In this document: positions 1 to 64,000 of the stretch, one piece after another
Layout of the letters: every line of letters starts with the position of its first letter
Position numbering within the stretch: the first letter of the stretch is position 1
Translations under genes and position numbers: made by a program
Assembly (NCBI GenBank): GCA_030424715.1
Contig: JAUHWH010000001.1
Span: 434,001-498,000, forward strand
DNA length: 64,000 bases
Direction of reading: 5' to 3'
Origin: Bdellovibrionia bacterium
GTDB taxonomy: Bacteria > Bdellovibrionota > Bdellovibrionia > Bdellovibrionales > JAGQZY01
The notes under the pieces: generated by a model
What the model saw: only the letters and a program-made list of their open reading frames with translations
What the model was told of the DNA's origin: nothing
Database searches by the model: none

Positions 1-1
1 T

Positions 2-157
2 CGCATCATCGTCACCCACGGAGAAGAAAAGCTACCACCTCGCAACTCCATTGAACAGGAGATGGCTGACGATCGCAATTTTCAGTCCCATGAGCGGCTG
101 GCTTGCCAATGCATGCCAAAGTCTGATTTGAGTTTCGTGTTACCAAAAGACAAATGA
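2..157 (+). CDS. 2Fe-2S ferredoxin-like protein, C-terminal fragment
   Basis: This is an open frame from the window edge to a TGA at 155-157, giving the last 51 residues of a protein. It contains RLACQC, which matches the segment around the last cluster-binding cysteine of adrenodoxin-type and plant-type 2Fe-2S ferredoxins (family consensus R-L-A/S-C-Q). A short acidic and basic tail follows. Such proteins carry electrons in the cytoplasm. The other three cluster cysteines lie outside the window, so the family call rests on one motif. The gene converges with nadE and their stop codons abut. Confidence 0.55.
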   Translation, partial: RIIVTHGEEKLPPRNSIEQEMADDRNFQSHERLACQCMPKSDLSFVLPKDK

Positions 158-1759
158 TTAGTAGCGGGCCTTGTGGGCAATGGGCATTCTTCTTCCCTGT
201 CCGAAGGCATGATCAGACACTTTTAGTATCGGCGGCATCTGCCAGCGTTTAAACTCAGAGACATAAAGTTTCTCGAGGACCCAACTGTCCACTTCCGTCT
301 GCGCTTTTTGTTGACGACCAACTAGGTCTTCAACCGACTTATCCAGAATATTGTAGTCCGGCAAGGAATCACTGTCTTTCTGATCAACATTGAGCTCGGC
401 ACTCGGGGGACGAGTGATGATCTCATCGGGAATCAATTCTTGCTCTTTATTGTAATGTTTTGCTAAGGCGTATACTTGTGATTTGAGTAGGTCTCCAATG
501 GGGGCCAGCCCACCGCACATGTCACCGTATAGGGTGGAATACCCCGTTGCGTATTCACTTTTGTTTCCGGTACTCAACAACAAGCTGTTATGCTCATTAG
601 CGAAGCCCATTAAGAACAAACCTCGTAAACGCGCTTGCATATTCTCGTGGAGAAGAGAAAACTCTTTATCACCAAAAGTGCTCTCATAATTTTTGACAAG
701 GGCTTGAAAGCTTTTTTCAATGGGAAGGTTGAAGAAAGAACACCCCAGGTTTGTCGCCAAAGCCTCTGCCAATGACAACGAGCGTGGACTGTTAAACTGG
801 GTCGGCATCGCTATCGATGTTAGGTTTTGGGGGCCAATAGCATCAGCAGCTAAGGCCGCTACCACGGCGGAATCGATTCCACCACTGGAACCCAAGTGAA
901 CTTTTTTAAACCCCGTCTTTCTTACAAAATCACGGATTCCCAATACAAGGGACTGATGCAGATGTTCGATATCTTCTTGTGGCGTTTTGCGAAGGCCCCC
1001 TGTCTCTTTCGGTAAATCAATGACATTGAGGTCCTCAACAAAATAGGCACTTTGCGCCACGACTTCGCCTTCGGCGGTGATCGCAAAGCTCCCGCCGTCA
1101 TAAATAAGCTCATCCTGGGCGCCGACCATATTAACATAAACGAGGGGGGCGGAAAGCTGTTTGGCTGTCTGACGAGCATGGTGCAAACGCTGACCCCGCT
1201 TTTCTCCCGTGAAGGGCGAAGCACTCATATTGACAACAATGTCGCGGGATTGGGGCGGGATATCCACAATGGGGTTGGTTTCGTGCAAGCTGTCCCAGCC
1301 CCACATATCTTCGCAGATGAGCAATTGCACTGTCTGACCGGCAATTTTAAAATGGTTGTCGGTGAGTGTCCCTGGTGAAAAGTGACGACTGTCATCAAAC
1401 ACGTCATAAACGGGCAACAACTGTTTTCCAAACTCTTGCAGTATAGACCCGTTGTGAATCAACAAAGCCGAATTAAAATACTTTTTACCGCGCCCCTTAT
1501 TGTGAGTCACAGCCCCCACCAAACAATGAATCGAATCGGGCAGTTTTTCTAGAAGCTCATCGATCGCCTGCATCTGCATTTCAATAACACCGGGCCGTTC
1601 GAGCAAGTCACAGGGGTGGTAACCAAAAATATTGAGCTCGGGGAAGACTATCAGGTCGCAACGTTTTTCTGCCGCCTCCTCTGCCATTTCCACAATTTTT
1701 TTCAAGTTCCCGGAGAAATCGCCAAGAAATGAATTCATTTGACCTAGGGCTATTCGCAT
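158..1759 (-). CDS. nadE: Glutamine-dependent NAD+ synthetase
   Basis: Makes NAD+ from deamido-NAD+, ATP and glutamine in the last step of NAD synthesis in the cytoplasm. Counting from the chosen start (533 residues), the N-terminal half is a nitrilase-type amidase with the Glu-Lys-Cys triad at E41 (FPELNIFGY), K112 (GKQLLPVYD) and C149 (LLICEDMW). The C-terminal half is the synthetase with the PP-loop SGGIDS at 292-297. The open frame runs 28 codons further upstream, but that part is basic and unlike the family and overlaps the preceding gene. The ATG at 1759 begins MRIALGQMN, the usual family start, 16 bp after the upstream stop and next to an AAGG sequence. Confidence 0.95.
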   Translation of the reverse strand: MRIALGQMNSFLGDFSGNLKKIVEMAEEAAEKRCDLIVFPELNIFGYHPCDLLERPGVIEMQMQAIDELLEKLPDSIHCLVGAVTHNKGRGKKYFNSALLIHNGSILQEFGKQLLPVYDVFDDSRHFSPGTLTDNHFKIAGQTVQLLICEDMWGWDSLHETNPIVDIPPQSRDIVVNMSASPFTGEKRGQRLHHARQTAKQLSAPLVYVNMVGAQDELIYDGGSFAITAEGEVVAQSAYFVEDLNVIDLPKETGGLRKTPQEDIEHLHQSLVLGIRDFVRKTGFKKVHLGSSGGIDSAVVAALAADAIGPQNLTSIAMPTQFNSPRSLSLAEALATNLGCSFFNLPIEKSFQALVKNYESTFGDKEFSLLHENMQARLRGLFLMGFANEHNSLLLSTGNKSEYATGYSTLYGDMCGGLAPIGDLLKSQVYALAKHYNKEQELIPDEIITRPPSAELNVDQKDSDSLPDYNILDKSVEDLVGRQQKAQTEVDSWVLEKLYVSEFKRWQMPPILKVSDHAFGQGRRMPIAHKARY

Positions 1760-1775
1760 ACCCTTGGTGTATCGC

Positions 1776-2684
1776 TTATTCCGATTTTTGCCAACTTTTT
1801 TTAATTTGCAGAGCCTGTCCACCAAGAAAGATGAATATGGCAATTATGATTCCTAGAATGAGCATCATTTTTATCAGTGCTCCAAAAGAGAAGCCCGAGA
1901 GATCGGCTTCCGAAGCCACAACTCTTTCTTCCGGAAGGTCCAACTTAAACTTCGGATTCCGCAAGTTCTTAACCTCCGAACTTTTTTTAGACTTACTGGC
2001 TTTTCCAATAACCGCACTCTCCTTTTTCTTTTTTGCGTCGTTATCCAGATAACTTTCGCCAAGATACACCACACGCTTGCGGGAGCGACGATTGCCCCTC
2101 CGCCCGCCGACACTACCCTCTGAGGCCCCCGCCTCAAAGCCACTACTGGAATTGCCCTGAGCGTCCGCTCTTTTGCGGATCGAGGACGGGCGCATCGAAG
2201 CGCTAGAACCACCCACCGATTCACCATTGGACGCCCCACCACTGCCGGTAAAACGACTGGGTCGAGCACTGCGAGTGTTTCGTCCCGAGGAATCGGAGGA
2301 AGAGTCTTCGCTGCCAGTGGTCGAGGAGTTGCGATTTGATGAGCTTCGACCGCCTCTACTTCCAGAGTCACTGGAACCATCGCTTGAGGATTGAAGAGCA
2401 TCTCCAGCATCCAGACTAAAGTTTGGCATCACGCATTCACTCTGGTTTGGACCTTGCCCTCCTAAAGACGGCAGCTCGCCGGTTTCTAACAGACAAGCAA
2501 TATAGTCACCGAAATATCCATCCAGGAATTCTTTAAAGGCATCACTAAATTGATAAAGAGTACCGAGGATAATGGAAACCGTAACAACCAGGACCAAAAT
2601 GTATTCCAAAACCGCCTGGCCGGCTTGCGACGCATTGGATTTTGAATCCTTCAATGTTTTTTTCAAAAATTCCGATAGGCCCAT
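1776..2684 (-). CDS. Prepilin-like protein with Ser/Gly-rich region and C-terminal membrane segment
   Basis: 302 residues, in three parts. The N terminus (1-45) looks like a type IVb/Flp prepilin: a basic leader, then AG/QAVLEY with the predicted cut after G22 and Glu at +5 (E27), then a hydrophobic stretch (YILVLVVTVSIILG). The middle (about 85-215) is low-complexity, rich in Ser, Gly and Arg. The end (about 265-295) is a second hydrophobic segment (MMLILGIIIAIFIFLGG) with a basic tail. Flp pilins are normally 50-70 residues, so this is an unusually long derivative. It is divergent from the TPR gene at 2718 and close to the tad genes, so a role in the same envelope machine is likely but inferred. 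Function unknown. Confidence 0.75.
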   Translation of the reverse strand: MGLSEFLKKTLKDSKSNASQAGQAVLEYILVLVVTVSIILGTLYQFSDAFKEFLDGYFGDYIACLLETGELPSLGGQGPNQSECVMPNFSLDAGDALQSSSDGSSDSGSRGGRSSSNRNSSTTGSEDSSSDSSGRNTRSARPSRFTGSGGASNGESVGGSSASMRPSSIRKRADAQGNSSSGFEAGASEGSVGGRRGNRRSRKRVVYLGESYLDNDAKKKKESAVIGKASKSKKSSEVKNLRNPKFKLDLPEERVVASEADLSGFSFGALIKMMLILGIIIAIFIFLGGQALQIKKSWQKSE

Positions 2685-2717
2685 AGGTAATAGCTTATCG
2701 GAAGGACCGACGAAAAA

Positions 2718-3818
2718 ATGAATTCAATAAAACCATTCTTTTTTTCAATCTTTATAGTGGCTTATGGGCTTCATGAGTCAGCCCATTCGCAACTGGACCG
2801 CTCCTTGAGCGCCGCAGAGGTGGCCACCCTAAAACGAAATGTGCAGAGCAATCCCGACAGTCTGAAGTCTCGGCTTTTCCTCGGGAATCACTACTTTCGG
2901 GAAAAAAAATGGAAACAAGCCATTCAATACCTGCGACCCATGATAGGAACCCTTCCAGCCGCCGAAACAATTAAGCTCGCCCAAAGTCACTTGCAACTTC
3001 GGGAGTATCGCCAGGCCGAGTCCGTTGTTGACTCATTACTGGCCAAGGCCTCTGTCGAAACCGAGGCTTATTTGGCGGCCGTTGATGTTTTTTCACAGCT
3101 GGTGCGTCGGATCGATAGTTCGACTCAGAAAGCGATTGTGCAGGAAAAACTGTTTTCAGCACTTAAGACGGCACAAAAAAATGCGCCGAAGAATGTGCAA
3201 ATCTACGATCAGTGGCTCAAAAAGCTGGAACTTCATGTGCCCCACTTCGCTTTCGAAGCCTTGCGAGTCATAGAGGACATGAAAAAGAATGAAGTCACCC
3301 TAAGTGCGGAGCACCTCAGCCTTCAATGTCGATTGAATTACCTTGCCGAATTCACCAAACAGACAAAGTTCTTTTGCCAACAGGCGATTAAAGAACAGCC
3401 CAGCAATCCGAGTAATTATATCTACCTCGGTCAAACCCATGTAAATATTGGTGAAGACAAGGTCGGAAAGAGAATGCTTGCCAGCGTCGGTCAAAAGTTT
3501 TCGCAATCAGAACCGGCCTTGCGTGCCACCGCTGACTCCTATTATCAAAGTCAGAACATCAGAGAGGCTTACTCGTACTACCTGAAGGCTAGCAAACACA
3601 AGCAGGCCTCGGCAGAAAGCCACCTTGGTTTGGCTAAAACGGCCTTTGAACTAAAGAAATTCGAAGTGGCACTCAAAGCCTTCGCCAACCACTGCCGCAT
3701 GACCAACCGCCTGCATCACGAATTTCGAAGAGCTTCGGGCCTACTAAAAGATGAACTGCGCTGGCAGGCGAAATACCGTCAAAAGATGCTCGACTGTAAA
3801 CCGGTCACAAAACGCTAG
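2718..3818 (+). CDS. Exported TPR-repeat protein
   Basis: 366 residues with a signal peptide at about 1-25 (hydrophobic core FFFSIFIVAYGL, likely cut after SAHSQ). The rest is helical with degenerate TPR motifs: about 45-80 (LFLGNHYFREKKWKQAIQYL), 80-110 (LAQSHLQLREYRQAESVV), 230-260 (YIYLGQTHVNIGE) and 295-330 (SHLGLAKTAFELKKFEVALKAF). It is probably a periplasmic scaffold. Its position between a prepilin-like gene and flp makes a TadD-like assembly role possible, but unlike TadD it shows no lipobox cysteine. No strong ribosome binding site precedes the ATG. Confidence 0.75.
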   Translation: MNSIKPFFFSIFIVAYGLHESAHSQLDRSLSAAEVATLKRNVQSNPDSLKSRLFLGNHYFREKKWKQAIQYLRPMIGTLPAAETIKLAQSHLQLREYRQAESVVDSLLAKASVETEAYLAAVDVFSQLVRRIDSSTQKAIVQEKLFSALKTAQKNAPKNVQIYDQWLKKLELHVPHFAFEALRVIEDMKKNEVTLSAEHLSLQCRLNYLAEFTKQTKFFCQQAIKEQPSNPSNYIYLGQTHVNIGEDKVGKRMLASVGQKFSQSEPALRATADSYYQSQNIREAYSYYLKASKHKQASAESHLGLAKTAFELKKFEVALKAFANHCRMTNRLHHEFRRASGLLKDELRWQAKYRQKMLDCKPVTKR

Positions 3819-4105
3819 ACGGGGCCCCGGGAATCACCCCCCTCTATAATGAGTTGAGGCTCTCCTTCAACTCGGCATCCACAGCAACCATCATCCCACT
3901 TTCCCGACCCAACATTTGTCTCAATATGAATGTCTCGTATTGAGGCGAAGTCGATACATTTTTGGGGCCCCTAAATAACTCATGATAAAATAAATTGAAT
4001 CAAAGCGGGATGGGGCGGGCTTTCTAGACTAAAGGTTCTATCATGTTCCATAGCCTTAAGACCGATGAGACAAATGAGGAATATTACCTTTTTGAAGGAG
4101 GATAT
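3819..4105 (+). promoter_or_regulatory. Intergenic region upstream of flp with two inverted repeats
   Basis: A 287 bp stretch with no convincing gene. It contains a 7 bp perfect inverted repeat at 3851-3857/3867-3873 (GAGTTGA...TCAACTC, no T-tract after it) and a second at 3920-3926/3938-3944 (CTCAATA...TATTGAG). A candidate -10 TAGACT lies at 4025-4030 without a good -35. A near-perfect ribosome binding site (AAGGAGG, 4096-4102) precedes the flp start codon. I infer that the flp promoter and perhaps an operator lie here. Confidence 0.4.
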
Positions 4106-4279
4106 ATGAAAGAGGCATTAAAGAAACTATGGCAAGATGAGTCCGCGCAAGGTGCGACTGAGTATATTTTGATGCTCGTTGTGGTTGTTTCCATTGCGAT
4201 GGTTTTTAAAGATCAACTGAAGTCGATCATTACTGGAAAAGTGGAATCGCTAGGAACTAGCATCCAGTCTTTCGAGTAA
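4106..4279 (+). CDS. flp: Flp-type pilin (type IVb prepilin)
   Basis: 57 residues, the main pilin subunit of a Tad/Flp pilus, made as a prepilin and cleaved by the peptidase encoded nearby. The leader MKEALKKLWQDESA is followed by QGATEYILMLVVVVSIAMVF. With the conserved Glu at +5 (E19) and Tyr at +6, the cut falls after A14, an Ala where most Flp pilins have Gly. The hydrophobic helix spans about 20-35 and the mature tail is short. The frame stays open 21 codons upstream, but the AAGGAGG six bases before 4106 fixes the start. First gene of the tad run. Confidence 0.9.
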   Translation: MKEALKKLWQDESAQGATEYILMLVVVVSIAMVFKDQLKSIITGKVESLGTSIQSFE

Positions 4280-4297
4280 GGTTTGAAAGATTAATCG

Positions 4298-4519
4298 ATG
4301 ACAACAGAGTTAGTCCTTTTATTAGGCTTATTTGTATTTATTCTCGGGGGAGCATTTTTGGGCGATAAAGGTCCAAGAAAGGTTTTTGAAAACGCGGCAC
4401 CACGCTTAGGTGCCCGGGTTGAGCAGAACATCACGTTTGGGCATCGTTTTCCATTCAGAGATGGCAACCCCGTCGAGTGGGCAAAACCTAATGGAGGACC
4501 TCCGCTCGGGAGTCCTTAG
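4298..4519 (+). CDS. Small single-span protein in the tad locus, unknown function
   Basis: 73 residues. Residues 5-22 (LVLLLGLFVFILGGAFLG) form one membrane segment. The remainder is polar, with many Gly, Pro and Arg, and predicted outside the cytoplasm. It has no prepilin cleavage motif and I recognise no family. It sits 18 bp after flp and its stop overlaps the next gene's GTG start by one base, so it belongs to the tad operon. A role as a pilus anchor or minor subunit is possible but only inferred. Confidence 0.65.
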   Translation: MTTELVLLLGLFVFILGGAFLGDKGPRKVFENAAPRLGARVEQNITFGHRFPFRDGNPVEWAKPNGGPPLGSP

Positions 4520-5004
4520 TGTTTGTAACGTTAACCACATTATTACCGTTGAGTTATCTCGCTATTGCTGTGGTTGATGACCTTTGCTTTAGAAAGTTTC
4601 ACAACTGGCTTTTTATAGCCCTGACTCTGGTCGGCGTAATTTATGTGTCGTTCTTTGCAGAACTGACGGCGATGCAAGCCCTGGGCGGCTTTGTTGTCGG
4701 CGGAGCACTGATGTTGCCTTTGGTTATCATGGGCGCCATCGGCGCAGGGGATATGAAGTTTATGATGTGTTTTGGGATACTGATGGGGACACTCAAAATA
4801 TTCGAGATTTTCGTCTATGCTCTATTTTGGGGAGCATTGATTGGTGTTCTGCAATCGATGCTGGCCGGAAAGCTTCCGGAACTGCTCGCGAATATGAAGA
4901 TCATGATGCATAAACTGAAACCCTCCAAAACTCAGAAAATACCCTACACTATAGCCATCATGATGGCTTGGTTCAGTCACCGATTCTTTGGGGGGCTGCT
5001 ATGA
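4519..5004 (+). CDS. tadV: Prepilin peptidase of the Tad system (A24 family)
   Basis: 161-residue inner-membrane aspartic protease that removes leader peptides from Flp and TadE-like prepilins. The two catalytic aspartates are D21 (in AVVDDLCFRKFHN, the family's Dxxxx(I/F)xN region) and D78 in the GAGD signature (75-78). About four to five hydrophobic segments are present. The length fits TadV/CpaA, which lack the methylase domain of PilD. It starts with GTG overlapping the preceding stop and ends in an ATGA overlap with the next gene, so translation is probably coupled. Confidence 0.92.
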   Translation: MFVTLTTLLPLSYLAIAVVDDLCFRKFHNWLFIALTLVGVIYVSFFAELTAMQALGGFVVGGALMLPLVIMGAIGAGDMKFMMCFGILMGTLKIFEIFVYALFWGALIGVLQSMLAGKLPELLANMKIMMHKLKPSKTQKIPYTIAIMMAWFSHRFFGGLL

Positions 5005-5249
5005 GACGCAACAACCATGGACAGATCACGGTGGAAGCCGTCCTTATTTTGGCAATATTTGTCAGCACAACAATGGCCGGCACACGCCTTCTTAAAGATA
5101 AGAAAATACTATCTTCACTGGTTGAAGCCCCGTGGCAGCATCTATCGGGGATGATTGAAAATGGCGTTTGGGGACCACCCGAAACCGGTCGCGGTCTACA
5201 CCCCAACCATATCACTCGTCATGGTTCGCCCCAGGGGGACGCGCCATGA
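5001..5249 (+). CDS. Short TadE-like prepilin
   Basis: 82 residues. MRRNNHG/QITVEAVLILAIFVSTTMAG shows a class III leader: predicted cut after Gly7 with Glu at +5, then a hydrophobic helix. The mature part is short and ends in a Pro/His/Gly-rich tail. TadE-type minor pilins are usually longer (150-200 residues), so this is a small version. The ATG at 5001 overlaps the tadV stop (ATGA), and its own stop overlaps the next start (ATGA), which strongly supports this frame and the shortened N terminus. Confidence 0.75.
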   Translation: MRRNNHGQITVEAVLILAIFVSTTMAGTRLLKDKKILSSLVEAPWQHLSGMIENGVWGPPETGRGLHPNHITRHGSPQGDAP

Positions 5250-5827
5250 TCAAAAAGACACTGAAAAATGAAAAGGGGATTCTCACCTTAGATTTTATTT
5301 TTGCGAGCATGTTGGTGTTTGGTCTCTCGGCCATAATCTTCAGCTTTGGAATGACGCTTTCTGTGGTCGAAGTCGTGCAGTACATCTCCTTTGCCTCGGC
5401 TAGGAACTACTCCTTGGCCCATTTAGATGAAGAGATGCAAAGAGAGCGCGGGACGCAAAAGTACCAAGAATTGGTGACCAATCCTGCGATTCGCCCGATT
5501 CTTGAAAATGGCTGGTTCGCAGTTGAGCCCGTGATAATTTCGGACTTCAACGGTGAATACAATCCAGACCCGTCCTACGAATCGGACAACTTTATCGGAG
5601 CCCGCATTCCTTTTAGCGCACCCATTCTCTACAAAAGAATCCCACTGATTGGGACCACCGCAAGTGACCCAGAGGGGTTCACGGCCAACATCCAATCGTT
5701 TCTCGCGCGGGAGCCCACCTTTCGCGAATGCCAAAGCTTTGTCAATCAACGGGCGAATGCCTTTCAGAGCCTTAATTATATCCTTGTCATCGATCAAGTC
5801 GCTGCCATCATGGATAACGGGTGTTGA
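5246..5827 (+). CDS. TadE-like minor prepilin
   Basis: 193 residues. The N terminus MIKKTLKNEKG/ILTLDFIFASMLVFGLSAI has a basic leader, a predicted cut after G11 with Asp (instead of Glu) at +5, and a hydrophobic helix. The exported part has two cysteines near the C terminus (FRECQSF and DNGC), as often seen in TadE/TadF-type proteins. Start chosen by the ATGA overlap at 5246-5249; the open frame begins 26 codons earlier. The next gene starts one base after its stop. Probably a minor pilin or initiation-complex component. Confidence 0.78.
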   Translation: MIKKTLKNEKGILTLDFIFASMLVFGLSAIIFSFGMTLSVVEVVQYISFASARNYSLAHLDEEMQRERGTQKYQELVTNPAIRPILENGWFAVEPVIISDFNGEYNPDPSYESDNFIGARIPFSAPILYKRIPLIGTTASDPEGFTANIQSFLAREPTFRECQSFVNQRANAFQSLNYILVIDQVAAIMDNGC

Positions 5828-5828
5828 T

Positions 5829-6317
5829 ATGAAACGATCCCCAACGAATAGGCATTTGAAAAACGAAAAGGGGCTAGCAAGCATCGAAGCCACGGTCCTC
5901 TTATTGCTATTCACCTCCATGATCTACTACACGTTTGGATTTTTTGGTGTGGTTCACACTGGTGTGGTGCACAACATCCATTCTAGAACCTATCTCTTTG
6001 AGACCTTCAGGCACCGAAGCAACTTAATGTACTTTCGATCGAATCGCGCGTCCAACCCGTTACACTACTACAACACGATGACTCGCCTGCATGGAATAAA
6101 CACCGATACCGAAGATCTACCCACTCGGCAGATCTCAACAGAACGTCCGATCGCCATGGGCCGAGAGCTACCAGAAAGTGGTAGAAAGTCGGCAACACAT
6201 AATAGAGATATCTTTAATCGAATTCCCGCATCAGGTCGAAACACCTCGGTCTCAGTCAATCCGGTTTGGATAATGACGATGTATGGAATTTGTCTTAGCA
6301 ACCAGTGTGGAGGATAA
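5829..6317 (+). CDS. TadE/TadF-like minor prepilin
   Basis: 162 residues. Leader MKRSPTNRHLKNEKG, then LASIEATVLLLLFTSMIYYTFGFF: predicted cut after G15 and Glu at +5. It shares the LKNEKG leader ending with the preceding gene, which suggests duplication. Two cysteines close the protein (ICLSNQCGG). The open frame extends 60 codons upstream, but that part overlaps the previous gene and lacks the family features. ATG at 5829 is one base after the preceding stop. Third of three successive TadE-like genes; likely a minor pilus subunit. Confidence 0.75.
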   Translation: MKRSPTNRHLKNEKGLASIEATVLLLLFTSMIYYTFGFFGVVHTGVVHNIHSRTYLFETFRHRSNLMYFRSNRASNPLHYYNTMTRLHGINTDTEDLPTRQISTERPIAMGRELPESGRKSATHNRDIFNRIPASGRNTSVSVNPVWIMTMYGICLSNQCGG

Positions 6318-6319
6318 CC

Positions 6320-7189
6320 GTGGAACAAAACGAAACACGAACCTTATGGATTTCGATTGCGTCTGCGATTTTTGCGGTGGTGCTTTTGTACGGATGGGCG
6401 CAAGACAAGCGCGCGAACATGGCTCGCAAATTTGGCCAAACTAAAACCGTTGTGATCGCCCGCGAAGACATCCGGGAGTTTGACATTCTGGATGAATCAA
6501 AAATGGAAGTGGTTGAACGACCGGCTGACTTTATTCAACCCTCCGCCGTGCAAGACCCGACTCAGGTGGTCGGCCAGATCGCTTTGGCGCCCATGCGCAA
6601 GGGGGAACAAATTCTAGACACCAAGTTGGTATTCCCTGACAAAAGCACTGGGCTTTCTATGCAAGTTTCTCCCGGCAAGCGAGCCGTGACAGTCCCTGTT
6701 AACGAAGTCCAAGGGGTGGCCAAATTAATTAAACCTGGCGATCGCGTCGATATCGTCGCTGGTGTTGATGATGGCAAGGGCGTTAATAAAATTCGAAAAC
6801 TTCGCACTATTTTGCAAGATGTCACCGTGTTGGCAACAGGTCAGAGCATTGTGGATAATCTGCCTATCAAAGTGGTTCAAGGCGATAGTGACGACTACGA
6901 GATCCGCAATATGCGTGTCGAAAACAACTACGCGACCATCACCGTCGAGGTTTCGCCCACCGACGCTCAGCAATTGTTTTATCTGACGTCGATTTCAGCG
7001 CCGGTCTTTTTCACCCTTCGTAATCCAAATGATCGAGTGAAAATTCCCCTACCGACCTCTGATATCAACAATGTTTTAAATCGCAGACGCAAACGTACGC
7101 CCTCGCAAGTCACACCGAAAAAGAAACCGGTGAAGACATTACCGAGAGCCCCCAAGCCAGCAAAAAGAGGACGCTATGAAACTCTTTAA
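6320..7189 (+). CDS. cpaB: Flp pilus assembly protein CpaB/RcpC
   Basis: 289 residues; an inner-membrane-anchored periplasmic protein that works with the secretin. One N-terminal membrane segment (LWISIASAIFAVVLLYGW) is followed by the SAF domain (about 40-105, starting TVVIAREDIREFDIL) and the RcpC/CpaB domain (about 105-235, with GKRAVTVPVNEVQGVAKLIKPGDRVDI). The tail is basic and Pro-rich. I place the start at GTG 6320, which has GGAGG six bases upstream; an in-frame GTG at 6305 would sit before that site. It overlaps the secretin gene by 14 bp. Confidence 0.88.
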   Translation: MEQNETRTLWISIASAIFAVVLLYGWAQDKRANMARKFGQTKTVVIAREDIREFDILDESKMEVVERPADFIQPSAVQDPTQVVGQIALAPMRKGEQILDTKLVFPDKSTGLSMQVSPGKRAVTVPVNEVQGVAKLIKPGDRVDIVAGVDDGKGVNKIRKLRTILQDVTVLATGQSIVDNLPIKVVQGDSDDYEIRNMRVENNYATITVEVSPTDAQQLFYLTSISAPVFFTLRNPNDRVKIPLPTSDINNVLNRRRKRTPSQVTPKKKPVKTLPRAPKPAKRGRYETL

Positions 7190-8651
7190 AATGGTTCTAC
7201 ATATTCTTCTTGGGTCGCTAATGGCCTTGCCACTGGCTGCTCAGGACAGGCCCGTCGGAAAGAAGTACCTCACTCTCTATATCGGAGCTCAGCATCGGGA
7301 GGTTCTGTCTTTCATGCCCCCCGGGGCCGAGTTCGAGGGCGACCACAAAGGGTTTGTGACCATAAAATTGGATCGTGAGCGAAAAACACTGGATTTTGTG
7401 CCAACCCAAGAAGGCGTAAAAACCCTCACCATGCACGATCGCAAGGGGAAGAAGCTTTTTGAATATCGCATTGATATTCGCAAATCGGAACTCACCAAAG
7501 TGGTGCGAGAAGTTCGTGGACTTCTCCACGATATCGAAGGCATCACTGTAAAAATCGTTAACAACAAGGTCATCATAGATGGACAGGTTTTGCTCGCCCA
7601 AGATCTCAATCGAATCTATGGTGTGATCAAGCAATTTGAGGGCAAGGTGGCGTCACTCGTTGAAATCAATCCCATTGCCCAAAGAAAAATTGCTGAGATT
7701 ATTGAGAGGGACATTAACAACCCCGATATCGAAGTGCGGGCCGTCAACGGAAAGTTCATTTTAAAAGGAATCGCCAATAGTAAAGAAGAACGGGATAAAG
7801 CTGAGATCATTGCTAAAACCTATATGCCACCGCCAATTATTAACGAGGCGGAGGCCCAAGGCGTGGTTAAAAAACCAAAAGGCCCCGTGGTCCTTAACCT
7901 ACTGACCATTCGAGCCGGCCCTGCTCCTCCACCCGAAAAGATCATTCAACTGGTTGTTCACTATGTTGAGTTGAGCAAAAAATATCTACGAAGTTCTGCC
8001 TTTCAGTGGGCGCCTGGCCTCGAAGACAATACTGAGGTGCGCTTCACACAAGACTCGAGGGAGAACAATGATGGGATTGTCACGGAGATCTCGGGTATTA
8101 TCAGTAACCTTTTGCCAAAACTCAATGTTGCCAAACAGCATGGTTACGCAAAGATTCTGAAAAGCTCGTCGGTCACTACAAAAAACCGGAAGCCGGGTGT
8201 TCTCAACTCGACAACCGGCATTCCCTATGTGGAACGGCAGCCGGGCAACGTGGCGGTGAACAATACACGTTTTGCTCCCGTGGGTGTGCAGTCAACGATC
8301 ACGCCGACGATTATCAATCCTCGATCGGACGTGATTGAGCTGGATATGAAATTCACTATGACCACCCTTGTTGGACAGAGCAATACAGGGCCACAAATTT
8401 CCAACAACACGGTGAACACCGTGGTCAACGTTCGGAGTGGTCAAAGTGCCGCCATTGGTGGCCTGATTGCTGCTGACAGTGGAACGGAATACAACCCCGA
8501 CGCGAACCCCGACGCTTTGTTCAACCTCTATTCAGCGAAAGATTTTCGGAGCAACAAGAGCCAGTTTGTGGTGTTTGTCACTCCGATTATCAAGTCCTCC
8601 GCAGCGGCCGGGTCTGAGAAAATCAAACGAAAGTTTAGGCTCAGAGAATAG
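7176..8651 (+). CDS. cpaC: Tad outer-membrane secretin CpaC/RcpA
   Basis: 491 residues; forms the outer-membrane channel for the Flp pilus. Signal peptide about 1-22 (ending ALPLAAQ). An N-terminal pilus/secretin domain (about 25-105) is followed by two BON-like segments (about 115-160 and 165-215, the latter IEVRAVNGKFILKGIANS). The secretin core runs from about 240 to the end, including STTGIPYVERQPG, the beta-strands near PTIINPRSDVIELDMKFTMT, and VVNVRSGQSAAIGGLIAAD, typical of the CpaC branch. The start overlaps cpaB and has an AGAGGA site. Confidence 0.92.
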   Translation: MKLFKMVLHILLGSLMALPLAAQDRPVGKKYLTLYIGAQHREVLSFMPPGAEFEGDHKGFVTIKLDRERKTLDFVPTQEGVKTLTMHDRKGKKLFEYRIDIRKSELTKVVREVRGLLHDIEGITVKIVNNKVIIDGQVLLAQDLNRIYGVIKQFEGKVASLVEINPIAQRKIAEIIERDINNPDIEVRAVNGKFILKGIANSKEERDKAEIIAKTYMPPPIINEAEAQGVVKKPKGPVVLNLLTIRAGPAPPPEKIIQLVVHYVELSKKYLRSSAFQWAPGLEDNTEVRFTQDSRENNDGIVTEISGIISNLLPKLNVAKQHGYAKILKSSSVTTKNRKPGVLNSTTGIPYVERQPGNVAVNNTRFAPVGVQSTITPTIINPRSDVIELDMKFTMTTLVGQSNTGPQISNNTVNTVVNVRSGQSAAIGGLIAADSGTEYNPDANPDALFNLYSAKDFRSNKSQFVVFVTPIIKSSAAAGSEKIKRKFRLRE

Positions 8652-8668
8652 TCGACAAACCCGACTTT

Positions 8669-8694
8669 GGCCGGGGTGAAACACCGTCCTGGCC
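8669..8694 (+). terminator. Hairpin between secretin and ATPase genes
   Basis: GGCC (8669-8672) pairs with GGCC (8691-8694) around an inner stem GGTG-AAA-CACC (8675-8685). The run TTATTGTTTTT follows. It looks like a weak intrinsic terminator or attenuator that would lower transcription into the ATPase genes relative to the pilin genes. Confidence 0.45.
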
Positions 8695-8739
8695 TTATTG
8701 TTTTTCCGATAACGACCGATAAGTCTAAGTGGAGGAAAT

Positions 8740-10947
8740 GTGGCAGTAAACCCCAATTGTTCAATCATTTCAGTGGTCGGCGGTAAAGGTGGCATCGGTA
8801 AAAGTGTCTTTACTGCGAATCTCGCTGTAGCCACTTGCGTCGAGTTGCGCACACCCTGTTTGTTAATCGATCTCGATCAAAAATCTTGTGGCGACCAAAA
8901 CTTTATCACCGGATTTCAAAAACCAAAAACAATCAATGACCTCTGCAACTTCACTGGCACACTCAACCCTCGCAACCTGAGTGCAGTACTGAACGTTCAT
9001 CCACAGATGCCTTTGCACTATCTCGCTGCCATAAAAAACCCGGGAGAGGTGTTCAGTGTTAACGACTCCGTGACTATTAAACAGATTCAAACATTGAGCA
9101 ATTTTTATAAATATATTTATATCGACCTCGGCAACCAGCTCGACGACTTACAGTACTCAGCCCTTGACCTGAGCACCTTGATTCTCAATGTCACCACTCC
9201 AGAAGTGCTCACAATCAACCAAACGCTGAGACTCCAGAATGAGCTGGCAGCCGCGACCATCCCGCAACCGATGGTGCAGGTCGTGGTCAATCGCTTTAGC
9301 AAATCAGGCCTCGCAGTACAAAGTATCGAAAAATCCTTGCGCAAGAAGGTTCTAGGTACCATACCCCAGGACGATATAACCGCAATGGCAGCCCTTAAAC
9401 GGGGCGTGCCTTTTGTCTTCGGCGCCAAACAAACCGCCATCTCAGCAAGCTACCACAATCTTGTGCGCACTCTTTCCGGTGGCCTGTTACAAAAGTTAAA
9501 AACGATTCACAAGCCAACGCTTGGCTTAAAAAAAGACAACGACGAACTCAGTGGCGGTGCTCCCAAGAAGAAGGGTGTCGATGCACGAACTCATCTTAAG
9601 ATGACAATTCACCGTCGTCTCATCAAAGATTTGAATCTAAAGAACGACGACATATCGAAAGCCAAAGAAGATCCGATTTTAGAAAAAAAGCTGCAAAATG
9701 ACGTCAAAGTTGGAATCGGAAAAATTCTCGACCAAGAAGCTCGTGGGATGCCGAACACAGATCGGAAACAAATTATTAAAGAAGTGGTTGATGAGGCCCT
9801 AGGACTCGGCCCTCTTGAAGACCTGTTGGCACTTGAATCCGTGTCCGAGATTATGGTGAACGGGTACGATAAAATTTTTATAGAAAAAAGTGGGAAAATC
9901 CAGCTCAGTAAAATTCACTTCACCTCGAATGTACAACTACGCAATGTCATCGAGAGAATTGTAAGCCCACTGGGGCGAAGGATCGACGAGAAAACCCCCT
10001 ATGTGGATGCCCGCCTTGAAGACGGTTCACGAGTGAATGCTATTATCGAGCCCTTATCAATTGATGGGCCGGCCCTCACCATTCGAAAGTTCAGAAAGGA
10101 CTCTTTCGGAGTGGACGAATATCTAAAATACAACTCCGCCACCAAGCAGATGATGGACTTTCTAAAGCTGTCTGTCAGTCAGGGTAAAAATATTATTATT
10201 TCCGGCGGAACCGGCTCTGGTAAAACCACCCTTCTCAACTGTATGTCATCTTTTATACCTTCTGACGAGCGGATTATCACCATTGAAGACGCGGCGGAAC
10301 TACAACTGAAACAAGAGCATGTGGTTCGTTTGGAAACTCGACCGGCCAACATGGAAGGCACGGGCGCCATAGCCATCCGAGATTTGGTGAAGAACTCACT
10401 TAGAATGCGTCCTGACCGAATTGTCGTCGGTGAGTGTCGTGATGGAGCCGCATTGGATATGCTGTCCGCAATGAACACAGGGCACGATGGTTCGATGACA
10501 ACTGTTCACGCCAACAAACCTAGAGAAGCCATTTCGCGCCTTGAAACCCTATGTATGATGGCGGGCATGGACCTACCGGCGAAAGCCATTCGCGAACAAA
10601 TTGCCGGTGCCGTGCATCTGATTGTGCAAATTTCAAGACTCTCTGATGGCAGTCGACGAGTGATGAACATCACTGAAGTGCAAGGGATCCAGGGTGATCA
10701 AGTGACTTTGCAAGACGTCTTTGCCTTTAAAGAGTCGGGTTATGATAAAAATAGAAAAATCGTTGGTAAATTTCTTTCTAAAGGTCTTATTCCTAAGTTC
10801 GTCCAAGACCTTAAAGAGAGAGGAGTGCCCATCCCAAAAGACCTTTTCTCCAACGAGGTTGATGTGACACCCCAACAAAAAGCCCCAAACCATCGGCCTT
10901 CTGGCATTCGACGCCCTAAGATGAAAAAGACAGGGAGTGAATCATGA
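8740..10947 (+). CDS. tadA: TadZ/CpaE-TadA/CpaF fusion: ParA-type ATPase joined to secretion ATPase
   Basis: 735 residues with two ATPase modules. Residues 1-250 are a MinD/ParA-type ATPase with the deviant Walker A KGGIGKS (16-22), the TadZ/CpaE part that places the pilus machine. There is no receiver-like N-terminal domain as in many TadZ proteins. A basic linker (about 255-285) leads to a full CpaF/TadA ATPase (about 290-690): an N-terminal helical domain, LESVSEIMVNGYD, Walker A GGTGSGKTT (489-497), the RPDRIVVGECRDGAALDML region and the HANKPREAISRLE segment. The two functions are usually separate genes. The frame is continuous. GTG start has GGAGG four bases upstream; the ATG at 8738 is out of frame and ends at once. 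The stop overlaps tadB (ATGA). Confidence 0.93.
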   Translation: MAVNPNCSIISVVGGKGGIGKSVFTANLAVATCVELRTPCLLIDLDQKSCGDQNFITGFQKPKTINDLCNFTGTLNPRNLSAVLNVHPQMPLHYLAAIKNPGEVFSVNDSVTIKQIQTLSNFYKYIYIDLGNQLDDLQYSALDLSTLILNVTTPEVLTINQTLRLQNELAAATIPQPMVQVVVNRFSKSGLAVQSIEKSLRKKVLGTIPQDDITAMAALKRGVPFVFGAKQTAISASYHNLVRTLSGGLLQKLKTIHKPTLGLKKDNDELSGGAPKKKGVDARTHLKMTIHRRLIKDLNLKNDDISKAKEDPILEKKLQNDVKVGIGKILDQEARGMPNTDRKQIIKEVVDEALGLGPLEDLLALESVSEIMVNGYDKIFIEKSGKIQLSKIHFTSNVQLRNVIERIVSPLGRRIDEKTPYVDARLEDGSRVNAIIEPLSIDGPALTIRKFRKDSFGVDEYLKYNSATKQMMDFLKLSVSQGKNIIISGGTGSGKTTLLNCMSSFIPSDERIITIEDAAELQLKQEHVVRLETRPANMEGTGAIAIRDLVKNSLRMRPDRIVVGECRDGAALDMLSAMNTGHDGSMTTVHANKPREAISRLETLCMMAGMDLPAKAIREQIAGAVHLIVQISRLSDGSRRVMNITEVQGIQGDQVTLQDVFAFKESGYDKNRKIVGKFLSKGLIPKFVQDLKERGVPIPKDLFSNEVDVTPQQKAPNHRPSGIRRPKMKKTGSES

Positions 10948-11843
10948 ATTTGGATTTCCTAGAAGGTCTCGCAATCCCCATTCCGCTCCCCGTCTTAACG
11001 GTCCTTATTGCGATTTGTGTGTTCGTGATTAGCTTTTTGTGGGTCGACCGAATTATCCATTTCATAAATCAGCGGAGTCTCGGGCAACGTGACGAAATTA
11101 TTAAATATCTTGAGCTTATGTTTGTGGACGTCGACAAAGAAAAATTAACCAAAACCCTTATGATCGGTAGTTTCGGACTTGGCGCCCTGTTTTTTGTTTT
11201 GTTTTGGCCCAATGTCGTCGCCGGACTGGCTTTTGGAGCGGTGTTCACTCTCTTGGGCTGGAACCTACCTAAACATATCGTCAAATATCTTTATGAAAAA
11301 CGTTGCAACAATTTTACCAATCAAATGGTGGATGCGATGACTATTCTCTCCAATGGTGTTCGCGCCGGACTCAGTGTCAACCAGTCAATGGATCGGGTGG
11401 TGAAAAACCTCCCTAACCCGATCAGCCAAGAGTTTCGTTTGGTCCTGTCCCAAAATCAGGTGGGCCAAACCATTGAAGATGCACTCAGCGAGCTGGGAGA
11501 ACGCATTCCGCGACCCGATGTGCAGATGTTTGTAACCTCTGTTAATATTTTAAAAGAAACCGGTGGAAACATGGCTGAAACTTTTCAAACGATCACATTT
11601 ACAATTCGAGAACGCCAAAAGGTGGAAAAAAAGATCGAGGCTCTCACCGCCCAGGGAATCATGCAGGGTATTATCATCAGCTGCATCCCCTTTATATTAA
11701 TGGCTGTGTTTTTTGCCATCGACCCCAATTACATTATGCCACTTTTTAATACCACCCTTGGCATTGTCGCACTGATGGTGGTGCTGACATTACAGATTAT
11801 TGGTGGCTTAATGATTAAAAAAGTTGTGACAATTAAGGTGTAG
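10944..11843 (+). CDS. tadB: Tad pilus inner-membrane platform protein TadB
   Basis: 299 residues with a T2SSF (GspF-like) domain (about 110-240), including AMTILSNGVRAGLSVNQSM and VNILKETGGNMAETFQTI, the TadB-type signature. Two N-terminal membrane segments (about 15-35 and 70-100) and two C-terminal ones (about 240-260 and 268-292) are visible. It anchors the secretion ATPase to the inner membrane. Tad systems normally have a second such protein, TadC, next to it; none is found here, so this protein may act alone or TadC is encoded elsewhere. Start overlaps the ATPase gene (ATGA). Confidence 0.9.
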   Translation: MNLDFLEGLAIPIPLPVLTVLIAICVFVISFLWVDRIIHFINQRSLGQRDEIIKYLELMFVDVDKEKLTKTLMIGSFGLGALFFVLFWPNVVAGLAFGAVFTLLGWNLPKHIVKYLYEKRCNNFTNQMVDAMTILSNGVRAGLSVNQSMDRVVKNLPNPISQEFRLVLSQNQVGQTIEDALSELGERIPRPDVQMFVTSVNILKETGGNMAETFQTITFTIRERQKVEKKIEALTAQGIMQGIIISCIPFILMAVFFAIDPNYIMPLFNTTLGIVALMVVLTLQIIGGLMIKKVVTIKV

Positions 11844-11846
11844 CTC

Positions 11847-13538
11847 TTGAAAAAGCAAATATTTACTTTTCTCATTCTGATTTTTCTCGCCGGCGCAAGC
11901 TCCGCAATGGTCAACCTACGGAACGGCAGTTACAATGAAAAGTGGATCGACTTCACAGACCCGCAGGCTGGTATTGAATTATCGATCGAGAGACACTACA
12001 GCTCTCGGTCATTGTTCGAGGGTGTTTTTGGTTTTGGGTGGTGTTCGAAGCTCGAAACCAAGTTGACTATCACCTCCGACGGTATCATCAACCTGGTTGA
12101 GTGCGGTGGTGGTCTCGAGGTCACATACTATCCGAAGGACTTCGACATCAAGTCCTCAGAACAAACCATCGCTCGTATCGTTGAGCACGCCCGGAAAAAT
12201 CAAAAATTGAGTACCAACGACTTATCAAACCTAAGAGCTCAGCTACGATCCAACACCAAATTGAGATTCGAAGAAGCCAACAAACTGAAGTTGGTCAGCA
12301 TTCAAAAGATAAGAGCTAAAAAGAACGTTTTTATTTCGAAATCAAAAGGTTTCGAAAAAATCACTTTTAATGGCAGCTATTACGAACGTTTGCGAGCCGA
12401 CGGCTCTTCCCAAAGATTCAACAAAAATGGCCAATTGATCCGCCTGACAAACCGTCTCGGACTCTTTATCAGTATTCATTACAAAGGGCGGCGCATTGGC
12501 TTCTTGGCTGACAACAAAGGACGACGCCTCAACTTTCAATATGGGACTGACGGCAAGCTGCAAAAAATATCCAATGGACAAGGCTTGAGTGCTCTCTACC
12601 AATTTGAGGGTGAAAACTTGGTGCAAGTCACTAATATGTGGTCAAAAACCTATCAGTTCAGATATGACGTCAACCATAACATGACGCAAGTCAGTTTTCC
12701 GGACAAAACCACGATGGTGATGTCTTACGACCTCGCCAAGGATTGGATTAAAAGTTATACCAATCGCAAAGGTTGCAAAGAAACCTTCAATTTCGTCCTC
12801 GGAAAAGCCGACCCTCAAAACAACTACACGGGCTTGTTTGCAAGACAGTGTCCCGGAGAGAAGAAAAAGGTGGGACGACATGAGTTTTGGTACAAAAGCT
12901 ATGCTTTTTCAAAAGACAAGTACCTCCACCGAGTTCAAGAAAACTATGATAGCGCCTTTAAAAACGTCTATTTCCACCCCTATCTCGGCAAGCCTGTTTC
13001 GATCCGTGAGAACGAGATCTATCAAGGTTTCGCCTATGCACTCAGTGGTTTGATCAGCAAACGAGAACAGAAACTCTACACCGAAAAAAATAGTTTAATT
13101 AGCTGGAACAAGGTGGCTTTCAAATACAACCCCAACAGTACACAAATTCGAGAGGCCCATAAGTTTGTTTTGAATACCGCAGGGAAAGTAACCTCTAACT
13201 CTAAAACCACCTACAAGTACAGTAAGTACGGGCTACTCTCTAAGGCTCTAGACCGAAAAGGCACCTTTGTGAGTGTCTCCTACAACGAAAACGGGAAAGT
13301 TAGCACCCTATACAACAACAGGAAACAAACCTTAAAAATGAAATATCAACCTGGTGTGGAAAAGCCTGTTGAAATTGAGCAAGTGAATGTTGGCACGGTA
13401 AAAATCACCTACGAAGCCGATGGTGAAGTGGCTTCTATTGAAGAAGAGGGCAAGCGCAATATTGCCACCTCGGTTGTTGAAAAGTTCATAGAAATGGTGA
13501 GCTTTCTCGGTCCACTCGGAGAAAGCCTCAGCATTTAA
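11847..13538 (+). CDS. Exported RHS/YD-repeat protein coupled to tadB
   Basis: 563 residues, TTG start at 11847 only three bases after the tadB stop. Signal peptide about 1-20 (QIFTFLILIFLAGASSA). The N terminus (about 25-75) resembles the DUF6531 start of RHS proteins: DPQAGIELSIERHYSSRS followed by FGFGWCS. YD-like repeats follow, such as RLTNRLGLFISIHY, FQYGTDGKLQKISN, YRFDYDV-like (YQFRYDVNHNMTQVSF) and VSYNENGKVSTLYNN. It lacks the RHS core cap and any C-terminal toxin domain. A surface or adhesin-like role linked to the pilus is plausible from position only. Confidence 0.8.
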   Translation: MKKQIFTFLILIFLAGASSAMVNLRNGSYNEKWIDFTDPQAGIELSIERHYSSRSLFEGVFGFGWCSKLETKLTITSDGIINLVECGGGLEVTYYPKDFDIKSSEQTIARIVEHARKNQKLSTNDLSNLRAQLRSNTKLRFEEANKLKLVSIQKIRAKKNVFISKSKGFEKITFNGSYYERLRADGSSQRFNKNGQLIRLTNRLGLFISIHYKGRRIGFLADNKGRRLNFQYGTDGKLQKISNGQGLSALYQFEGENLVQVTNMWSKTYQFRYDVNHNMTQVSFPDKTTMVMSYDLAKDWIKSYTNRKGCKETFNFVLGKADPQNNYTGLFARQCPGEKKKVGRHEFWYKSYAFSKDKYLHRVQENYDSAFKNVYFHPYLGKPVSIRENEIYQGFAYALSGLISKREQKLYTEKNSLISWNKVAFKYNPNSTQIREAHKFVLNTAGKVTSNSKTTYKYSKYGLLSKALDRKGTFVSVSYNENGKVSTLYNNRKQTLKMKYQPGVEKPVEIEQVNVGTVKITYEADGEVASIEEEGKRNIATSVVEKFIEMVSFLGPLGESLSI

Positions 13539-13574
13539 TTGCCGGCCAAAAAAGATATAAAGACTTTGAATGCA

Positions 13575-13934
13575 CTAATGCGGAGGCTGGTCAGACAACT
13601 CTGAGTCTATTGACTCTTCGGCCTTCTCCCATTTTTTGTTCAGTGACTTCTTGAGTTCCTTCAACTTGACGTTGAGACGCTCCCCTGGACGCTGGGATGA
13701 GCTGTGTTGCTCTATGTACTTCGATTGCACATGACCGGTGATCCGATTGTACTGGACGCCAATAAAATGAGCGGCCCCCTGGGCAACACCCTGGATATGA
13801 CCGGCCAGTTGTGAGTGATGGGTCAGTTCTTGCAGCTTTTGCTCGAGAGTGGTTGGTCCCACCTTTACCTGTAAGAGAATAACTACAATCACAGTATAAA
13901 TTGTCATTTTAATAAGAAAAAATAGGTCACCCAT
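13575..13934 (-). CDS. Small single-span protein, unknown function
   Basis: 119 residues. Residues 4-24 (LFFLIKMTIYTVIVVILLQVK) form a membrane segment or uncleaved signal. The remainder is hydrophilic, with a central part rich in His, Gln and Gly and a charged C-terminal helix (VKLKELKKSLNKKWEKAEES). No family recognised. The start overlaps the stop of the upstream receiver-protein gene by 8 bp, so the two are translated from one message and may act together. Confidence 0.65.
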   Translation of the reverse strand: MGDLFFLIKMTIYTVIVVILLQVKVGPTTLEQKLQELTHHSQLAGHIQGVAQGAAHFIGVQYNRITGHVQSKYIEQHSSSQRPGERLNVKLKELKKSLNKKWEKAEESIDSELSDQPPH

Positions 13935-14307
13935 ATTTTAGCTCTCCACCATCTTGAAAAGCACCTTCAGTCAGTGCAATCAGCTTTAGAGTTTCGAATG
14001 GTTTCGGCAAAAAGTCAAAGCAACCGGCTTCGATGGCTTTATCTCGGATCCAATCCTCATCAACAGCAGACACCGCTATCACTGGCACATCGGGCGCGAA
14101 CTCTTTAATAAGAACCGTCGCTTCAAAACCATTTTTCTTTGGCATCGCAATATCCATCACAATGACATCCGGTTGCAAGTCACGCGCTTTTTCTACGGCT
14201 TCTTCACCATCAAAAGCACCATCAAGCACTGTGTGCCCCGCTTTTTCAAAAGCTTGTTTACAGACGAGATGGATGAAGGACGAATCATCAACGATTAAAA
14301 CTTTCAT
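13927..14307 (-). CDS. Stand-alone response regulator receiver (CheY-like)
   Basis: 126 residues, a single receiver domain. The acidic pair D7-D8 (IVDDSS), the phosphorylation site D52 (VIVMDIAMPKKNG), the conserved Ser S80 and Lys K102 (FLPKP) are all present, so it should be phosphorylated by a histidine kinase. There is no output domain and no kinase gene nearby. TATAAT ends six bases before the ATG, so the mRNA may be leaderless. The following 119-residue membrane protein overlaps it and could be its partner; that is inference. Confidence 0.92.
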   Translation of the reverse strand: MKVLIVDDSSFIHLVCKQAFEKAGHTVLDGAFDGEEAVEKARDLQPDVIVMDIAMPKKNGFEATVLIKEFAPDVPVIAVSAVDEDWIRDKAIEAGCFDFLPKPFETLKLIALTEGAFQDGGELKYG

Positions 14308-14322
14308 ACCCTAATTATAGCA
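14308..14322 (-). promoter_or_regulatory. Extended -10 promoter directly before the receiver gene
   Basis: On the minus strand TGCTATAAT (TATAAT at 14319-14314, with TG one base before it) is followed by six bases and then the ATG at 14307. An RNA start at the usual 6-8 bases after the -10 would fall on or beside the start codon. No convincing -35 was found; the TGn extension can compensate for that. Confidence 0.55.
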
Positions 14323-14464
14323 AGATCCGCCCTGCAAAGAACTAAAGTGATCTTGAACTAAACGTTGGTCTCTGATCTAGACTTTGCTACTAGTGCCTGT
14401 CCGTCGTAAAGACCAGGTCCTAGGCAAGGAACAACAAATAGATGGCCCCCAAGGGTACAGAGTC

Positions 14465-14470
14465 TATAAT
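14465..14470 (+). promoter_or_regulatory. Candidate -10 box six bases before the beta-barrel gene
   Basis: A perfect TATAAT is followed by AATGAT and the ATG at 14477, with no Shine-Dalgarno sequence. This mirrors the spacing in front of the divergent receiver gene. The -35 region is poor. An alternative, more distant promoter is TTGAAC (14353-14358) with TAGACT (14378-14383), spacing 19. Confidence 0.4.
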
Positions 14471-14476
14471 AATGAT

Positions 14477-16069
14477 ATGTCTGCAATACTTAGAGTCTTC
14501 GCCCTTCTGTCGCTATGCCTTGCTCCCAACCTTTCATGGTCTCAGCCTCGAGTGGAAGACACCACCGAATACCAAAGCTCCTATGACGACACCCTCACTT
14601 TTAGACAGATGACCTACCTTCCAAGTCGTGACAACGTGAATGGCGTCTACTCTAAAGCCATCAATGAAACACTCGAAGAGCTCATTCGAAAAAACCATAA
14701 ATGGAATTACACCGACAACAACGCGGCCAGTGCGAACACCCCCCCAGAAGAGCTTGTCGGTAACAGCAGCGTCGTACAAAGTCTCTCGAAGAGTCTCAAC
14801 GCCGATGGTTTTTTTGTCAGTGAATTGCGTAAGGACCCCAAAGAGGTCAGCATACGACTCTATCTCTTTTCGACAATGAGTGGTCAATTGATCGCGGAAC
14901 AAGAGCTGCGCCGAACAACTGACAATACGGAAATCGTCAAAACTGCGGTTCGCAGCCTCTTTGCACGTATCTTAGAGAAAATCCCTTATGATGCCTTGGT
15001 CGCGAGTCGCACTGACAATCGAGTGACGATCAACGCAGGCAAACGAGATGGAGTCATCAAGGGTCAGAACCTCACCATCGTCAAAATTATTGGTGCCAAA
15101 AAGCACCCGAAAAGAAATTTCATCATAAAAAGTAATAAAGCCATTCTGGGTCAAATTCGCGTGGTGAAAGTCGACGATTATTTAAGCTTTGCCGATATCA
15201 TTAGCGAGACAGAACCCGGGGTTATCGATAAAGACGCAAAAGTCACCGGTCTTTCCAGCATCCGCTATGAGGCCACACCATGGACAAAGTCTTACACCCC
15301 ACCAGAACAGTTACTTAGCGAAAACAACAAAGTGGTCTTTGGTAAAAAGGCCCAAGAATGGGTGGCCAAAGACCCTCCGACCTTTGGCAAAGTGGGAGCT
15401 GACTTCTCCCTCGGAACCTTTGACAATCGCTTGGCACTGGCCGATGGCAGCTCATTGGCGTCAAAGGTCCCAGCCTACCCTCGAGTAAACTTAACAGGCG
15501 AGATCTGGGTAACGCCAAAAATCTACGCCAACGCCGCATTTTCCCAAGGTATCGGATCTTCGGTCAACCCCACTGGCAACCCGCCAGAGGTTTCCAACTC
15601 CATGACCCATTACAGGATGTCTTTTGGCTATAACTTTATTTTACGGGATGAGTTCTTTGGACCCAAATTCAACGTCGACATAGGATTCAGTAGCTACCGC
15701 ATGTTTGTGGACTCGGCGGGAGCATCCGGATTCACAACCTTGCAATATCGTAGCATGCCGATCGGTATTGGTGGCTACGTCCCGATTAACAAGACTCGCA
15801 CTTGGGCCATCGGCGGCACAGCCTATTTCCATTTGTTCCCGAGTCTCAACGAGACACCCATTTCATCGGGCGGTGACCCAAACAACAACATCAATCACTT
15901 TTTGTTTTTCGCAGAAAACAAAATCAGTCAGCGGCTGCGATGGAAGATCGGCATGGAGTTTATGATTTTATCAACGAATTTCTCTGGCCCGGGATCGAGA
16001 ACACTCCCGGCAACGGACTTGAGCCATCGATTCACTTTACTCTCTACCGGTATAGACTACCTCTTTTGA
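14477..16069 (+). CDS. Outer-membrane beta-barrel protein with FlgT-like middle region
   Basis: 530 residues from the ATG at 14477. The signal peptide is about 1-24 (AILRVFALLSLCLAPNLSWS). Residues about 60-190 (FVSELRKDPKEVSIRLYLFSTMSGQ) followed by 195-260 (VTINAGKRDGVIKGQNLTIVK) resemble the N/M and C parts of FlgT-type periplasmic proteins. From about 310 the sequence alternates aromatic and polar residues as in a beta-barrel (LTGEIWVTPKIYANAAFSQ) and ends in Leu-Phe. The frame stays open 31 codons upstream, but that part is polar and would precede the signal peptide. TATAAT at 14465-14470 ends six bases before the ATG. Function unknown. Confidence 0.75.
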   Translation: MSAILRVFALLSLCLAPNLSWSQPRVEDTTEYQSSYDDTLTFRQMTYLPSRDNVNGVYSKAINETLEELIRKNHKWNYTDNNAASANTPPEELVGNSSVVQSLSKSLNADGFFVSELRKDPKEVSIRLYLFSTMSGQLIAEQELRRTTDNTEIVKTAVRSLFARILEKIPYDALVASRTDNRVTINAGKRDGVIKGQNLTIVKIIGAKKHPKRNFIIKSNKAILGQIRVVKVDDYLSFADIISETEPGVIDKDAKVTGLSSIRYEATPWTKSYTPPEQLLSENNKVVFGKKAQEWVAKDPPTFGKVGADFSLGTFDNRLALADGSSLASKVPAYPRVNLTGEIWVTPKIYANAAFSQGIGSSVNPTGNPPEVSNSMTHYRMSFGYNFILRDEFFGPKFNVDIGFSSYRMFVDSAGASGFTTLQYRSMPIGIGGYVPINKTRTWAIGGTAYFHLFPSLNETPISSGGDPNNNINHFLFFAENKISQRLRWKIGMEFMILSTNFSGPGSRTLPATDLSHRFTLLSTGIDYLF

Positions 16070-16072
16070 TAT

Positions 16073-16103
16073 AAAAAAAGGGACACCCAACGGGTATCCC
16101 TTT
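16073..16103 (-). terminator. Rho-independent terminator of groESL
   Basis: On the minus strand the stem AAAGGGATACCC pairs with GGGTGTCCC around a short loop, with one A-C mismatch. A run of seven T follows (the A-run at 16073-16079 on the plus strand). It lies 37 bp past the groEL stop. The plus-strand reading has a short T-run as well, so it may also end the convergent beta-barrel gene. Confidence 0.85.
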
Positions 16104-16140
16104 CGCACTAGCATGAACAGTGTGTTCAAGGCTGGTAGAA

Positions 16141-18113
<1,973 letters not shown>

Positions 18114-18130
18114 TGTATTCCTCCTTACAT

Positions 18131-18156
18131 AATAGACATCTATTGTCTTTCAATAG
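18131..18156 (-). repeat. Two overlapping inverted repeats in the groES 5' leader
   Basis: AATAGA-CA-TCTATT (18131-18144) overlaps CTATTG-tcttt-CAATAG (18140-18156). Both lie between the predicted promoter and the AGGAGG site, where alternative hairpins or a repressor site could act. Neither matches CIRCE. Confidence 0.5.
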
Positions 18157-18160
18157 CGCC

Positions 18161-18189
18161 AATATGGACCCCCCAGCCAAGGTGTCAAG
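18161..18189 (-). promoter_or_regulatory. Heat-shock-like promoter of groESL
   Basis: On the minus strand CTTGACA (18189-18183) is followed after 15 bases by CCATATT (18167-18161). The first element fits both the RpoH -35 (CTTGAAA) and sigma-70 (TTGACA). CCATAT fits the core of the RpoH -10 (CCCCATnT). No CIRCE element (TTAGCACTC-N9-GAGTGCTAA) is present, so RpoH-type rather than HrcA control is the better guess. Confidence 0.55.
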
Positions 18190-18262
18190 GTGACGGAATA
18201 AATATTTTTAATGGATGGGATAAGCAAAGCGCACCCGCGCGTAAGTGCCTAAAAAGACTGGA

Positions 18263-18883
18263 TCATAGGTTCTTTTTGAAATCCGGCGAAGAACTTTTTA
18301 CACTTTCGGGGACACCGTAGAGACTTTCTCGATAGGCGACAAGGAGCTCAGAGAGCTCTTCGGGCGATAGTTTTTGGATCGCCGAGGCCATTTCCTCTTT
18401 TGATTTGTTTTTTAAGTAGAGGGCGAAATAGTCATGAATCGTCAGACCTTGGGCGATTTCAAGGTTGAACTCCAGCTGTCGTAACTGCTCCTCAGAAGCC
18501 AACTTGAGAGGCACCTCTGTTGCCGGTTGTGCGATAGGGCCTTCTCCTTCTACCTCCTGGCTCGCCTTGCCATCCACTGCTGTTAATTTGTCTTGAGATT
18601 CTTCGGATGGCTCGGGAGCAGCCGCGCTTTTTGCAGAATCAGAGGTCCCTTTGGCCTCCCCCGGGTCCTTCTTGTTGCCTGACTCTGCGGCAAGCTGGGG
18701 GGACCGAAACTGATCGAGAGCTTCACGGGCATCAAAAACCTGGTTCTTCTTCCAATCTTTAAAACCCTGCAGCGGTGGCGCACCAGCCCCAGAGGACGGG
18801 GTCGGACGGGTCTCTGTTGGGGTCGCCGCCATCAGCAAAACCCCAGAGGCGATCATTAAAAATGTGTAGAAGAATGCTTTCAT
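18263..18883 (-). CDS. Exported protein with low-complexity middle, unknown function
   Basis: 206 residues. A signal peptide spans about 1-20 (AFFYTFLMIASGVLLMAA). Residues about 20-125 are low-complexity, rich in Pro, Ser, Ala, Glu and Lys. The last 75 residues are predicted helical (EEQLRQLEFNLEIAQGLTIHDYFALYL, then ASAIQKLSPEELSELL). No family recognised. It stands alone upstream of groESL on the same strand, with 149 bp between them that hold the groESL promoter. Confidence 0.7.
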   Translation of the reverse strand: MKAFFYTFLMIASGVLLMAATPTETRPTPSSGAGAPPLQGFKDWKKNQVFDAREALDQFRSPQLAAESGNKKDPGEAKGTSDSAKSAAAPEPSEESQDKLTAVDGKASQEVEGEGPIAQPATEVPLKLASEEQLRQLEFNLEIAQGLTIHDYFALYLKNKSKEEMASAIQKLSPEELSELLVAYRESLYGVPESVKSSSPDFKKNL

Positions 18884-19035
18884 GATTTCCTAACCTATTG
18901 ATTCCACCTCTTTTGTTACAAAATTCGCGCCAGGTTTAAACCCCGTCATCCCCCCTTGTGTTCCATTTCGATTGGACCTGGTGGCAAAAAGCGGCTCTTC
19001 TCCGCCATGACCTGCGCATTTGGGCACTTTCGGAA

Positions 19036-19056
19036 TAAAAAAAGAGGCTTTTTGCC
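19036..19056 (-). terminator. Possible weak terminator after the TadG-like gene
   Basis: Minus strand: GGC-AAAAA-GCC, two bases, then a run of seven T, about 8-28 bp past the stop of the TadG-like gene. The stem is only three pairs, so this is tentative. Confidence 0.3.
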
Positions 19057-19063
19057 AGTGACC

Positions 19064-21223
19064 TTAGAACGGGGGCTTGTTCAAAAGTGGACCAGCAGCG
19101 CCAGAGCCTCCGCCTAACTCATGGTCGGCGGACAGTAAGAAATCACGAGATACGTTTTTTACAGAATAGCCCGTACGCCCCCCCTGCAAACAGTTGCTCG
19201 GGTTTGGAAAGGCCGGGTCGGGAACCTCCGTCTCGCAACGGCCAAAACGCTGAGGGTCTAAGCCGTAAGACACCGCCCCCTCTTGATGCCAGCTGGTCAG
19301 TAAGTGGTGCCAGTTGCGAATAATCGGCGGATAGTCCCCCATATAGGCTGGGGGATTGGCGCCCTCCGAAGACCGCGCCACCTTCAGTTGGTTAATCACA
19401 CTGACTTGCGGAGGAGAATCCGGAAGCTCACCATCTTTTGAAGAACCAAAGTCGTAGATTTTTTCATTGTCTTGAAACTGGGCTCCATTGTTAGTGGTGT
19501 TGGCAGAAAAGTAGTTGCGGAAATACTCGGGCTCTATCGAGTAGTAGAGCGCATCGAATATGTCGGGGGCCACGGCAGCGATTTCAAAACGTCTTTGCTT
19601 CGGAGGCACCACTGTGCCCCCCGCGGTGGTCGCCTCGCGAGCCAAACTATCACCCGTTTCTTCCAGGTTCGGGCGCCCCCCAAGATGGTCAAAGTTGGCT
19701 AGAGCAATGGGCGATGGTTGGCTTTTGTTAAAGTGGCTCATGCTCTGCATAAAGGGTTCAATCATCGCGCTTAGCGCTTGAAAGGAGCCCACGCCATTCT
19801 CATCCCCTGGAAACCGTGAGTGATTGGCCACGTCATCAAAAGGATCAAAGGAACCACTGGCTCCGGCGGTCTCACGGGAGGGTAAGAGAGGGTCTACCAT
19901 CTGGTCGCGACTGTTGGCTTGAGAGTTCGGGGCCCCCTGCGGCCAGGTTTTGCCGTACCAAGGACCGACTCTCCCCCCAAAGGGTTTTGCATAACCACGG
20001 GCCTGCAAGGTGATTCCTGAACCGGTTGGATCAAAAGGTTTACGCACCACTGTGGTGGCAGTAACGCCAGTGTACACCATGCACCAGGGGTTTTTTTCGA
20101 ACCCCACGGACGAGTGCAAACCCGGCTGGTTGGGCGGGTCGTTGGGTTCGCCTTCCCAAAAGGGATGGAGATCTTGCGTTCCATTGTACCAGTTTTGAAA
20201 CGCCGCCATATTTTGCGACCGAAAAGCGGACGGGAAGTTGTTCCGTCCCGCAACGTCAGGAGGGCGCCCGGCCGACGGACGGTTCGGCACCGAAGTCGCC
20301 GAAGAACAGTTGTCATTTTGGTCCACATTCCAGTCGGCGAAAAAGACCACCGGATTGATTTTAATCTCGGGCAACCAAACCTGGGGGTTTGAACACGAGC
20401 CCTCTCCCAAAGAGTTAAAATACTGAAACTGCCCCGAGCCACCATCAATACTGGCTAAATTTGTTTCGGTTAAATTCAAACGAAAGGTTTTCCGAACGCC
20501 TTCTTCGATGGGTTCGTTGCGTAGATCGAAGGGCGATGGTCTCGAAAGGTTTTGTGCCAGACGCCAAATCATATTTTTACGGACAAGCCCGTCCACTCGA
20601 AAGTGTGCCAAGATTCGAGTGGAATAGAGCCAATTAAAAACACCGGCTTCCAAACAAAATTTATTCAGTTGATTCTGGAGGAATTCAAAAGCCGCTGGTA
20701 AGTTGGAAGACCCGGGCACAGCTCCCCCGGGCGGTGACGGCGGGTCCACAGCAGGCAGATCTGAATAGTTCTCGCGACAGACACTGGCCGCGTCCGGATC
20801 CAGCTCTACTGTTTCACGAAACACCGAATGGGCCACACAAACCGTCGGTAGAACTTCCGCGGGAGAGGGCGAGTCGGGGTCCCAACTGGGCTCATCCGGC
20901 CTTAAGGCTCGGTTGCCGACATTCCACTGTAGATACATTAGAGGGTGGTTTTTGTTTCCTAATGTTCCCAGAACGCGATAGCGCCACACAAACAATTTAT
21001 AGTTCTGGCGCATTTGATAATTGATATGACCAATCTGGTTCAAGACCTCGGCCTGCTTGGCCGCCCCATAGTAGGCGGCAATGTCCACTGCGTTTTGCAG
21101 ATTGATTTTGTCGTGAATCACCAAGCCCATATTAATAGCCATAGCAAAAAACACAAAGATCACTTGAAAAAAGAGGGCGATGAAAATGGCCATCTGACCC
21201 TTCTCATTTTTAACGAACGACAT
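19064..21223 (-). CDS. Large TadG-like pilus-associated protein
   Basis: About 719 residues from the ATG at 21223. The N terminus MSFVKNEKG/QMAIFIALFFQVIFVFFAMAINMG has the short basic leader, Gly and hydrophobic helix of TadG/TadE-type proteins (Tad_N-like). NLQNAVDIAAYYGAAKQAEVLN follows, matching the LQNAADAAALAAA region of TadG. The remainder is a long exported domain, rich in Pro, Asn and Gly, with many cysteines and no von Willebrand motif that I can see. The open frame runs 44 codons further; an in-frame ATG at 21259 is the alternative start. It lies 5.5 kb from the tad locus. It may be a surface or minor pilus component. Confidence 0.7.
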   Translation of the reverse strand: MSFVKNEKGQMAIFIALFFQVIFVFFAMAINMGLVIHDKINLQNAVDIAAYYGAAKQAEVLNQIGHINYQMRQNYKLFVWRYRVLGTLGNKNHPLMYLQWNVGNRALRPDEPSWDPDSPSPAEVLPTVCVAHSVFRETVELDPDAASVCRENYSDLPAVDPPSPPGGAVPGSSNLPAAFEFLQNQLNKFCLEAGVFNWLYSTRILAHFRVDGLVRKNMIWRLAQNLSRPSPFDLRNEPIEEGVRKTFRLNLTETNLASIDGGSGQFQYFNSLGEGSCSNPQVWLPEIKINPVVFFADWNVDQNDNCSSATSVPNRPSAGRPPDVAGRNNFPSAFRSQNMAAFQNWYNGTQDLHPFWEGEPNDPPNQPGLHSSVGFEKNPWCMVYTGVTATTVVRKPFDPTGSGITLQARGYAKPFGGRVGPWYGKTWPQGAPNSQANSRDQMVDPLLPSRETAGASGSFDPFDDVANHSRFPGDENGVGSFQALSAMIEPFMQSMSHFNKSQPSPIALANFDHLGGRPNLEETGDSLAREATTAGGTVVPPKQRRFEIAAVAPDIFDALYYSIEPEYFRNYFSANTTNNGAQFQDNEKIYDFGSSKDGELPDSPPQVSVINQLKVARSSEGANPPAYMGDYPPIIRNWHHLLTSWHQEGAVSYGLDPQRFGRCETEVPDPAFPNPSNCLQGGRTGYSVKNVSRDFLLSADHELGGGSGAAGPLLNKPPF

Positions 21224-21282
21224 TGTTATCAATATTACCAGCAGCCTTTGACATTTCATATGCCTAAAGGGAAAATTTAAAG

Positions 21283-22179
21283 ATGAAACAGATTGTTGCC
21301 TGGTCTTTTGTCTTGATGTTTGTTTGCTCTCCCCAATCAGGAGAAGCAAAAACAAAAGTATTGTTTGAGGCCTATTATAAAATCAAATCCTTGAATGACC
21401 ATGTCGGGTACTACATCCAGCGATACGAGTTGGACACCAAGAAAAAGCAATTCATCTCGACCTACTTTTTGAAAACCAACGAAGCCGGTGGCAACATTTC
21501 GGAAAGTCTAAAGGCCTATTCCACAGACAAGCTCAGCCCGATCAGCTACCAATACACCAGTCTGCAAGGCAAAACGGCAAAGACCATTGATGCCAACGTC
21601 AGAAAAAACAAACGCGATGAATCCATCTTACAGGTGAAGGTCAACGAAAACGGCAAACTCAGAGTCTATGAAAAGAAAATGACAAAAGGCACCTTCTTTA
21701 GCACCTTTTTAATTTACCTCCTGTTACAAGGAGAAAAAGGCATCCAACCCGGGGTGAAATACAATTTTCGCGCCGTGGCCGAAGAAGATGGCAAGGCCTA
21801 CCCCGGCGAGGTCTACGTGGATTCGGAAACCAAAAAAATGGGCCTCGATGTTTTTAAAGTGCTTTACACTTTTAAACGCACCCAGTTTGTAAACTTTATC
21901 GACTCCCAAGGAGAATCGATCATTAGTATCTCGCCCGCCATGCAAATCGCCGCCGAGTTGGTCACCACACCCGCAGAAGCCACCCAAGGCATCACTTTTA
22001 ACGAAAAAAGCATTCGCTTGCTCTTCGGAGACATCCCCACTGGCACCACCCACAAGGTTGGACAAAGCAAGGGCGCCAGCCCATCGCCTAACAGGGCGAC
22101 ACCCAAAACCACGACACCTCCACAACCGGCAACAACGCCTGCCCCCGGAACAACCAACGATCAAGACAAGGTCCAATGA
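21283..22179 (+). CDS. Exported protein coupled to ABC permeases, unknown function
   Basis: 298 residues with a signal peptide at about 1-22 (QIVAWSFVLMFVCSPQSGEA). The central part (about 25-235) is beta-rich, with alternating charged and hydrophobic residues (VLFEAYYKIKSLNDHVGYYIQRYELD). A Pro/Thr-rich unstructured tail occupies the last 45 residues. The layout recalls DUF3108/DUF6134-type periplasmic proteins, but I cannot assign it firmly. The stop overlaps the start of the permease gene by 4 bp, so it is co-translated with the transporter and could assist it. Confidence 0.7.
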   Translation: MKQIVAWSFVLMFVCSPQSGEAKTKVLFEAYYKIKSLNDHVGYYIQRYELDTKKKQFISTYFLKTNEAGGNISESLKAYSTDKLSPISYQYTSLQGKTAKTIDANVRKNKRDESILQVKVNENGKLRVYEKKMTKGTFFSTFLIYLLLQGEKGIQPGVKYNFRAVAEEDGKAYPGEVYVDSETKKMGLDVFKVLYTFKRTQFVNFIDSQGESIISISPAMQIAAELVTTPAEATQGITFNEKSIRLLFGDIPTGTTHKVGQSKGASPSPNRATPKTTTPPQPATTPAPGTTNDQDKVQ

Positions 22180-23093
22180 GCTTTTTGATTAAACGCCTTC
22201 TCTCTACGATACCGGTCATTGCTGGAGTTGTGACCATCAGCTTTTTTCTGATTCATATGATCCCGGGTGATCCCATCGACATCATGCTTGGCGACAACGC
22301 ATCCATGAGCGACAAAGAAAGTTTGAGAACTGAGCTGGGTTTGGATCGCCCCATCGGAGTTCAGTTCAAAAGCTACCTTGTCGATCTAAGTCGATGGAAC
22401 CTCGGTCGGTCTCTACAAACCCAAAGACCGGTTCTTTTAGAAATCAAAGAGCGAATCCCCGCGACCCTTGAGCTTACCTTAGCCACCCTGTTTTTCTCTT
22501 TGATCATCGGAATTCCGCTCGGAGTGATTGCTGCCCTAAAAAAGGACTCCAAGGTGGATCACGGATTATTGATTGCCGGTATGATAGGCCTATCCATGCC
22601 TGCGTTTTGGTTGGGTCCACTGCTGATTTGGCTGTTCGCTTTACAACTCGATGTGTTTCCTGTGAGCGAACGGGGCACCATTGGTCACGTTATCCTTCCT
22701 GCACTGACTCTGTCTTCTGGGATCATTGCCATTTTGCTCAGGATGACTCGAACCTCGATGCTTGATGTGATTCGTGAAGACTACATTCGGGTGGTCAAAG
22801 CCAAAGGCGTTGGTTTTTTTAAAATCTACTTTGTACACGCCCTGATTAATGCGATTTTCCCCCTACTAACTATCATCGGGCTGATTCTCGGTGCACTACT
22901 CACCGGTACCGTTATTATCGAAACGATCTTCGATTGGCCCGGCATTGGCACCCTGTTGTTTGAAGCCATTCAACAAAGGGACTATCCCACCGTGCAGGGC
23001 TGTGTTTTGGTCATTTCCCTGGTTTATGTGCTAGTGAATTTTGTGACAGATCTCTCATACAAAGTATTTAACCCAAAGGTGAGCTTCGAATGA
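22176..23093 (+). CDS. Opp/Dpp-type ABC transporter permease (subunit B)
   Basis: 305 residues; inner-membrane channel subunit for peptides or similar solutes. The family start FLIKRLLSTIPVIAGVVTISFFLIHMIPGDP is clear, as is the LGLDRPIGVQF segment. About six membrane spans and the coupling loop EDYIRVVKAKGVGFFKIYFVHALINA (the EAA-type motif contacting the ATPase, about 205-230) follow. The start overlaps the preceding exported-protein gene, and the stop overlaps subunit C. No ATPase or substrate-binding protein gene lies nearby, so the substrate cannot be named. Confidence 0.9.
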   Translation: MSFLIKRLLSTIPVIAGVVTISFFLIHMIPGDPIDIMLGDNASMSDKESLRTELGLDRPIGVQFKSYLVDLSRWNLGRSLQTQRPVLLEIKERIPATLELTLATLFFSLIIGIPLGVIAALKKDSKVDHGLLIAGMIGLSMPAFWLGPLLIWLFALQLDVFPVSERGTIGHVILPALTLSSGIIAILLRMTRTSMLDVIREDYIRVVKAKGVGFFKIYFVHALINAIFPLLTIIGLILGALLTGTVIIETIFDWPGIGTLLFEAIQQRDYPTVQGCVLVISLVYVLVNFVTDLSYKVFNPKVSFE

Positions 23094-23905
23094 AAAAGGG
23101 TAAAGGGCGGTTTTTAACAATGACCGGCGGTGGCTTTATCGGCTTTGTTCTGCTTGTGGCAATCTTTGCGCCCTTGCTGACTTCTTATGATCCCACTGCC
23201 ATGACCTTACAAGACCGCTTTCTCTTGCCTTCGTTCGCCCACCTGATGGGGACGGACCAAAATGGTGTAGACATCTTTGCCCAGATCGTATTCGGAGCTC
23301 GTGTCAGCCTTCTTATCGCCATGTCGGTGGTCACAGTGAGTCTCTGTATTGGTTTACTGGTGGGGTCTTTAGCGGGTTATTGTGGAGGGTGGGTCGACCT
23401 CATCATCATGCGCATTATTGATATGATCTACGCTTTCCCTGGGTTTTTACTGATTCTTACCATCGCGGCGGTCATGCAGTCGGCTTCTGTGGGTCACCTG
23501 ATCTTTATCCTTTGTCTCACCGGCTGGGCGAGCTACGCTCGTCTCATCCGTGGCGAGATTCTTCATTTGAAAAACAAAGACTATGTCTTATCTGCCGACG
23601 CCCTCGGCGCAAGCCACATTCGCAAACTGGTACTGTACATTTGGCCAAACCTGGTTGGCCCCGTCATGATTCAAGCTTCTTTTGGCATGGCTGTTACGAT
23701 AATTACCGAATCCAGCCTCAGCTTTCTGGGGTTAGGTGTACCGCCATCAACACCCACTTGGGGCTCACTGCTGAGTGCGGGCAGAAACTTCTTGTTAGAA
23801 GCGCCTCACATTAGCTTTTTCCCAGGTTTGGCCTTACTGGTCGTTGTTCTCGGCTTCAACCTCTTGGGTGATGGACTGCGTGATCAGCTCGATCCGAAAA
23901 GCTAG
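23090..23905 (+). CDS. Opp/Dpp-type ABC transporter permease (subunit C)
   Basis: 271 residues. One N-terminal membrane span is followed by the conserved HLMGTDQNGVDIFAQIVFGARVSLLIA (about 50-77), which is the DppC/OppC signature (H-x-x-G-T-D-x-x-G-x-D). Five more spans and the EAA-type loop DYVLSADALGASHIRKLVLYIWPN (about 164-187) follow. ESSLSFLGLGVPPSTPTWGSLL near 205-225 is typical of this subunit. It forms the channel with the preceding permease. The start overlaps that gene (ATGA), and the operon ends here. Confidence 0.9.
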   Translation: MKKGKGRFLTMTGGGFIGFVLLVAIFAPLLTSYDPTAMTLQDRFLLPSFAHLMGTDQNGVDIFAQIVFGARVSLLIAMSVVTVSLCIGLLVGSLAGYCGGWVDLIIMRIIDMIYAFPGFLLILTIAAVMQSASVGHLIFILCLTGWASYARLIRGEILHLKNKDYVLSADALGASHIRKLVLYIWPNLVGPVMIQASFGMAVTIITESSLSFLGLGVPPSTPTWGSLLSAGRNFLLEAPHISFFPGLALLVVVLGFNLLGDGLRDQLDPKS

Positions 23906-23950
23906 TCCAACGCACATGTGTGCTAGACAAACTCCCTAGCAATCAATAGA

Positions 23951-25078
23951 ATGTTGTCCATGCGCGAAATTATTGGCCAACAAATGATTATGGGATTATC
24001 GGGTGAGGAACTCACGCAAGAGGAGTCCCAGTTTATTGTGGAAAACAATATTGGCGGGATTATTCTGTTCGATAGAAATTTAAAGTCCGTTGAGCAAATT
24101 CATAAACTCATTACTGACATTCAACAGCTGCGCTATAAACTGCCAGAAAAAACACCACTTTTTATTTCTGTTGATATGGAGGGTGGTCGCGTCCAGCGTT
24201 TGAAAGAGCCTTTCACGAAATGGCCTCCGGTCAAAAACCTAGGCGATATTGATTCATCGAATATAACGTTTCAGTTCACACGTTTGATGGGTCGTGAGCT
24301 AAAAGCCATGGGCTTCAACTTAGACTACGCCCCTTGTGTGGACGTATTGATGAACCCAGAAAACGAAGTGATTGGTGACCGGGCATTGAGCACTGACCCG
24401 GAGCTTGTCGCCAAACACTCGTCGGCTATGGTACGCGGCTATATCAAGTCCGATGTTTTGACCTGCGCCAAACACTTTCCTGGTCACGGCTACACCAAAG
24501 TGGACAGTCACTTTGATCTACCGGTGGACGAGCGAACCCTGATCGACCTTGAAAAACAAGGGGACTTGGAGCCTTTTAAAAAGGTCATCAAGGCTCGTGT
24601 CGATATGATCATGACGGCACATATTAAATACCCCAACATCGACCCACAATTTCCGGTGACACTTTCGCCCTTGTTTATTACTCAGTTTTTAAGGGGTGCT
24701 TTACGCTACCGTGGCATAATCATCACCGACGATCTCGACATGAAGGCTTTAACTAAGAACTTTCCTATCGATGACCTGCCGGTTCTCGCTTTGCAAGCTG
24801 GCGCGACGATGCTGCTTTATTGCAACGAACCGAAGTCTCCTCTAAAAGCGGTAAAAAACATCGCCAAAGCCATCAGCGACGGTCAACTGGATCAAGACGT
24901 GCTCCGCGCCAATCACGACCTCATCATTAAGACAAAAATAAAAAAATTGAAAAACCCCATCGAACCCTTCTCTCTAGAAAAAGCCCAACAGATCATTGGA
25001 CATCAAGAGCACAAGGATTTCGCACAAGCTGTGGGTGAGCAAAAAGTAGACGCCTACCTTAACACTCCCCAAAACTAG
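23951..25078 (+). CDS. nagZ: Beta-N-acetylhexosaminidase NagZ (GH3)
   Basis: 375 residues; removes GlcNAc from anhydro-muropeptides during cell-wall recycling. GH3 signatures: FISVDMEGGRVQRL (about 71-84), CAKHFPGHGYTKVDSHFDLP (about 172-191, with the His-Asp-Ser-His loop peculiar to NagZ) and GIIITDDLDMKAL (about 255-267), where D260 is the expected nucleophile. No signal peptide, so cytoplasmic, as in most NagZ. Two starts are possible: ATG 23951 or ATG 23960 (MREIIGQQ). Neither has a good ribosome binding site. Confidence 0.92.
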   Translation: MLSMREIIGQQMIMGLSGEELTQEESQFIVENNIGGIILFDRNLKSVEQIHKLITDIQQLRYKLPEKTPLFISVDMEGGRVQRLKEPFTKWPPVKNLGDIDSSNITFQFTRLMGRELKAMGFNLDYAPCVDVLMNPENEVIGDRALSTDPELVAKHSSAMVRGYIKSDVLTCAKHFPGHGYTKVDSHFDLPVDERTLIDLEKQGDLEPFKKVIKARVDMIMTAHIKYPNIDPQFPVTLSPLFITQFLRGALRYRGIIITDDLDMKALTKNFPIDDLPVLALQAGATMLLYCNEPKSPLKAVKNIAKAISDGQLDQDVLRANHDLIIKTKIKKLKNPIEPFSLEKAQQIIGHQEHKDFAQAVGEQKVDAYLNTPQN

Positions 25079-25081
25079 ATA

Positions 25082-26011
25082 TCACTGAAGCGAAAAAATC
25101 TGCCGACATAAGTGAGCCCCACGAAGTGTGGACCCCTTTTTATACCGTGCCATCATCAAACGAAAAGGCAGGTCCCACCTCATCTTTTCTCTGAAGCTCT
25201 CTACCAAAGCGGCGTAGGTGGTTGGATTCTGGATCAGTCGCTCTAAGATTTCTGCTTCAGCAGCGGGATGAAAGCCGGCAAACAGACGGGACCGCTGCAC
25301 CTGATAAAAAGAAATCACATCCTCCACAGTGCGAACTCGTGGCGCCACATACTCTGACTCCGTCGAAGAGGGTGTGAAACTGGGATATTTACGAAACAAG
25401 TCAAACTCTTGATTCGCAAAACGGTTCAGCATAAGAAAGTTTGTACGCAGAGACGCCACCCCGTGAGTTTTTAAGCGTTCAGCGACAAAGATATCATCAA
25501 CAGGAATAGCCGCCGCCTCCACCACTCGCCTTGGATCTCTCTCCTCGATGAACGAACGGACAATTTCTAAAGCGTCTAGCAAGCCACCCCCCGTCGCGCT
25601 GTAATCAATCAGCAATATTTTTTTGTTTCCTAAAACAGAGCGGGGTAGAAAATGTTTTAGATGTTGCGACAAGTTTGCCAGAAAGTTCTCGCGACCCACT
25701 CGACTCCGCTCACTTACGACGCGTGCGGCCTTCGTGTTTCGCAACGGCAAGTGAACCACAGCCTGGGGCCCTAAAGCCGCCTCAATAAGAGCGAGGATGG
25801 GTGTGGGGCTCCCTCCCACCCCGATGTAAATATACTGATCAGGGGGGAAAGATTTTACAATCTGTTTCACCAAGCCCCTAGAACCATAGTAATCCGTCCA
25901 CGAGCTAGCTCTAGCTTGGTTGTGAGCGACTAAAAAACAGAAAAAAAAGACAAAGATACCAATGGAGCGCACCCGCCTATATTCAGCATGATTCATGCCA
26001 AAGAGGCCCAT
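25082..26011 (-). CDS. Exported protein with a phosphoribosyltransferase-like motif
   Basis: 309 residues. A membrane/signal segment lies at about 17-35 (IGIFVFFFCFLVAHNQARA). The exported part has QYIYIGVGGSPTPILALIEAAL at about 58-80 and KKILLIDYSATGGGLLDALEIV at about 128-150. The second resembles the PRPP-binding loop of type I phosphoribosyltransferases (hydrophobic strand, acidic residue, then T/S-x-G-G-T/G), but with one Asp where the family usually has two acidic residues. An exported enzyme of this fold would be odd, because PRPP is cytoplasmic, so it may use the fold differently. AAGGG lies eight bases before the ATG. It converges with nagZ and diverges from the btuB riboswitch. Confidence 0.6.
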   Translation of the reverse strand: MGLFGMNHAEYRRVRSIGIFVFFFCFLVAHNQARASSWTDYYGSRGLVKQIVKSFPPDQYIYIGVGGSPTPILALIEAALGPQAVVHLPLRNTKAARVVSERSRVGRENFLANLSQHLKHFLPRSVLGNKKILLIDYSATGGGLLDALEIVRSFIEERDPRRVVEAAAIPVDDIFVAERLKTHGVASLRTNFLMLNRFANQEFDLFRKYPSFTPSSTESEYVAPRVRTVEDVISFYQVQRSRLFAGFHPAAEAEILERLIQNPTTYAALVESFREKMRWDLPFRLMMARYKKGSTLRGAHLCRQIFSLQ

Positions 26012-26040
26012 TCAGAAAACCCTTGGCTTCTCCCCACAAA

Positions 26041-26171
26041 GCGTTCTACACCAAGAACTCCAGCGGGGTGAATTCAGTGTAAGTCTGAAACTGTTGCGCA
26101 ACGGTGACTGGCCACAAGCCGGAAGTCCGATCCCCCTTTAGAAGCCGACGATCATTCTCGCCATAAAGGAG
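26041..26171 (+). promoter_or_regulatory. Cobalamin (B12) riboswitch with ribosome-site-sequestering stem
   Basis: The core 26070-26131 follows the B12 riboswitch order: GGTGAATTCAGTGTAAGTCTG, then TGTTGCGCAACGGTGA (the GCGCAACxGT box-equivalent), then ACAAGCCGGAAGTCCGAT (the AGxCxGGAxxxCC end). It sits directly upstream of a TonB-dependent receptor, the classic B12-controlled gene. After the core, CCTTTA (26135-26140) is perfectly complementary to TAAAGG (26164-26169), which overlaps the AAAGGAG ribosome site of the receptor. With B12 bound, this stem would be expected to hide the site and stop translation. Confidence 0.85.
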
Positions 26172-26177
26172 ATCATC

Positions 26178-28001
26178 ATTTTTTTTCTGATTCTCGCATT
26201 TTCCATCTCTTTGATTGAGGCCCAACCGGAACCTCTCGCTCCCATAGAGATCACCAGTCAAAATGCGCTGGTGGCCGAATCGACCCGCTCTGTTCTGTGG
26301 CCGGTTGTTACCTCCACTCCGAGCCCCGTGCTTTTGTTACCTCAAACAGACGATGCCCTGAATAGCTTGAATGGCCTACAAACTCGAACCCAAGGCTCGC
26401 CGACCTTCTCTATTCGAGGGTCGGCGCAAAGTGGACGGGCTCTCGTGCTCTACGATCACATTCCGCTAAATTTTGCCTCGGGGCTGGGGCCACCCCGCAT
26501 CTTTTTACCCAAAGAGACCGTGGCGGAAGTGAGAATTGTAAAGGGCCCGGCCTCGCTCTTTTACGGATCGCAAGCCCTGGCTGGTGCCGTTGATTTTGTT
26601 TCTAAAAAATACGCCCGCCCTGAAATCAATATTTCAATCTCCGACACCAATGAAAGTTTTTTGCCTTGGCGAGAAGGGGGCCTCGCCCACCAATCTTTGC
26701 AGGTCAGCGCCCCCCTTTATTCCAACGATAAGACTCACCTTCAGGTCTCCATGTTTCAAGAGTTCGATGACGGCGCCTTTCCCTACCAAACCGCAACGGC
26801 CAGTGGTGTTCGCGACCCCAATTCTCAAAAGCTCAGGCGCATCGTTTTAAATGGATCCCATCAACTAGAAAACGCCGTTTTTGAATGGAACGGAATCATC
26901 GGCCAAGAAGAATTGACCAGCCCCGGTTCACTGTTGTTTCCTTTGGCGACCGATCAAAAAAATGCGGGAAGACTGGTCTCTGTGTCTTCTCACTGGTTTC
27001 TCTCCGAGCAACACAGTTTGAAGTCCCGAGTCAGTCACATGGATGCCGATGCCGATTTTTTAGAACAAGGGCGAAAATCTTACAACGATCAGACATCAAC
27101 TCTTTTGCAAAACGAATGGATCGTCGATTGGGGTCAACGCAACAAGTTTCAATTTTTCGCCGATGCTTTTTTTCACAAACTAGACAACAGCTTTGCCGGT
27201 GCTGGGCTTGAACAAAACAACTACGAGCTGGGGTCATTCTTAAGCTTATCCTCAGGTACCAATCTAAAGCACCAATTGGGCGGACGCTTCCTCGTGGCAC
27301 AGCAGGTTTTTTTACCCACTGTTGCAACACACTATTTTTTTTCTCAGTATGATAGCTGGGTGAGCTACTCGGAAGGCTTCCGCAACCCCACCCTCACCGA
27401 CCTATTTTCAAACAGTCCGTTTTTTGTTGGCAATCCCAACTTAACGCCCGAGACGTCACAACAGTATGAGCTGGGACTGAAAACCAAAGCATCACACTCG
27501 CCTTGGCAATGGGACCTGCGACTCTTCCACATGGAGTACGGCAATTTTATCGAGTCTTTTGAGCGATCACCCAATGTTTTCTCACGGGTCAACCAGGGCG
27601 CCGGTTACTCACGGGGGCTGGATTGGGAGTCTCGATGGGAACAGCCCCACTACGACCTTCGACTTTCTTACAACTTTTTGGACACCCAAAGCCGGCGTGA
27701 ACAAAGGGCCTTTCGACTTTCTCCACGTCACCAAATCACTTGGAGTGCCACATTGAAAAGAAAGGTCTGGAATTTTCAAATTCAAAACACCCATTGGTAC
27801 AATGTTATCGACCTTAACCAGAACCAAGTGGCTCCCCTGGAAGACTGGCAGCAATGGAATTTCTTGGCCCATATTTTCGTTAATAAAAAACTAAGAATGG
27901 GCATTGGCTTAATTAATGCCTTTAACGAAAACAAAGAGCTGACTCTTAACTACCCAGAACCTCAGAGAAAATACTGGCTGCAGATCCACCAAGAGTTCTA
28001 G
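26178..28001 (+). CDS. btuB: Vitamin B12 TonB-dependent outer-membrane receptor, non-AUG start
   Basis: About 607 residues. It imports cobalamin across the outer membrane with energy from TonB. The plug domain (about 20-140) includes TFSIRGSAQSGRALVLYDHIPLN and VRIVKGPASLFYGSQALAGAVDFVS. The beta-barrel fills the rest and ends in Phe. A B12 riboswitch precedes it and tonB follows. The frame has no ATG, GTG or TTG before TTG 26211, yet the codons before that encode a clear signal peptide core (FFLILAFSISLIEAQ). An in-frame stop lies at 26139. AAAGGAG (26165-26171) points to a start at ATT 26178 (spacing 6) or ATC 26175; ATA 26163 would add a Lys but precedes the ribosome site. I give 26178 as the best guess. 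Confidence 0.85.
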   Translation: MFFLILAFSISLIEAQPEPLAPIEITSQNALVAESTRSVLWPVVTSTPSPVLLLPQTDDALNSLNGLQTRTQGSPTFSIRGSAQSGRALVLYDHIPLNFASGLGPPRIFLPKETVAEVRIVKGPASLFYGSQALAGAVDFVSKKYARPEINISISDTNESFLPWREGGLAHQSLQVSAPLYSNDKTHLQVSMFQEFDDGAFPYQTATASGVRDPNSQKLRRIVLNGSHQLENAVFEWNGIIGQEELTSPGSLLFPLATDQKNAGRLVSVSSHWFLSEQHSLKSRVSHMDADADFLEQGRKSYNDQTSTLLQNEWIVDWGQRNKFQFFADAFFHKLDNSFAGAGLEQNNYELGSFLSLSSGTNLKHQLGGRFLVAQQVFLPTVATHYFFSQYDSWVSYSEGFRNPTLTDLFSNSPFFVGNPNLTPETSQQYELGLKTKASHSPWQWDLRLFHMEYGNFIESFERSPNVFSRVNQGAGYSRGLDWESRWEQPHYDLRLSYNFLDTQSRREQRAFRLSPRHQITWSATLKRKVWNFQIQNTHWYNVIDLNQNQVAPLEDWQQWNFLAHIFVNKKLRMGIGLINAFNENKELTLNYPEPQRKYWLQIHQEF

Positions 28002-28011
28002 TTGGTCCTGT

Positions 28012-28044
28012 GTAAGAAAAACAAACCCCTCCTGTTTTTCTTAC
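28012..28044 (+). repeat. 12 bp perfect inverted repeat after btuB
   Basis: GTAAGAAAAACA (28012-28023) and TGTTTTTCTTAC (28033-28044) around nine bases. It lies 10 bp past the btuB stop and 52 bp before tonB. The stem is A/T-rich and no T-run follows, so a bidirectional terminator, an mRNA-stabilising hairpin or an operator are all possible. Confidence 0.6.
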
Positions 28045-28096
28045 CAAGGTTGCCACCCCGCTTGCCTTGATGGTGTGGCGCGTCTAATGTCAGGGA

Positions 28097-28759
28097 ATGC
28101 AGCTGACCTCGCCTCTTTTAATCTCAATTTTCATACACCTCGGAGTGGCTTTGGGTGCGGAGCAAGCTTCCAAGTACTTCCGCACCATGAAACCAAAAGA
28201 GCCCACACCGGTTTACTCCGTGGACTTTATCGAAATTGAAAAACCAAAGCTGCCGGTCGCCCCGCCCAAAATGCGCAAACAAAAACGCACACCTGTGAAA
28301 GCCAAACAAAGTCGAACAACCCGAAAGGCACCCGCCCGTCTCACACAAAAACAAAAAAGTCCGGTACAAATTCCTGTGGCCGTGCCGTCTCCAATTGAAA
28401 CCAAACAACCCGACCTTACCACGGTGGATTCTAACTCTCCCGTAAATCCGAAAGACGCACGCAACATGCGCCAAAAAATGGGCAACAAGCCGCCCGGATA
28501 TCCGATGGCCGATCGTATTCGTCGTAAAACAGGTCGGGTTATGGTTTTAGGATATGTGGATGATGCCGGACAAGTCAGTCAGGTTCGTGTCACCGACACG
28601 ACGGGAAGCGATCGCATGAATCGCAATGCCATAAACGCTTTCGCCAGTTATCTTTTTGAAGAGGGGCAAGAGGGATGGGTGGAAATGCCCTTTGAATACG
28701 CCCTAGACGGTCAAGCCAAAACAATGAGTGTTCGCGACCGTCATTTAATCAATCAGTAA
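28097..28759 (+). CDS. tonB: TonB-type energy transducer
   Basis: 220 residues. The N-terminal anchor SPLLISIFIHLGVALGAEQA (about 4-23) carries the His that the ExbB/ExbD complex needs in TonB anchors. A long Pro/Lys-rich periplasmic linker (about 30-125) follows. The C-terminal domain (about 135-210, GRVMVLGYVDDAGQVSQVRVTDTTGSDRMNRNAINAF broken over two strands and a helix) matches TonB_C in layout. It sits just downstream of btuB, so it probably serves that receptor. No exbB/exbD genes are in the window. Confidence 0.8.
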   Translation: MQLTSPLLISIFIHLGVALGAEQASKYFRTMKPKEPTPVYSVDFIEIEKPKLPVAPPKMRKQKRTPVKAKQSRTTRKAPARLTQKQKSPVQIPVAVPSPIETKQPDLTTVDSNSPVNPKDARNMRQKMGNKPPGYPMADRIRRKTGRVMVLGYVDDAGQVSQVRVTDTTGSDRMNRNAINAFASYLFEEGQEGWVEMPFEYALDGQAKTMSVRDRHLINQ

Positions 28760-28762
28760 ATA

Positions 28763-28897
28763 CTATTCTTCGTCACCGAAAAGTTGTGCGGCAGGCTGAG
28801 TGGTCCCTTGGTTACGGACTTTTGCTTTTCGCTTGTTGCCAGCCTTAGACTTTTTTCTTTTACGAATAACACCGGTTTGTTTCGCTGCAGATGCCAT
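28763..28897 (-). CDS. 44-residue highly basic protein
   Basis: ATG at 28897 with a perfect GAAGGAG site nine bases upstream, stop at 28763. The sequence begins MASAAKQTGVIRKRKKSKAG, stays Lys/Arg-rich to about residue 28, and ends in an acidic LFGDEE. Roughly a third of the residues are Lys or Arg, as in small ribosomal or nucleic-acid-binding proteins. I recognise no named family. It converges with tonB, four bases from its stop. The strong ribosome site, the clean frame and the clear basic-to-acidic arrangement make it a likely real gene. Confidence 0.7.
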   Translation of the reverse strand: MASAAKQTGVIRKRKKSKAGNKRKAKVRNQGTTQPAAQLFGDEE

Positions 28898-28929
28898 TGA
28901 ATTCTCCTTCGATTAGTCACACCGAGTTA

Positions 28930-29787
28930 TCAAAGATCAACCCACAAGTCAACGAGATGGCGGTCTCCCAAGCCCAGACGCTCTTCTCGCTGCATGCTAT
29001 AAGCGATTTTCATTCGAGGCCCCATCCAAGCCACCCCCACGGAGCCCCAATTTTGCCCGAGGGCATCGTCAACCGAATAGCCACCGTTGAGATAAAAGCG
29101 TGACTTCATGGCAATGGAAAGGCCGGCTCTATGACCCAAAAGCTGAGTGTTTTTAAGGTGTAAGGGCATTAGGGTTTCGTACCGGAGAGTCACCGACTTT
29201 TGATAGACATATTGAGTACCCATAGCCACTCGTGCGTTTCTTCTCAGCGCCAAAGGTATGTTATCACTCTGCTTAATCAGGTTCTCCCCTGAAAAGGACA
29301 GGCCCCAGTTGGGTTGCAGTCCGATCAAAACACCGGCATCCACATTGGATTGATTGAAATCCTCGCCGATATAGCTATCGGCGCGCAAATGAGTGCCCCC
29401 CAATCCGACGCTCAGACGCGGTGTGACCCGATAGCCAAAACCTGCTTTGAATTCGTTTTCTTTATAGGAAGCCCCGTTCGCACTTTGCACACTGTGGCGC
29501 CGAAATCCTAGGGACCCAGGAAACATTAATCCCTTGGACCCATCGGTCATTGTGACGCTGTAGGTGTTGCGATTGGAATCAAGGCCCGTGAAACCCGTTT
29601 GATAAGCAAAGTTTGAGTAAAACCCGGTGATAAGGGCTAAGCCTGCGGGATTAAGATAAACCGATTCAGTAGCCTCAACGGCCGCACGTCCCGTCCCCCC
29701 TTGCCCTGCGGACAAAGCGCCAACCATTTCGGTCGCGGAGGAGGTGTTGATCAAAAGAAAACTAAGAATAAAAGAGAATAGAGCCAT
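28930..29787 (-). CDS. Outer-membrane beta-barrel protein, unknown function
   Basis: 285 residues. A signal peptide occupies about 1-19 (ALFSFILSFLLINTSSATE). GALSAGQGGTGRAAVEATESVYLNPAGLAL (two halves, about 23-52) is typical of the plug start of FadL/PorV-like barrels, where an NPAGL-type motif is common. The rest alternates hydrophobic and polar residues as beta-strands and ends VDLWVDL. It may be a passive channel or an assembly factor. Single gene with its own leader; the basic-protein gene lies 32 bp downstream. Confidence 0.75.
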   Translation of the reverse strand: MALFSFILSFLLINTSSATEMVGALSAGQGGTGRAAVEATESVYLNPAGLALITGFYSNFAYQTGFTGLDSNRNTYSVTMTDGSKGLMFPGSLGFRRHSVQSANGASYKENEFKAGFGYRVTPRLSVGLGGTHLRADSYIGEDFNQSNVDAGVLIGLQPNWGLSFSGENLIKQSDNIPLALRRNARVAMGTQYVYQKSVTLRYETLMPLHLKNTQLLGHRAGLSIAMKSRFYLNGGYSVDDALGQNWGSVGVAWMGPRMKIAYSMQREERLGLGDRHLVDLWVDL

Positions 29788-29876
29788 GCCCCGTATTCTG
29801 TCTCTAAAAAGAGCGACTGTCTAGACCAACCAGGTTGCTAATATCGCTCAAGAGCGAAAAGGATTCTCGATCCCCA

Positions 29877-31238
29877 TTATTGACGGATACAGATGCTGGC
29901 GTAATGGGGACAAAGTCCGTTTTCGTTACCGAAGCCGCATCCATTGGAGTTGAAAGAATCGTAGTTGATGATATGGGTCATCTGGGTGTTGCTGTTTTTC
30001 CCATAGCAACTGCCATCCACAGTGTGACTGGGTTTGGGCACAACACAGCGGCGCACCATATCCACATAGAAATCCTCAGCATAAAGACTTTGCCGAATGA
30101 TTTTCAGCTCCTCTGACGGATTGATCGGATCCGGATTCATACTACAGCGCTCGATAACGTTGCCGTTTCCATCCTCTGCGATAGCATCCTCTGGTAGTAC
30201 AATCATAAACTGCATCGAAGCAGGACAGATCCAGGGCTTCTGACTCTTCCCCTGCAAGCGCTCATCAATAACAATATCGCTCACGCTGCTCAAAACCCGA
30301 GGTGGCATATCAGATCCCGGAGAAGCGCTCCCCCTAAAAAGAGGCTGCTTGAAGCGCGGTTGGACAGCCGCTCCATAAACATTGCTCGTAAGATCGTTGG
30401 AATACCGAGTGTACGAGGAGCTGGCCGCATTAATTGCCGAAGGCGCCCCATTGTTCACGCCACTGGTGCCGACGCCGCCCCCACCCGTCGCAGAGGGTGG
30501 TGCAATAAGGTTTCCACCCTGCCCGCTATCGGCTAAGTTTTGCAGCTCAGTGAAGTTACCTGGGCCAAGCGGCTTGATCTCTCCACTCTCCGCAAAGGTC
30601 ACGGCCAAGATTCCACGGTTGCTCAAAAAGGTTCGCAACTCTTGCTCCATGAATTGCGACTTCATAAATTTCAACTCGCCCTCAAAGCGGGAATCACCGG
30701 CATTCCGGGCGGCAGCATAAGTTCTTAAATAGTGCCCCGGAAACATGGACCACAAGATCGTATTTAGAGTTTCATCACCCAGAGTTGGGAAAAAGTTATT
30801 GAAGTCAGACCCGTCCAGGCCAGAATCTCCGTTGTCGGAGTCCACATACATCAATTGCAAGTTATCCAGAGTTCGAATCGCTAACTGAAGGCGCGTTCGG
30901 GCACTGGTTTGACTCATGGAAAGAGCAAGCGGGATGTCATCACCACTCACCGATTCTAGGTGCTCCCGATAGTCCTCTGCGATGCGCAATCCCTTGGAGT
31001 CAAAGGCGCCCAGGCGAAACGAAAAAAATGTCCCGTCGTTGTATATGTCCTCTTGCTCTGAACAGGACATATAGGCCAATTGGTCCACCCCGACCTCGTA
31101 GGGAAAGCTCGGCGAATTGACCAAAGATTGAAAATAGTCCGTATGACCAAAGGGCACGGCCGAGGTGCAGTTTTGAAAAAAACTGACAAGTCCCGACAAT
31201 AAAATTCCAATGATAATAGGAGTCCAATTAAAACGCAC
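29877..31238 (-). CDS. Putative lipoprotein with FQNC lipobox, unknown function
   Basis: 453 residues from GTG 31238, with a G-rich ribosome site just upstream. A signal peptide is followed by LVSFFQNC at about 17-24. Cys24 is the likely lipidation site. The residue before it is Asn rather than the usual Gly, Ala or Ser, a pattern I associate with Bdellovibrio lipoproteins. The exported part has a Gly/Ala/Ser/Asn-rich linker (about 240-275) and several cysteines near the C terminus that could form disulfides. No enzyme motif recognised. Confidence 0.65.
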   Translation of the reverse strand: MRFNWTPIIIGILLSGLVSFFQNCTSAVPFGHTDYFQSLVNSPSFPYEVGVDQLAYMSCSEQEDIYNDGTFFSFRLGAFDSKGLRIAEDYREHLESVSGDDIPLALSMSQTSARTRLQLAIRTLDNLQLMYVDSDNGDSGLDGSDFNNFFPTLGDETLNTILWSMFPGHYLRTYAAARNAGDSRFEGELKFMKSQFMEQELRTFLSNRGILAVTFAESGEIKPLGPGNFTELQNLADSGQGGNLIAPPSATGGGGVGTSGVNNGAPSAINAASSSYTRYSNDLTSNVYGAAVQPRFKQPLFRGSASPGSDMPPRVLSSVSDIVIDERLQGKSQKPWICPASMQFMIVLPEDAIAEDGNGNVIERCSMNPDPINPSEELKIIRQSLYAEDFYVDMVRRCVVPKPSHTVDGSCYGKNSNTQMTHIINYDSFNSNGCGFGNENGLCPHYASICIRQ

Positions 31239-31302
31239 AAGCCCCCCAGCGTTGCCTCTATTGTAGCAGAAAACGGCTTTGTTGCCTTTATTTTTGCCGC
31301 AA

Positions 31303-31321
31303 CTTATCTCAATATGATAAG
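31303..31321 (+). repeat. Inverted repeat upstream of galU
   Basis: CTTATC (31303-31308) and GATAAG (31316-31321) around seven bases, 41 bp before the galU start. It could be an operator or a leader hairpin. No clear promoter was found around it. Confidence 0.4.
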
Positions 31322-31361
31322 GTTCTAGGCGTTAACGTCTCATTTTGAGAAAAGGGGGCCC

Positions 31362-32231
31362 ATGCCACTCAAAAAAGCTGTCATTCCTGCCGCCGGACTG
31401 GGTACTCGATTTCTACCTGCGACAAAAACAGTACCCAAAGAGTTGTTACCCATCGTCGATAAACCGATCTTGTTATACGTCGTCGAAGAAGCCATTGCCG
31501 CCGGAATCGAAGACATCGTCATCGTTGCTGGTCGAAACAAAAATGCCATCGAAGATTTTTTCGACCGATCCTATGAGCTTGAAGACACGCTTTATAAAAC
31601 GGGCAAAACAGAATTACTGAAGGTGGTTAAAGACATTCAAGAAATGGTGCAGGTGATCAGTATCCGGCAAAAAGAGGCCAAGGGTCTCGGCCACGCTGTA
31701 TACACCGCAAAACCCGTGGTCGGCGACCAACCCTTTGCCGTCCTCTTGGGTGATGAAATTATGATCGCAACCGACGGCCCCAACGTGACCGCGCAGCTCC
31801 ACCAAGCTTTCGAAAAAAGTGGCGCGTCAACTGTGGCCGTTATGGAGGTCCCCAATAGTGATGTCCACAAATACGGAATTGTCGCCGTTGATGACACCGA
31901 AGCAGACCTAATGAAAGTTCACTCGGTTGTAGAAAAACCAGCGGCCGAAGAGGCCCCCAGTCGTTTGGCACTACCGGGGCGCTACGTTTTTAGTTCTTCC
32001 CTGTTTGATCACATCGAGGCCCTGCCGCCCGGGAAGAACGGCGAAATTCAATTAACCGATGCCATGACCCATCAGGCCCAAAACCAAGGGCTATTCGCAA
32101 CACGCTTTGTAGCCAAACGCTATGATGCTGGCGACAAACTCGGCTACTTACAAGCGAACATTGAATTGGGCCTGCAGCATCCACAAGTTGGACAAGACCT
32201 GAAACTTTATTTGAAAAACCTTAAGCTTTGA
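31362..32231 (+). CDS. galU: UTP-glucose-1-phosphate uridylyltransferase
   Basis: 289 residues; makes UDP-glucose for envelope polysaccharides in the cytoplasm. The nucleotidyltransferase signature KKAVIPAAGLGTRFLPATK is at about 4-22, with VPKELLPIVDKP just after. The region FAVLLGDEIM (about 124-133) holds the metal-binding Asp, and YGIVAVDD and EKPAAEEAPS are typical of GalU. Length matches the family (about 290-300). The ribosome site is AGGGGG before the ATG. It is followed 15 bp later by an exported-protein gene. Confidence 0.96.
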   Translation: MPLKKAVIPAAGLGTRFLPATKTVPKELLPIVDKPILLYVVEEAIAAGIEDIVIVAGRNKNAIEDFFDRSYELEDTLYKTGKTELLKVVKDIQEMVQVISIRQKEAKGLGHAVYTAKPVVGDQPFAVLLGDEIMIATDGPNVTAQLHQAFEKSGASTVAVMEVPNSDVHKYGIVAVDDTEADLMKVHSVVEKPAAEEAPSRLALPGRYVFSSSLFDHIEALPPGKNGEIQLTDAMTHQAQNQGLFATRFVAKRYDAGDKLGYLQANIELGLQHPQVGQDLKLYLKNLKL

Positions 32232-32246
32232 TCAAGGACGACACCC

Positions 32247-33077
32247 ATGAAAAACATTTTATATATCCTTCTTTTTACATTTATCGTTCCACCGCAAGCC
32301 GAGGCCTACATACCGCGAGCTCACACAATCGTTAGAAAGATGACCCGCAACAACGGCCGCCGAGAATACCAGGTGGTACGAGAGGTCATCCTTGAATCCA
32401 AAGAGAAGCAGTTTAAAGCTCGTGAAGTTTGGACTATTGCCCATGGCGACCGTATGAAGTTAGAGGTCACCAGCTTAGACAGTGAAAACCCTTGGAAGTT
32501 TGCCATCCTGTATTCCGCCAAGCAGCGTAAGACGCTAACACAGCAAAAAGCTTTGAAGGCTTTTTCGAAAAGTCCGGACTTCTTCGAGCCTCTGTTTCAC
32601 GACCGATCATCCCGCAGCCTAACGAAGAGATTGATCAACTATCGCTTTCTCCCACAGTGGATCACTGATGCCGTGCCGCCCGCCTATGTCGATGGCGAAA
32701 CCAAAATGACTCCCGAACCTTTTATTTCATTGGCGCCCATGGAGGGCTCAGTCAATTATAGTATTGGAGCCAGCAGCAACAGCGCCGGCGGCAACAATCA
32801 AACTCAATTGTGGATTGAGCAGGATTCGTTTTTAATTCGCAAGGGCCGATTGCGTTCTCAAGCAGAGTTCGTTAACTCCAACTTCCAAACCTTCCCGGGG
32901 GGGCTTAAACTGCCCAGCGACCAGCGAATCACGTGGGGAGATAAAAATGCTCGTATTAAATTGCTCGCAGCCGAAACCACAAAAACAAAATCAAAGGACT
33001 GGAAACTTGACACTAACGAAGCGGGTGCCATCCCTAGTGACCCCTTAATTAAAGAGTTTTATTCGAGGTTTCGATAA
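32247..33077 (+). CDS. Exported protein, possibly LolA-like fold, unknown function
   Basis: 276 residues with a signal peptide at about 1-20 (ILYILLFTFIVPPQAEA). The mature part is beta-rich, opening with YQVVREVILESKEKQFKAREVWTIAHGD across two strands, which resembles the half-barrel of outer-membrane lipoprotein carriers. No family can be named with confidence. It sits between galU (15 bp) and priA (overlap of one base at TAATG), so it is probably translated together with priA. Ribosome site AAGGA eight bases before the ATG. Confidence 0.65.
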   Translation: MKNILYILLFTFIVPPQAEAYIPRAHTIVRKMTRNNGRREYQVVREVILESKEKQFKAREVWTIAHGDRMKLEVTSLDSENPWKFAILYSAKQRKTLTQQKALKAFSKSPDFFEPLFHDRSSRSLTKRLINYRFLPQWITDAVPPAYVDGETKMTPEPFISLAPMEGSVNYSIGASSNSAGGNNQTQLWIEQDSFLIRKGRLRSQAEFVNSNFQTFPGGLKLPSDQRITWGDKNARIKLLAAETTKTKSKDWKLDTNEAGAIPSDPLIKEFYSRFR

Positions 33078-35098
33078 TGATTGAAGCGGGGCCCGACAAG
33101 GCCTCCCATTGGCAGGTGGCGATCAATGCGCCCCTGCGATGCACCTTCACCTACAGAGCCGACGATTCTTTGCAGGTTGGACCTGGGCAGTCGGTCAAAG
33201 TGCCGTTTGGGCCGAAAAACCGAGAGGTCACAGGACTTGTCGTCGAAGCCAACACCGAAGAGTGTAAAAAATTTGAACCCAAAGACATCATCGCCGTGGC
33301 CCCTGAAAGACCCGCGCTCGCTCCTACTCAACTTAAGTGGTTGCGTTGGCTTTCTAACTACTACGTTTACCCCCTTGGTCAGATACAGCAACTTGTTTAC
33401 CCTCCCCTCAAAAAACACAGTCAGCGAAAATCCCGCAAAGAACCCGTCGTACCGGACGTGCAACCCGTTGCCCCTCACCCTCTCACCGACGAGCAAAAAG
33501 CCGTTATTGCCCAGATTGAGCTCGGTCAAAAAGGCACCTATCTTTTACACGGAGTGACCGGATCCGGTAAGACAGAGGTGTATATCGAGATCATTTCTGA
33601 AGTCCTGGAGAAAGGACAAACAGCTTTGGTTTTAGTTCCCGAAATTTCACTGACACCCCAATTGGTCCGGCGCTTTGCGGAGAGGTTCTCTGGCGAGATT
33701 GCGGTGATTCACTCACACCTCACCGAAAGAGAAAAAACCGATCAGTGGTGGCAGGTGATGGATGGTAAAAAGAGACTTCTTATTGGCGCACGCTCGGCCA
33801 TGTTTTGTCCTATGCCGAACCTCGGAGTGATCGTTGTTGATGAAGAACACGAAACCAGTTTCAAACAAGAAGAGAAGTTAAAGTACAACGCTCGCGATGC
33901 CGCCGTCGTGAAAGCCAACATGGAAAACTGTCCGATCATATTGGGCTCGGCCACGCCCAGCCTGGAGTCGTGGCACAACGCTCAAGAGGGAAAATACAAA
34001 CTACTCACGATGAAAGAGCGGGTTCAATCTCGACCGATGCCCATTGTAGAGATCATCAATCCTCGGCAAGACCGCGACCCCCACGGGGAGTTGCCTTATT
34101 GGCTCTCGCAAACTTTGTACAACAAGTTAAAAAGTAACTACGAAGCGGGTCACCAAGCCGCCCTATTTTTGAACCGCAGAGGCATTGCTCCCAATGTGCA
34201 ATGTTATGATTGTGGTTTTTCTTATCAATGCCCCAACTGCGATATTTCTCTTACTCTTCATGGTAAACATCATTTAGTTTGCCACTACTGCAACTATCAC
34301 GACCGAATGAGCGAAGAGTGTCCCGAATGCAAAGAGGGTGAACCGAAAGCCTATGGCCTTGGAACAGAGGCCGTTGAGAATGACATCCGCAAACTATTCC
34401 CGGAAGCCAAAGTCATGCGAGCCGATCGCGATGAAATCTCAAGTCGCGAAGCCATCGAGGACATGGTTCAAAAAATGGAGTCCAACGAAGTGCACTTTTT
34501 AGTAGGCACTCAGATGATTGCCAAAGGTTTGGATTTTAAAAATTTAAGTCTGGTTGGCATTGTCCACGCCGATGTGGCTTTTAATGTTCCGGACTTTCGC
34601 GCCAATGAAAGAAGTTTTCAACTTTGCACCCAAGTCAGTGGCCGAGCGGGACGACACCAGACCCAGGGAGAGGTGATCATCCAAACCTATAAAACCAATC
34701 ACGCTAGTTTACTTGCAGCACAAAACCACAGTTACGAGCAGTTTGTTGGTCAAGAGATGGAACACCGACAACTGTTCCAATACCCACCCTTTGGAAAAGT
34801 GACGGCCATTCGGATCAGCGGTATCCGGGAGCACGAGGTTATCGAAGAGGGCCAAGCCTTGGTTCGCTTTTTACAGGGCCTCACCCAAGAATTTGAAGCT
34901 TTGAAAGCCTCAAAGATAATGGGACCGACACCGGCACCTTTGTCAAAAATTAAAAACCGCTATCGCTACCATATCCTTATCAAAGCTGAAAACCACAAGG
35001 TTATCAATCTCATCGCCAGCCGAGCAGAAGACTTCATCAAAGCCCACTGCAAAAGAACAAAATGCTTGATTGATGTCGACCCCTATTCATTGATCTAA
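33077..35098 (+). CDS. priA: Primosomal replication-restart helicase PriA
   Basis: 673 residues; reloads the replication machinery at stalled forks. The N-terminal DNA-binding region (about 1-130) is followed by the helicase: Walker A GVTGSGKTEVY (159-169), Walker B VVDEEHETSFKQEEK at about 255-270, and the GSATPSLESW motif. The zinc-binding insert has four CxxC pairs from about 375 to 420 (CYDCGFSYQCPNC, then CHYCNYHDRMSEECPEC). FLVGTQMIAKGLDF and QVSGRAGRH belong to the second helicase lobe. Length is slightly below the E. coli protein. Confidence 0.97.
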   Translation: MIEAGPDKASHWQVAINAPLRCTFTYRADDSLQVGPGQSVKVPFGPKNREVTGLVVEANTEECKKFEPKDIIAVAPERPALAPTQLKWLRWLSNYYVYPLGQIQQLVYPPLKKHSQRKSRKEPVVPDVQPVAPHPLTDEQKAVIAQIELGQKGTYLLHGVTGSGKTEVYIEIISEVLEKGQTALVLVPEISLTPQLVRRFAERFSGEIAVIHSHLTEREKTDQWWQVMDGKKRLLIGARSAMFCPMPNLGVIVVDEEHETSFKQEEKLKYNARDAAVVKANMENCPIILGSATPSLESWHNAQEGKYKLLTMKERVQSRPMPIVEIINPRQDRDPHGELPYWLSQTLYNKLKSNYEAGHQAALFLNRRGIAPNVQCYDCGFSYQCPNCDISLTLHGKHHLVCHYCNYHDRMSEECPECKEGEPKAYGLGTEAVENDIRKLFPEAKVMRADRDEISSREAIEDMVQKMESNEVHFLVGTQMIAKGLDFKNLSLVGIVHADVAFNVPDFRANERSFQLCTQVSGRAGRHQTQGEVIIQTYKTNHASLLAAQNHSYEQFVGQEMEHRQLFQYPPFGKVTAIRISGIREHEVIEEGQALVRFLQGLTQEFEALKASKIMGPTPAPLSKIKNRYRYHILIKAENHKVINLIASRAEDFIKAHCKRTKCLIDVDPYSLI

Positions 35099-35146
35099 AC
35101 GACCAAGGGCTAGGAAATAGAAAACCGGTCCAAACTTAATTCTGGC

Positions 35147-35175
35147 TTAACAACAGTGAAAAAGCGCCCTACAAT
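35147..35175 (+). promoter_or_regulatory. Sigma-70-type promoter directly before the CFI-box gene
   Basis: TTAACA (35147-35152), 17 bases, TACAAT (35170-35175); each matches the consensus in five of six positions. The expected RNA start is about 35182 and the ATG is at 35185, leaving a leader of 0-4 bases. The purine-rich AAGAAG between them would not be transcribed. A leaderless message is predicted. Confidence 0.7.
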
Positions 35176-35184
35176 AAGAAGACC

Positions 35185-36075
35185 ATGAGCGAAGAAGCAT
35201 CGAAAGAGTTCAATGAACTCACAACCTGTCAAAACTGCGGTAAGGCCGACCCAAACCTATCCCGTATTGATTCTGGCTTGAAATTGACCCTGACCAAAAT
35301 GGGTCGCGCGGATATCCCTTTAGATGTGTGTGCCGCCTGTATGAAAGAGCTGCGCGGCTCAGCAAGCCTTGGTGCCCAGCTGCAGGCCAAAGAAGAACTC
35401 AAAGCCAATCACGCGGGCAAGCTCTGGAAGACCCGAGTCGGCCTCGTGAAGCAGGGTCGTTTATTTCTACAACGGGGCGACTACTCTCAATCCGCCGTTT
35501 CTTATGAAAAGTATTTAAAAATTCTCGCCGTTGTTACCAAGAAAAAGGGGCGCAACGAGCTTGACCCCAAAGACTTCAATGACCAACCCAAAGAAATCAC
35601 TATTATCTCTTCGGTTTTGTGGGACCTTATGTTGATTTACGACGCCAACGCCAAGTTTGGTGGCAAACAAACTGAGACAGCAGAACTGCTCTCCAAATTT
35701 CTTCGGTTCAGCCCGGTCTACAATTCGATCATCCGCAGAGCCGAGAAAGAAGTGAGAAAGTCAAAAAACCCTCAGGCCTTTATGCACCTCCTGCGCCTTT
35801 GCGATGTCCACGCCAGCCGTTGCTTTATTGCCAACGAGTCTTTTGGATCCAGAATTCACCCCACTGTGATCACCCTTTGCCAGTTTCGCGATGTGGTCCT
35901 GCGCCAGTCCCCAATGGGACGACAGTTTATTGCCTGGTACTACCGCACATCCCCAACTTGGGCAGAGTGGCTAAAAAAACACCCTCATCTCAAAACAGTG
36001 CTCCGCCCCGTGTTGCGAGGAGTCGGGATTCTTCTTCAAACCATTTTTCGCTTGCCAGTCCGCCCCATTTCTTAA
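35185..36075 (+). CDS. CFI-box-CTERM protein with N-terminal zinc-ribbon-like cysteines
   Basis: 296 residues. The N terminus has CQNC (about 15-18) and CAAC (about 50-53), as in a zinc ribbon. A helical TPR-like part follows (about 85-200, with LFLQRGDYSQSAVSYEKYL). The C terminus (about 212-290) begins CFIANESFGSRIHPTVITLCQ and continues with FRD, GRQFIAWYYRTSPTWAEWL, which is the arrangement of the CFI-box-CTERM domain (family form CFIATAAFGS...FRD...YYR.SP). In the family this domain is membrane-proximal and of unknown role. Read from its own promoter. Confidence 0.8.
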   Translation: MSEEASKEFNELTTCQNCGKADPNLSRIDSGLKLTLTKMGRADIPLDVCAACMKELRGSASLGAQLQAKEELKANHAGKLWKTRVGLVKQGRLFLQRGDYSQSAVSYEKYLKILAVVTKKKGRNELDPKDFNDQPKEITIISSVLWDLMLIYDANAKFGGKQTETAELLSKFLRFSPVYNSIIRRAEKEVRKSKNPQAFMHLLRLCDVHASRCFIANESFGSRIHPTVITLCQFRDVVLRQSPMGRQFIAWYYRTSPTWAEWLKKHPHLKTVLRPVLRGVGILLQTIFRLPVRPIS

Positions 36076-36086
36076 ACGTTATAGGT

Positions 36087-37181
36087 ATGCAGCAGACTCC
36101 AAAACTTTCAAAACGCTACGACCACGTGATTATCGGTTACAACCTTGCCAGCCTCAGTTTTGCTTACGAGCTCTCTAAGAAGCAGCAAAACTTTTGTGTG
36201 CTCGACTCCAAACACATCAACAGTAGCGGAGCCAAGTTTATTTCATCGATCGACGCCCTCGTGTCGACCCGGGTTCCCTTTAATGGACCCATTGACGACT
36301 CAACTTTAGAGCTCTCACCTTTTGGCGCCATAGAGCACACCGAGGGAACGCCTCTGACTTTCGACAAAGGTGCTTTTAAAAGCTTTTTGGGATTTGGAGA
36401 TAACAATATCACGGCCATGGACGCGGTCACACCCTATTGCCAAGTAGAGCAGGCCCACCCTCAGTTGCAAGTGGAAGACTATTGGCAACAGGCTCTTGAT
36501 ACCGTTGAAACTTCTATTTTTCTCGACCAACAGATAACAGACGTCGCCTACGAAGAGGGCAACGTCACCCAAATCACTTTGAATGGCAAAACCTCCCTGA
36601 GCGGTGGTCAGTTTTATTTTTTCGACCAACTGCCGTTTATCTTTGAAAAAGCGGGCTCTGCCATGAAAAAGCAGGCCAGTCAGTTCGGTAAAGCCACCTG
36701 GTATTCCTCGGTCAATTTGGTGGTTCATCACACCGAAGAGCCTGAAAATTATGAGCTTGATCAGCTTTACCTCCTCATGGGATCAAAGAATCAGCCCTGT
36801 CTTGGTGTTTTTTCTCGAATTAAGGGACACCTGATTTCTCGTTGGGAGACCTTTATCCCTGCCGAACTCACACCCGACAGCGAGACCACGGGGGCCGCCC
36901 TCAAAGAGATCAAAAAACAGATGAAACGGGCCTTTTCTCCCAACCAAAATCTTGCGGGGCACGACCATATTGTGATCCACGATCGCGTCTTTGCCGAGCT
37001 TGAGAAGACAGGCATTCAGTCCGGAAAGCTCAATAAATTTAATAATTTGGGTGTGTACTCCAGCCTTTTCACCAACCAAGTCGGATGGGCTCACGAGATC
37101 ATCTGTGGCCTCTCGGCCGCCTCCGACCTTCAGGGAGAGCCAAAAGAGGCCCCTGAAACCCCAACAATCGCCACAATTTAG
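36087..37181 (+). CDS. Rossmann-fold (FAD/NAD-binding-like) protein, unknown substrate
   Basis: 364 residues. YDHVIIGYNLASLSFAYEL at about 11-29 followed by an acidic end (CVLDS) is the layout of the dinucleotide-binding fold of amine-oxidase-type flavoproteins, but the glycine motif GxGxxG reads GYNLAS, so cofactor binding is uncertain. Near the C terminus, LNKFNNLGVYSSLFTNQVGWAHEI (two parts) resembles the closing segment of such enzymes. The open frame begins 96 codons upstream inside the preceding gene; ATG 36087 (MQQTPKLS) starts 11 bp after its stop and is the sensible choice. Enzymatic role unknown. Confidence 0.65.
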   Translation: MQQTPKLSKRYDHVIIGYNLASLSFAYELSKKQQNFCVLDSKHINSSGAKFISSIDALVSTRVPFNGPIDDSTLELSPFGAIEHTEGTPLTFDKGAFKSFLGFGDNNITAMDAVTPYCQVEQAHPQLQVEDYWQQALDTVETSIFLDQQITDVAYEEGNVTQITLNGKTSLSGGQFYFFDQLPFIFEKAGSAMKKQASQFGKATWYSSVNLVVHHTEEPENYELDQLYLLMGSKNQPCLGVFSRIKGHLISRWETFIPAELTPDSETTGAALKEIKKQMKRAFSPNQNLAGHDHIVIHDRVFAELEKTGIQSGKLNKFNNLGVYSSLFTNQVGWAHEIICGLSAASDLQGEPKEAPETPTIATI

Positions 37182-37250
37182 TTGGATTTCCCCGCCTCTC
37201 CATGCTAAATCCTCGGTCTAACTGAATAAACAGTTTTAACTGAATTCGCA

Positions 37251-37296
37251 CCTCTCAGAACTCTACTGGTGTTCCAATGGAATTTGTGCTGAGAGG
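37251..37296 (+). promoter_or_regulatory. Structured leader upstream of rpsB
   Basis: CCTCTCAG (37251-37258) pairs perfectly with CTGAGAGG (37289-37296). Between them TTCC-AAT-GGAA (37272-37282) forms an inner hairpin. The structure ends 27 bp before the rpsB start. Leaders in front of rpsB bind S2 in other bacteria and repress rpsB-tsf, so a similar autoregulatory site is plausible; that role is inferred. Confidence 0.55.
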
Positions 37297-37323
37297 GAGG
37301 TTTAACCAGACAGGAGGATTATA

Positions 37324-38259
37324 ATGGTTACACTTAAAGATATGCTCGACTCGGGCGTTCACTTCGGCCATCAAACACAACGATGGAACCCTAAAATGAA
37401 ACCCTATGTTTTTGGAGATCGTGGAGGCATCCATATTATTGATCTGCAAAAAACATTGGAGATGACTCGCAACGCTCTGACTTCTATCGAAGAACGCGCG
37501 GCTCAAGGCGAAAAAATCATCTTCGTCGGCACAAAAAAGCAAGCCGTTGAAGCCGTACAAGAAGCCGCCAAAAAATGTGGTGGGTTTTATGTAACCAAAA
37601 GATGGTTGGGCGGAACCCTCACTAACTTTGTTACCATCAAACAAAGTATTGATCGCTTGAAAAAAATTGATCAAATGCGTTCAAAGGGTGAGCTTGATTA
37701 CTTCTCTAAAAAAGAACGTTCAACCATTGAAAAAGAATACGGAAAATTAAACGAATACCTCGAGGGCATTCGTGAAATGAAAGAACCACCCAGCATGATC
37801 TTTGTGGTTGATGTCACCAAAGAGCACATTGCTGTTAAAGAAGCTAACAACCTTGATATGGGTGTTTTTGGAATTTGTGATACGAACTCTGACCCAGAAC
37901 AAATCGAATACCCTATCCCTGGCAACGACGATGCGATTCGCTCCATTAAACTTTTCTGCAACCTGATTGCTGACGCCTATAATGCCGGCGCTAAAAAATG
38001 GGAGCAGAAGATCCGCACCCAGACCGACAAGCAGTCCGACGTTGAAGCCGAAAAGCAGCAACAAGAGAAAAAGCCAGCCGCTCCAGTAGAAGCGACTGGG
38101 CCAGCCGTTGTTAAGGCCACGAAGGGTCGTAAGCTTGTTGCCGCTGGAACCGCAGAAGAAGTTGAAATCATGCAAGAAGTTGAAGCTACAGCAAGTGACG
38201 CCGACGGCCCCGAAAAAGTTGTTGTTGCTGACACTGATCCAGACGCTGACAAAAAGTAA
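37324..38259 (+). CDS. rpsB: 30S ribosomal protein S2
   Basis: 311 residues. The family opening LKDMLDSGVHFGHQTQRWNPKM, the IHIIDLQKT segment, KRWLGGTLTNF and the NLDMGVFGICDTNSDP region are all present. The S2 core ends near 235; a further 75 residues form an Ala/Glu/Lys/Val-rich, low-complexity tail not found in E. coli S2. AGGAGG site before the ATG. First gene of the rpsB-tsf-pyrH-frr run, 17 bp before tsf. Confidence 0.98.
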   Translation: MVTLKDMLDSGVHFGHQTQRWNPKMKPYVFGDRGGIHIIDLQKTLEMTRNALTSIEERAAQGEKIIFVGTKKQAVEAVQEAAKKCGGFYVTKRWLGGTLTNFVTIKQSIDRLKKIDQMRSKGELDYFSKKERSTIEKEYGKLNEYLEGIREMKEPPSMIFVVDVTKEHIAVKEANNLDMGVFGICDTNSDPEQIEYPIPGNDDAIRSIKLFCNLIADAYNAGAKKWEQKIRTQTDKQSDVEAEKQQQEKKPAAPVEATGPAVVKATKGRKLVAAGTAEEVEIMQEVEATASDADGPEKVVVADTDPDADKK

Positions 38260-38276
38260 TATCAAGGAGACTGAAC

Positions 38277-38924
38277 ATGGGAATTACTGCACAAATGGTA
38301 AAAGAACTCAGAGAGCGTACCAGCGCTGGCATGCTCGACTGTAAAAAAGCCCTACAAGAAAACGAAGGCGACTTTGATAAAGCCGCCGACTGGTTGAGAA
38401 CCAAGGGCCTCACGAAAGCCGCCAAAAAATCCGGACGGGTTGCCGCGGAAGGGGCTGTGACCTCTTACATCCATGCGGGAGGTCGCATTGGCGTTCTTCT
38501 TGAAGTGAACTCCGAAACCGACTTTGTGGCTCGAAACGAAGAGTTCCAAAAGTTTGCAACCGACATCGCTATGCACATTGCGGCGACGGCGCCTCTTGCT
38601 GTTTCAAAAGACGAAGTATCGCCCGCTGAAATAGCAAAAGAAAAAGAAGTTTTGGCCGCGAAGAATCGTGAAGAAGGCAAAAAAGAAGAAATGATCGACA
38701 AAATTGTCAACGGTCAGATCAACAAATGGCTCGCTGAAAACTGCTTGATGGAGCAAAAGTATGTCAAAAACCCTGACATCACTGTCTCTGAGCATGTTAA
38801 AAACACCATCGCTCATATCGGTGAAAATTTAGTCATTCGCCGTTTTGTGCGCTACGAGCTTGGTGATGGCATCGAGAAAAAAGTGGATAACTTTGCTGAA
38901 GAAGTTGCCGCTGCAATTCAATAA
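38277..38924 (+). CDS. tsf: Translation elongation factor Ts
   Basis: 215 residues; the nucleotide-exchange factor for EF-Tu. N-terminal UBA-like domain (ITAQMVKELRERTSAGMLDCKKAL, in two helices, 3-26), then the signature SETDFVARNEEF (about 78-89) that contacts EF-Tu. The protein is shorter than E. coli EF-Ts (283), as in lineages that lack part of the second core subdomain. Spacing to pyrH is 12 bp. Confidence 0.97.
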   Translation: MGITAQMVKELRERTSAGMLDCKKALQENEGDFDKAADWLRTKGLTKAAKKSGRVAAEGAVTSYIHAGGRIGVLLEVNSETDFVARNEEFQKFATDIAMHIAATAPLAVSKDEVSPAEIAKEKEVLAAKNREEGKKEEMIDKIVNGQINKWLAENCLMEQKYVKNPDITVSEHVKNTIAHIGENLVIRRFVRYELGDGIEKKVDNFAEEVAAAIQ

Positions 38925-38936
38925 AGGGAGCTAAGG

Positions 38937-39653
38937 TTGAGTCTACCGAAGTATAAACGAGCCCTCCTTAAGATCAGCGGGGAAGCCCTTGCTGGTGACG
39001 GCGGGTACGGAATCAACACTTCGGTCATTAATCAAGTGGCTGAAGAAATAAAAACGGTACATGACCAAAACATACAATTGGGTGTGGTGATTGGCGGTGG
39101 CAATATTTTTCGCGGCCTTGCTGCGGCTGCAAAAGGCATGGACCGCGCCAGTAGTGATTATATGGGAATGCTTGCAACCTGCATAAACGCCCTCGCTCTG
39201 CAGGATGCCCTCGAAAGTGTCGGCGTGCAGACTCGTGTGCAGTCAGCTATTGAAATGGCGCAAATTGCTGAACCCTACATCCGCCGCAAGGCTGTCCGTC
39301 ATCTTGAGAAAGGTCGAGTGGTTATTTTTTCTGCGGGAACAGGCAACCCTTATTTTACGACCGATACCGCAGCAGCACTGCGAGGTATGGAGATCAACGC
39401 TGAAGTGATCTTAAAAGCGACCAATGTCGATGGTATCTACACCAAAGATCCAAAGAAATTTGACGATGCTACGAAGGTTGCTAAGATCACCCACCACGAG
39501 GCACTCAGTCAGGGTCTGCAGGTTATTGACTCGACGGCGATCAGCTTGTGCATGGATAACAAAATGCCCATAGTCATTTTCAAGCTTATGGAAGACGGAA
39601 ACATCATGAAAGTACTCAAGGGTGACACCGTGGGATCAATCATTTACTCATAA
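38937..39653 (+). CDS. pyrH: Uridylate kinase
   Basis: 238 residues; phosphorylates UMP to UDP with ATP. Amino-acid-kinase fold: [20 protein letters not shown] (about 6-25), [11 protein letters not shown] (about 47-57), [19 protein letters not shown] (about 128-146) and [14 protein letters not shown] (about 159-172). Length fits the family. Starts with TTG 38937, with an AAGGGAG/AAGG site before it; no ATG is better placed. Confidence 0.97.
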
Positions 39654-39667
39654 AGAAAGAGAGAACA

Positions 39668-40228
39668 ATGGACTTTTCTGCACTTCAAAAAGAAACTGAA
39701 AACAATATGAAGCTGGCAACCAAGGCTTTAAGCGAAGAGTTTAAAAAGGTTCGAACCGGTCGCGCTCAGGTTTCAATGCTCGATGGGATTAAGGTCGAAT
39801 ACTACAACAACATGACGCCTTTGAACCAGGTGGCCTCTGTTTCCTGTCCCGACGCTCGAAGCTTTTTAATCACCCCCTGGGAAACCTCTGTTTTAAAATC
39901 CATCGAAACATCTATTGTTAAAAGTGATATCGGGATGGCACCGATCAATGATGGAAAAGTGATCCGACTCAAGCTCCCGGAACTGACCGAAGAGCGCCGT
40001 AAAGACTTAGTTAAAAAAACGAAAAAAATGGTTGAAGACGCCCGCATTGCCGTTCGAATGGCTCGCCGAGACGCCAACGACCTTTTAAAAACCGCCCTGA
40101 AAAATAAAGAGATCAGTGAAGACGACAGTAAAATCCAACAGGATCTCATTCAAAAAATCACCGATAAATATATTGCTGATGTTGATAAAGTTGCGGCTGA
40201 AAAAGAAAAAGATATAATGACGTTATGA
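39668..40228 (+). CDS. frr: Ribosome recycling factor
   Basis: 186 residues; splits the post-termination ribosome with EF-G. The three-helix bundle and small domain are clear: KALSEEFKKVRTGRAQVSMLDGIKVEYYNNMTPLNQVASV (as separate parts, about 19-58), then ALPELTEERRKDLVKKTKK-type sequence (KLPELTEERRKDLVKK, about 99-114) and EDARIAVRMARRDAN. 14 bp after pyrH; AAAGAGAG before the ATG. Its stop overlaps the start of uppS. Confidence 0.97.
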   Translation: MDFSALQKETENNMKLATKALSEEFKKVRTGRAQVSMLDGIKVEYYNNMTPLNQVASVSCPDARSFLITPWETSVLKSIETSIVKSDIGMAPINDGKVIRLKLPELTEERRKDLVKKTKKMVEDARIAVRMARRDANDLLKTALKNKEISEDDSKIQQDLIQKITDKYIADVDKVAAEKEKDIMTL

Positions 40229-40977
40229 TGGCCGAAAACAATCTCCCCCAACATATCGCAGTGATCATGGACGGTAATGGTCGTTGGGCGAAAGCTCGAC
40301 TTCGCGACCGTGTGTTTGGTCACATCAAAGGGGCCCGGGTTGCAAAAAGGATCATTGAACACTCCGTGAAAAGAAAAATCGGCGCGTTGACTCTGTACGC
40401 CTTCAGTGAGGAAAACTGGCGACGGCCTGAGGACGAAGTTCGCTTTTTAATGCGAATTTTGTCGCGCTACATTGTCAAAGAACGCAACCGGTTGGTGAAC
40501 AATAATATTCGCTTCCGCTGCGTTGGACAGCTTAGTAAAATCCCCGAGAAAGTGCGCCTTGAGGTTGAAAAAACCATGCAAGCCACCGCAAAAAACACGG
40601 GTCTCATTCTTACTTTTGCTCTTAGTTACGGTGGACGACAGGAAATCACCCACGCCGTGAAAGACATTGCCGCTCTGGTCAAAAGCAATAAGCTCGACCC
40701 AGAAGACATCTCTGAAGAGCTGATCAGTGGATTCATGCAGACCGCTCCACTTTCTGACCCCGATCTTCTCATCCGCACCAGCGGAGAGTGGCGACTGTCC
40801 AATTTTTTGCCGTGGCAAAGCGTCTACACTGAACTTTTCTTCACTGATGTGCTTTGGCCAGACTTCACTCTCAGAGATTTCGACAAAGCCCTGCAGTCTT
40901 ATGGTCGCCGAGAACGACGTTATGGAAGGGTTGCGACGGCTCCATCTAACGAAACCCCAAATCAACTCTCTAACTAG
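40225..40977 (+). CDS. uppS: Undecaprenyl diphosphate synthase
   Basis: 250 residues; makes the C55 lipid carrier for peptidoglycan and other wall polymers. The catalytic Asp is D16 in HIAVIMDGNGRWAK (10-23). Other signatures: GALTLYAFSEENWRRP (about 52-67), LILTFALSYGGRQEI (about 130-144) and DLLIRTSGEWRLSNFLPWQ (about 174-192). The ATG overlaps the frr stop, with a second ATG next to it. Followed 8 bp later by cdsA, which supplies phospholipid precursors. Confidence 0.96.
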   Translation: MMAENNLPQHIAVIMDGNGRWAKARLRDRVFGHIKGARVAKRIIEHSVKRKIGALTLYAFSEENWRRPEDEVRFLMRILSRYIVKERNRLVNNNIRFRCVGQLSKIPEKVRLEVEKTMQATAKNTGLILTFALSYGGRQEITHAVKDIAALVKSNKLDPEDISEELISGFMQTAPLSDPDLLIRTSGEWRLSNFLPWQSVYTELFFTDVLWPDFTLRDFDKALQSYGRRERRYGRVATAPSNETPNQLSN

Positions 40978-40985
40978 GAGTCCCG

Positions 40986-41771
40986 TTGTTCATCAGAGCT
41001 CTTTCTGCCGCTATCGGAGTGACTGCTCTTTTTTTAACGTGGCATTTTTATGCCGTTGACGGTTTAGTGGCTGTTTGTGCGTTGGCGACTCTCATTGGCT
41101 GCTTCGAATTCTCGATGATGGTTGAAAAAAAGAGCTCAGTCATTCGTCTGTTGTTCGTGTGTATTACCTTTGCCTTTTATTTGGTATTCTGCTTTTTCTC
41201 ACAATCTTTCATTACATTTATGAGCTTGTTTATTACCCTCGTGGCTTATTTTATCTTATGCATCAACTACAGTATTGAAACCCGAATATCAAAACTCACC
41301 TCCTGGACCACAGGAGCTTTATATTGTGGTGGATTCACGGGAGTCGTGACATTGGGATTGATTGAATTTGGTGGTGCCTTTTTCGTATCCCTCCTTTTGC
41401 TAAGTTTTATCACTGACACATGTGCCTACCTCGGTGGACGAGTTTGCGGCAGAACACCCCTTGCGCCTCAAATTTCGCCAAAAAAAACGGTGGAAGGCAG
41501 TATTATTGGTTTGATTGGCGGCAGCTCGGTCGGCTTTTGGTATTTGAGCACCCTAAGTCATCACAGCCCCGTTTGGGTGGTGATTGTGACCTGCCTTGCG
41601 GCCTCTCTATTTAGCCAAGTGGGTGATCTCTTTGAGTCGACCCTCAAGCGCTTCTCGGGAGTCAAAGATTCTGGAAAAATTCTGCCCGGTCATGGAGGCG
41701 TTCTTGACCGAATCGATGGGCTTTTATTTGCAAGCCCCGTCGTTTACCTCTGGATGCAATCCTTCACTTAA
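40986..41771 (+). CDS. cdsA: Phosphatidate cytidylyltransferase
   Basis: 261 residues; makes CDP-diacylglycerol, the precursor of all phospholipids, in the inner membrane. About seven to eight membrane spans. The conserved cytosolic parts are FITDTCAYLGGRVCGRTPLAPQISPKKTVEGS (in three motifs, about 140-172) and the CTP-transferase signature VKDSGKILPGHGGVLDRIDGL (about 226-246, with SxKxxxKDxGxxxPGHGGxxDRxD spacing). TTG start after CTAGGAG. An 84 bp gap separates it from rseP; the dxr gene often found here is absent. Confidence 0.94.
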   Translation: MFIRALSAAIGVTALFLTWHFYAVDGLVAVCALATLIGCFEFSMMVEKKSSVIRLLFVCITFAFYLVFCFFSQSFITFMSLFITLVAYFILCINYSIETRISKLTSWTTGALYCGGFTGVVTLGLIEFGGAFFVSLLLLSFITDTCAYLGGRVCGRTPLAPQISPKKTVEGSIIGLIGGSSVGFWYLSTLSHHSPVWVVIVTCLAASLFSQVGDLFESTLKRFSGVKDSGKILPGHGGVLDRIDGLLFASPVVYLWMQSFT

Positions 41772-41855
41772 AATACGGCCCCATTCCCTATATTATCACA
41801 TGGTGCGCCGTGTGAACCGCCAAGCACCCTCGACCTTCTGTGGTAAGATTTTAAA

Positions 41856-43523
41856 ATGTTAGAGTCATTCGCCACCATTCTGAATCAAGGCTTAGCTTAC
41901 ATCGTTCCAATGATCGTTCTTCTCGGCCTTCTGATCTTTGTTCATGAGCTCGGACATTTCTTGGCCGCCAAATATTACAAGGTCCGGGTAGAAACTTTCA
42001 GCCTGGGGTTTGGGCCTAAAATCTTAAAATTTGTCCATTCAGGAACCGTCTACTGCATCTCTGCCTTACCTCTTGGGGGCTATGTTAAGATGTACGGCGA
42101 CGAACCCGGAAAAGACATTCCTGCTGAACTCAAGCGGCAATCCTACCTTCATAAACCTGTCGGCCAGCGGATCGTTATTGCTTTAGCTGGGCCGTTAATG
42201 AATCTCTTTTTTGCATTTCTACTTTTTGGTTGTATTGCCTATGTCGGCGACAAAGCTCTGGCTCCTCAAGTGGGAGAGATCGCCTTGAACTCAGAGGCTT
42301 TTGCCGTGGGCTTTCGCCCCTACGACGAAGTGAAGACAATAAACGGCGAACCCATTGAGTCTTGGGACGAAGTGGCAAGCATCATTGAGGCCTCCGGTGA
42401 ACAGAATTTAAAGTTTCGCATCGAGCGCCTGAATGAAATGCTGTCTTTAGAGGTCACTCCTCCGTTGCGTAACAATGACAACCTCTTTTCAACCGCCGAC
42501 AAAATTGGGAAGATAAAAGGCCTGCACTCGAATTTGCACATGCCCATAGTCGGAGTCTATCCCGATGGAGCCTTTGCCAGAGCAGGACTCCAAACCGGTG
42601 ATCGCATTGTCGCGATTAACGGTGAAGAAGTAAAGTGGTTCAAAGACCTGCAACCTATGGTGATAGAAAGTCTCTTTAACGGTGTTGGGCAAGCAACACT
42701 CAAGGTGAATCGCTTTTCCGATTTTCGCAAAAACAAAGATTTCGAGGAATTTGAGGTTGTTCTATCCGCTGGTGACTTTGTGGATCAAAAATTGGATATC
42801 TTTGTTCCGGAAAATGTCATCGCTGAAGTTCAAGAAGACACCCCAGCCGCCCGTGCCGGCCTACAAAGGCTCGATCAGATTAAGAGCATCAATGGCAACC
42901 CGATTCTCTCTTTTGACGACATCGTTAAAAATGTCAGCCAGTACCAGCCAGGGCAAGAACCTCTGACCATCGAGGTGCTCCGCGACGGTAAAATGCAAGA
43001 GTTCGAAATGACCCCGAAAATGAACAGTCTAGAAGGACGTTACGGAGAAACAGAAAATCGCTTCACCATAGGAGTGATTCCAACACTCTTTGTCGCGCCC
43101 AAATCTTATCTTTGGGCTTCGAGTTCCGCCGGCGAGATTTTTTCTCGCGCCCTTCGCGACACCTGGCACTGGAGTAAGGTTACGATTTTAAGCTTTGTGC
43201 GGATTTTGCAAAACCGAGTCTCTTCAAAAAATGTCAGCGGTATTATCTCTATTGGGCAAGTGGCACAAAAAAGCTGGGATATCGGGCTTAATGCTTTCTT
43301 AAAAATGATGGCGATCATCTCTATCAACCTATTCATTCTCAACCTGCTGCCTATTCCGATTTTAGATGGCGGGCACTTGATGCTGTTCACTTTAGAGGCC
43401 ATCAAGGGAGCACCCCTCAGTCTTCGCAAAATAGAAGTGGCGCAGCAGGTGGGATTTCTCATTATTTTATTTTTAATGGCCTTCGCTCTTTTTAATGATT
43501 TCTCTCGAATTTTTGGAGCATAG
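41856..43523 (+). CDS. rseP: Site-2 membrane metalloprotease RseP
   Basis: 555 residues; cuts transmembrane segments of anti-sigma factors and remnant signal peptides. The zinc site HELGH is at 30-34 in the first span; the third ligand is in NLLPIPILDGGHLM near the C terminus (about 497-510). Two PDZ domains are visible (GVYPDGAFARAGLQTGDRIVAINGE at about 227-251, in parts, and EDTPAARAGLQRLDQIKSINGNP at about 328-350), with a further PDZ-like segment before them (VGFRPYDEVKTINGEPI). It is about 100 residues longer than E. coli RseP, consistent with this third PDZ-like part. tsaB follows 8 bp later. Confidence 0.94.
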   Translation: MLESFATILNQGLAYIVPMIVLLGLLIFVHELGHFLAAKYYKVRVETFSLGFGPKILKFVHSGTVYCISALPLGGYVKMYGDEPGKDIPAELKRQSYLHKPVGQRIVIALAGPLMNLFFAFLLFGCIAYVGDKALAPQVGEIALNSEAFAVGFRPYDEVKTINGEPIESWDEVASIIEASGEQNLKFRIERLNEMLSLEVTPPLRNNDNLFSTADKIGKIKGLHSNLHMPIVGVYPDGAFARAGLQTGDRIVAINGEEVKWFKDLQPMVIESLFNGVGQATLKVNRFSDFRKNKDFEEFEVVLSAGDFVDQKLDIFVPENVIAEVQEDTPAARAGLQRLDQIKSINGNPILSFDDIVKNVSQYQPGQEPLTIEVLRDGKMQEFEMTPKMNSLEGRYGETENRFTIGVIPTLFVAPKSYLWASSSAGEIFSRALRDTWHWSKVTILSFVRILQNRVSSKNVSGIISIGQVAQKSWDIGLNAFLKMMAIISINLFILNLLPIPILDGGHLMLFTLEAIKGAPLSLRKIEVAQQVGFLIILFLMAFALFNDFSRIFGA

Positions 43524-43531
43524 GCGCCGCA

Positions 43532-44212
43532 ATGAACCATCAGCTCGCCGTCAACACAAGCCAGAGTGATGCACAGATCGCCCTCTTTGCCGACCAGAAG
43601 TTGGTTGGAGAAAGGCGTTGGTCGAGAGAGCGATCCCACTCCGAAGTTTTGACAAACGCTTTTCAAGAGCTTTTGCAAGAACACGCCACTTCGATAGACT
43701 CCATTGATAAAATCTATTGCGTCAACGGACCTGGTAGTTTCACCGGTATCCGAGTGGGTGTGAATTTTTGTAAAACACTGGCCTTTGCACTCAATTGCCC
43801 CGTTGTCGCGATCAATGCTTTGGATTTACAGATGGCGGCACTGGAGGTTGAACACTCTCACGTTCTTTCCACTATCGACGCCCAAAAGAATTCCATTTTC
43901 TTTAGCCTCTACAAAACCGAACAAGCCAAGTCTAGTCTCTTATTGGAAAATCAAGTCATCCCCATTGCTGAATTGCAACGCCTCTTAAAAAAGGAAACCT
44001 TAGTGGTGGGCGCTGGACTTCAAAAGTACCTTGAGTTCTTAGAACCAGCGGTAAGGGAGTCTCTGACCTTTGCCGATCACTCTCAAGACTTGAAAAACAT
44101 TTTCGATTCTCGCTACCCAAAAGCTTTAGATGAACAAAAGTGGTCTGAGGTGGTTCCGGTTTATATCAAAGCTTCAGCCGCCGAAGAAAAAAGAAATCCA
44201 ACTCAATTTTAA
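43532..44212 (+). CDS. tsaB: tRNA threonylcarbamoyladenosine synthesis protein TsaB
   Basis: 226 residues; a partner of TsaD that supports t6A37 formation on ANN-reading tRNAs. ASKHA-type fold: LAVNTSQSDAQIALF near the N terminus, then the family signature CVNGPGSFTGIRVGVNFCKTLAFA (in two parts, about 66-90). VLSTIDAQKNSIFF (about 111-124) corresponds to the DAR motif region. The protein lacks the metal site of TsaD, as expected. 8 bp after rseP. Confidence 0.92.
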   Translation: MNHQLAVNTSQSDAQIALFADQKLVGERRWSRERSHSEVLTNAFQELLQEHATSIDSIDKIYCVNGPGSFTGIRVGVNFCKTLAFALNCPVVAINALDLQMAALEVEHSHVLSTIDAQKNSIFFSLYKTEQAKSSLLLENQVIPIAELQRLLKKETLVVGAGLQKYLEFLEPAVRESLTFADHSQDLKNIFDSRYPKALDEQKWSEVVPVYIKASAAEEKRNPTQF

Positions 44213-44304
44213 CTAGACTCGACTTACGTCTTGTTTACGCTTTGCGTTTGGAAATTTGCACAGCTCTTCCGCTCTTGGACTCCCCTATGCTACCCTTGAA
44301 CAGT

Positions 44305-44955
44305 ATGAGCCCTGAAACTTTGAATTATTACGAAATTTTAGATATCGCTCCGGATGCTAACCAGGAACTCATCTACCAAGCCTATCGGCAAGCGCAGCAA
44401 ACTTATGCCTTAAGCAATCCAGAAATTTACAAAGTTTTTTCTCAACAAGAAGCTTTGGCGTGGATGGACCTTGTTGAAGAAGCATATTCCGTTATTGGGT
44501 CTCCGAATGCTCGTCGCACCTATGATCAAGAACAGAAACCGATGTCGGAACAAAACCTACCTAGCTTTGAATTGCAAAATCCGACATCAATGAATGCGAA
44601 CCCACCGGGGCTCGCTAACACCGCCGACGATGACTTGCCTGAGGGCCACCAACGCACAAAAGCAGGACACTACAAAGTTCGCCCTGAGGTGGAAGACATC
44701 ATTGCCAAACAAGAGCTCTTCGACGGTCTGTTTTTAAAGAAAGTTCGTGAATACAAATGCATTGAATTGACCGACTTTTCAAAACTGACCTGCATCGCCA
44801 TTCGTCACCTGTTTGCCATTGAAAACAATAACTTTTCGGTTTTACCGGCCGCAGTTTTTGTTCGGGGCTATATTATTCAATATTGTAGAATTCTCAGTTT
44901 GGACGAAAAGAAGGTTGTTCCCTCCTTTATGTCCCTCCTTCAAAATGACAACTGA
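44305..44955 (+). CDS. Degenerate J-domain joined to a RodZ-like helix-turn-helix
   Basis: About 216 residues from ATG 44305. Residues 4-75 have the shape of a J-domain (NYYEILDIAPDANQELIYQAYR ... LVEEAYSVIGSPNARRTYDQ), but the HPD tripeptide that activates DnaK is replaced by ALSNP. A polar linker (about 76-130) leads to a RodZ-type HTH (about 138-210, GLFLKKVREYKCIELTDFSK ... FVRGYIIQYCRILSLDEKKV). There is no membrane span. It may bind a partner in the cytoplasm rather than act as a co-chaperone. The start could also be ATG 44287; neither has a ribosome site. It overlaps rluD by 11 bp. Confidence 0.75.
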   Translation: MSPETLNYYEILDIAPDANQELIYQAYRQAQQTYALSNPEIYKVFSQQEALAWMDLVEEAYSVIGSPNARRTYDQEQKPMSEQNLPSFELQNPTSMNANPPGLANTADDDLPEGHQRTKAGHYKVRPEVEDIIAKQELFDGLFLKKVREYKCIELTDFSKLTCIAIRHLFAIENNNFSVLPAAVFVRGYIIQYCRILSLDEKKVVPSFMSLLQNDN

Positions 44956-45916
44956 AAAAAAGACCTTAAAAGTTGCTGAAAGCCTTGCTGGCAAGCGGCT
45001 CGATGTGGGGATGGGTATTGCCGGCGTTGTCATTTCTCGCTCCCAAGCTCAAAAGCTGATTAGTGACAAGCTTGTTCTTGTGAATGGCAAATCAGAAAAA
45101 GCTTCTTACAAATTACAACTGTCTGACGAAATCGTTGTGGAAGTCCCTACTGTCAAAAAAATGGAACTGATCCCATATGACATTCCTATCGAGGTCGTGT
45201 TTGAAGACGAGCAGGTGATCGTCGTCAACAAGCCGGCAGGCCTAGTTGTACACCCTGCCTATGGTCACGAAAGCGACACCTTGATTAATGCTCTGGTCGC
45301 TCGGAATATCAAGCTCGCCCAAGGCAATGAAGACCACCGGCCCGGATTGGTTCATCGGATCGACAAAGGAACCAGTGGCCTACTTGTTCTTGCGAAAACT
45401 GATCTCGCCCACACTGTGTTATCGAAGCAGTTTCTCAAAAAAACAATTCATCGCCGCTATTGGGCGCTTTGTTTTTCTAATAAAAAGATCGAGTCCGGCA
45501 CAATCGAGAGCGATCTTGGTCGTGACCCTCGCAATCGGCAGAGGTTTCAGGTCAGCGACGCGAAAGAAAATACCAAGCACGCAATCACCCATTACACATC
45601 TCTAGAGTTTCATCCGCCGTTTCGTCTGTTTCAGCTGCAGCTCGAAACGGGACGAACACACCAAATTCGTGTTCACCTGTCTCACGAAAACAATGCCATC
45701 GTTGGCGATGACGTCTACGGCGGAAAAAATCAGGCGAAAAATTTGAAAAACCAACGACTGAAAAAATTGGTCGCTGATATGGAACGCTTTGCCCTGCACG
45801 CCAAGGAACTCGGCTTTATGCATCCGACCAGAAAAGAGTTTCTCACCTTTTCATCGAATATCCCTGAAGACCTCCATGAACTCTTTAAACTGAGTGGTTT
45901 TTCTGAATACCTCTAA
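44945..45916 (+). CDS. rluD: 23S rRNA pseudouridine synthase RluD
   Basis: 323 residues; makes pseudouridines in helix 69 of 23S rRNA (RluA family). An S4 RNA-binding domain (about 15-70, GKRLDVGMGIAGVVISRSQAQ) is followed by the catalytic domain with HRIDKGTSGLLVLAKT; D140 is the catalytic Asp. LETGRTHQIRVHLSH (about 238-252) is the second signature. Start ATG 44945 inside the previous gene's end (the open frame extends upstream in non-homologous sequence). Its end overlaps pgeF by 23 bp. Confidence 0.93.
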   Translation: MTTEKKTLKVAESLAGKRLDVGMGIAGVVISRSQAQKLISDKLVLVNGKSEKASYKLQLSDEIVVEVPTVKKMELIPYDIPIEVVFEDEQVIVVNKPAGLVVHPAYGHESDTLINALVARNIKLAQGNEDHRPGLVHRIDKGTSGLLVLAKTDLAHTVLSKQFLKKTIHRRYWALCFSNKKIESGTIESDLGRDPRNRQRFQVSDAKENTKHAITHYTSLEFHPPFRLFQLQLETGRTHQIRVHLSHENNAIVGDDVYGGKNQAKNLKNQRLKKLVADMERFALHAKELGFMHPTRKEFLTFSSNIPEDLHELFKLSGFSEYL

Positions 45917-46580
45917 ACCTCAAGGACTTTCCCAGCTTCATCGCACCAAACATTTCGAAGTGGGCTTCGGCAGCGATCAGTTTCACCCCGATCAACTTCT
46001 CTCTATTTATGGGAACTACAGCACCCTCCACCAAGTCCACGGTAAAGAAGTGGTTCGTGCACAAAAAGAGATTATCAAGGCCGATGGTCATTGGACCTCA
46101 CGAGCAAACCACCCCCTTGTTATAAAGACCGCCGACTGTATGCCGGTCTTCTTAGGAAACTCCCAAGTGGTCCTGGCTCTCCATATCGGTTGGCGTGGAC
46201 TGGCCCAACGGATACTCTCCCATGCTTTTTCACTGATGAAGCCTACTGAGGATTTTTCAATGATTGTTGGCCCCCACATTAGCTCGAAGTCTTTTGAGCT
46301 GGACTTCAAGAGTGTGCAGCAAATTCTCCAACCCCATGGAATGACGATGAATGAGGCCTTCGCCACAAATGTTGTGACCGAATCGCAACTGCAAAATGAT
46401 CACTATTTTGTGGACTTGCAACAAATCGTGCTTCGAGAAGCCAACACCCTTGGCATTACCGATGTCACCACCACCCACTGCAACACATACACCAGCCCTC
46501 AGCACTATTCCCACCGTCGGAATCGCTGGCGCCGCGGCCTCAACCACTCCTATATCGTAAAAACAAATGACAAGCTGTAA
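45894..46580 (+). CDS. pgeF: Peptidoglycan editing factor PgeF (laccase-domain protein)
   Basis: 228 residues; the YfiH/PgeF family keeps wrong amino acids out of peptidoglycan precursors, and relatives show purine nucleoside phosphorylase or multicopper-like activity. Metal-site motifs: LHQVHGKEVV (about 43-52), KTADCMPVFLG (about 78-88) and HIGWRGLAQRI (about 96-106). GTG start at 45894 inside rluD. The stop codon lies within the left terminal inverted repeat of the element that follows, so the last residues come from it. Confidence 0.88.
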   Translation: MVFLNTSKPQGLSQLHRTKHFEVGFGSDQFHPDQLLSIYGNYSTLHQVHGKEVVRAQKEIIKADGHWTSRANHPLVIKTADCMPVFLGNSQVVLALHIGWRGLAQRILSHAFSLMKPTEDFSMIVGPHISSKSFELDFKSVQQILQPHGMTMNEAFATNVVTESQLQNDHYFVDLQQIVLREANTLGITDVTTTHCNTYTSPQHYSHRRNRWRRGLNHSYIVKTNDKL

Positions 46581-47155
46581 AAGCCTGGACTTAATCTGAC
46601 TATTTAAAAAATGACTCACAATAAAACCAGACACAGCGAAGCAAAAAAATGGCAATTCTCACCTGTCGTCCTGAGGCGAAGCCGAAGGACCTTTCGCTAG
46701 AAGTAACATGAATTTTGCAATCGACCGTTTCTTGGTGGTCATGAGACTTCGATCCTGTCGTGCCGAGCGTAGCGAAGTACCTATTTCCACGAAATAATTT
46801 GTAGGCAATTTCTATGAAAGAATGGCCAACCTTTCCTATTGTCGTCCAGAGCGCAGCGATGGACGACAATAGGGAAGATTTGCCAGTGTCTAAAAGAAAT
46901 GGCTAATAGGGAAAGTCATGTTATTTCTGTTAATAGTTCCTTCCCTTTGGTCAGGACGACGACAGTAAAAAGGTCCCGATGCCTCAAGATAGAGATTGGT
47001 TAGAAAAAATATGTCATTACCGGAAAAGGTCCTTTCCTTCGGTCGGGACGACAAAATTGAAGATGTCCCAATCTCATAATTTGATTCGAAAGCCTGATAT
47101 CAGCTATGATTGTTACTCGAATTCAAAGCAGTCAGATTAAGTCTAGCTTTTACAG
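46575..47155 (+). mobile_element. MITE-like non-coding element with 25 bp terminal inverted repeats
   Basis: The left end (46575-46600) begins CTGTAAAAGC, then CTG, then GACTTAATCTGAC. The right end (47131-47155), read on the minus strand, is CTGTAAAAGC, then TA, then GACTTAATCTGAC. Twenty-three of 25 positions agree, apart from the central 2-3 bases. The 530 bp between contain no credible gene and carry several palindromic GTCGTCC-type repeats. No clear target-site duplication is seen. This is what a non-autonomous, transposase-lacking element looks like. It fills most of the gap between pgeF and the next gene. Confidence 0.7.
46665..47054. repeat. Cluster of about five GTCGTCC palindromic repeats
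   Basis: Units built on GTCGTCC...AGCGAAGGACC occur at about 46665, 46757 and 46841 in plus orientation and at about 46940-46965 and 47027-47054 in minus orientation. The third is a near-perfect palindrome: 13 bp arms at 46835-46847 and 46861-46873 (CCTATTGTCGTCC). They resemble REP-type intergenic repeats and can fold as RNA hairpins. They lie inside the element with terminal inverted repeats. Confidence 0.65.
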
Positions 47156-47159
47156 AATG

Positions 47160-47263
47160 GTGATTAGTGATTAGTGATTAGTGATTAGTGATTAGTGATT
47201 AGTGATTAGTGATTAGTGATTAGTGATTAGTGATTAGTGATTAGTGATTAGTGATTAGTGATT
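47160..47263 (+). repeat. Tandem array of a 7 bp unit (GTGATTA), about 15 copies
   Basis: GTGATTA repeats exactly 14 times (47160-47257) with a final six-base partial copy. Seven is not a multiple of three, and the unit holds stop codons on both strands, so all six frames close within about 21 bp. The last codons and stop of the minus-strand gene at 47248 (ITNH then TAA) lie inside the array. The perfect copies suggest recent slipped-strand expansion. Confidence 0.95.
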
Positions 47264-47679
47264 TTTTGTAGCCTTTCGTTCACTAGATCAAGTCTAAAAA
47301 CATTGAGCCGAGCTTTCATGTTCTTGTCTAAAGACGGCAATATGAGTTCTTCAACGCCGTCACCATTGATATCTTTAGCAAAAAGATTATGCTTCGATTC
47401 ATTAAACTTGTAAAAGGCGTCCTTCTTGTCTGTGAGTTGGTGAGAGTCGAGAAACACCAAACTATCCCCTTCGGTTTTGTACAATTCAACACCCAAACCT
47501 TTTTCATCTTGCACTTTGATGATCTTGAAGGTTCGCCCCTCCTGCACCAGCTCCAGCTGAGAGAGGACCTCTTTTTGGTCATTCAACAAGAGAGCCATGG
47601 TTTTCTTCTTTACCGTCGGGTTTAAAAGGACCACTGAGGCGACGATCGACAAAATAAATAGAATGGCGGCTTGTTTCAC
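47248..47679 (-). CDS. Small anchored protein with EF-hand-like DxNxDG motif
   Basis: 143 residues. An N-terminal signal or anchor (AAILFILSIVASVVLLNP, about 4-21) is followed by beta-rich sequence. LFAKDINGDGVEELILPSLDKN (about 99-120) matches the calcium-binding DxNxDGxxE pattern of FG-GAP/VCBS-type repeats, present once. No family is named. It overlaps the mltG stop by 4 bp as the last gene of the operon. Its C-terminal ITNH and stop are encoded by the 7 bp tandem array, so the original end may have been longer. Confidence 0.65.
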   Translation of the reverse strand: MKQAAILFILSIVASVVLLNPTVKKKTMALLLNDQKEVLSQLELVQEGRTFKIIKVQDEKGLGVELYKTEGDSLVFLDSHQLTDKKDAFYKFNESKHNLFAKDINGDGVEELILPSLDKNMKARLNVFRLDLVNERLQKITNH

Positions 47680-48728
47680 TGGCTCCCGTCCTTTTTCTTT
47701 TTAAGATCGCGCCAGGACTTGCCCGCTCTCATCGCAGGGTTCAATTGAAATTTTTTGACCGCCCGTTGATGACCCTTATAGGATTCTGAAAATACATGGG
47801 TCCCGTCGTTTCGGCTTACAAAATACAGAAACGGGGTGGCTGCAGGAGCCACGGCTGCTTTTATCGAGGCCAGCCCTGGGTTTCCAATAGGGCCCGGTGG
47901 CAAGCCCTTAATCACATAGGTGTTGTACGCGGTCGGGCGACGTATGTCGGATTTACGAATATTGCGGATTTCTTTGCCGGTCTCATTCATTATGCCGTAA
48001 ATAATGGTGGGGTCTGTTTGCAGTCTCATCCCCTTTTTTAATCGATTGTGAAAAACCGACGAAATCTGAGGTCTTTCGAAAGCCGCCCCCGTCTCTTTTT
48101 CTACGATACTGGCCAAGGTCACAATTTCATGGCGGCTGAGACCAGCCGCCTGTAAGCGCACGCCTTCGGTCGCCTTAAAGAACCCTCGAACCATGGACTC
48201 AACAATGGTGGGCACCCCATCGGTTTTGGCGAAAAAATAGGTGTCTGGAAAAAGGTATCCCTCCAAACTTGAAACATCTGTTTTTAATAGTCTGCCGACA
48301 ACCTCGGGGTTTTTCACGTAATCCAGAAACTCTTGGGCCCCACAGAGGCCCTTGGCCTCTAATTGACTGGCCAATTTGTACATATGGTCACCTTCGACCA
48401 GTGTGATCTCATATTTGTAATTCTGACCACTGGTGATCTTTTGCAAGACCTGATAGTAGCTATCTTCGGGACTGAGCAAGTACTCTCCATACTTCACCGA
48501 ACTCGCTAGCCCATGAAGCTGACCTAACTTTACAAACAAACGAGGATAGACGATCAGCTGTAAGCGGGCCAGTTGCTGGGCGATACTTGTTAAGCTCGCC
48601 CCCTTCTTGATCTCTACAATCGCATCTTCACTGAGCCTTAGTTTTTTACTGGAGTACTGATTCACGGCCACTCCGCCCGCAACACCCAATACAGCAAAAA
48701 AAATAACAACCCACAGAAGTTTTTTCAT
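47676..48728 (-). CDS. mltG: Endolytic murein transglycosylase MltG
   Basis: 350 residues; cuts nascent glycan strands at the inner membrane and so ends their growth. One N-terminal span (LLWVVIFFAVLGVAGGVAVN, 4-23), a LysM-like part (about 35-100), then the YceG domain: SSLEGYLFPDTYFF (153-166), TLASIVEKETG (204-214) with E210 as the likely catalytic Glu, and IKGLPPGPIGNPG (about 282-294). Length and layout fit the family. It starts one base after the stop of the dehydrogenase gene. Confidence 0.93.
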   Translation of the reverse strand: MKKLLWVVIFFAVLGVAGGVAVNQYSSKKLRLSEDAIVEIKKGASLTSIAQQLARLQLIVYPRLFVKLGQLHGLASSVKYGEYLLSPEDSYYQVLQKITSGQNYKYEITLVEGDHMYKLASQLEAKGLCGAQEFLDYVKNPEVVGRLLKTDVSSLEGYLFPDTYFFAKTDGVPTIVESMVRGFFKATEGVRLQAAGLSRHEIVTLASIVEKETGAAFERPQISSVFHNRLKKGMRLQTDPTIIYGIMNETGKEIRNIRKSDIRRPTAYNTYVIKGLPPGPIGNPGLASIKAAVAPAATPFLYFVSRNDGTHVFSESYKGHQRAVKKFQLNPAMRAGKSWRDLKKKKDGSQ

Positions 48729-48729
48729 C

Positions 48730-50235
48730 TTACCAGTTCATCCCAGGCAATACCTTGGACTCATCAAAACTCGTGGAGTCTTCAAGGCCAGCAACCGGTG
48801 TTGTGCAGTAGTAAACGGCAAAGTGGGCTGACGGCCGATCATTCCCCGACTTACCCATGCCGCCGAAGGGAAGGCGTGAACTGGCGCCATTGGTTGTTCG
48901 ATTCCAATTGAAAAGACCCACCTTTGCCCGTTCTAGGCAAAACTGATAGTTTTCACGGTTCGCACTAAAAAGCGCCATGGCCAGTCCGTAGCCGCTGTCG
49001 TTTGAAATTTGAACAGCCTCTTCAAGGTCCTTAATTCCGTATATGGCTGCATTGGGGCCAAAGATTTCAGTGTTCTGATAGGTTGAGTTCGGGTCATAGC
49101 TGCGAACTCGGTAGATGCTCGGAGCCACATAATATCCTTTATGCTTCAGCTCTAATGCTTTTCCGCGCATGATTTTTTCTGCGCCCTCACGGACGGCAAT
49201 ATCTTGAAAACGAACATAAGTGTCTAATGACTTCTCATTGATCAAGGGCCCCATAAAAGGATTCTCCGACCAATGCCCCACCGACAACTTTTTAGCACGA
49301 GCGTAAAAACGACTTGTGAACTCCTCGACTAAATCATCGTGCACAAAGATTCGAGACGTGCACGAGCAACGTTGACCAGTGGACATAAAAACACCAATCA
49401 GGCTTTCGTAAATCGCTTTATCGAGGTCGGCATCGTTCCACACGATTGTGGAATTCTTGCCACCCATTTCAAGGGCCAATAATTTCCAATAATCTTGCAC
49501 GGTGGCTTCACTAATTTTTAATCCGGTCTCATAGGAGCCCGTGAACAACACGCCATCGATGCGCTTGTGGGAGACCAAACGCTTACCAATCTCTCCGCGC
49601 CCTTGAATAAGATTGAAAACCCCTTTAGGCACCCCGGCCTCATGGTAACACTGGGCCATCAACTGACCTGTCGCCGGAGTCAGTTCCGAAGGTTTAAAGA
49701 CAACACAGTTACCCGTCACCAAAGCGGGAACAATATGTCCATTGGGCAGATGACCCGGAAAGTTGAAGGGCCCGAGAACCGCAAACACGCCGCGAGGCCG
49801 ATAACGAATATAGCCGTCGACACCCGGCAGTGCATTTTCAAGGCGAACCTCTTTAATAAGGTCGATGGAGTGTTGGAACGTGATATTAAACTTGCCAACA
49901 ATGGCTTTCGCCTCAGTTTTGGTTTCCCACAATGGCTTACCCGTTTCACGGGCAATGATTTCAGCAAATTCGCTCTCCTTAGAGATCATCACTTCTTTGA
50001 CGCGATTGAGTATTTCCATGCGTTCTTCGATGGACTTCAGCGACCAGTCTTTAAAGGCCGCTTGGGCGGCTTCACAGGCCTGGTCAACATGGGACGTGTC
50101 CGTAGAAACGTGGATCACCTCCTCTGAGAGATCCGCCGGACTAAAATTCTGAAAAGAAAGCTTTGATCCTTCGGAGCGAACAAACTCGCCATCAATATAG
50201 TTTCCTTTAAACGTTACAGGCTCTAACGTTGACAT
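48730..50235 (-). CDS. astD: Aldehyde dehydrogenase, succinylglutamate-semialdehyde dehydrogenase-like
   Basis: 501 residues; NAD(P)-dependent oxidation of an acylated amino-acid semialdehyde is the likely reaction. ALDH signatures: PFNFPGHLPNGH (157-168, where AstD enzymes have PYNFPGHLPNGHIVPAL), LEMGGKN with E256, and GQRCSCTSR with the catalytic C290. The PNGHIVPALVTGNCVVFKPSE region strongly favours AstD over other ALDHs. An aminotransferase and an M20 deacylase precede it in the same operon, giving three steps of an ast-like route for arginine or ornithine breakdown. The acyl group is inferred. Confidence 0.85.
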   Translation of the reverse strand: MSTLEPVTFKGNYIDGEFVRSEGSKLSFQNFSPADLSEEVIHVSTDTSHVDQACEAAQAAFKDWSLKSIEERMEILNRVKEVMISKESEFAEIIARETGKPLWETKTEAKAIVGKFNITFQHSIDLIKEVRLENALPGVDGYIRYRPRGVFAVLGPFNFPGHLPNGHIVPALVTGNCVVFKPSELTPATGQLMAQCYHEAGVPKGVFNLIQGRGEIGKRLVSHKRIDGVLFTGSYETGLKISEATVQDYWKLLALEMGGKNSTIVWNDADLDKAIYESLIGVFMSTGQRCSCTSRIFVHDDLVEEFTSRFYARAKKLSVGHWSENPFMGPLINEKSLDTYVRFQDIAVREGAEKIMRGKALELKHKGYYVAPSIYRVRSYDPNSTYQNTEIFGPNAAIYGIKDLEEAVQISNDSGYGLAMALFSANRENYQFCLERAKVGLFNWNRTTNGASSRLPFGGMGKSGNDRPSAHFAVYYCTTPVAGLEDSTSFDESKVLPGMNW

Positions 50236-50248
50236 ACAGACTCCTCAT

Positions 50249-51589
50249 TTAAAAACAGACTTGTTCGATAATATTCTTATAAATTCTAACCGCTTTGTTT
50301 AAACTATCAATGGATATCGATTCTTTGGGCGTCTGAGAGTTACCTTCTCTCTGCCCAGGGCCAAAAGTGAGCGTCTCCAGACCTAATTTATGAAACACAT
50401 TGGCTTCATTGGTCACCGGTTGGGTCGTCAAGCGGGATGAAGCCACCTCTGAGCGAATCGCTTCACTACACAAAGACACAAAATCGACTTGACGGTCCAT
50501 CGCAAAAGGCCTCTTGTAGTCACGAACGCGGAACTCAGCTCCTAATCCCGCACAGAACACCTTTAAATCTTCCATCCACTGTCGATGGGTGGTTTCTTTA
50601 ACAATGGGTGGCCAGCGCACACAACCCATAATCTTCAGGTGATCAGAGTAAGAGCGAATCATTCCAATATTAAGGGTCGTGATTGGTGGGTCGAACTCAG
50701 CATCTTCGATCTTCTCAAACTCCAATTTCAGCTCTTGTATTCTATTATAAATTTTAGAAATTTTCTGATTCATTGTGGTTCCCTGCAAAGGAATAAGATC
50801 GAACTCTACCAAACTTTGAATCGGGATCGTGTTGTAGTTGGTTCCACCATCTATCTCGAGAAGAAGAATTTGTTCCGGTAAGTTCTGCAAATACCTGAAC
50901 AATTTCTCAATGGCATTTTGCCCCTTTAAAGGTTGGGAGGAGTGGGCCGGAACCCCTTTAAAAATCTTGCATTGGGTACTTTGACCTTCTCCGCTATCGT
51001 GCTCTGTTTTGGCTTGCATCTCTTCGATAGAAAAGGGGATGGTGATTTCTATATTAGCCATGCCTTTTCCAGAAGTAACCAAATCGAAGTTGGTGGGCTC
51101 CCCAACCAACACACGGTCGGCTTGCAAAGTGTGGCGGAGTAGCCGCACCGAACCGTTCATGTTGTATTCTTCTCCGTAGGTCCCAACCACAGCAAAGCTT
51201 TTTAAGGCTTTTTTACCTATGAAGTCTTTGGCCGCGTACAGCTTACAGAGGTAGTCGAGCTTCGTGTCGGCGACACCAAGACCGTAGATTTTGTCGTCGT
51301 GGATGGTGGCATGAAAAGGGTTCCGCCCCGTGCTCTCCCACAAAGCAAAAGCACCCGGATCATAAGTATCGAGATGGGTCTGCAACATGAGATGCACTCG
51401 ATCTTCTTTCTCACCAGGAAAGCAGATGACATTGGCCTCGTTAATCCCGCGCTGAATCTCTTCTTCCACATGAACTGTAAAGCCCAGGGTTTCGCCCAAG
51501 GTTTTCACAAATTGGCTGGCATCCCCTGTCCCGTTGGAAGGAGAGCTGTCGATTGAAATGAGTTCTTTGCAAGCCTCTATAAAATCCAT
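50249..51589 (-). CDS. M20-family metallo-amidohydrolase (deacylase)
   Basis: 446 residues. M20 zinc-site residues: H72 and D74 in LMLQTHLDTYDPG, D107 in GLGVADTKLDYL, and the Glu pair in TYGEEYN (about 138-143). The inserted dimerisation domain carries HSSQPLKGQNAIEKLFRYL (about 217-235). Family members remove acyl groups or short peptides (ArgE, DapE, carnosinases). Here it lies between an aminotransferase (one-base overlap) and an AstD-like dehydrogenase (13 bp). It could replace AstE (an M14-type enzyme) as the deacylating step. Substrate unknown. Confidence 0.8.
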   Translation of the reverse strand: MDFIEACKELISIDSSPSNGTGDASQFVKTLGETLGFTVHVEEEIQRGINEANVICFPGEKEDRVHLMLQTHLDTYDPGAFALWESTGRNPFHATIHDDKIYGLGVADTKLDYLCKLYAAKDFIGKKALKSFAVVGTYGEEYNMNGSVRLLRHTLQADRVLVGEPTNFDLVTSGKGMANIEITIPFSIEEMQAKTEHDSGEGQSTQCKIFKGVPAHSSQPLKGQNAIEKLFRYLQNLPEQILLLEIDGGTNYNTIPIQSLVEFDLIPLQGTTMNQKISKIYNRIQELKLEFEKIEDAEFDPPITTLNIGMIRSYSDHLKIMGCVRWPPIVKETTHRQWMEDLKVFCAGLGAEFRVRDYKRPFAMDRQVDFVSLCSEAIRSEVASSRLTTQPVTNEANVFHKLGLETLTFGPGQREGNSQTPKESISIDSLNKAVRIYKNIIEQVCF

Positions 51590-52947
51590 TAACTGTCTTT
51601 AAGTTCCAGTATCGACTCTTCAATAATCTTGCAGGCCACCTTAAGGTCATCCGTCGAAACAATGGCAGGCACCAAAAAGCGCAAACGAAACGGGTCTTTC
51701 CCACAACCAAAAGCAATAAAGCCTTTTTCATACATATGGTGCAGTAACTTGAGAATTTTTGTTCTATCTCCAGAGAATGGGGTCACCGCCACCATTAAAC
51801 CTAAGCCTTCGGGATCTTCAAGAAGCCCTTTGCAGCTGCCCTCGCAGAGCTCTTGTAGGAGACCCACGAACTCTTCGTGAATCTTCGCGACTTTTCCCGA
51901 TTTGCCGAAGTAACCCTCTCTGTTCATCTCATCGATGATGGCCGCACCAGAGGCTAAGGCTGGTGTGGAGCTGGCGAAAGTTCCCGCGACAAGGCCTGGC
52001 TGCGGGTTGTATTCTTCGGTGTACAAGGTCATTCCACACTGCGCCGTCTTGGCTATAGTGACAATATCAACGTAGTCTTCAAAACCGATGGTTTGAAAGG
52101 CAAAGGGTTCGCCGGTTCTCAGAAAAGTTTGTACCTCGTCAGCCCATATGGCAATCCCGTGCTTGCGGCATTCTTCAAAAAGAGGAATAAAAAATTCTTT
52201 TGGGGCCACTTTGTAGCCCCCTTCACCCAACATGGGCTCAAAATAGAAACAACAGATATCGTTGGGGTGGTTAGCAATGTGCTTTTTCAATTCTTTCAAC
52301 GTGGTTTCGGTACTCGACGGGTCGTCTTTATCAAAAAAAGGCACGCGTAAGACTTCATTGTACTCTGGCAAGCCCACCTTGTAGTTTGGGTTATCGGTGA
52401 CCTCAGCCATCATCGTGGTTCGCCCGGCGAATGAGTCTTTCATAGCAATAATATATCGTGCGGGGGTGTTTTTCTGGCGCGCCATTTTCAACGCATTTTC
52501 ATTGGCCATAGAACCCGAAGGACTGATCCAGCCATGGGTCAAACGACTGCCCTTAGCGAGGTCGATCACCTTTTGCGAGAAATCCAAATACTCTTGGTTC
52601 ATCTGCAGGTGCCCTTGCATCAGGATGTCAGACAGGCTGCCTTCCACTGCCGCTCGCAACACTGTGGGGTGGCTGTGACCGAACACATGCACACCAATGC
52701 CGTTGATAAAGTCGAGCTTTACACTTCCATCATTAAGTTCAACATAAGGGCCCGAGCCACGGCCAGTGCCCATATACTTGTAAAACAAAGGGCGACCACG
52801 AACCTGTTCGTACTGTGACATAAAGGCAGCGTAGGACTCTTTCTTAGCGGGGTCCGCGGGCCTCACGCCTCGCAAAGGGAGACATTGGTCCACTTGATTT
52901 TTCACAAGCTCATCAAGAAGGTTTTTTTGATTGTTTACTTCTGTCAT
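51589..52947 (-). CDS. Class III (ornithine-type) aminotransferase
   Basis: 452 residues, PLP-dependent. Fold type I features: GHSHPTVLRAA (about 91-101), SPSGSMANENALKMAR (about 142-157, the cofactor-phosphate loop), GIAIWADEVQTFLRTG (with the Asp that binds the PLP ring) and VDIVTIAKTAQCGM, where the Lys in IAKTAQ is the likely Schiff-base residue. Related to acetyl/succinylornithine aminotransferase (AstC/ArgD) and lysine aminotransferases; the exact substrate cannot be fixed. First gene of the operon with the M20 enzyme and AstD, so it is likely part of the same amino-acid breakdown route. Confidence 0.82.
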   Translation of the reverse strand: MTEVNNQKNLLDELVKNQVDQCLPLRGVRPADPAKKESYAAFMSQYEQVRGRPLFYKYMGTGRGSGPYVELNDGSVKLDFINGIGVHVFGHSHPTVLRAAVEGSLSDILMQGHLQMNQEYLDFSQKVIDLAKGSRLTHGWISPSGSMANENALKMARQKNTPARYIIAMKDSFAGRTTMMAEVTDNPNYKVGLPEYNEVLRVPFFDKDDPSSTETTLKELKKHIANHPNDICCFYFEPMLGEGGYKVAPKEFFIPLFEECRKHGIAIWADEVQTFLRTGEPFAFQTIGFEDYVDIVTIAKTAQCGMTLYTEEYNPQPGLVAGTFASSTPALASGAAIIDEMNREGYFGKSGKVAKIHEEFVGLLQELCEGSCKGLLEDPEGLGLMVAVTPFSGDRTKILKLLHHMYEKGFIAFGCGKDPFRLRFLVPAIVSTDDLKVACKIIEESILELKDS

Positions 52948-53068
52948 CGGTCACCCCTCGTAGCAAAAAGGCCTAAATACCATGGTATCGAGTTATTGTC
53001 TCAGGCCATCTGGAAAAAATCATCTAAAAGCCTTTTATATCAGAGCTCTTTTTGGGTAAGATCTGTTT

Positions 53069-53812
53069 ATGCGTTGGATATTTATTTTCATTATGTTTGG
53101 TTCCGCCCTTGTTCAAGCACAAGAGGCCCCAAACGCCTTTCTTGGCGGGGTCAAAGCTTATCAATCCCAAGATTTCACGAAAGCACAGGAACTTCTGGTT
53201 CCTCTTTTACAAGAGCACCCCGAAAATCCCGCCATTCTCTACAACCTGGGATTGGTCGAATACCAGTTGGGAAACGCCGGAATGGCTCTCGGATTATGGC
53301 GCAAAGCGCGATTTCTCGACCAAAGCTTAAAACCTACGCAGCTAGCCATTGAATATGCCGAAGAGCAGCTCTTTCCAGACCCAAGCCCTCCCTCATTCAT
53401 TGTTGTTCTATACAACAGTATGAAGAGACTGCCCTTTGAGGTCTGGGGTGCCCTTTGCCTGCTGAGTTTCTTTCTAGGAGCTTGGTTTGCCGTGGACCTC
53501 GGCATTAAAAAGCGCCGTCACATTAGCCTGTGGCCGGCATGGATATATTTTATTCTGCCGGTGTTTTTCGTCTCAAGCTTTTTTGCTTTTCAGCTGTATT
53601 ATGAACGTCAGCAAACTTTAGGGACGGTCATCACTCAAAACCAACTCACCCGGGCCAATCCATCAGAAACCGCACCAACCCTCTCCGAGCTCAGCGAGGG
53701 TCAGGTCGTGGTTATAGAAAAAACTCATGGCCCTTGGTTGCAAGTTCGGACGCTGAAGGGTTCTCCCGGCTGGGTACCACAAACATCGATCATTGCCTTT
53801 AGGAGGCACTAA
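53069..53812 (+). CDS. BatE-like protein: TPR, two membrane spans and SH3 domain
   Basis: 247 residues. A signal peptide or span at about 1-17 (RWIFIFIMFGSALVQA), a TPR region at about 25-95 (AFLGGVKAYQSQDFTKAQELL ... ILYNLGLVEYQLGNAGMALGLWRKA), two spans near 127-147 and 156-176, and an SH3b-like end (about 205-243, EGQVVVIEKTHGPWLQVRTL and GWVPQTSI). This order is that of BatE of the Bat stress proteins, but no batA/B/D lie nearby. TAAGAT ends six bases before the ATG, and there is no ribosome site. Followed immediately by the cyclic-nucleotide-binding gene. Confidence 0.75.
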   Translation: MRWIFIFIMFGSALVQAQEAPNAFLGGVKAYQSQDFTKAQELLVPLLQEHPENPAILYNLGLVEYQLGNAGMALGLWRKARFLDQSLKPTQLAIEYAEEQLFPDPSPPSFIVVLYNSMKRLPFEVWGALCLLSFFLGAWFAVDLGIKKRRHISLWPAWIYFILPVFFVSSFFAFQLYYERQQTLGTVITQNQLTRANPSETAPTLSELSEGQVVVIEKTHGPWLQVRTLKGSPGWVPQTSIIAFRRH

Positions 53813-54394
53813 ATGGTGCAATTTTTATGGGAAAACGTGTTGCGTAAAAAACGTGACGAAAACAATGTCTTGTCGTTTTTAAAGAAGTCTTTTCTTTTTA
53901 AAGACCTGACCTCGTCTGAAGTCGATTTTTTAGCCCATATCGTGCACGTTCGACACTTCGAAGCCGGAGAAAAAATCTTCACCCAGGGTGACCCCGGGGT
54001 CGGAATGTACCTTGTGTTCAACGGGAATATCGACATCATCATGCACGACCCGTCCGTTGAGCCACGACACTCCAAAATCGAAGAAATCTTTATCACTCGT
54101 CTTGAAAAAGGGGACTTCTTTGGCGAGCTTTCACTCATTGAAGATCCAAGCTATCGTTCAGCCTCAGCCCTCTCTGTGACAAAATCGACCTTGATCGGCT
54201 TTTTTAAACCCGACCTCTTGCAGGTCATTCAACGAAACCCACACACCGGTAATAAAATTATTCTGCGCTTAGCGGAGATTCTGGGGAAGCGCCTGCGCGA
54301 AACCACCGAAAAAGTCACAGAACTGGTAACCGAGCTCAACCAAGTTAAAGTAGCCGAAAAAGGAAAGAGCAGTGAAAAACACTTTACCTCGTGA
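53813..54394 (+). CDS. Cyclic-nucleotide-binding-domain protein without output domain
   Basis: 193 residues. The CNB domain spans about 25-150: FEAGEKIFTQGDPGVGMYLVF (50-70), and the phosphate-binding cassette GDFFGELSLIEDPSYRSASA at about 102-121 with the Gly-Glu and Arg needed for cNMP binding. No HTH follows; the C-terminal 45 residues are a charged helix (LGKRLRETTEKVTELVTELNQV) that could form a coiled coil. So it is a sensor module rather than a Crp-type regulator. ATG directly follows the preceding stop; the AI-2E gene overlaps its end by 23 bp. Confidence 0.85.
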   Translation: MVQFLWENVLRKKRDENNVLSFLKKSFLFKDLTSSEVDFLAHIVHVRHFEAGEKIFTQGDPGVGMYLVFNGNIDIIMHDPSVEPRHSKIEEIFITRLEKGDFFGELSLIEDPSYRSASALSVTKSTLIGFFKPDLLQVIQRNPHTGNKIILRLAEILGKRLRETTEKVTELVTELNQVKVAEKGKSSEKHFTS

Positions 54395-55433
54395 AACCGT
54401 TCGCCTGTTAATAATTGCGGGCTTCTCTGCTTTAGCTTTGTATCTCGTGTTTTACATTCAAAACTTATTGATCTCGCTGGTTCTTGCCTTTGTGATTTTC
54501 TATTTACTGTCGCCCATTATCAACCTCTGCGAGCGTCGCGGGCTTAACCGAAGTGTCGCAATCTTTACCATCTATTCGATCAATTCACTGTTTGTTGTTG
54601 CCATGTTTTCCGTGTTTATCCCACTCATCATTGATCAGCTGGCCTTACTTGAGCAGGAGCTACCGGATCTGCAAGCGGGTTTGCTGACCCTAGTCAGTAA
54701 GGTCGAAAACAAACTACAAAACACTTTTCACTTTGAAGAACCTCTTTTTCGCGAGAACCTAAGGCAATGGATGATCAGCCAAACCAGTCAGTACACTTCT
54801 TTGATTCCGAAATGGATTTCTGATTCATTAACGACGCTTTTTTTGACTCCATTTCTCGCCTTTTTTATGTTGAGAGACGGCTCTTTGATGAAGAGACAGT
54901 TACTCAACTTGGTGCCCAACCGCTTCTTTGAGACCGTTCTCAAGCTTCTTTACGACATGAATGAACAGGTGGGTAATTTTATCCGTGCTCGTATCGCCGA
55001 GGCCTTAATCGTTGGATTGGTCACATGGGTGGGGCTTTTGGTCATTGGATTTCCCTACGCGGCTCTCCTCGCTCTGTTTGCTGCCTTAACAAACCTCATC
55101 CCTTACATCGGTCCCGTGTTCGGTGCCATCCCCGCGTTCATCATTGTGTTTGTGCATTCTAATATTTTGTTTGAGTCCATGAGTATCAATATTCTAGCGG
55201 TTTCCTCGGTGTACTTGATCGCCCATGCCCTTGATGCAATTTTCATTATACCCATCGTGGTCGCTAAAATCGTTAACCTGCATCCCGTGAGTGTTGTGCT
55301 TGTCATCATCGTTGGAGCCCAGTTGCTTGGCGTTCTCGGAATGATTATCTCCATACCGGTGGCGAGTCTTTTAAAACTATTGATCTCCACCTTCTACCAA
55401 CAAACCCTGGGGCCTCGCCGCCCCCTTCATTAA
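54372..55433 (+). CDS. AI-2E/PerM-family membrane transporter
   Basis: 353 residues with about eight membrane spans in the layout of PerM/TqsA proteins: two or three N-terminal spans, an extra-membrane region (about 85-155), a span-rich second half and a GPVFGAIPAFI motif (about 252-262) typical of the family. Known members export AI-2 or act as Na+/H+ antiporters, so the substrate cannot be given. GTG start at 54372 within the previous gene; the three genes from 53069 form one operon. Confidence 0.87.
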   Translation: MKNTLPRETVRLLIIAGFSALALYLVFYIQNLLISLVLAFVIFYLLSPIINLCERRGLNRSVAIFTIYSINSLFVVAMFSVFIPLIIDQLALLEQELPDLQAGLLTLVSKVENKLQNTFHFEEPLFRENLRQWMISQTSQYTSLIPKWISDSLTTLFLTPFLAFFMLRDGSLMKRQLLNLVPNRFFETVLKLLYDMNEQVGNFIRARIAEALIVGLVTWVGLLVIGFPYAALLALFAALTNLIPYIGPVFGAIPAFIIVFVHSNILFESMSINILAVSSVYLIAHALDAIFIIPIVVAKIVNLHPVSVVLVIIVGAQLLGVLGMIISIPVASLLKLLISTFYQQTLGPRRPLH

Positions 55434-55461
55434 GGGGTTAAAACCACTGGGTTATTCCGAA

Positions 55462-55490
55462 TTGACAAGGCCCCAGTGAGACCATAAACT
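55462..55490 (+). promoter_or_regulatory. Promoter of the bamD operon
   Basis: TTGACA (55462-55467, perfect), 17 bases, then TAAACT (55485-55490, four of six). The expected RNA start is about 55497, four bases before the ATG at 55501. There is no room for a ribosome site, so a near-leaderless message is predicted. Confidence 0.75.
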
Positions 55491-55500
55491 GGTCGCCACT

Positions 55501-56226
55501 ATGAAGACTAAACTCCTTATATTACTAGCCTTTTTCGCCGTGCGCTGCGTTTCTTACGACCAACACGACACCTCACAAGCCTCTGGCGCCTTTGCATTGG
55601 CACAACAGTTGGAAGAGGACGAACGCTTCGAAGAGGCTTTGGTACAATACCGTGACGTTAAAAACCGCTTTCCGTACAGCCGGTATGCGGTGTCATCGGA
55701 ACTCCAAATTGCCGAAATTCAATTCAAGAAAGAATCCTTTGCCGAGGCTCAAGGGGCTTATCAGCTTTTTAAAGAGCTACACCCCAAACACCCTCAGATT
55801 GATTACGTGACCTACCGAATTGGCGAGAGCATCTTTATGCAACTGCCTTCCACGGTCGATCGAGACCTTTCGGTGGCACCTTTAGCAATAAAAGAGTTTA
55901 ATGTTTTGCTAAGAGACTTCCCACAGTCGAAGCACGCGACGAAGGCACGGGAAAAACGCAACGAAACACTTAAGAAGCTCGCTGAGAAAGAACTTTACAT
56001 CGCTGATTTCTATTTCCGAACCGACGAGTGGCAACACGCTATTGTGCGCTATGAAAAATACCTGAAAGAGTTCCCCACCCACGATAAACAGGCCCACGCC
56101 TTGCTGCGCGCTGGTCTCGCTGCCGAAAAGTTTGGTGATGAGCCGAAAAGAAAAAGCCTGTTCCGATCGTTAATTCAGCAGTACCCTGATAGTAAAGAAG
56201 CCAAGAAGGCGAAGGGTGTTTTTTAA
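55501..56226 (+). CDS. bamD: Outer-membrane assembly lipoprotein BamD
   Basis: 241 residues, close to E. coli BamD (245). The signal ends in FFAVRC with C16 the likely lipidated Cys; the residue before it, Arg, is unusual for a lipobox. Five TPR-like repeats follow, with the family segments ALVQYRDVKNRFPYSRYA (about 47-64), AIKEFNVLLRDFPQSKHA (about 130-147) and KRKSLFRSLIQQYPDSKEA (near the C terminus). It helps BamA insert beta-barrels. Own promoter at 55462-55490. The next gene starts at its stop (TAATG). Confidence 0.85.
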   Translation: MKTKLLILLAFFAVRCVSYDQHDTSQASGAFALAQQLEEDERFEEALVQYRDVKNRFPYSRYAVSSELQIAEIQFKKESFAEAQGAYQLFKELHPKHPQIDYVTYRIGESIFMQLPSTVDRDLSVAPLAIKEFNVLLRDFPQSKHATKAREKRNETLKKLAEKELYIADFYFRTDEWQHAIVRYEKYLKEFPTHDKQAHALLRAGLAAEKFGDEPKRKSLFRSLIQQYPDSKEAKKAKGVF

Positions 56227-56948
56227 TGGCCAGACAGGATCCGGACGAGCTTTTTCAAGCCGCAAAAGAGTACTTCAACGAAGGCCATTACAAAATTGTT
56301 GAGCCCATGATTCAACAGCTAATGATCATTGATGATCGCAACCCCGAAGTCCATTATATGGCTGGTACTCTTTATTTTGAAAAAGGCCAACTGAAGAAAG
56401 CCTTGGCCTCTTTCAGAAAGTCCTTGGATATTGACCCAAATTTCACAGATTCCAGTATCGGCCTATCCATTATTTTAAACGACCTCGGTCGTTACTCTGA
56501 TGGTAAAAGAGTCTTTGAAGAGGCCTACGCCCTTATGAAACAGAAAGACTCCAGCGGTTCAGAGCCCTACGTTAACGAGAAGCTCGCCAACAAACACGAA
56601 GAATTAGCAGACCTCTACTTTCTGTACAAACGTTACGAGGAAGCCCTAGAGAACTACAACCGCGCCGCCGACTTTTCAAAAAATCATGTGGCCTTTAAAA
56701 TTAAAGCTGTCGACTCTCTGATTCATATGAAGCTTTTATCTCGAGCGCTCAAAGAAGCCCAGGCCGTCGAAGATAAGAACCCCTATCATATCGATCTCTT
56801 GTTAAAGATCGCCCAGATCCATTATCAGCTCAACGATTTGAGACGTGCCGAAGAATATTGGGAGAAAGTGCTTTCGCAGGACCCCAACAATGAAGAAGCA
56901 AAAAGTCACCTAAAACACTCGCAACGTGAAATATTCATTAGCCCTTAA
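56226..56948 (+). CDS. Cytoplasmic TPR-repeat protein
   Basis: 240 residues without a signal peptide. TPR motifs at about 10-40, 40-75 (VHYMAGTLYFEKGQLKKALASFRKSLDIDP), 125-155 (ADLYFLYKRYEEALENYNRAADFS), 160-190 and 192-225 (LLKIAQIHYQLNDLRRAEEYWEKVL). It is likely a protein-protein adaptor. Translationally coupled to bamD (TAATG) and 8 bp before hpt. Partner unknown. Confidence 0.8.
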   Translation: MARQDPDELFQAAKEYFNEGHYKIVEPMIQQLMIIDDRNPEVHYMAGTLYFEKGQLKKALASFRKSLDIDPNFTDSSIGLSIILNDLGRYSDGKRVFEEAYALMKQKDSSGSEPYVNEKLANKHEELADLYFLYKRYEEALENYNRAADFSKNHVAFKIKAVDSLIHMKLLSRALKEAQAVEDKNPYHIDLLLKIAQIHYQLNDLRRAEEYWEKVLSQDPNNEEAKSHLKHSQREIFISP

Positions 56949-56956
56949 GGACAACC

Positions 56957-57478
56957 ATGGCCCAACTTAAAAACAATATGACACCTTTTATTACCAAAGC
57001 CGAAGTCGACGAAGCCGTCACCCGGTTGGCCAAAGAGTTGGAGATCGACTATCACGGTAAAGATGTGGTTCTTGTCGCGCCACTTAAGGGGTCTTTTTTG
57101 TTCATGGCTGATTTGGCTCGTAAAATGAACCTACCGGGTGTGATTATGGAGTACGTTTATCTGAAGTCCATAAAGAGTGGTGAGGCCATCGAAATAAAAA
57201 AAGATATTGAAACCAACATCACCGGCAAACATGTCTTAATCGTTGAAGAGATTATTGATGCTGGAAAGACCTTAAGCTTTTTGCTCAAACGCCTGGGCGC
57301 CAACCGACCAGCATCACTAAGGATTGTCACCCTGCTCGACAAGCCGGCTCGTCGCGAAATCCCCCTGAAGCCCGACTATATTGGACTGACTATCGACGAC
57401 CGCTACGTTGTCGGCTACGGCATGGACTCTGAAGAAAAAGGTCGAAACTACTCTGAAATTTACACTTTTTCTATGTAG
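56957..57478 (+). CDS. hpt: Hypoxanthine phosphoribosyltransferase
   Basis: 173 residues; salvages hypoxanthine/guanine to IMP/GMP with PRPP. The PRPP loop is HVLIVEEIIDAGKTLSFLL at about 93-111 (family form VEDIIDTGxTL), so an Ala replaces Thr. VLVAPLKGSFLFMADLARK (about 36-54) and the C-terminal PDYIGLTIDDRYVVGYGMD (about 138-156) are typical. Length fits. Third gene of the bamD operon. Confidence 0.93.
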   Translation: MAQLKNNMTPFITKAEVDEAVTRLAKELEIDYHGKDVVLVAPLKGSFLFMADLARKMNLPGVIMEYVYLKSIKSGEAIEIKKDIETNITGKHVLIVEEIIDAGKTLSFLLKRLGANRPASLRIVTLLDKPARREIPLKPDYIGLTIDDRYVVGYGMDSEEKGRNYSEIYTFSM

Positions 57479-57513
57479 GACCATTCGAAGCCCACAATCC
57501 ATCGAGCGATTCT

Positions 57514-58551
57514 TTAGTTTTCTATGGGCATGATTGGCCCACTGGCACTTATGCGCCCCACCCGGGTTTTGCCGGTTGCATAAAGAGTGCGTCGAATGTC
57601 TCCACCAACGATGAGCTCTTTTCCTTTCGGATTGAGCTCCAGGTCAAAAAAGAGTTCACCGGTCACTCTATTTTCATCGGCAAAATCAATCAATGGAACT
57701 TTGAATGTGAGAAAACCATTCTCTTGGTCAAAATCGACCTCGGAAATCTGGTGGTCCTGACCACTGTTCAAAACGTTACTGAATCCACCGCCGGTGAACA
57801 AAACCTTAACGACAAGCCCGGTCTGCCCCGGATCGATGTCCAGGCAATCGTTTGGAACAACCTCACAGCTTGCAACAGGCCCATAAACCAATTCCAAAGT
57901 CGTGAAGTCATTGAAAAAGTTTCGATTGCCAACCGTAGCCAACAACGACTCGTTCGCCGCAATCATTTTGGCCTCTATAGGATCAAGGATCACTTCTTCT
58001 TCTTCAGTCTGATCGGCCTCCAGCCCACGCCGTTCATTTTCATTGGCAATGCATTTTTCGATGAGTGCTAGTTCTTCGGGATCGTCTGTGTCGATCCAAG
58101 CATCTTGAAAAAAGGTTTCTGGCTTGCCTGGGAAGCACGACAATTCAAAGGGATCGCACAACGCATAACAACGGTCGGCGACATACTCCTGCTTTAAGGA
58201 TTCTTGCAGGCCAAGGTACTTTTCGTCCAATTGCTTTTCCGTGGCAAAGAATTCCGCCTCATAAAACGCTTTATCTTCACTGGCCTTCACTATATTTTTT
58301 CTCACTTCGGCTTGTTCTGAAAAACTCAATGGGACAAAAGCCTGAGCCGCCTCATCCCAACGGTCCACGGGCCAGAGAAACATGACGGGTGCACTGGCAC
58401 GAAAATGGCCCACGATCTGGCTGGATGAAAAAAAGCTTTTCGCCACTTTCGGTGGATCCGTTGGGGCGTTGGCTTTTTTTACGTCGATGCTGCAACCTAA
58501 AAATTGCAGCCCAAGAAGTACTAGAATTGTGTTTGTAAAGATAATTTTCAT
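57514..58551 (-). CDS. Putative lipoprotein, unknown function
   Basis: 345 residues. The signal ends in the canonical lipobox LGLQFLGC, so Cys20 should be lipidated. The mature part is acidic, with four cysteines in a short segment (DRCYALCDPFELSCF, near 125-140) and others later, which suggests disulfides in the periplasm or at the outer membrane. The last 100 residues look beta-rich. No family recognised. 10 bp after the beta-barrel gene, with AGGTGA before the ATG; last of three co-directional envelope genes. Confidence 0.75.
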   Translation of the reverse strand: MKIIFTNTILVLLGLQFLGCSIDVKKANAPTDPPKVAKSFFSSSQIVGHFRASAPVMFLWPVDRWDEAAQAFVPLSFSEQAEVRKNIVKASEDKAFYEAEFFATEKQLDEKYLGLQESLKQEYVADRCYALCDPFELSCFPGKPETFFQDAWIDTDDPEELALIEKCIANENERRGLEADQTEEEEVILDPIEAKMIAANESLLATVGNRNFFNDFTTLELVYGPVASCEVVPNDCLDIDPGQTGLVVKVLFTGGGFSNVLNSGQDHQISEVDFDQENGFLTFKVPLIDFADENRVTGELFFDLELNPKGKELIVGGDIRRTLYATGKTRVGRISASGPIMPIEN

Positions 58552-58561
58552 TTTATATCAC

Positions 58562-59803
58562 CTAGAAAAAGAGAGTCATATTCATTGACCACAGAGGATC
58601 GTTGCGAACATTTCGTCCATCAACGACTTGCCCCACCCCAAGATTCGCCATCATTGGTAAAAAGAAGGCCTTTCTTTTGAACAATTCCACGGTGGACAGT
58701 CCGGCTTGTAAATACACCGCCTGCATAAACTGTTCGGTTTCTACCCCGAGCGCCCAATAGCGATCGGCCGAGGCATTGACCCCACGCCAACGGTCGCGCT
58801 CTTTGTACCCAAGGGTGTAAGAGGCACCGAAGTTAAACAAATCGGTGGGAGCATACAATGCTGCAAAGCTCGTCGAAATGATATCTCCAAGGTCGCGGTT
58901 TGCGCCTTCGTCAATGTCGGCCGAGGCGCGCTCAATTTGATTAACGGGGATTCTAGTATCGATAACATCGGCAAATTGAATGGTGTAACTGGTTTGATTA
59001 ATGAGACGTAACTTTGACGTCACCGGAACTTCAAAAATACTGGCGATGGAGAGGTCAACCTGCCCATCTCCGGGCGCTGGGTCGACAATGAAGTCAATAT
59101 CACGAACGCGGCCTGTTGGAACCGTGAGAGTATTGGAGATAGCCCATGAGTAACTCAACTCTTTGGCCGCCAGGTATTTTGCGATCAACCTTAGATCGCC
59201 GACCTCGGTGCGCTCACGATCTTCGAGGGGTTGATACCCTTTGTTGGCAAGCTCTGTTGCAATGACGTCTTTAAGCTTGCTTTGGATCAGCTGGGTTTGT
59301 TTGCGACTCTTTGTGGAAAAGTCGGTGACTAGCTCTTGCAACTGGTCCCGCCCAACAAATCCCGTTTCTGCATCGATGTTTGTATAAACAATGGGTACCG
59401 CAAAGGCCACAGTCCATCGGTCTGTCAGGCCATACGCCATGGCAGGAATGGTTGCTACGACAAGGGTGTTGATGTCCGCGTAGGAGTTGCCAGCGATGGT
59501 CTCTAAAGGCACCCCTTGGTTCCTCAACTGAGACTCCACATTGAGCTTTAGATTTTCATCATTTTCGGCTTGCAACAAGCGGGAGTACGACAGTTCTTGG
59601 TTGAACGGCTCGGCCACCCCGGTGCTCAGACCAAAATCATTAAACCAACCGTCTACTGTCGTTGTGATGCCCCCGACTTGCACGCTCCGCACACCTTTGG
59701 GTAGCACCGCGGTGGTGTTTATGGATATTGGGGCCGACAGTCCGCCGGCCCAACAAAAAGAGGAGCCGACGAGGCTTGAGAAAATTATGGTCCAAAAGGC
59801 CAT
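58562..59803 (-). CDS. Outer-membrane beta-barrel protein, transporter-like
   Basis: 413 residues. The signal peptide ends near residue 20 (SSLVGSSFCWAGG). Repeated beta-strand patterns (VGDLRLIAKYLAAKELSYSWAISNTLTVPTG in two strands, then LRLINQTSYTIQF, FNFGASYTLGYKERDRW) and the terminal Phe-Phe fit a beta-barrel inserted by BamA. The VPTGR region resembles uncharacterised transporter-like barrels. It starts 5 bp after the TatT-like gene and 10 bp before the lipoprotein gene, so the three probably form one envelope module. Function unknown. Confidence 0.75.
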   Translation of the reverse strand: MAFWTIIFSSLVGSSFCWAGGLSAPISINTTAVLPKGVRSVQVGGITTTVDGWFNDFGLSTGVAEPFNQELSYSRLLQAENDENLKLNVESQLRNQGVPLETIAGNSYADINTLVVATIPAMAYGLTDRWTVAFAVPIVYTNIDAETGFVGRDQLQELVTDFSTKSRKQTQLIQSKLKDVIATELANKGYQPLEDRERTEVGDLRLIAKYLAAKELSYSWAISNTLTVPTGRVRDIDFIVDPAPGDGQVDLSIASIFEVPVTSKLRLINQTSYTIQFADVIDTRIPVNQIERASADIDEGANRDLGDIISTSFAALYAPTDLFNFGASYTLGYKERDRWRGVNASADRYWALGVETEQFMQAVYLQAGLSTVELFKRKAFFLPMMANLGVGQVVDGRNVRNDPLWSMNMTLFF

Positions 59804-59808
59804 GGTGG

Positions 59809-60669
59809 CTACTGCCAGCTATCCGCAAGCTCTTGAGCCACTCGCAACGCTTCGTTGTTTTCAGGTTCAGAGTCGGCTTTCAAAGTCTTAGGATCGGCCG
59901 CCAAAAAGATATCAATCAATCGCTTGGCTTGGTTTTCTTTACCCATTTTATAGAGCGTCTCAGCATAATAAATATTATTGTAACCGTTAACGCTGTAGCG
60001 TTGGCCTTCAACAAGACTGTTACGATAGGCTTCTTTTAACAAAACTTCGGACTCGTCTAAATCACCACCCAAAATTTTAGGAAGAGTAAACTTGATCCGA
60101 CCCTTTGTGCGATTGGGACCATACTCGTGGATCTCTTTGTAACCGAGCATATCAATACGATCCATCAGGCCTAGGACGTTAGGCAGTTTTCCAATAGACG
60201 ACGCAATTCCGTTGAGCCGACCCCACTGGGCAAGATTGATTCCTTTAGAGTACATCGCTTCAGCCACTAAGAGTTCTTCTGCGTCGGTTAACTTATTCAA
60301 CAGATCGTTGATCTGGGTTTGGTTAAGGTCGTGGGCCGTTCCGCCATCGATACCCATGGCACCCATCACCCCGTCGGCAAGGTCCATGGCTTTTTGGTGG
60401 GCCTCTTTACGTTCGTCCTTATCGCCGAGGGCTGTTCCCAAAAAGTAATGGGCCGTCGCTTCCGCGAGCATCAAGTTTAGCTTCGTCGCCTCATCGGCTT
60501 CAACAGCAACGGCTTCTTTGTATAGGCCGGCCGCTTGCTGAGCAAATTTGATACCCGTCTCATTAAAATCACGTTGGGCATAGGCCTGCGCAGCCTGGTC
60601 GGCCTTCTCGTTAGCAAAAGTTTGTGTCGAAAAAATTAGGCAAAAAGCCACGGCTAGACATCGGTACAT
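59809..60669 (-). CDS. TatT-like exported helical (TPR-type) protein
   Basis: About 286 residues with a signal peptide at 1-20 (YRCLAVAFCLIFSTQTFA). The mature part is all-helical, with TPR-like repeats (about 20-50, 75-110, 225-280, with YYAETLYKMGKENQAKRLIDIFL). The layout resembles the TatT component that pairs with TRAP-type transporters; no TRAP genes are seen nearby. Two adjacent ATGs (60672, 60669) follow GGGGGAGATA; I chose 60669 for the better spacing. First gene of the operon with the beta-barrel and lipoprotein. Confidence 0.7.
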   Translation of the reverse strand: MYRCLAVAFCLIFSTQTFANEKADQAAQAYAQRDFNETGIKFAQQAAGLYKEAVAVEADEATKLNLMLAEATAHYFLGTALGDKDERKEAHQKAMDLADGVMGAMGIDGGTAHDLNQTQINDLLNKLTDAEELLVAEAMYSKGINLAQWGRLNGIASSIGKLPNVLGLMDRIDMLGYKEIHEYGPNRTKGRIKFTLPKILGGDLDESEVLLKEAYRNSLVEGQRYSVNGYNNIYYAETLYKMGKENQAKRLIDIFLAADPKTLKADSEPENNEALRVAQELADSWQ

Positions 60670-60699
60670 CATTATCTCCCCCAAGAATTTGTTTTCAAA

Positions 60700-60718
60700 A
60701 CACGAAAAAACGACGTGT
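60700..60718 (-). terminator. Possible hairpin upstream of the TatT-like gene
   Basis: Minus strand: ACACG and CGTGT pair around nine bases, and TTTTG follows. Weak stem; it might end transcription coming from rimO or shape the leader of the TatT-like gene. Confidence 0.3.
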
Positions 60719-60816
60719 CTCGATCAAGTGGCCGGAGTGTAATGAAGGATAGGGAAGAAAGACAAGGATTCTTTAAAAAAGTAACAGTATATTAAAAAAG
60801 ATTACCTTGCTGTGCG

Positions 60817-60888
60817 TTAAACTATTACGTTCACTAAGAAAAATAATAGTGCTGACGAAACAAAAAGTAGCAGCATGCTGTTGATCAC
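60817..60888 (-). CDS. Candidate 23-residue hydrophobic peptide
   Basis: A short frame from GTG 60888 to TAA 60817 downstream of rimO, with GGGAG eight bases before the start. The product is almost wholly hydrophobic (MLLLFVSSALLFFLVNVIV in its main part) and would form a single membrane span. Small single-span peptides of this kind are often missed. It is too short to judge by coding statistics, so it remains a candidate. It lies in the 300 bp gap between rimO and the TatT-like gene, which is otherwise A/T-rich and empty. Confidence 0.35.
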   Translation of the reverse strand: MINSMLLLFVSSALLFFLVNVIV

Positions 60889-60971
60889 GTTGATATCTCC
60901 CTCACTCCTATAATGATGAGGAAAATAACAATGCTTGTCAATAAGGGAATGTCAGATTTCCTAACCGATTT

Positions 60972-62336
60972 CTAACCTTCAGGTGTCGGTACAATGTGTC
61001 CGATCAGATCGTAATCGTGACTGTCAGTAATTTCGACCCAAACTTTTTGTCCAACGTCAGCAACACCGTCATTGATAAGAACCACACCGTCGATCTCAGG
61101 GGCTTGGGTGGCCATGCGACCTTGCAACAAGAGTTCGGTTTCTTCGCTGGGACCGTCAACAACCACTTGCACCACTTTTCCCACATAGGCTTGATGTTTC
61201 TCCCGGCTAATCTCCATTTGCAGTCTCATCAACTGATCGAAGCGGTCTTGCTTGGTGTCCTCTGAAACCGTTTGCTCAAGCTTGAAGCCCGAAGTTCCCT
61301 TTTGCGGGGAGTATGTAAAACAACCCACTCGGTCGAACTGCTGTTCTTCAATGAAGTCCAAAAGCTCTTCAAACATAGCGTCCGTCTCGCCGGGAAAACC
61401 GACGATGAACTGGGTGCGAATCACGGCATCTGGCACCTTTTTACGGATGTTCGCTAACACAGCCTTTATTTCATCACCGGTCATTTGGCGATTCATAACT
61501 CGCAACATATCGTCGTTAATATGCTGCAAGGGCATGTCAAAATAGGGAACCAAGTTGTCCCGGCTGGCAATCAAATCTAAAATCTCTTCGTCCAGACCAT
61601 CGGGATAAAGGTACAGTACTCTTATCCACTCAAGACCATCAACATCGGACAATGCCTTGAGCAATTCATAGGGTGATTCTGTGGCCTCTTTATTCTTTCG
61701 ACGCAAATCCCATCCATAATCTGTGAAATCGTGAGAGATGATATTAACCTCTTTCACACCACCGGCGACCAACAGCTTGGCTTCGTTGACAACAGACGCA
61801 ATGGTACGAGACTGCAAATTGCCTCGAATTTTGGGGATCGCACAAAACGAACAGCGCTTTAAACAACCCTCCGCAATTTTCAGATAAGCTCTGTAAAAAG
61901 GCTCGGAGTTTACTCTGGGCGTGTCCTCCTGCTGCAAAAACGTGGGCAAATGAAAAAAGTCTTTTTTATCAGAGGGCTCTTCCAGAATTTTATGAATATT
62001 TTGGAATTCACCAGAGCCGATAAAGGCATCCACTTCTGGAAGCTCGGCAATAAGATCAGATTTGTATCGTTGCACGAGACAACCCGACACAACCAACTTT
62101 TTGAGTTCGCCCGTTTCTTTTAGTTCGGCCGCATCAAGGATCTTTTGTACGGACTCTTGTTGAGCTTCGTCGATAAAGCTACATGTGTTGACTACAATCG
62201 TGTCCGCTTCTTCGGCATTGTCTGTGAGTTTATAGCCGCGCTTTAGCATTTGCCCGAGCATCATCTCGGCATCCACTTTGTTTTTGGGGCACCCTAAACT
62301 AATTAAATGTAAATTTTTTTGATTTTGTTCTTCCAT
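60972..62336 (-). CDS. rimO: Ribosomal protein S12 methylthiotransferase RimO
   Basis: 454 residues; adds a methylthio group to an Asp of S12 with radical SAM chemistry. The N-terminal MTTase domain has cluster cysteines C16 (LISLGCPKNKVDAE), C52 (VVNTCSFIDEA) and C86 (VSGCLVQRY). The radical SAM cysteines are C158, C162 and C165 (GCLKRCSFCAIPKIRG). A C-terminal TRAM domain is present (about 385-450). LGCPKNxVDxE distinguishes RimO from MiaB. It lies 3 bp after the LolA-like gene on the same transcript. Confidence 0.95.
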   Translation of the reverse strand: MEEQNQKNLHLISLGCPKNKVDAEMMLGQMLKRGYKLTDNAEEADTIVVNTCSFIDEAQQESVQKILDAAELKETGELKKLVVSGCLVQRYKSDLIAELPEVDAFIGSGEFQNIHKILEEPSDKKDFFHLPTFLQQEDTPRVNSEPFYRAYLKIAEGCLKRCSFCAIPKIRGNLQSRTIASVVNEAKLLVAGGVKEVNIISHDFTDYGWDLRRKNKEATESPYELLKALSDVDGLEWIRVLYLYPDGLDEEILDLIASRDNLVPYFDMPLQHINDDMLRVMNRQMTGDEIKAVLANIRKKVPDAVIRTQFIVGFPGETDAMFEELLDFIEEQQFDRVGCFTYSPQKGTSGFKLEQTVSEDTKQDRFDQLMRLQMEISREKHQAYVGKVVQVVVDGPSEETELLLQGRMATQAPEIDGVVLINDGVADVGQKVWVEITDSHDYDLIGHIVPTPEG

Positions 62337-62339
62337 AGG

Positions 62340-63050
62340 TCAATACACGATCAATTCAGCATCTTTCGGAGGCTTGTAGGCAAAAAGGTTGGCGTCTAAT
62401 TTTTGATTAAAGTCTGATTTGGAAAACTCGTACACGGTTTCATTATCCATCTGATCCCAATAGCGCAACTGATGTATCGTTTTGTCCTGGGTCGTTACAA
62501 CCAACTGGGCTCGCTTGAACTCTAAAGATTGTTTGTCCGGCTGGAGAAAAAAGGTGATCTGCCCCGGTTTTTCTTGCACGCCAGACACGCGAAAATATCT
62601 GAGGACCCCACCACGGGTGAGCAACTGAATGAGGCCTTGGGACTTGGCTTGCTCCGATTTTAGAGAGGCCCGAAGGACTTGTACCTTGGCTTTTTCGAAA
62701 CCCTCTGGCGGAGCACTTTCAATCCATAAATACTTTTTACCAGCGACAATCTTAGAGGCCTCTGGTTTGTGGATCTCCAGTCTCATCTGCCCATCATTCA
62801 ACCAGATCTCGCCCTCAGAGCTTTTCTGACTGCCCAGCATGGCGAGAGTGATGGTCTTTTTTAGACGCAAATGGATTCCATGTTTTTTTTGATACTTCTG
62901 GTCCACTTGTCGCAAAAGCAACATTTGAGGTTTTGATACTGAGTGGACAATAGTTTTATCCCCAGGACTGGCAAAAACCGAGGAACAAAAACAGAGTAAA
63001 AAGCTGACAACTAAAAGGACCGAACGAATCATAATGCACCATAGCAACAA
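62340..63050 (-). CDS. LolA-like outer-membrane lipoprotein carrier
   Basis: 236 residues. The signal peptide is near 7-28 (SVLLVVSFLLCFCSSVFA). The mature part fits the LolA fold: EGEIWLNDGQMRLEIHKPEASKIVAGKKYLWIESAP (three strands, about 78-114) followed by a long helical and strand region and KTIHQLRYWDQMDNETVYEFS near the end (family form DxxGxxxxxxF). It would carry lipoproteins through the periplasm. Start may be ATG 63050 (4 bp after the comF stop, G-rich site) or ATG 63032. Between comF and rimO in one operon. Confidence 0.75.
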   Translation of the reverse strand: MLLWCIMIRSVLLVVSFLLCFCSSVFASPGDKTIVHSVSKPQMLLLRQVDQKYQKKHGIHLRLKKTITLAMLGSQKSSEGEIWLNDGQMRLEIHKPEASKIVAGKKYLWIESAPPEGFEKAKVQVLRASLKSEQAKSQGLIQLLTRGGVLRYFRVSGVQEKPGQITFFLQPDKQSLEFKRAQLVVTTQDKTIHQLRYWDQMDNETVYEFSKSDFNQKLDANLFAYKPPKDAELIVY

Positions 63051-63054
63051 CCCC

Positions 63055-63669
63055 CTACAAGCTCAAGCTTTTGCGGTAAAAGAGGCTCCAGACGGTCATT
63101 TTCGTTGGCTGACCGAGAGCCCGCCACGCCGCCAGAGCGGTCTGCCCTGACGTTACAATATCGTCAACAAAATCAACATCTTGGTACTTCGAAACCAACG
63201 GAGAAAAAGCCCGTTGCTGTCGCCCCCTGCGAGAGAGACGCGATTGTTTCGCCGTCCCCAGCTGCAACAGAGGCTGAACCGGTCGCAAATTGCTTTTTGC
63301 CAGGGCCCGCGCCATATCTGAGGCGTGGTCCGCAGGCCCTCGTGAGGGATAGAACAGAGGGCCCGAACCCATAATCGCCCCCCAACAAGGGGAGTATTTG
63401 AAAAACACCGAGTAGCTACCCGCGCCTTTTAAACTATAGACCAAAGAAGACAGCTGCCGATCGCCTGGGTGCCAGTCGATCAAATAGCAATGGCGAATGT
63501 TTTTATGAATCCGGCGCTCTTTGCGTTGAATTTTTACAACCCACAGCCTCTCGCAATCGGAACACAACCAATCCCAAAAACCCCAACTTCGACCACACGA
63601 AGCACAATGTCGAACGCACTGATGCCACTTTTTAAACATGCTCCTCAAGCCATGCAAAAATAGTAGCAT
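63055..63669 (-). CDS. comF: ComF-family phosphoribosyltransferase-like protein
   Basis: About 204 residues from ATG 63669. An N-terminal zinc-finger-like segment CASCGRSWGFWDWLCSDC (about 22-39) is followed by a degenerate phosphoribosyltransferase domain with VDFVDDIVTSGQTALAAWRALG, the PRPP-loop form of ComF proteins, near the C terminus. SRLSRRGRQQRAF fits the family's QxxLxxxxRxxN region. ComF is needed for DNA uptake in naturally competent bacteria; here no other competence gene is visible, so that role is only possible. Starts at 63639 or further upstream are also possible. Confidence 0.82.
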   Translation of the reverse strand: MLLFLHGLRSMFKKWHQCVRHCASCGRSWGFWDWLCSDCERLWVVKIQRKERRIHKNIRHCYLIDWHPGDRQLSSLVYSLKGAGSYSVFFKYSPCWGAIMGSGPLFYPSRGPADHASDMARALAKSNLRPVQPLLQLGTAKQSRLSRRGRQQRAFSPLVSKYQDVDFVDDIVTSGQTALAAWRALGQPTKMTVWSLFYRKSLSL

Positions 63670-63813
63670 CCAACGAGGCCACCCCTGGTCCCTGGGGCCC
63701 CCGAAGCTTCGTTTTTCGGCACTCGAGACCTCACACTTCGGAACCCCGCCCAAAGAGAGGCTCGGTCAACTCGACCTAGAAACAATTAAGAAGGTTTTCA
63801 CTCAAAATGAAGC

Positions 63814-64000
63814 TTAGTCATTATGGTAAGGGTGGTTGTGAATAATGGTGTAGGCCCGAAAAATTTGTTCGAACAACACCGTCAGCGCAACCTCTTGATT
63901 GAGGACAAATGGCGATAAAATCATCTGAAAATTAGCTCGTTCCCTAATGGCATCGCTCACCCCAAAAGGGCCTCCCACAACAAACACCAATTTTTTACAG
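63814..64000 (-). CDS. rlmH: 23S rRNA (pseudouridine1915-N3)-methyltransferase RlmH, C-terminal part
   Basis: The last 61 codons of a SPOUT methyltransferase, cut by the window edge. FVVGGPFGVSDAIRERAN carries the SAM-binding GGPFG loop. EQIFRAYTIIHNHPYHND at the C terminus matches the family's EQLYRAxxIxxGxPYHx ending. It methylates the pseudouridine at position 1915 of 23S rRNA. It is upstream of comF on the same strand. Confidence 0.93.
   Translation of the reverse strand, partial: CKKLVFVVGGPFGVSDAIRERANFQMILSPFVLNQEVALTVLFEQIFRAYTIIHNHPYHND

Follow-up and report, generated by a model that had tools for sequence, protein, structure and literature searches.

The window, by which we mean the whole stretch of 64,000 nucleotides of Bdellovibrionota DNA analysed here, carries on its forward strand a Tad operon in which tadZ and tadA are joined in a single gene. 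The operon and its downstream neighbour comprise the following.

4043-4279, forward: Flp-type pilin (PF16982)
4519-5004, forward: TadV/CpaA prepilin peptidase (PF01478)
4968-6317, forward: three overlapping open reading frames in the place of TadE/F-like pseudopilins, assigned by position and an N-terminal hydrophobic segment only, with no Pfam match
6305-7189, forward: RcpC/CpaB (TIGR03177, above cut-off)
7176-8651, forward: RcpA/CpaC secretin (PF00263 and BON)
8740-10947, forward: tadZ-tadA fusion gene, one open reading frame of 735 amino acids, with the same frame in 90 distinct relatives
10944-11843, forward: TadB inner-membrane platform protein, T2SSF (PF00482)
11847-13538, forward: RHS-repeat protein (PF20148, PF05593) occupying, by conserved order, the position that Bd0109 has in the hit locus, where TadC would be expected

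The fusion thus shares its Tad operon with genes for the secretin, CpaB, the platform protein and the Flp pilin, and the order Flp-TadV-RcpC-RcpA-fusion-TadB is conserved among relatives, with TadV missing in some; the prepilin peptidase is present in the window (4519-5004) and in many Bdellovibrionales. Published accounts of the hit (host-interaction) locus of Bdellovibrio list Bd0113/Bd0112 (RcpC, RcpA), Bd0111 (TadA), Bd0110 (TadB) and Bd0109 (RHS) (PMC5430801, PMC3818213), and the Tad operon of the window is the region adjoining that locus. Among relatives in which the downstream flank is included in the sequence, a Bd0109-like RHS-repeat protein also lies 3' of tadB in L038-L075; in other Tad operons tadC is found there. 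Genes resembling tadC were seen far from the Tad operon in the window's genome (G000:C15:288701) and in a complete genome (G017:C1:468388). A complete CheY-like receiver is encoded on the reverse strand at 13927-14307, a few hundred bases from the operon, and occupies a similar place in many relatives. The window's genome also encodes two more, unfused CpaF-like ATPases (C15:105903-107024 and C17:38213-39118), both of which fall outside the fused clade.

The fusion gene itself is laid out as follows.

8731-8735, forward: Shine-Dalgarno-like GGAGG upstream of the GTG start, from the sequence
8740-9513, forward: TadZ module of MinD/ParA fold, residues 1-258, without receiver domain (Pfam, tree, profile, AF2, fold match)
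8785-8805, forward: deviant Walker A KGGIGKS, residues 16-22, both lysines invariant in the aligned fused proteins
9451-9513, forward: last helix of the TadZ module (about residues 238-258), a candidate membrane-contact helix weakly indicated by mild amphipathicity
9514-9582, forward: disordered linker, residues 259-281, with low pLDDT, loose constraint by pN and variable length among relatives
9583-10854, forward: TadA/CpaF motor module, residues 282-705, with three-helix bundle, NTD and ATPase domain
10204-10230, forward: motor Walker A GGTGSGKTT, residues 489-497, from the sequence

The sequence-only reading had reported a single uninterrupted frame of 735 codons with one nucleotide-binding motif at residues 16-22 and a second at 489-497, and we find frame and motifs precisely as it claimed: the frame opens with GTG, holds no internal stop, shows neither stop nor frameshift between residues 250 and 290, and ends in a stop codon that shares the bases ATGA (10944-10947) with the ATG of tadB. 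From stop to stop the frame measures 744 codons and therefore leaves no space for a receiver domain, the absence of which had also been remarked upon and holds for every fused relative examined. Pfam recognizes CbiA/MinD/ParA at residues 10-217 (E 9e-11) and T2SSE at residues 354-640 (E 7e-62). The C-terminal half matches the CpaF structures of C. crescentus (E 6e-124), with 9e24 as the fold match of the motor half (E 5e-47), and GGTGSGKT together with H582 and H590 is invariant. The fusion scores 328 bits against TIGR03819, under the curated NCBIfam cut-off of 373 bits; that cut-off was exceeded in only one of 14 control genomes, from which we take TIGR03819 to describe a narrow subfamily. 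The AF2 model is confident for the Z module (pLDDT 92.5), disordered at residues 259-278 (pLDDT below 50) and folded again in the motor, and the hydrophobic moment of the candidate membrane helix reaches 0.48, which is not outstanding.

The N-terminal module is TadZ, a name given on the strength of its sequence profile, its place in the tree and its position. Fold alone cannot supply it, since a Foldseek search with the Z module ranks MinD, the C. tepidum ParA-family protein 3ea0 and FlhG first, with no TadZ structure among the top 50. That ranking, and a MinD-type Walker A that is intact here and absent from sampled unfused TadZ, would suit a captured MinD or FlhG with another job, such as cell-division or flagellar placement. 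We give such a capture hardly any credence: a profile of unfused TadZ scores 136 bits against the module, as compared to 35-38 bits for FlhG-like and other MinD-like profiles built from the same phylum; TadZ is the best profile for all 89 of 89 fused Z modules; the tree joins the module to TadZ (96/95); and the module occupies the place of tadZ, between the secretin/pseudopilin genes and tadA. With the C-terminal half being CpaF, both module identities first proposed for this protein are borne out.

The fusion is neither a chance event nor an assembly error, because the same fused frame recurs in relatives 79% identical to the window's protein (L009/L038, the nearest, which are fused too) and in 90 distinct sequences altogether. 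These stop-free frames, checked on the DNA, are 670-917 amino acids long and span about 20 families of Bdellovibrionota, including Bdellovibrio and the Bacteriovoracaceae; nearly all of 60 relatives align with the fusion from end to end. A genome search found matches to the fusion in every one of 291 genomes of Bdellovibrionota, from 163 genera, with the best E below 1e-150 in 267 of the 291 by our count from the table; this search reads through stop codons, and the fused frames were therefore verified on the DNA itself. A search for the same module order in one gene has thus found it phylum-wide, and relatives with two intact genes at this locus, the outcome that would have told against the fusion, were looked for among the Bdellovibrionota relatives examined and none was encountered. 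In three genomes (G063, G067 and G211) the search found no fused copy, and in the last two only CpaF paralogues were found. G063 carries an FHA-TadA protein of 464 amino acids (L236). The apparent splits within the phylum were accounted for by contig ends, by a stretch of N (L232) or, in one metagenome-assembled genome, by a frameshift, and five rows labelled unfused inside the fused clade of a first tree were loci cut by borders or contig ends. The frameshift (L069:6001-8206) lies within the TadZ half and may be an assembly error or real.

A strict 1:1 ratio of TadZ to motor, which the sequence-only reading had proposed, follows from the sequence, given that no further TadZ-like gene was found in ten genomes searched, where the next MinD-like matches had E values of 2e-9 or weaker; in the complete genome G017 the fusion was the sole match in the TadZ search.

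Elsewhere the two genes are adjacent and distinct, in keeping with the earlier statement that they are normally separate: in Chloroflexota, Burkholderia plasmids, Rhodobacter, Photobacterium and Ruminococcus, tadZ lies directly 5' of tadA as a gene of its own. Most unfused TadZ proteins of these groups carry a receiver domain, which is not strictly defining for TadZ, however, since some separate TadZ also lack it (L205; Photobacterium pPHDD1). Frames of about 900 amino acids with both modules had suggested a second fusion in Chloroflexota, and on the DNA the two modules proved to be distinct genes divided by stop codons; those plasmid-borne matches spanning both modules that we inspected were likewise two genes. 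In trees of limited outgroup sampling, without Myxococcota, 38 fused sequences form one group by their TadA halves (95/96) and 30 fused modules form one group by their TadZ halves (96/84). Because each tree yields a single fused clade, the simplest history is one ancient fusion of neighbouring genes accompanied by loss of the receiver domain. The gap between tadZ and tadA in unfused systems is often only 11-58 nucleotides, so that one small event, the loss of a stop between adjacent co-translated genes, would suffice, and the fusion might be a neutral accident of the operon that leaves TadZ and TadA acting as they do elsewhere, as a poorly constrained linker would allow. We consider this unlikely, in view of the absence of even one reversal in about 20 families, though a single stop in the loose linker would split the protein, and of a fused clade that has shed the receiver domain as well and carries residues missing from its unfused relatives.

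Both modules are under strong purifying selection (omega about 0.004-0.06 where dS was usable) and the linker is loosely constrained, with pN of 0.04-0.5 and a length of 18-56 amino acids among fused relatives. A disordered, accessible linker might also be where one chain is made and two are used, the fusion being a precursor from which proteolysis or internal initiation frees TadA. An ATG, GTG or TTG codon does lie near the junction in 78 of the 90 sequences, but a Shine-Dalgarno-like motif precedes a junction start codon in only two of the 90, M288 is not conserved (6 of 40) and the linker holds no conserved cleavage motif. Internal initiation, looked for at the junction in all 90 sequences, is thus not conserved, and we regard a precursor as very unlikely.

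What most sets the fused TadZ modules apart from free ones is the state of their nucleotide-binding site. All 88 aligned fused modules have the P-loop lysine, K21, and none of 35 sampled unfused TadZ does; its place there is taken by Cys (21 sequences), Thr (8), Ala (3), Val (2) or Ser (1). The second switch-I aspartate, D46, is likewise found in all 88 fused modules as compared to eight of the 35 unfused proteins, and the signature lysine K16 occurs in both groups. In MinD/ParA proteins these conserved residues bind nucleotide and support hydrolysis. For that reason the fused TadZ should be a working ATPase switch, and the sampled free TadZ look degenerate. The reduced genomes of one family, f14 (L226, L227, L228, L231), have a shortened Z module with P-loops of SGKS/SGKT type and no KGG signature, and there the fusion persists with its motor intact, which suggests that the ATP switch is dispensable in places. 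Two observations therefore go beyond the initial description of this locus: the fusion extends through the phylum, Bdellovibrio included, and its TadZ half retains residues that unfused relatives have lost.

Our favoured interpretation, which we hold to be likely, is that the fusion is the motor of a Tad (Flp, type IVc) pilus with a built-in, ATPase-competent TadZ module for recruitment or anchoring in a 1:1 ratio. The CpaF protein of C. crescentus forms a hexamer of C2 symmetry, and its three-helix bundles project from the top of the ring (PMC11300603). Six fused chains would assemble as a CpaF-like hexamer, with six TadZ modules hanging from the three-helix bundle on tethers of 18-56 residues. 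The tethers would thus originate at the ring top, near the place assigned to free CpaE: the in situ model from Caulobacter fits six CpaE dimers around the CpaF hexamer (12:6), with a shift on piliation (PMC13170226). Driven by ATP, the TadZ modules of a hexamer could then form three pairs and so anchor the motor at, or recruit it to, the inner-membrane platform; the conserved residues should permit hydrolysis, which would release the motor. Contacts between CpaE dimers are ascribed to their REC domains (PMC13170226), and the covalent link may here replace the receiver domain, elsewhere proposed to hold the dimers in a ring, so that this domain could be lost. Fused 1:1, and with no other TadZ-like protein in the ten genomes searched, the machine would have to make do with six TadZ at most. 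The published 12:6 model of CpaE and CpaF in situ is out of reach for a strict 6:6 fusion, which in this respect challenges the fit made in Caulobacter.

As to what the module does for the motor, the best reading of the sequences appears to be that it would hold the motor at the inner membrane or bring it to the platform, and tethering of the motor to a pole is possible. A more ambitious proposal, which we put forward tentatively, is a double-ATPase motor, in which the hydrolysis-competent TadZ switch of each subunit would pair with that of its neighbour and gate the hexamer, on or off or between extension and retraction, when prey is touched, rather than only marking the pole as a degenerate free TadZ does.

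Prey contact probably involves the pilus that this motor drives. TadC is required for attachment and killing (PMC6561027), flp genes are required for invasion (PMC5430801), and Bd0111 has been detected by mass spectrometry in the attack phase (PMC5430801). From the requirements for TadC and the flp genes it would follow that the fusion protein is likely needed for predation as well; we found no direct test of Bd0111 in predation in the literature. In two Bdellovibrio genomes the fused frame contains an exact match to TadA RT-F, a primer published for bd0111, and the Bd0111 "TadA" of B. bacteriovorus therefore belongs to the fused family. With its ATPase residues retained, the hydrolysis of ATP by TadZ becomes a question that can be asked of one genetically tractable protein, Bd0111, and the fusion amounts to a natural experiment on an open point, the interaction and ratio of TadZ/CpaE and the motor.

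In earlier work Bd0111 was named TadA only and TadZ was not reported (PMC5430801, PMC3818213), whereas a fused frame is found here; a search of literature available without subscription turned up no published account of TadZ/CpaE in Bdellovibrio or of fused forms. The Kil system of Myxococcus is a Tad-like prey-killing machine near which its authors placed the Bdellovibrio systems (PMC8460266). Its KilF, which we compared by description, is a CpaF-type ATPase with FHA proteins nearby, and a TadZ fusion is not mentioned (PMC8460266). With the TadZ/CpaE proteins of E. rectale and C. crescentus and the unfused ones of Chloroflexota and Burkholderia, the N-terminal module shares the MinD/ParA fold and the position 5' of tadA; it differs from them in being fused, in lacking the receiver domain and in having the P-loop lysine and the second switch-I aspartate. 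With C. crescentus CpaF (PDB 9e24, 8rjf, 8rkd) the fusion has the whole motor in common, namely the three-helix bundle, NTD, ATPase domain, Walker A and His motifs, and it departs from CpaF at the N-terminus, where it carries a TadZ module and the published classes carry nothing (class I, bare), a disordered tail (class II) or an FHA domain (class III) (PMC12019362). A CpaF fused to TadZ is not among these classes, and we view it as a variant of the known Tad machine: a fourth CpaF architecture, specific to this phylum and found in bacteria for which the pilus probably serves predation.

Follow-up and report, generated by a model that had tools for sequence, protein, structure and literature searches.

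The window analysed here, a stretch of 64,000 nucleotides (64 kb), carries a btuB-like gene for a TonB-dependent outer-membrane receptor, with what looks like a cobalamin riboswitch immediately upstream of it and a gene for a TonB-family protein downstream. The features to which we refer below are the following.

26065..26136, forward strand: putative cobalamin (AdoCbl-type) riboswitch aptamer core; the match to Rfam RF01482 spans 26070-26135 and is flanked by GGGG/CCCC closing arms
26150..26174, forward strand: predicted hairpin sequestering the Shine-Dalgarno sequence, GAUC.UUCU / AGGAGAUC with loop CGCCAUAA
26165..26171, forward strand: Shine-Dalgarno sequence AAAGGAG, 7 bp with the 3' end of the organism's own 16S rRNA, CCTCCTTTC
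26178..26180, forward strand: ATT, the most likely start codon, aligned with the ATG of an orthologue and with the ATGs of riboswitch leaders, 6 nt after AGGAG
26178..26222, forward strand: predicted signal peptide (M)FFLILAFSISLIEA, from the translation, 15 residues with an n-region without charge
26178..28001, forward strand: btuB-like TonB-dependent outer-membrane receptor, frame unbroken (PF00593, 5.9e-24; PF07715, 2.6e-10)
26179..26186, forward strand: run of 8 T over the start codon, from the sequence a possible site of base-call error
28097..28759, forward strand: TonB-family protein gene, next downstream of btuB (PF03544, 4.5e-8)

The receptor has both the plug and the TonB-dependent barrel, matches solved BtuB chains at about 1e-9, and aligns end to end with a protein from a genome of the same genus (L004 in genome G001, 45% identity). 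Its assignment to vitamin B12 needs some care. The model for BtuB, the TonB-dependent vitamin B12 receptor (TIGR01779), gives 81.4 bits (5.3e-23), below its equivalog cut-off of 599.7, and the hemin model TIGR01785 scores the protein above this, at 91 against a cut-off of 317. With both models so far below their cut-offs, the B12 identity rests mainly on the riboswitch, which counts more here than the protein itself, and "btuB-like" is the safe name. On the upstream side, a gene for a 309-aa protein with no match in Pfam (25082-26011, reverse strand) lies between a nagZ-like gene (23951-25078) and btuB. No homologue of it was found in the four other genomes of the family, and in the same-genus genome G001 btuB comes directly after the nagZ-like gene, with no riboswitch detected. 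It seems that an insertion has separated the two in this genome.

An earlier note on this DNA, made from the letters alone, had described a btuB frame without a standard start between TAG 26139 and TTG 26211, and this was confirmed to the nucleotide. Between the in-frame stop TAG (26139-26141) and TTG 26211 lie 23 codons, none of them ATG, GTG or TTG, and in all frames no such triplet occurs at 26107-26210, i.e. between GTG 26104 (frame +1) and TTG 26211. A startless run of 23 codons is not rare alone, having a chance of about 1 in 3, (61/64)^23. The first letters of the stretch are KPTIILAIKEIIIFFLILAFSIS, after which the protein reads LIEAQPEPLAPIEI; the frame stays open to 28001. The best 12-residue hydrophobicity of this stop-free stretch (KD 3.29) is equalled by 0.04% of composition-preserving shuffles and matched by 9 of 18,264 stretches of 27 codons sampled from the window, and the orthologues align through it. 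The startless stretch is coding, not a product of chance. The signal peptide that had been read in it is of the same length and type as those of L004, MTLLILLCTVLGVHG, and of L005 from the same family, MLFIGFLFVGFFVSS.

The riboswitch was absent from the earlier note. A whole-genome search matched the leader to RF01482 with 35.5 bits (E 9.4e-5) over model positions 29-95 of 149; formal membership falls short, because the score does not reach the gathering threshold of 50 for this family (clan CL00101) and the model is only partly covered. The core can be aligned with five leaders of the order, as GTGAAT...CTGTYGCGCAACGGT...AGTCCG, and with recognised cobalamin riboswitches in relatives, and it stands directly before a TonB-dependent receptor. 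By position and alignment, then, the leader looks like a cobalamin riboswitch, and the Shine-Dalgarno sequence is probably part of its expression platform. In related leaders the gene is immediately preceded by a short hairpin whose 3' arm contains the Shine-Dalgarno sequence, and the predicted hairpin here, in the order GAUC-A-UUCU-CGCCAUAA-AGGA-GAUC, matches the position of CCUUA-CGCGCCA-UAAGG-AG in the leader L048. The predicted fold has an energy of -5.3 kcal/mol for 26148-26178 and of -6.7 for the platform as far as the start codon. Over longer stretches of the leader the folding energy was no better than that of shuffled sequences (z +0.68 and +1.27), so a stable leader fold was dropped as evidence. 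Since the thermodynamic support for the hairpin is weak, we infer the switching mechanism from homology. A scan for a sigma-70 promoter found none.

The short cobalamin riboswitches of the order (L045-L057) seemingly fall into two types, one with core CTGTGCCGCAACGG and platform CCCGAGCAGGAG, the other with core CTGTCGCGCAACGG and platform TTACGCG..ATAAGGAG. Core loop and platform loop change together between the types, as would be expected of a kissing contact. Several of these riboswitches (L045, L050, L051 and L054) stand before genes whose products are exported proteins of some 290-300 residues, and not before a TonB-dependent receptor.

Three comparisons agree in placing the start of the receptor at 26178. 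First, MAFFT, unprompted, aligned ATT 26178 with the ATG of L004, the orthologue from the same genus. The orthologue begins MTLLILLCTVLGVHG|ETQPLKPIWV; its M is aligned with the I of the ATT, and both signal peptides are 15 residues long and uncharged. A look at orthologues for an ATG at 26163 or 26178 had been proposed earlier, and it is exactly at 26178 that the ATG of L004 was found. Second, the start lies 5-9 nt after the Shine-Dalgarno sequence in nine riboswitch leaders from the order (8 with ATG, one with TTG), and here the ATT follows at 6 nt. In the alignment of leader DNA the AT of this ATT falls on the AT of the ATG in L048, L049, L051 and L054; L048 reads CGCCATAAGGAG-ACCACG-ATG where this gene reads CGCCATAAAGGAG-ATCATC-ATT. 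Two btuB relatives with RF00174 riboswitches, L019 and L024, have AAAGGAG followed after 5 or 7 nt by GTG. Third, the 16S 3' end of the genome reads ...GGATCACCTCCTTTC and pairs with all 7 bases of AAAGGAG, a motif with only 3 copies on the forward strand of the 64 kb. The spacing also agrees with the sampled genes of this genome, which mostly have 5-8 nt between Shine-Dalgarno sequence and start. On these grounds we give a probability of about 0.72 to AUU 26178 as the codon at which translation of the btuB-like receptor begins. The earlier note had left the choice between ATT 26178 and ATC 26175; the orthologue, the leaders, the spacing and the genome's own infC all favour the ATT, and a spacing of 3 nt speaks against the ATC. 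A standard start can be found in the remaining btuB relatives that we examined, and AUU in btuB was seen only in this genome, the nearest relative of the gene being only 45% identical.

The likeness to the AUU start of infC, which had been suggested before, is supported by this genome. The infC gene of this genome reads AAGGAGG-ACCTT-ATT-CGA-AGA and thus shares with btuB the layout of AGGAG, 6 nt and ATT, and its conserved N-terminus is without an ATG, GTG or TTG codon. Its start at ATT suggests that AUU initiation is available in this organism, as it is in E. coli. Most infC genes examined in the order have ATT, ATA or ATC at the start position. Whereas the codon is ATT in this genome, it is apparently ATA in G001 and L082 (the loci include L084, L078 and L066), and within the order it varies among non-AUG codons and is seldom back to AUG. 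For the genome at large, we surveyed starts in 20 stretches and the window (464 kb, about 15% of the genome, 393 ORFs). The receptor gene was the only clear case of a strong Shine-Dalgarno sequence and a near-AUG start without a standard start close by; the one other match, a 202-aa ORF (L098), has a GTG with its own GGAG nearby. Since btuB is the sole clear case in this sample, the genome is not generally lax, and we rejected genome-wide laxness in start choice as an explanation.

The strongest rival to an AUU start is a wrong base. On this view 26178 really carries ATG, a sequence or assembly error bordering the T run having turned it into ATT, and the gene would be an ordinary one. The orthologous position holds ATG, and a single base beside the homopolymer separates the two codons. 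That base prolongs the T run into the start codon, a place at which a base-calling error is plausible. The site is represented by one assembly, and scans of the genome contigs for relatives or another copy found no second sequence of it. However, the assembly has 18 contigs, 100% completeness and 0.66% contamination, the gene is free of frameshifts, and substitution errors in start codons should number well under one per genome. We hold such an error to be less likely than an AUU start, though its chance is sizeable.

A smaller chance, and a slight one, goes to the substitution being real but crippling, with the start codon lost and the receptor turning into a pseudogene. The change from ATG/GTG in one lineage only would fit such a loss, as would the finding that AUU and AUA starts in S. 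aureus reach about 10% of the expression obtained with AUG when the medium is poor (PMC13009471). Yet the frame, the plug, the barrel, the riboswitch core and the strong Shine-Dalgarno sequence are all intact, an argument limited by the fact that a very recent loss would leave no visible decay. Moreover, four matches to B12-binding domains remain in the genome, and thus B12 uptake plausibly still matters to the cell.

It is very improbable that another non-standard codon serves as the start, be it ATC 26175, CTG 26187 or ATA 26163 (MKEIIIFFLILAFS). All three are in frame and would keep most or all of the signal peptide, and ATA would add a lysine. But ATC lies 3 nt and CTG 15 nt from AGGAG, against the 5-8 nt that dominate in this genome. 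ATA 26163, which the earlier note had considered as a former ATG, is upstream of the Shine-Dalgarno sequence and without one of its own, no orthologue starts there, and it sits in the loop of the predicted hairpin; that suggestion is not supported.

We give even less weight to reinitiation, in which a 20-codon leader frame from GTG 26104 to TAA 26166 would be translated and ribosomes would restart at AUU 26178 or nearby. Its TAA abuts the Shine-Dalgarno sequence, 11 nt before the ATT, and a comparable termination-reinitiation has been reported from M. tuberculosis, in a leader with a B12 riboswitch (PMC11260477). Against it, GTG 26104 is inside the aptamer core and without a Shine-Dalgarno sequence, and the aligned cores of L048, L051, L052 and L054 have GTA, not GTG, at that position. 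Of the remaining candidates, a start at TTG 26211 is unlikely, as it has no Shine-Dalgarno sequence and would lose the signal peptide that other homologues have; a frameshift into this frame at the T run was rejected as frames +1 and +2 contain no start at 26107-26210, and read-through of TAG 26139 as the upstream part of the frame lies in the riboswitch core.

Returning to initiation at AUU 26178, the following course of events can be envisioned. When corrinoid is scarce, the platform would be open and the 30S subunit would bind the Shine-Dalgarno sequence through 7 base pairs, which would bring the AUU, 6 nt further on, into the P site. The initiator tRNA would read AUU as fMet, giving (f)MFFLILAFSISLIEA|QPEP..., and the receptor would be exported; when corrinoid is plentiful, the hairpin would hide the Shine-Dalgarno sequence. 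The AUU probably arose from AUG in this lineage by one G-to-T change. Initiation from it is probably weak and IF3-sensitive and under the control of the B12 riboswitch, and lower translation and IF3 sensitivity would then be expected on top of B12 repression. The analysis itself shows the sequence, the riboswitch match, the homologous position of the codon, the pairing of the Shine-Dalgarno sequence and the comparison with infC, whereas AUU use in vivo, the reduced yield, the IF3 sensitivity and the ligand response are what we infer. A further and tentative thought, which we consider rather doubtful, is that the AUU has been selected as a second control layer, where the riboswitch gates the Shine-Dalgarno sequence and the IF3-sensitive start caps the yield and couples the receptor to initiation-factor status.

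To our knowledge, very few natural AUU starts have been proven in bacteria (infC, pcnB and cvfC1). A full-text search of the papers available to us for a riboswitch together with an AUU start codon found none, so that, if our reading is true, this would be the first known case of an AUU start under a riboswitch, as far as that search showed. Gene finders are blind to AUU starts, and the automatic call here would go to TTG 26211, which would leave an outer-membrane receptor without its signal peptide. In a riboswitch leader the Shine-Dalgarno sequence, and hence the start, can be recognised whatever the codon. Scanning riboswitch-controlled genes that lack standard starts would thus be a practical route to further AUU cases.

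The textbook AUU-start gene is infC of E. coli, which encodes IF3 and is autoregulated by it, and in infC the non-AUG start is widespread. Both in E. coli and in this genome, infC resembles btuB in its strong Shine-Dalgarno sequence, in an AUU 6 nt after AGGAG and in the lack of a standard start at the conserved N-terminus. In contrast, btuB encodes an unrelated receptor, and its AUU was seen in this genome only. With regard to riboswitches of the RF01482 and RF00174 families before btuB, the locus shares with them the aptamer core and the Shine-Dalgarno platform before a TonB-dependent receptor, but here the start appears to be AUU and the riboswitch match is partial and below the gathering score. 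The AUU start of pcnB in E. coli limits expression (Binns and Masters 2002, cited in PMC13009471); as far as that citing account goes, pcnB is likewise an ordinary gene with AUU and, unlike btuB, is experimentally proven and has no riboswitch. In S. aureus, cvfC1 (AUU) and ccpN (AUA), the genes behind the 10% figure given above, share a non-AUG start and a strong Shine-Dalgarno sequence with btuB as it is read here. The cvfC1 start is conserved among staphylococci and was mapped by Ribo-Ret (PMC13009471), whereas the AUU of btuB is known from one sequence. The sigR gene of Streptomyces, whose GTC start is repressed by IF3 (PMC5472188), is like btuB a physiological gene in which a non-canonical start may add a layer of control, and differs in the codon and in being experimentally proven. 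Judging from its sequence, the btuB-like gene probably joins infC, pcnB and S. aureus cvfC1 in the small class of AUU-initiated bacterial genes.
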